A stretch of 11,637 bases of DNA from Chloroflexota bacterium (GTDB taxonomy: Bacteria > Chloroflexota > Dehalococcoidia > JAUQQI01), in NCBI GenBank assembly GCA_030549955.1, contig JAUQQI010000070.1:3984-15620 (forward strand), read 5' to 3'. The notes under the pieces were generated by a model, which worked only from the letters and a program-made list of their open reading frames with translations, did not search any database and was not told the DNA's origin. A program made the translations under genes and the position numbers. Of this stretch, positions 1 through 11,637 are shown piece by piece (positions within the stretch are counted from its first letter, which is position 1; every line of letters starts with the position of its first letter).

Positions 1-433
1 CGTAGATAGCGTGTACGAGCTCCCCGTAGTCGTCCGGATCGGTGAAGGTCGCGCTCACCCGCCCCTGCGCATCAGCAGTAGCCGTTCCCAGCACAATACG
101 CTTCGGCAGGTACTCGCGGTCGTAGTAGACGACGGTTTCCGGGTGGGACTCGACCTTGAAGCGGCCGTCCCAGGTTTCCCAGACGAATTGGACGGTCTTC
201 CCCGGCGGCAGTCCCTCGGCACGGACCGTGAACGAATCGCCAATGTAGCCTTTGACAGGCTCGACCTGCAGGGGCAGGACCGGAGCCGACGCGCCCGGAC
301 CGGACCCAGTCGGGGAGGGTTGAGGAGGCCCGCTCAGGGCACACCCGGTTAGCAGCACCAGCAGCCCCAGCAGGGACAAACTCCGGGGCACCCGACGGCG
401 TGGCGATTGGCCCGCACGAAGTACTCCGGTCAT
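1..433 (-). CDS. Lipoprotein with Ig-like domain, C-terminus cut by window edge
   Basis: Reading the minus strand from the ATG at 433 gives an open frame of 144 codons that runs off the left edge without a stop. The N-terminus has an arginine-rich start, a hydrophobic stretch (SLSLLGLLVLL) and a lipobox-like LTGCA, so I read it as a lipoprotein anchored at about residue 31. A Pro/Ser/Gly-rich linker follows, then a beta-rich segment with the features VEPVKGYIGDSFTV, GLPPGKTVQFVWET and TATADAQGRVSATF, which looks like an immunoglobulin-type fold. A GGGAGG site lies 8 bases before the ATG. The gene starts 25 bases after the preceding lipoprotein gene and is probably in the same operon. No catalytic or cofactor motif is visible in the part present. 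Function is unknown; an accessory role for the neighbouring electron-transfer module is an inference. The frame is convincing, the fold assignment tentative. Confidence 0.75.
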   Translation of the reverse strand, partial: MTGVLRAGQSPRRRVPRSLSLLGLLVLLTGCALSGPPQPSPTGSGPGASAPVLPLQVEPVKGYIGDSFTVRAEGLPPGKTVQFVWETWDGRFKVESHPETVVYYDREYLPKRIVLGTATADAQGRVSATFTDPDDYGELVHAIY

Positions 434-458
434 GGCCTCAGCCTCCCTTTTCCAAACC

Positions 459-1166
459 TCAGTCAATGATGGTTACCCGGCTGTCGACATTCGGGCCCAC
501 CAGGGCCGGCGGCTTCCAGACCATCGACCGGCCGTCCTTGGTGGTTATGCTGATGGCATAGTCCAGGGCGCCCAGCGGGTAGTCCGGCGGAATGTCCCAG
601 GCGCTGGCCCACATCCAGGGCGCATCGGGGATGCGGCCGGCGCCCCGCTGGCTGAACCGGGCCGTCAGCTCCTCCCCGTGGGGGAGCACCAGCTTTACCG
701 TCGGTTCGTCGGCGTCGGTCAGCCGGCGGCCCGTGGCCATATCGACGACCTCAAACCGCCAGACAATCTTGGTGCCCCGTTTGAAGGTGCCGTTCGGGGC
801 GCAGCCCCGGTCGAACTGGAGGCCGTACTTGCTCACGCCCCCGGCCGTCAGGGTCTCGACGTAGACGTAGAAAGGTCCGACCGGCTCGCGGTAGCTGGCC
901 GGCATGGCCGGCCGCGGGCCGGTAGCCTGGGCTGGGGGAGCCGGGGTCGGGGTCGGCACCGGCTTGGCCCGGAGGACAGTGGTCGTCTGGAATTCGGAAA
1001 CCTGCTTCTGCAGGGCGGCCACCTTTTCCCGCTCCTGGTCAAGCTGCGCTTTCAACGCCTCGTAGTCGCTCCGGGATACGGCCTCCTCGGCACAGGCCGC
1101 AACAATCCCCAGGAGGACAATGGCCACCCCGAGAAGGGTAAGCTTTTTGAGAAGTCCACCGAACAT
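459..1166 (-). CDS. Coiled-coil lipoprotein, function unknown
   Basis: This 235-residue protein has a signal peptide with two lysines, a hydrophobic core and the lipobox VAAC, with Cys25 as the likely lipidated residue. Residues about 31-60 are rich in Glu, Lys, Gln and Leu with heptad-like spacing and probably form a short coiled coil. Residues 69-90 are a Pro/Thr/Ala linker. Residues 95-235 form one compact domain with WRFEVVDMATGRRLTDADEP, PWMWASAWDIPPDYPLGAL and a C-terminal DGRS motif. I remember similar domains in uncharacterised exported proteins beside respiratory oxidoreductases, but cannot name the family. A full AGGAGGTGA ribosome site precedes the ATG; its bases are also the last two codons and stop of the cupredoxin gene. 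That close linkage argues for co-expression with the redox module. It could be a scaffold or assembly factor; no metal-binding cluster is visible, only a single Cys122 in the mature domain. Confidence 0.8.
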   Translation of the reverse strand: MFGGLLKKLTLLGVAIVLLGIVAACAEEAVSRSDYEALKAQLDQEREKVAALQKQVSEFQTTTVLRAKPVPTPTPAPPAQATGPRPAMPASYREPVGPFYVYVETLTAGGVSKYGLQFDRGCAPNGTFKRGTKIVWRFEVVDMATGRRLTDADEPTVKLVLPHGEELTARFSQRGAGRIPDAPWMWASAWDIPPDYPLGALDYAISITTKDGRSMVWKPPALVGPNVDSRVTIID

Positions 1167-1172
1167 AGCTAC

Positions 1173-2153
1173 TCACCTCCTGTGTGATGGCTTTGTCTCC
1201 GCCCCGCTGAGGCCCCGTAGCGCTTCGTAAACGGCCCGAGCCATGGCAGCCCAGACCCCGAGAACCAGGGTCGTGATGGTCAAGGGGCCCCAGTTGTTGG
1301 TCGCCCAGGACCAGGCCGACACTGCCCAGTCCGGCGCCCCGCGGGCCAGAGTAGCAGGCAGGCGGGGAGCCTTCTCGAACCCAACCGGTGCCGGGACGTA
1401 GGCGGCAGGGGGTGTACTCACCTGTCGGATGATTACGGTTTGCTGGCTCTCATCGTAGATGCCCATCCCTTCAAATCGCACCGTGAGTCTGTGCTCGGGC
1501 TGGCCGACGGTCGGCCGATATTCCCAGACGGCGAGCCCCCGGTCGTCAGTCTTAACCCGGCCGACCTCCATCAGGCCCTTTGTCCCGACAAACTCGGTCT
1601 CCAGATAAAACTTCACTTCGGCTTTGGCAACGGGTCCGCCGGATGGGTCCCGGAGCATGACGGTCAGGTCCACACCCTTACCGTCAGTGGTGTCGGCGGA
1701 CGGTGTGACCCTGAGCACCGTCGGGGTGCGGCTCGCCCCGCCGCCTCCGCCCGGCCTGACCTTCAGGACCCCGTTCTGCAGGTACTGGTGAAGCTCGCAG
1801 TCCAGGTCGCACTTGAAGGTAAACGTACCGGACCGGTCAGCGATGAAGCGGATGGTGGCCTCCCGGTGACCGGCGTTGATCTTCTCGGTCTCAAGCCTGT
1901 AGCCTTCGAGGACCATGATGTGCTCTTCCCCAGGATAAGCCTGATGGGCCCAGACGAAGGTGAGTTCCACGAGCTGGCCCTGCTCAACCTCGACGGTGGC
2001 CGGCTTGAAGCCGACGTCCGTCACCTCAACCCGGACCTTCACCGGCGAGTCGGCATGGGCGGCCTGTTTGGGTCCCGGAAGGCCGGGCCAGAACACGGCC
2101 AGGACGGTAACAAAGACGGCAAAAAGCCTCAAGCCGAACACTTTCCTAATCAT
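1173..2153 (-). CDS. Membrane-anchored cupredoxin with Ig-like domain
   Basis: This 326-residue protein has an N-terminal signal peptide (about 1-34) and then a cupredoxin domain (about 38-133) with a cytochrome c oxidase II/NosZ CuA-like pattern. His78 in EEHIMVLEGY and Cys115, Cys119 and His122 in FKCDLDCELHQYL are the candidate ligands. Canonical CuA reads C-x3-C-x3-H-x2-M; this one reads C-x3-C-x2-H and has Leu where Met is expected, so the centre may be a modified CuA or a mononuclear site. After a Gly-rich linker, residues about 143-243 resemble an Ig-like domain (VDLTVMLRDPSGGPVAKAEV, TDDRGLAVWEYRP). A hydrophobic stretch at about 292-308 would anchor the C-terminus in the membrane. 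The start overlaps the end of the NrfD-like gene by 8 bases, indicating translational coupling. Probable role: electron carrier on the outer face of the membrane, receiving electrons from the FeS/NrfD pair (inference). Confidence 0.82.
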   Translation of the reverse strand: MIRKVFGLRLFAVFVTVLAVFWPGLPGPKQAAHADSPVKVRVEVTDVGFKPATVEVEQGQLVELTFVWAHQAYPGEEHIMVLEGYRLETEKINAGHREATIRFIADRSGTFTFKCDLDCELHQYLQNGVLKVRPGGGGGASRTPTVLRVTPSADTTDGKGVDLTVMLRDPSGGPVAKAEVKFYLETEFVGTKGLMEVGRVKTDDRGLAVWEYRPTVGQPEHRLTVRFEGMGIYDESQQTVIIRQVSTPPAAYVPAPVGFEKAPRLPATLARGAPDWAVSAWSWATNNWGPLTITTLVLGVWAAMARAVYEALRGLSGAETKPSHRR

Positions 2154-3483
2154 CCTGACCCCCCATGAGGCTGGGCCCGCCGGTTTCGACCATCAGCTCA
2201 CGCTCTGGTTCGGTCTCCCAGAGGGAGACAATGGGAAAGAGCTTGGCAAAGATGGTTATGACCAGGGCGAAGCCGGCAAAGGACCCAACGGTCACCGCGA
2301 CCTCGGTCAGGGTTGGGATGTAAATGCCCCAGCCGTAGGCGGGCAAGAGCGGGGCCGCCAGGGACGGAACCACGATAATAAACCGTTTAAGCCACATGCC
2401 CACGTTCACCAGCAGGGACGCCCCGAACAGGACGGGAATCGTCCGGGTCCGGGGGTGAACGGCCAGCAGGACAGGCAGGACCTGTCCGGCCAGGAAGCCG
2501 GGCCAGACCAGCCGGCTGTAGCGGCCGAAGAAAACCTCCTCCAGCAGGTCCTTTTCTTCGCCGCCCAGCTTGTAGCCGGTGGTCAGGTACTCGGCGAAGG
2601 TAAAGTAGAAATAGACCATGCCGAACGCCGCCATCAGGTAACCCAGGTAGCGGAAGTGCTGCTCAGTCAAGTAGTCCTCCAGGTGGTAGAGGCGGCGGAT
2701 GATGAACATCAGGGTAATTAGCAGGGCTGTACCGGAGTAAAGGGCTCCGACGACAAAGTATGGGGCGAAGATGGTACTGTTCCAGCCGACCCGGAACGTC
2801 ATGCCGAAGATCCAGCTCACGACCGAGTGGGTCGCAACCCCGATGGGAATCACTACCAGCATCATGACCGTCCCGGCCCACTCAAGGCTTTGGCGCTGTT
2901 CGGACAGTCCCCGCCAGCCGAGGGCCAGCAGCGAGTAAAGCCGGCGGCGGAGGCCCGAAACCCGGCCCTTAAGCTCATCCCGGAGCACGGCCACATCCGG
3001 TATCAGGAAGAGATAAAGATAGAGGGCACTCGCAACCAGGTAAGTCGGGATGACCATCAGGTCCCAGAGCAGGGGCGATTCGAGCCGCCCGAACCGGACC
3101 AGGTTCAGGATACGGTCGGGGCGGCCCATATCGACAACAGGCATGAGGGCGGTCATCAGCAGGGCAGCCACCGTCGAAAGCTCGGCCAGGCGGGTCAGCG
3201 GCCGGCGCCATCCGGCGCCGGTAATCCTGAGGATCGCCGAGATAAACGTCCCCGCCATGCTCAGGCCGCTGAAGAAGACGAAGTTGCTGATATAGAGGCC
3301 CCAGACCACGGCGTCCCGCATGCCGGTGACAACGAGGCCCCGGTTGAGCTGGTTGAGATAGGCCAGCACGCCGGCCCCGAATACCACGAGAAGAAATGCC
3401 AGCCAGAGGTAGTAGACCGGTGTGCTGCGGATAACGGGTTGGAACACGAGTGCTTTAAGCCGCTCGTGTTCAGTCGGGCTCAC
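2146..3483 (-). CDS. NrfD/ActC-like polytopic quinol-interacting membrane protein
   Basis: About ten hydrophobic helices fill this 445-residue protein. Motifs include VWGLYISNFVFFSGLSMAG, MGRPDR, ATHSVVSWIFGM, GWNSTIFAPYFVVGA and MWLKRFIIVVPSL, which match the NrfD/PsrC/DsrP group and look closest to ActC of alternative complex III. Members exchange electrons with the quinone pool and pass them to a partner [4Fe-4S] subunit. I chose the GTG start at 3483, giving a GTGA overlap with the stop of the FeS gene and a GGAGG site 6 bases upstream. An in-frame ATG at 3531 would add 16 Pro/Arg-rich residues, but it has no clear ribosome site and would overlap the FeS gene by 52 bases. The gene lies directly between the FeS protein and the cupredoxin, so a three-part quinol-to-copper-protein chain is plausible. 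Which quinone and which direction cannot be read from the sequence. Confidence 0.9.
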   Translation of the reverse strand: MSPTEHERLKALVFQPVIRSTPVYYLWLAFLLVVFGAGVLAYLNQLNRGLVVTGMRDAVVWGLYISNFVFFSGLSMAGTFISAILRITGAGWRRPLTRLAELSTVAALLMTALMPVVDMGRPDRILNLVRFGRLESPLLWDLMVIPTYLVASALYLYLFLIPDVAVLRDELKGRVSGLRRRLYSLLALGWRGLSEQRQSLEWAGTVMMLVVIPIGVATHSVVSWIFGMTFRVGWNSTIFAPYFVVGALYSGTALLITLMFIIRRLYHLEDYLTEQHFRYLGYLMAAFGMVYFYFTFAEYLTTGYKLGGEEKDLLEEVFFGRYSRLVWPGFLAGQVLPVLLAVHPRTRTIPVLFGASLLVNVGMWLKRFIIVVPSLAAPLLPAYGWGIYIPTLTEVAVTVGSFAGFALVITIFAKLFPIVSLWETEPERELMVETGGPSLMGGQDD

Positions 3484-4364
3484 TGGTGGCCTCCGTGGGG
3501 GTTCTCCAGGGTCGCCCCGAGCTCCTGCCATGAACGCGGTTTCTTCGGGGTGCGGGTATCACGAACGTCCCGCCCGTATTCCTGGCCGTGGCCGGGGACG
3601 TACCAGACCCGAGGCCGGGTGCCCAGCTCCTCCCGGAGCCGGAAGGCGTGGTTCTCGGCCAGAAAGGTTGAGAGCTGGACCACCTCCTTGCCGTTAGTTG
3701 CCACATCCTCGGTGAGGTCGCCCAGATAGATCGCGAACATCGGGCAGGCCTGAGCGCAGGCGGGCAGTTTCCCATTCTGGGTTCGATGGGCGCAGAGCAT
3801 GCATTTTTCGACCGTGCCCTTCAGGTGAGGAACCGGGTATTCGGGCCGGTAGTCGGCGAAGAGGGCACCGGGCGGGTTTTCCGGCTGCCCCCAGTTGAAG
3901 ACCCGGGCCCCGTAGGGGCAGGCGGCCATGCAGAGGCGGCAGCCGATACACCGCCGGTGGTCAATCAGAACGACGCCCTCCTCATTGTGGTAGCTGGCCC
4001 CGACCGGACACACCCGGACGCAAGGGGCGTTTTCGCACTGCATGCACGGGCGGGGCAGGAAGTAGGTGTGGCCGGTCAGATCCTTCATCTCAAGGACCCG
4101 AATCCACTCCTGGCCCCTGGGCACGAAGTGCTCGACGTTGCAGGCCTCAACGCACTGGGGCGGCTTGCCAGTTGTCACGCACCCTTCGCACTTGCGGAGG
4201 TCAATGACCAGAACCCACTGCCGCCGGCGGGTTGACCGTGACCGGCTATCTGCTGAAGGCTGGGATAGGCCGCCTGCCCCGATGAGGGCAGGCGCGGCCA
4301 AGCCGGCCACCACCCCACCTGCTGCCTTGAACAACTGGCGACGGGAAACTTTATTTTGGCTCAT
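3480..4364 (-). CDS. Tat-exported four-cluster [4Fe-4S] electron-transfer subunit (NrfC/PsrB/ActB-like)
   Basis: This 294-residue protein begins with a twin-arginine signal (SRRQLFK at residues 7-13, then a hydrophobic stretch), so it should be exported folded with its clusters. Sixteen cysteines fall in four ferredoxin-type groups: C59/62/71/75, C107/110/115/119, C139/142/145/149 and C188/191/203/207. This is the four-cluster dicluster-repeat pattern of the DmsB/PsrB/NrfC family. Such subunits conduct electrons between an NrfD-type membrane partner, encoded immediately downstream, and a catalytic subunit, usually a molybdopterin enzyme. None is encoded upstream, because this is the first gene of its operon; one might lie beyond the left edge. 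The ATG at 4364 has GAGGA 9 bases upstream. The upstream 180 bp are shared with the divergent response regulator. The family call is firm; the physiological partner is not known. Confidence 0.93.
   Translation of the reverse strand: MSQNKVSRRQLFKAAGGVVAGLAAPALIGAGGLSQPSADSRSRSTRRRQWVLVIDLRKCEGCVTTGKPPQCVEACNVEHFVPRGQEWIRVLEMKDLTGHTYFLPRPCMQCENAPCVRVCPVGASYHNEEGVVLIDHRRCIGCRLCMAACPYGARVFNWGQPENPPGALFADYRPEYPVPHLKGTVEKCMLCAHRTQNGKLPACAQACPMFAIYLGDLTEDVATNGKEVVQLSTFLAENHAFRLREELGTRPRVWYVPGHGQEYGRDVRDTRTPKKPRSWQELGATLENPHGGHQ
3490..3494 (-). promoter_or_regulatory. Ribosome binding site fixing the GTG start of the NrfD-like gene
   Basis: GGAGG on the minus strand lies 6 bases before the GTG at 3483. 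It sits inside the end of the FeS gene and supports coupled translation from the GTGA overlap rather than the upstream ATG. Confidence 0.8.
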
Positions 4365-4429
4365 CTTGCCGGGTCCTCAGCATCTTCCCACCTAAGGCTA
4401 GCCCCGGCGACCGTCTCGGTGGGTCCGAT

Positions 4430-4457
4430 TAGATACGTACGAAGCTGTCAGTATCTA
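4430..4457. repeat. 7-bp inverted repeat, candidate operator
   Basis: TAGATAC at 4430-4436 is matched by its reverse complement GTATCTA at 4451-4457, with a 14-base spacer. The half-site centres are 21 bases apart, about two helical turns, which suits a dimeric regulator on one face of the DNA. It lies between the divergent transcription units, about 70 bases before the FeS gene start and about 90 before the regulator start. Binding by the adjacent response regulator is an inference, and a 7-bp repeat could be chance. Confidence 0.4.
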
Positions 4458-4533
4458 TGCCTACAGCCCCGGTGCGCAGGGATCCCGACACCCCTCTCCC
4501 AGTCGGTGCCCGGCGGAACCTATACTTGAGAGG

Positions 4534-4538
4534 GGAGG
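4534..4538 (+). promoter_or_regulatory. Ribosome binding site fixing the TTG start of the response regulator
   Basis: GGAGG within AGGGGAGGTGG lies 6 bases before the TTG at 4545. The next in-frame TTG, at 4551, would be 12 bases away, so 4545 is preferred. Confidence 0.75.
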
Positions 4539-4544
4539 TGGAGT

Positions 4545-5213
4545 TTGGAGTTGATTCGCGTACTTGTGGCCGATGACCACCCCCTGTTCCGGGCGGGGGT
4601 CCGCGACCGCCTCACGGCGGTCGACCGCTGTATCCAGGTCGTTGGCGAAGCCGGGGACGGGGAGACGGCAGCGGAACTGGCTGAAAGGCTGCGCCCCCAT
4701 GTTGTGGTCATGGACATCGCCATGCCCCGGCTGAACGGCATCGAGGCTACCCGCCGCATAAAGGCCCGGTGCCCGGAAGTGGCGGTCCTGGTCCTGACGG
4801 TTTACGACTACGAGCAGTACGTTTATGCTCTCCTGGAAGCTGGGGCTGCCGGGTACCTGCTGAAAACCGTCGACGTGGCCGAACTGGCCCGGGCCATTCG
4901 CCAGGTTTACGAGGGCGAATCGGTCTTGAGCCCGCCGATCGCCCGCAAGGTTCTGGCACACTTCACCTCCCCGGGTCTTATGGCAAGCCGGGCGAAGGTC
5001 TGGGGCCACCTTTCCGAGCGGGAACAGGAGGTTCTCCAGCTGGCGGCCCGGGGCCTGAGCAACAAGGAGATCGCCCGGCAGCTGGGAGTCGGACTCCGAA
5101 CTGTCCACACCTATTTCCGGCGGGTCTTTGACAAGCTGGGGGTTGCTTCCCGGACCGAGGCCGTCGTTTACGCCCTGCGCCGGGGCTGGCTCCACCTGGA
5201 GGACCTGGGGTGA
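4545..5213 (+). CDS. NarL/LuxR-family response regulator
   Basis: This 222-residue transcription regulator has a receiver domain (about 3-120) with acidic pocket Asp10/Asp11, phospho-acceptor Asp57 in VVVMDIAMPRLNG, Thr85 and Lys107. A LuxR-type helix-turn-helix follows at about 155-213 (LSEREQEVLQLAARGLSNKE, then RTVHTYFRRVFDKLGV). It would be phosphorylated by the kinase encoded next and would bind DNA as a dimer. The TTG start is set by a strong GGAGG 6 bases upstream. The gene is divergent from the FeS/NrfD/cupredoxin operon, and the pair is flanked on the other side by the nos operon, so one or both respiratory operons are the likely targets. The family assignment is firm. The signal and the target genes are inference, although NarL relatives often control anaerobic respiration. 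Confidence 0.93.
   Translation: MELIRVLVADDHPLFRAGVRDRLTAVDRCIQVVGEAGDGETAAELAERLRPHVVVMDIAMPRLNGIEATRRIKARCPEVAVLVLTVYDYEQYVYALLEAGAAGYLLKTVDVAELARAIRQVYEGESVLSPPIARKVLAHFTSPGLMASRAKVWGHLSEREQEVLQLAARGLSNKEIARQLGVGLRTVHTYFRRVFDKLGVASRTEAVVYALRRGWLHLEDLG
5198..5202 (+). promoter_or_regulatory. Ribosome binding site for the kinase GTG start
   Basis: GGAGG lies 7 bases before the GTG at 5210, inside the last codons of the response regulator. It supports the GTGA stop/start overlap. Confidence 0.75.
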
Positions 5214-6796
5214 CGATAACCTTGACAGAACAGGTTGGCAGCTTAAAGTCTTTGACTGAACGCGGCCGGGCCTTTGCCCGGCTCTTTCGCCAGAGGCTCC
5301 GGGACCGGCGCTTCTGGGTCGTCCAGGCGCTGGTTCTCTTTATCACGGGCGGCCACCACCTCGTCGAATTCGGTGGATTTTTCGGCCAGCACGAGGCCCT
5401 GGCCTTTGTCCCGGTCTCCTTTTACCTGATCCCGGTCCTGTACGCCGCCCTCCACTTCGGGATGGGGGGCGCTTTGCCGACGGCCCTCTGGAGCGCCGTG
5501 CTGGCCGTGCCCAATGCGTTCCTGTGGCACGGTCCCACCGAACGGCTGGGCGAGTTCTTTCAGATAACCATCACCGTCATCGTGGCCATCCTCGTGGCCC
5601 AGCGGGTTGAAGGCGAGGCCCGAGCCAGGCAGAATGCCGAGCAGATGAGCCGCCGGCTGATGCTTCTGAACGCGACGGCCGCGGCCGCCAGCCGCCGGCT
5701 TGAGCCCGCCGGGATCGTCGCCGACGTCCTCGGGGTCTTCCTGCGGGAGAGCCGGACCGACGCCGTCTGGCTGGCCTCGGCCGCCGACAATCCCGACATT
5801 CCGGCCCTCACGGTCCGGGGTCCGGAGGGCGAGCTTCCCGCCGAGCTTGAAGCCATCATCCGGCAGGTGGCTCAGGATGGGCGGCCGCGCCTTATTCAGG
5901 AGTGGACCGATGGCTGGCCCGGGAATCACCTCAGAAGTGCGGCTGTGGTTCCCGTCCGGGTGGGCGACCGGATCATTGGGGTACTGGGCATCTTCAGCCG
6001 CTGCTGGCCGCTTTCGGCCGACGACGTGGGTCTACTCGAAGCGGTAGCCCGCCAGCTGACGGTCGCCCTGGATAACTCCCGCCACTACCAGGAGGCACGG
6101 AAGGCCCTTGACGAACTGATGGTTGCCCAGAAGAACCTGCGGACCTACCTGCGGATGGCTGTCCAGGCCCAGGAGGAAGAGCGCAAGCGGCTGGCCCGGG
6201 AGCTCCACGACGATACGATCCAGTCCCTGGTTGTGATGAAAGCCACCCTCGATAAGGTCATGGCATCGAAGGGTCTGCCGGCCGCCGTCCGGAATGAGCT
6301 TGACGCCTTGAGAGGATTAATACAAGGGGCCATTCGGGATGTGCGAAGGTTTTGCCAGGACCTCCGTCCGTCGCTGTTGGATGACCTGGGTCTGGTCCAG
6401 GCCGTGGACTGGTGCCTGGCCGACCTGGAGCGCCGCACCGGCATCGGTACCCGACTTTGGGTGGAGGGTGAGCCCCGCCGGCTCGGTTCTGAGGCTGAGG
6501 TAGCCGTCTACCGGATCATCCAGGAAGCCCTCCGCAATGTCGAAAAGCACGCCCGGGCAACCCTGGTCGAAGTTGCCATCGGCTTCAGCCCCGACTGCTT
6601 GCGGGTAAAGGTTGCCGACAACGGCTGCGGCTTCGTGCCAGCAGAGGTGCTCGGCGGTCAGGCGAACGGCCAGGGTCTCGGTTTGCTGGGGATGCAGGAA
6701 CGGGCCCGGCTGGTGGGTGGGAGTCTCCACGTCGAAAGTGAGCCCAGCCAGGGAACCACGGTAACCCTGAGCCTGCCGGTCGGTCCGGCCTGCTAG
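5210..6796 (+). CDS. NarX/DegS-type membrane sensor histidine kinase with GAF domain
   Basis: This 528-residue kinase has about four membrane helices near its N-terminus (roughly 35-48, 63-82, 86-103, 114-131) with only short loops, so sensing is probably within or near the membrane. A GAF-like domain spans about 152-289 (AAVVPVRVGDRIIGVLGIFS). The HisKA_3 dimerisation domain carries phospho-acceptor His333 in ARELHDDTIQSL. The HATPase_c domain shows the N box IIQEALRNVEKHA (Asn443), the G1 box DNGCGF (470-475) and the G2 region GQGLGLLGM. This kinase class pairs with NarL-type regulators, as here. The GTG start at 5210 overlaps the regulator stop as GTGA with GGAGG 7 bases upstream, so the two are co-translated. 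No haem ligand pair, iron-sulfur cysteine cluster or periplasmic NarX P-box is recognisable, so the ligand (quinone state, NO, N2O or other) is unknown. Confidence 0.92.
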   Translation: MTITLTEQVGSLKSLTERGRAFARLFRQRLRDRRFWVVQALVLFITGGHHLVEFGGFFGQHEALAFVPVSFYLIPVLYAALHFGMGGALPTALWSAVLAVPNAFLWHGPTERLGEFFQITITVIVAILVAQRVEGEARARQNAEQMSRRLMLLNATAAAASRRLEPAGIVADVLGVFLRESRTDAVWLASAADNPDIPALTVRGPEGELPAELEAIIRQVAQDGRPRLIQEWTDGWPGNHLRSAAVVPVRVGDRIIGVLGIFSRCWPLSADDVGLLEAVARQLTVALDNSRHYQEARKALDELMVAQKNLRTYLRMAVQAQEEERKRLARELHDDTIQSLVVMKATLDKVMASKGLPAAVRNELDALRGLIQGAIRDVRRFCQDLRPSLLDDLGLVQAVDWCLADLERRTGIGTRLWVEGEPRRLGSEAEVAVYRIIQEALRNVEKHARATLVEVAIGFSPDCLRVKVADNGCGFVPAEVLGGQANGQGLGLLGMQERARLVGGSLHVESEPSQGTTVTLSLPVGPAC

Positions 6797-6804
6797 GGGG
6801 GCCT

Positions 6805-7263
6805 TCAGCCGTGCCGCGGGGGCGTCAGGTTACGGGTCTCGAGTTCGGCCCAGGTTAGAACCTCGCCCCCGAGGTCCGCCTGACGGGCCCTGGCCCGGGT
6901 GCTGTCGGCGAAGGCGGCCAGGCCCCAACCCATCGGACTCCGGACCTGTGGGCTCAAAAGAAACCAGGCGCCTTCGGCCCGGACCCAACTTCGACTCTCG
7001 TAATCATGGACCCAGACGGCAGCCCAGGCCGGCCGGCGCTTCTGCCGGTAAACCAGCAGACACCCGATATCATCAAAGAGCAGGGGATCGGCCCCCGCAA
7101 CCGACGCCGCGGCGGCAAACCGGTCGTCGCCGATAATCATTCCGCATTCGGCACAGACATCCCGGCCGTAGCGGATGTCCGGGGGCTCGGGCTCCGTCCG
7201 GTGGGCGCAGGCCCCGGCCAGGGCGGCCAGAGCCAGAAGGCCGAGAAACTCCCGGCGGTTCAC
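6805..7263 (-). CDS. nosL: NosL copper-binding lipoprotein
   Basis: From the GTG at 7263 this is a 152-residue protein. It starts NRREFLGLLALAALAGAC, a signal with twin arginines and a lipobox-like end, so Cys19 is the likely lipidated residue and export may be by Tat. The NosL hallmark Cys37-x2-Cys40-Gly-Met42 (CAECGMIIGD) follows, with conserved-looking LLFDDIGCLLVY and WVHDY. NosL binds Cu(I) and delivers it to the N2O reductase maturation system. The GTG overlaps the nosY stop as GTGA, with GGGAGG 7 bases upstream; an in-frame upstream start would add 19 residues and overlap nosY more deeply, so I reject it. It is the last nos gene here. Its end is separated by 8 bases from the convergent kinase gene, with no clear terminator hairpin between. 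Length and motif agree with the family. Confidence 0.92.
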   Translation of the reverse strand: MNRREFLGLLALAALAGACAHRTEPEPPDIRYGRDVCAECGMIIGDDRFAAAASVAGADPLLFDDIGCLLVYRQKRRPAWAAVWVHDYESRSWVRAEGAWFLLSPQVRSPMGWGLAAFADSTRARARQADLGGEVLTWAELETRNLTPPRHG

Positions 7264-8093
7264 GGGCGAACCTCCCTTTGGAGGCCCAGGTAGCCGGCGA
7301 CCAGGGCGGCCGGAATCCACAGGGCGAGGCTTGCGTGGAAGACCAGGGGCAGGTAGGGACCGAGAAGGTCGGCGGCATAGAGGCCAGCCGGCCCGAGCAG
7401 TTCGGTCGACCCGCTGAGCAGATACAGGGCGGCAACCCGGTAGCTTTCGAGGGGGTTTATAAATGCCGCCACCAGCAGCCAGCCGGGCGAAAGCCGCAGA
7501 ACGATGGCCGTCCCCATCAGGCCGAGACTACCGACCAGACCGAGAACAAGCCAGGCAGCGACCGCCAGGCTCAGGGCCGTGCCGGACCGGCGGACAGCAG
7601 CCGAGATGGCCACTCCTATAGCAAGGTTTGCCCAGCCAAGGAGGACCGTAAGTTCGACGAGCCCCAGGAAGGTCTGGGGGTCCCGGTAGGATCCGGCGGC
7701 CCCGAGGGCGAGTCCAGCCGCCCCGAAACTCACCCCCACCGCGGCCGCGAGCGCCAGCCCCAGGCCAACAACCTTTCCCAGGTAGAAATCGAGAAGATCG
7801 ACGGGCTGGGCAAGCCAGAATTCGAGGCTTCCCCGCTCCCGTTCCCCGGCGAGGGACTGGGCCCCGAGGGTCAGGCCCATCAGGGGCACGAGCAGCATCA
7901 TCAGGTTCACCATGCTGGCGGCGGTTCGCCCGAAGCCGGCCACCTGGCCATAGCCGGCCCCGGCCAGGGCCAGGAAGGCAAGGCCCAGGCTCAGAACCGC
8001 CAGGCTGGCGCTGTAGGCCACAAACCAGCGGTTCCGCAGGGCATCCCGGAGCTCCTTGCCGGCCAGAATCCGAGCGCTCCTAGCCCACCCCAT
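7260..8093 (-). CDS. nosY: NosY ABC transporter membrane subunit
   Basis: This is a 277-residue integral membrane protein with about six hydrophobic helices and an ABC-2/NosY-like cytoplasmic loop (GERERGSLEFWLAQPVDL, about residues 83-100) that would contact the ATPase. With NosD and NosF it forms the ABC complex needed to build the copper centres of NosZ. Two in-frame ATGs lie 6 bases apart. I chose 8093 because the GGAGA site ends directly before the ATG at 8099, leaving no spacing, but is 6 bases from 8093. The gene overlaps the end of the nosD-nosF fusion by 14 bases and overlaps nosL at its own end, so translation is coupled. The family call rests on the order nosB-nosDF-nosY-nosL together with the loop and helices. 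The helix count is by eye. Confidence 0.9.
   Translation of the reverse strand: MGWARSARILAGKELRDALRNRWFVAYSASLAVLSLGLAFLALAGAGYGQVAGFGRTAASMVNLMMLLVPLMGLTLGAQSLAGERERGSLEFWLAQPVDLLDFYLGKVVGLGLALAAAVGVSFGAAGLALGAAGSYRDPQTFLGLVELTVLLGWANLAIGVAISAAVRRSGTALSLAVAAWLVLGLVGSLGLMGTAIVLRLSPGWLLVAAFINPLESYRVAALYLLSGSTELLGPAGLYAADLLGPYLPLVFHASLALWIPAALVAGYLGLQREVRP
7271..7276 (-). promoter_or_regulatory. Ribosome binding site fixing the GTG start of nosL
   Basis: GGGAGG on the minus strand lies 7 bases before the GTG at 7263, within the last codons of nosY. It sets the shorter NosL start directly ahead of the lipoprotein signal. Confidence 0.8.
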
Positions 8094-10386
8094 CTTCATT
8101 CTCCAGGGTAAAATCGTGCACCTTCACACCGGCCCGGCCCAGGATGAAGAAGGGCTCGGCTTTTCGGCCGGCATCGACCGTAACCCGCAGGCTCCGGCCG
8201 TTGCGATACACTTCAAACCCGTGAGTCTGAAGCAGGCTGGCGGCCTGACCAACCAGGCCTTCATCCAGGAGCAGGCGGACCGTCAGCCGGGCCGGCGCCC
8301 CCGGGGACATGGTGAGCTCGCCGACCTTGCGGCCCCCTTCGAGCCGGATGACACGGCTGGCCAGCTGACGGACCTCCTCTTCCCGGTGGGAAGTAAAGAC
8401 GATGGTCCGGCCCTGGTCCCGCAGGGCCTTCAGGCGGCCGAGGAGGTCGGCCCGACTCTCCGGGTCGAGGTTCGCCGTGGGCTCGTCGAGGAGGAGGATG
8501 GGCGGGTCGCCGATTAAGGCCAGGGCCAGGATGAGCTTCTGCTGCATGCCGCCCGAGAGGGCCCGCAGCGGCAGCTGCCCGACGCCGTCGAGGGCGAAGG
8601 CGGCCAGCCGCTCCCGGGCATATCCGACCGGTTCGCCCCGGAGGGCGGCAATGACCTCCACAAGCTCCCCGACCGACATATCGAGAGCGGGCACTTGCTG
8701 GGGAACGTAGCCGATAAGCCGGCGGAGGCGGGCACCGTCGCGGCGGGGCGAATATCCGCCGACCCGGATTTCGCCCTGGTAACCGGTCAATCCAAGCAGG
8801 CACCGCAGGACGGTAGTCTTGCCCGCCCCGTTCGGCCCCCAGAGGGCAACCGCCTCCCCCACCCGAACGGTAAACGATACGTCCTGCAACACGGGGCGGT
8901 CACCATAGGCCTTGGTAAGGCCGCCAACGCAGACGAGGGGCTCCGGGCCCTGGGCCGGTGACGGGGCGGCCGGCGCCGTCCTGGTGCCCGGGCCGGTCCG
9001 GCGCCCCAGCCAGGGCAGGCTGAGGATAACCATGCCGGTCGCCAGCAACAGGCCAGCCAGCGGGTGGTAGCGCGTCGGGTCGGGTTTAAGGCCGGGTACC
9101 GGCGGCGGGCCTGGCGGGGCGACCAGAGGTGCCGGGTCGACGAGACGAGGCTGAGGCCGGAAGACGGGCACGGCCCGGGCGGCCAGCTCCAGGGCCGCGA
9201 AGGCCGGGCTGAACCGGAAGAATCCGAGCAGGGGGTAGCGGTCGGCAAGGGCCCCGAAGACCGGTTCGTTCCGGTACGGGATATCCCCGACGCCGTCGCC
9301 GTCGGCGTCGTAGCCGACGTAGTCGGCCCAGAAGTTGCCCCGTCCCCCATCGACCCAGCGAATATCCCCCAGAACGCCCCCACCCTGGACCCCGACCTGC
9401 TCCAGGTTTTCCAGGATGGTGTTCCCGGCGATGACGTTGCGGCGGGTCGCCGCCGTGAAGAGCAGGCCGGTATCGTTATACGCCACCCAGTTTCCGGTAA
9501 ACCGGTTTTCCAGTTCGGGCGAGAGGGGCGAGTTGTCGATGTAAATGCCGACCCGGTTATTGTAAAAAAGGTTGCGCTCGGCGACGACCCCGTCCGTCTC
9601 CTTGAGGGCCAGGCCGTAGCCGGACGGCCCCCGGTTGCCCCGGAGGACGTTGCCCTGGACCGTCTGGCGGGCCCCGTACATGAGATAGATTCCGACGGAG
9701 TTTTCGCGGATGTCGTTGCCTTCAATAAGGCTGTTCTGGCTGTACATGAAGTGGAGGCCGTAGCGGCCGCCGCTTATCCGGTTGCCGCTGACCAGGGTGT
9801 TGTCGGAGTACCAGATGAGGGCATCCCGGGTCTTCTCCAGCCGGTTTCCAATGACGCGGGCGCCGGGGCTGTACCACACCTTCAGGCCATCACCCCGAAG
9901 AGGCTCGGGAAGGTCCTTGCCCACAATGGTATTGCCCTGGATAAGGCCGTCGGGGGCGTTCTGAAAATAGATACCGAAGAGGCAGTCGACAACCTCGTTG
10001 CCGACGATGGCAGCGCCAGGGGCGCTGACGACAACCCCGCTGTCCTCGTGGTCGTGGCTCGAGCCGCTGCCCCGGATAACAAAACCTTCAAGCCGAACCC
10101 CGGGGGCGGTGACGGCGACCACCGAACCCCGTCCATGGCCGTCAATAATTGGGCGGTCCCGGCCCAGCAGGGTGACGGGCCGATCAATGACCACCGGACC
10201 GGAGTAGGCTCCGCCCAGGACTTCGATGATAGCCCCAGCCGGCGCCGCCGCCACCGCGGCTTGCAGGTCAGTTACCTCGCAGGTCGGGCAGACCGTGATA
10301 GCAGGCTGGGTCCCGGCCGGCCCTGCCGGCATAAGGGAGGCGAGCACAGCGGCAATGGCCAGCAAGGCGACCCAGCCCGCCCGCAT
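8080..10386 (-). CDS. nosDF: NosD-NosF fusion: periplasmic beta-helix, one membrane helix, ABC ATPase
   Basis: A single 768-codon frame joins two proteins that are normally separate. Residues 1-27 are a signal peptide. Residues about 30-400 are NosD: right-handed beta-helix repeats with recurring GN-x-I/V and VGIY/YGL turns, ending in the NosD-typical NFWADYVGYDADGDGVGDIP. A Pro-rich stretch leads to one hydrophobic helix (about 441-460) followed by GRR, so the chain would cross inward. After a short Ala/Pro linker, residues about 482-690 are a NosF ABC ATPase with Walker A GPNGAGKT (517-524), a Q-loop in YVPQQ, signature LSGGM (610-614), Walker B ILLLDEP (630-636) and His667. A C-terminal accessory domain fills 697-768. 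I found no internal start codon with a ribosome site at the NosF boundary. The ATG overlaps the nosB stop by one base, with AAAAGGAGA 6 bases upstream. NosD and NosF assignments are firm; the fusion is read directly from the frame. Confidence 0.93.
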   Translation of the reverse strand: MRAGWVALLAIAAVLASLMPAGPAGTQPAITVCPTCEVTDLQAAVAAAPAGAIIEVLGGAYSGPVVIDRPVTLLGRDRPIIDGHGRGSVVAVTAPGVRLEGFVIRGSGSSHDHEDSGVVVSAPGAAIVGNEVVDCLFGIYFQNAPDGLIQGNTIVGKDLPEPLRGDGLKVWYSPGARVIGNRLEKTRDALIWYSDNTLVSGNRISGGRYGLHFMYSQNSLIEGNDIRENSVGIYLMYGARQTVQGNVLRGNRGPSGYGLALKETDGVVAERNLFYNNRVGIYIDNSPLSPELENRFTGNWVAYNDTGLLFTAATRRNVIAGNTILENLEQVGVQGGGVLGDIRWVDGGRGNFWADYVGYDADGDGVGDIPYRNEPVFGALADRYPLLGFFRFSPAFAALELAARAVPVFRPQPRLVDPAPLVAPPGPPPVPGLKPDPTRYHPLAGLLLATGMVILSLPWLGRRTGPGTRTAPAAPSPAQGPEPLVCVGGLTKAYGDRPVLQDVSFTVRVGEAVALWGPNGAGKTTVLRCLLGLTGYQGEIRVGGYSPRRDGARLRRLIGYVPQQVPALDMSVGELVEVIAALRGEPVGYARERLAAFALDGVGQLPLRALSGGMQQKLILALALIGDPPILLLDEPTANLDPESRADLLGRLKALRDQGRTIVFTSHREEEVRQLASRVIRLEGGRKVGELTMSPGAPARLTVRLLLDEGLVGQAASLLQTHGFEVYRNGRSLRVTVDAGRKAEPFFILGRAGVKVHDFTLENEDGVG
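8100..8104 (-). promoter_or_regulatory. Ribosome binding site deciding the nosY start
   Basis: GGAGA on the minus strand directly abuts the ATG at 8099 and is 6 bases from the ATG at 8093. The second ATG is therefore favoured. The site lies inside the end of the nosDF gene. Confidence 0.7.
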
Positions 10387-11039
10387 CAGAAGTCTCCTTT
10401 TGACTTACCGGTTTTGTGGGCTACTCGCCAGCGCAGGACGAGTCCGGCCGCCGCCAGGAGGGCGGCCGCAAACGCCAGGTAAAGCCCGGGGCCGAAATCG
10501 GCAACCACCACGAACTGGCCGACCCGGCCGACCCCGAGGACCGGCGGGGTGAAGGGCTTAATGGCCGAGCTTAAGGGCGCTGTTGGGTCCAGGTGGTTAC
10601 CGTAGTACCACAGCCAGTAGGCCAGGTCGCCGAGGAAGATAACCGGGAATGCAACAATGGCCAGGCCGAGCATTGCCGTCCAGCGCCGGCGGATAAGGGC
10701 GGCCAGGACCGCCACAAGGGTCAGAGCCACAACCCCGTAGGGGGCAAGGGCTCGCTCGAGTCTGGCCGCCTCCTCCAACGGCATCATGCCGATGTAATGG
10801 TTACGGCCGTTGACTTCGGCAACATCGCCGACAAGCCCCCGCGGCCCCAGGTAAATGGCGACCCGCAGTCCCCCCGGATACTGGGGGGCCCGCAGGGTCA
10901 TCTCCCAGTAGGGCAGTAGCAGGGATACAAGCAAGGCAACAGCAGCCAGGACGAACAGCAGCCGGTCATTAAGCCAGCGGCTGAGGCCCGATGCTTGTCG
11001 CTCGGGTACGGCGATTACCGGTGCGGGGGACGTTTTCAT
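10386..11039 (-). CDS. nosB: NosB-like membrane protein of clade II nos clusters
   Basis: This 217-residue protein has about four membrane helices (roughly 27-45, 98-116, 121-146, 183-203). A short outside loop after helix 1 carries GLVGDVAEVN and NHYIGMM (80-86); I associate the NHYIGM signature with the membrane protein encoded between nosZ and nosD in atypical nosZ clusters. Its role is not established, but it is a marker of clade II operons and presumably assists NosZ maturation or electron supply. The ATG at 11039 has AAGGAGA about 9 bases upstream and lies 14 bases after the nosZ stop. The end overlaps the nosDF start by one base (TGATG). The Met and His of the NHYIGM motif could bind copper, which is inference. 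The identification rests on position, topology and this motif rather than a family search. Confidence 0.72.
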   Translation of the reverse strand: MKTSPAPVIAVPERQASGLSRWLNDRLLFVLAAVALLVSLLLPYWEMTLRAPQYPGGLRVAIYLGPRGLVGDVAEVNGRNHYIGMMPLEEAARLERALAPYGVVALTLVAVLAALIRRRWTAMLGLAIVAFPVIFLGDLAYWLWYYGNHLDPTAPLSSAIKPFTPPVLGVGRVGQFVVVADFGPGLYLAFAAALLAAAGLVLRWRVAHKTGKSKGDF

Positions 11040-11053
11040 GGGTCAGCTTCTCC

Positions 11054-11190
11054 TTAAGCCGGTTTGACCAGGAAGTAGCCCATCATCTCAAGGTGCAAAG
11101 CCGAGCAGAACTCGGTGCAGTAGAACGGGAACGTGCCCGGCATATCGGCCACAAACCGGAAGGTCTGGGTCTCGCCCGTCGACAGCGTCG
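11054..11190 (-). CDS. nosZ: Nitrous oxide reductase NosZ, C-terminal CuA fragment
   Basis: Only about the last 45 residues are recognisable, from LSTGETQTF through VADMPGTFPFYC to YFLVKPA and a TAA stop at 11054. The CuA ligand motif is complete: Cys codons at 11117-11119 and 11105-11107, His at 11093-11095 and Met at 11084-11086, giving C-x3-C-x3-H-x2-M (CTEFCSALHLEM). NosZ reduces N2O to N2; its CuA domain receives electrons and passes them to the CuZ cluster in the propeller domain. The FCSALHLEMMGY wording is what I associate with clade II enzymes. Upstream of about 11190 the frame stays open but no longer looks like NosZ, and the base composition changes sharply. The gene is therefore cut here, most likely by an assembly join. 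The full gene should be about 600 residues or more. Confidence 0.85.
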
Positions 11191-11230
11191 TCCGGGTCCG
11201 TACCGGCGACAAGGACGAGGCAGCGATCTG
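11186..11230. other. Probable chimeric junction between nosZ and unrelated high-GC DNA
   Basis: On the low side of this interval the minus strand reads NosZ; on the high side a different minus-strand frame reads a HAD phosphatase. GC is about 52% in 11041-11100 but about 82% in 11281-11340 and 90% in 11521-11580, counted by eye. No repeat or mobile-element end is visible at the join. An assembly chimera at a contig end is the simplest explanation. Confidence 0.7.
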
Positions 11231-11637
11231 AGCAGGTCCGCGGGCGCGTCCCCCACCGCCCAGGCCTCCTCCGGGGACCAGCCGTGCCGCTCGAGGTGGA
11301 GGCGGACGGCGGCCGCCTTCCGCACCCCCCGGGGCACCAGGTGGTAGGCGCGGACCTCGGGGAGGTCGAGGTGGGGGAAGGGCCGGCGGAGCCGCCCGTT
11401 GTCCACGAGCTCCAGCCAGCCCAGCCCTGCGGCCTCCAGGGCCCGGGTGGCCTCGGCGGGGTCCACGAGCCCGCGGAAGAGCAGCGTCGCCTCCCGCGGC
11501 TAGCGCGACCACGGCCGTGGGGGGGAGCCGCGCGCGCCTCCCCGCCAGCGCCGCCGCGCCCACAGCCGGTGCGGGGCCGCGGCGGGACCCGGGGGAAGAG
11601 GGACGCGCGCAGCTGCCGGTGCAGGCCGCGCTGGCGG
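11221..11637 (-). pseudogene. HAD-superfamily phosphatase fragment, frame-broken, foreign composition
   Basis: From 11499 down to about 11221 one minus-strand frame reads EATLLFRGLVDPAEA, VDNGRLRRPFPHLD, EVRAYHLVPRGV, KAAAVRLHL and AVGDAPADL. The lysine followed by GD-x3-D matches HAD motifs III and IV of the Cof/mannosyl-3-phosphoglycerate phosphatase type. A TAG at 11500-11502 stops this frame; the sequence beyond continues plausibly in another frame (LPPTAVVAL), so there is a frameshift near 11495, either real or a sequencing error. The C-terminus is lost at the junction with nosZ, and the N-terminal catalytic DxD motif is not in the window. Composition is far more GC-rich than the rest, so this piece probably comes from another organism or locus. 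It has no functional link with the nos genes. Confidence 0.6.

Follow-up and report, generated by a model that had tools for sequence, protein, structure and literature searches.

The window, a stretch of 11,637 nucleotides from a Chloroflexota bacterium, carries on its minus strand a single open reading frame of 768 codons (8080..10386, here nosDF) that encodes NosD and NosF as one 768-residue chain. We consider it probable that this gene belongs to a copper-loading ABC system of the NosDFY type that serves nitrous oxide reductase, and that in it a tail-anchored NosD has become continuous with the adjacent nosF, the helix being mainly a tether and NosD:NosF being held at 1:1. nosDF is a variant within the known NosDFY system. 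PMC7558416 describes NosD and NosFY as required for nitrous oxide reductase to form its CuZ centre. This enzyme removes a strong greenhouse gas.

The nosDF frame and its domains

As the preliminary description had read it, the frame is unbroken and holds a NosD β-helix, one helix, a linker and a complete NosF ATPase, and the profile matches and the AlphaFold2 model of the whole chain (mean pLDDT 88.5, pTM 0.60) agree with this. The assignment rests on the reading frame and on relatives; the preliminary description named no strand, and the plus strand over 8080-10386 contains stops. All features given here and below lie on the minus strand. The chain begins with a signal-peptide-like N-terminus (residues 1 to about 28, 10303..10386), recognized from the sequence, and the model has a helix at residues 2-17, at the expected signal peptide position. 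The NosD β-helix domain occupies residues 41-422 (9121..10266), where the TIGR04247 NosD profile scores 399.4 bits against a cut-off of 300; NosD of Pseudomonas stutzeri (7o0y_A) is matched with E 3.7e-35, and PF05048 covers residues 148-358 with 154.8 bits (cut-off 23.6). Its fold is a right-handed β-helix, as seen from PF13229 (86.9 bits) and the strands of the model.

The NosF ABC ATPase, with its C-terminal extension, spans residues 485-768 (8083..8934), and PF00005 matches residues 500-638 with 90.1 bits. A Foldseek search ranked 7osf_B, the NosF of a NosDFYL entry, first; in a phmmer search of solved structures, human ABCA proteins rank above P. stutzeri NosF. The nucleotide-binding motif set of a NosF ATPase is fully present. 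Invariant residues in 67 aligned relatives fall in what we take to be Walker A (GPNGAGKTT, residues 517-525, 8812..8838; 7 of 9 residues, namely G517, N519, G520 and G522-T525), the Q-loop (Q563), the ABC signature (LSGG, L610-G613, 8548..8559) and Walker B (LLLDE, residues 631-635, 8482..8496; L631, L633, D634 and E635), and H667 is invariant as well.

The nos operon

The gene of the NosY permease (7260..8099; PF12679, 94.6 bits) overlaps the end of nosDF by 20 bases, and is accompanied by nosL, encoding a copper chaperone (6805..7320; PF05573, 51 bits). On the other side, the stop of a gene for a NosB-type polytopic membrane protein (10386..11039) has one base in common with the nosDF start. 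Neither Pfam nor NCBIfam gave a match for this protein; it contains NHYIGM, most of the LNHYIGM that PMC9697520 gives as the NosB motif. The C-terminal end of nosZ is at 11054..11215, and the remainder of the gene is absent from this contig. The fragment matches the end of the gene at locus L249, which is a TIGR04246 NosZ (927.5 bits). The contig end inside nosZ has a chimeric appearance.

The same neighbourhood is found in the fused relatives. At loci with room for the neighbour, NosY is encoded at most 1 kb downstream in 47/47, a nosB homologue stands upstream in 43/43, and nosZ shares the operon in 39/40, while NosL is in the operon at 39 of 43 fused loci (L280, L263, L324 and the split loci L303-L321 are left out of these counts). 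In the window nosY and nosL share the operon with nosDF, a likeness to NosDFY of P. stutzeri, whose NosD β-helix and NosF ATPase (7o0y and related entries) are homologous to the two parts of nosDF. From the operon shared with nosZ, we predict that nosDF would deliver copper to NosZ.

The membrane helix and the linker

A single transmembrane helix is predicted at residues 441-460 (9007..9066), followed by two arginines. Its Kyte-Doolittle mean is 1.87 over 19 residues (helices were called at a window mean of 1.3 or more), and it is the one helix that the model places between the β-helix and the ATPase. The Pro/Ala-rich linker that follows (residues 461-484, 8935..9006), presumed to be cytoplasmic, has no in-frame ATG, GTG or TTG, and is disordered in the model (pLDDT <50 at residues 461-479). 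Lys and Arg are more numerous after the helix than before it in 113 of the 120 homologues listed (of 1159 found), so the earlier placement of NosD outside and NosF inside is likely correct, with the single helix crossing N-out/C-in. The signal-like N-terminus and the positive-inside helix, observed in sequence and model, would be in line with export of the NosD part. The Kyte-Doolittle mean is below 1.3 in 3 of the 120 listed homologues, and two fused frames have a weak helix (L186, 1.13) or none at all (L286).

What does this extra helix do? Residues 424-492, comprising helix and linker, have no column conserved at 90% in the 67 aligned sequences, and the linker between helix and NosF ranges from 18 to 71 residues across fused genes (L280 and L160 left out). 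Because no such column is conserved, the helix and linker fit a passive tether, probably built on a pre-existing tail anchor. The preliminary description had suggested that the fusion could couple ATP hydrolysis to copper handling in a different way. Such a new mode of coupling is doubtful; a linker that is unconserved, variable and disordered, together with the repeated changes between fused and split genes described below, fits a passive tether.

Known transporters offer partial parallels. MacB, like nosDF, combines an ATPase with an outside domain in a single chain, but the permease helices are in that chain, whereas nosDF has one helix and a separate NosY; the MacB ATPase part appears at rows 29, 32 and 49 of the Foldseek results. 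In importers of the GlnPQ and OpuA type the binding domain is covalently tied to the permease, with two or more per complex, whereas in nosDF the tie is to the ATPase. Joined nos accessory proteins are known as NosB-NosL and NosB-NosC2 fusions, but neither, as described in PMC9697520 and PMC11409646, links an outside domain to an ATPase. P. stutzeri NosD continues for only about 12 residues beyond the matched region, which could not form a membrane helix, and differs in this from the window NosD with its helix 441-460. Many split NosDs of Gram-positive groups share this helix. PMC3475470 reports that each of the five Bacillus azotoformans NosDs has a putative transmembrane helix at its C-terminus, with separate nosF genes.

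Stoichiometry of NosD and NosF

The PDB holds 16 NosD chains in 16 entries and 30 NosF chains in 15 entries, which gives 1:2 for the separate P. stutzeri chains, against 1:1 from a fused gene. These counts support the stoichiometry problem raised in the preliminary description. The window encodes one chain, not separate NosD and NosF polypeptides, and should impose 1:1 as long as the chain stays whole and translation does not also begin internally, since no plausible internal NosF start is found there. No ATG, GTG or TTG occurs from codon -31 to +14 relative to the start of the NosF domain. The nearest candidates fall within the helix (an ATG at -32) and within the NosF domain (a GTG at +15); the GTG has a 5-base Shine-Dalgarno-like match, and its use would cost the domain its first strands.

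It is nevertheless conceivable, though unlikely, that such genes yield two products, in which initiation at the old nosF start would give free NosF beside full-length NosDF, and NosDF plus NosF on NosY2 would restore 1:2:2. Of 55 fused genes, 20 keep an in-frame ATG at NosF position -3 to 0, so members of the family may depart from 1:1. A Shine-Dalgarno-like match of at least 4 bases precedes 14/23 NosF-start ATGs versus 65/415 ATGs within domains (Fisher p 2.8e-6, each related row entered separately); split genes show 32/46. Free NosF may thus be made from a surviving ATG in some fused genes. Against this stand the window itself and its six nearest f68 relatives (L085, L089, L090, L091, L093 and L150), which have no ATG from -25 to +2, although five have a GTG or TTG there. 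Some relatives may therefore use an internal start, but the window is hardly likely to do so.

The best NosF match was at the nos locus in 51/51 genomes (at most 48 candidates scored per genome). In the 36 fused genomes searched (of 56), the nos-locus NosF scored 306-415 bits and the next ABC protein at most 259, so none had a second ATPase scoring like it; this limit is not sharp, as second ABC proteins reach 249-259 bits in four f68 genomes and the NosF of a split genome (G378) scores 258.2. The values for the window's own genome (82% complete) are 374.5 and 223.9 bits.

We give an equally small chance to cleavage of the finished chain in the linker, which would restore separate subunits and leave the fusion to secure equal synthesis and co-insertion. 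The model shows a disordered linker, its length varies from 18 to 71 residues among fused genes, and fused and split forms interchange; however, no cleavage motif is conserved at residues 424-492. Cleavage would be invisible in sequence; like displacement of one NosD, the other escape from 2:2:2 named in the preliminary description, it may occur.

Proposed mechanism

In the preferred reading, that of a tethered NosD at 1:1 with NosF, the N-terminus would be exported and the β-helix would stand outside. One helix would pass through the membrane, N-out/C-in, and be connected by a floppy linker to the ATPase, which would pair with a second copy beneath NosY, the permease being a separate chain. 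Movement driven by ATP would pass to NosD via NosY, in the manner of the known complex, while the extra helix would mainly tether NosD and fix NosD:NosF at 1:1. With this ratio there would be two NosD arms on each NosY2 dimer, for a composition of (NosDF)2(NosY)2. More tentatively, this would be a symmetric two-armed loader with one tethered NosD for each half of the NosZ dimer, and some Anaerolineae-type relatives would adjust how many arms are present by starting free NosF inside the same gene. Since the fusion should place two NosDs in every complex, it offers a test of whether the asymmetry of one NosD per two NosFs is indispensable or peculiar to a single organism.

Distribution and origin of the fusion

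The preliminary description, which knew of no described NosD-TM-NosF fusion, called for a database search. Such chains turned out to be common in Chloroflexota: both domains are on one chain in 120/120 listed homologues (of 1159 found), including proteins assigned by their sources to Thermomicrobium sp. 4228-Ro and Thermoflexus sp., and 56 of 119 classified Chloroflexota NosD loci were called fused, the others being split (59), truncated (3) or NosD-only (1). The 68 loci classified outside Chloroflexota, a part of the database matches there, include no fusion (61 are split, and in 7 the stretch examined shows NosD only). The weak matches L108-L111 were excluded. A contig scan with generic ABC motif patterns gave mostly the ATPase part only at its 80 loci, 12 of which served as entry to named groups. 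Searches of open-licence literature, judged from listings and selected passages, gave no published NosD-TM-NosF fusion.

Relatives that share 80-81% identity with it across 97-100% of its length make a stop or frameshift at 8940-9070 unlikely. That the frame is an error of sequencing or assembly, or a gene in decay, as the chimeric-looking contig end and doubtful single rows elsewhere (L280, L160) might suggest, is very unlikely, because every one of the 120 listed relatives, some from named genomes, has both domains, and the catalytic residues are invariant in 67. The nosDF fusion thus looks real and widespread in Chloroflexota.

L280 shows a four-part NosB-NosD-NosF-NosY frame that we do not accept, as ambiguous bases lie in the frame and near the joins; it is counted among the 56 fused loci, and was left out of the second tree and the start test. 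L160, counted as split, is by appearance probably a frameshifted fused gene, and was excluded from the second tree, change counts and start test. A CxxC near the NosD N-terminus was considered as a mark of fusion and rejected, as it tracks lineage instead.

Where does the fusion come from? A C-terminal helix (Kyte-Doolittle mean ≥1.3) is present on split NosDs of Chloroflexota (57/59), Actinomycetota (5/5) and Bacillota (5/5), and on none from Pseudomonadota (0/20, one at 1.23), Gemmatimonadota (0/16), Halobacteria (0/17), Campylobacterota (0/2) or Gammaproteobacteria (0/3). Because most unfused NosDs of the first three phyla have this same helix, the fusion is, as judged from sequence, a tail-anchored NosD read into the neighbouring nosF. 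The split genes lie close together, some apparently with a 4-base overlap. The state has switched repeatedly, with at least 10-12 changes on quick trees with 22 open branches, both built without L147, L153, L157 and L165, whose NosF part is cut or broken. The second tree, from which (as from the change counts) L160, L280 and the long branch L142 were also omitted, requires 12 changes, either one fusion and 11 splits or equally mixtures, and gains alone need 16; it cannot separate gain from loss of fusion. Such switching within one phylum, in some cases with surviving NosF start codons, provides matched natural comparisons. The fusion may also explain why nosF is missing from some published gene lists: passages on Thermoflexus give nosZDYL, without nosF, and those on a Sphaerobacter MAG give nosZ and nosD.

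Structure of the nosDF gene and its operon

The nosDF frame at 8080-10386 of the minus strand runs uninterrupted for 768 codons, and the plus strand across 8080-10386 contains stops. The order of the nos genes on the minus strand is nosZ (final ~160 bases only, the greater part being absent from the contig), nosB, nosDF, nosY, and nosL. The nosB stop and the nosDF start overlap by one base, and nosY starts 20 bases ahead of the nosDF end. In profile searches, the NosD part scored 399.4 bits (cut-off 300), the ATPase part 90.1 bits (cut-off 25), NosY 94.6 bits (cut-off 27.2), and NosL 51 bits (cut-off 24). The final ~420 bases of the contig (11216-11637), upstream of the nosZ end, hold another reading frame, so this contig end is probably chimeric.

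The predicted structure of NosDF (pLDDT 88.5, pTM 0.60) was modeled as a beta-helix, a single helix at residues 441-460, a disordered stretch at 461-479, and an ATPase with a C-terminal extension. Its top Foldseek match was the NosF of a NosDFYL entry, and the beta-helix part matched P. stutzeri NosD with E = 3.7e-35. Ranking of the ATPase by sequence only placed human ABCA proteins above P. stutzeri NosF.

Close to its N-terminus, the NosD part carries a CxxC motif, CPTC, at residues 33-36 (10279-10290), which is a possible copper site. Such a CxxC is seen in the lineage of the class of genome G347, in family f64, and in 2 of 4 fused Dehalococcoidia genes, in fused and split forms alike.

Occurrence of the fusion

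The preliminary description had proposed a NosD-NosF fusion here, without its strand, and a protein search for two-domain chains as a check. That search, run with nosDF, recovered 1159 relatives from 8000 scored candidates. All of the best 120, which were inspected, have both domains, and together with the open frame this bears out the fusion. Among these 120, a strongly hydrophobic interdomain stretch is present in 111 (117 at a looser limit), an excess of K/R on its C-terminal side in 113, Walker A in 120, the ABC signature in 119, and a DEP Walker B in 115. The closest relatives among the matches listed are 80-81% identical. P0107 (987 residues, free of ambiguous residues) is a NosB-NosD-NosF triple chain, in which the NosD signal region is thereby internal.

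Genomes were searched with the NosD model in overlapping sets: 400 from Chloroflexota, 294 from Dehalococcoidia, and 158 and 298 from two more classes of the phylum. The 119 Chloroflexota loci classified comprise 56 fused (one, L280, with ambiguous bases), 59 split with nosF nearby (one, L160, resembling a frameshifted fusion), 3 cut by a contig end, and 1 with NosD only. No fusion was found in 68 loci from Actinomycetota, Bacillota, Campylobacterota, Gammaproteobacteria, Gemmatimonadota, Halobacteria, and Pseudomonadota (61 split, 7 with NosD alone within the stretch examined). Thus, the fusion is not an odd single case but a widespread, recurrent Chloroflexota variant. In 49 fused loci with flanks (L280 left out), counting those with room, the first 1 kb downstream holds NosY in 47/47; a NosB-like gene is found upstream in 43/43, the nosZ end upstream in 39/40, and NosL downstream in 39/43.

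In the open-access literature (titles, abstracts, and passages), we found no description of a NosD-NosF fusion. Passages on Thermoflexus give its nos genes as nosZDYL, with no nosF named, and those on a Sphaerobacter MAG name nosZ and nosD, but not nosF. These gene lists fit an unnoticed fusion but fall short of showing one.

Evolution of the fusion

The fused/split label requires at least 10 changes on a quickly built tree of the combined NosD and NosF sequences (117 rows), and at least 12 on a rebuilt tree from which three doubtful or long rows were removed. A single clade holding all fused rows was rejected (p = 8e-5). One fusion followed by 11 splits costs the same as mixed histories, while gains alone require 16 changes. 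In the tree, nosDF joins six fused genes from family f68 (SH-aLRT 100), and its grouping with the 22 split genes of Dehalococcoidia was rejected. Hence, either the nos locus arrived by horizontal transfer or the contig is misbinned; contamination of the genome is 4.24%.

With a Kyte-Doolittle mean of ≥ 1.3 as the criterion, 57 of the 59 split Chloroflexota NosDs have at their C-terminus a linker, a helix, and a basic tail resembling those of the fusion. These features were likewise found in Actinomycetota (5/5) and Bacillota (5/5), and in none of the NosDs of Pseudomonadota (0/20, one at 1.23), Gemmatimonadota (0/16), Halobacteria (0/17), Campylobacterota (0/2), and Gammaproteobacteria (0/3). 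For Bacillus azotoformans, all five NosDs have already been reported to carry a putative C-terminal helix (PMC3475470). We infer that this tail anchor is how cells without an outer membrane retain NosD. Such an anchor would put the NosD C-terminus in the cytoplasm, beside the start of the adjoining nosF, so that joining would need mere loss of the intergenic border.

Role of the tether

In the alignment of relatives, no column between residues 424 and 492 is 90% conserved, while both domains have many invariant columns. Over 53 fused genes, the linker from helix to NosF measures between 18 and 71 residues. These sequence features argue for the helix and linker being a passive tether, and they lend little support to the earlier suggestion of a new way of coupling ATP to copper handling. 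A clear helix is lacking from two fused frames: it is weak in L186 and missing in L286 (130-2202), where the join is just 22 residues.

NosF stoichiometry

Chain counts in the PDB give a NosD:NosF ratio of 1:2, with 16 NosD chains (16 entries) and 30 NosF chains (15 entries). The search for NosF covered 36 of the 56 fused genomes and 15 split genomes (51 in all), with at most 48 candidates scored per genome. The top match sits at the nos locus in all 51. In the 36 fused genomes, the nos-locus NosF scored 306-415 bits and the runner-up ABC protein ≤ 259 bits; in the source genome, which is 82% complete, the values are 374.5 and 223.9 bits. Since the runners-up score lower, no separate NosF to partner the fusion was found among these candidates in the 36 genomes. 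In four f68 genomes, a second ABC protein, at 249-259 bits, is level with the NosF of the split genome G378 (258.2 bits). The stoichiometry problem raised in the preliminary description stands, and is sharper than before. Cleavage and internal initiation are the remaining routes to free NosF.

As to internal initiation in the window, positions -31 to +14 relative to the NosF domain start contain no ATG, GTG, or TTG. At +15 there is a GTG with a 5-base Shine-Dalgarno-like match, but it falls within the domain. An ATG is kept at the NosF start in 20 of 55 fused genes. Shine-Dalgarno-like matches of at least 4 bases precede 14 of 23 NosF-start ATGs of fused genes versus 65 of 415 ATGs within domains (p = 2.8e-6, with related rows counted individually); the figure for split genes is 32 of 46. 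Fused genes with such an ATG may, judging from these signals, produce both NosDF and free NosF.

Other genes near the nos cluster

Profile matches at 1173-4364 identify a DsrO-like Fe-S protein, an NrfD/DsrP-like membrane protein, and a cupredoxin-domain protein, which might feed electrons to NosZ. On the plus strand at 4545-6796, convergent with nosL, profile matches indicate a NarL-type response regulator and a histidine kinase, possible regulators of the nos cluster.
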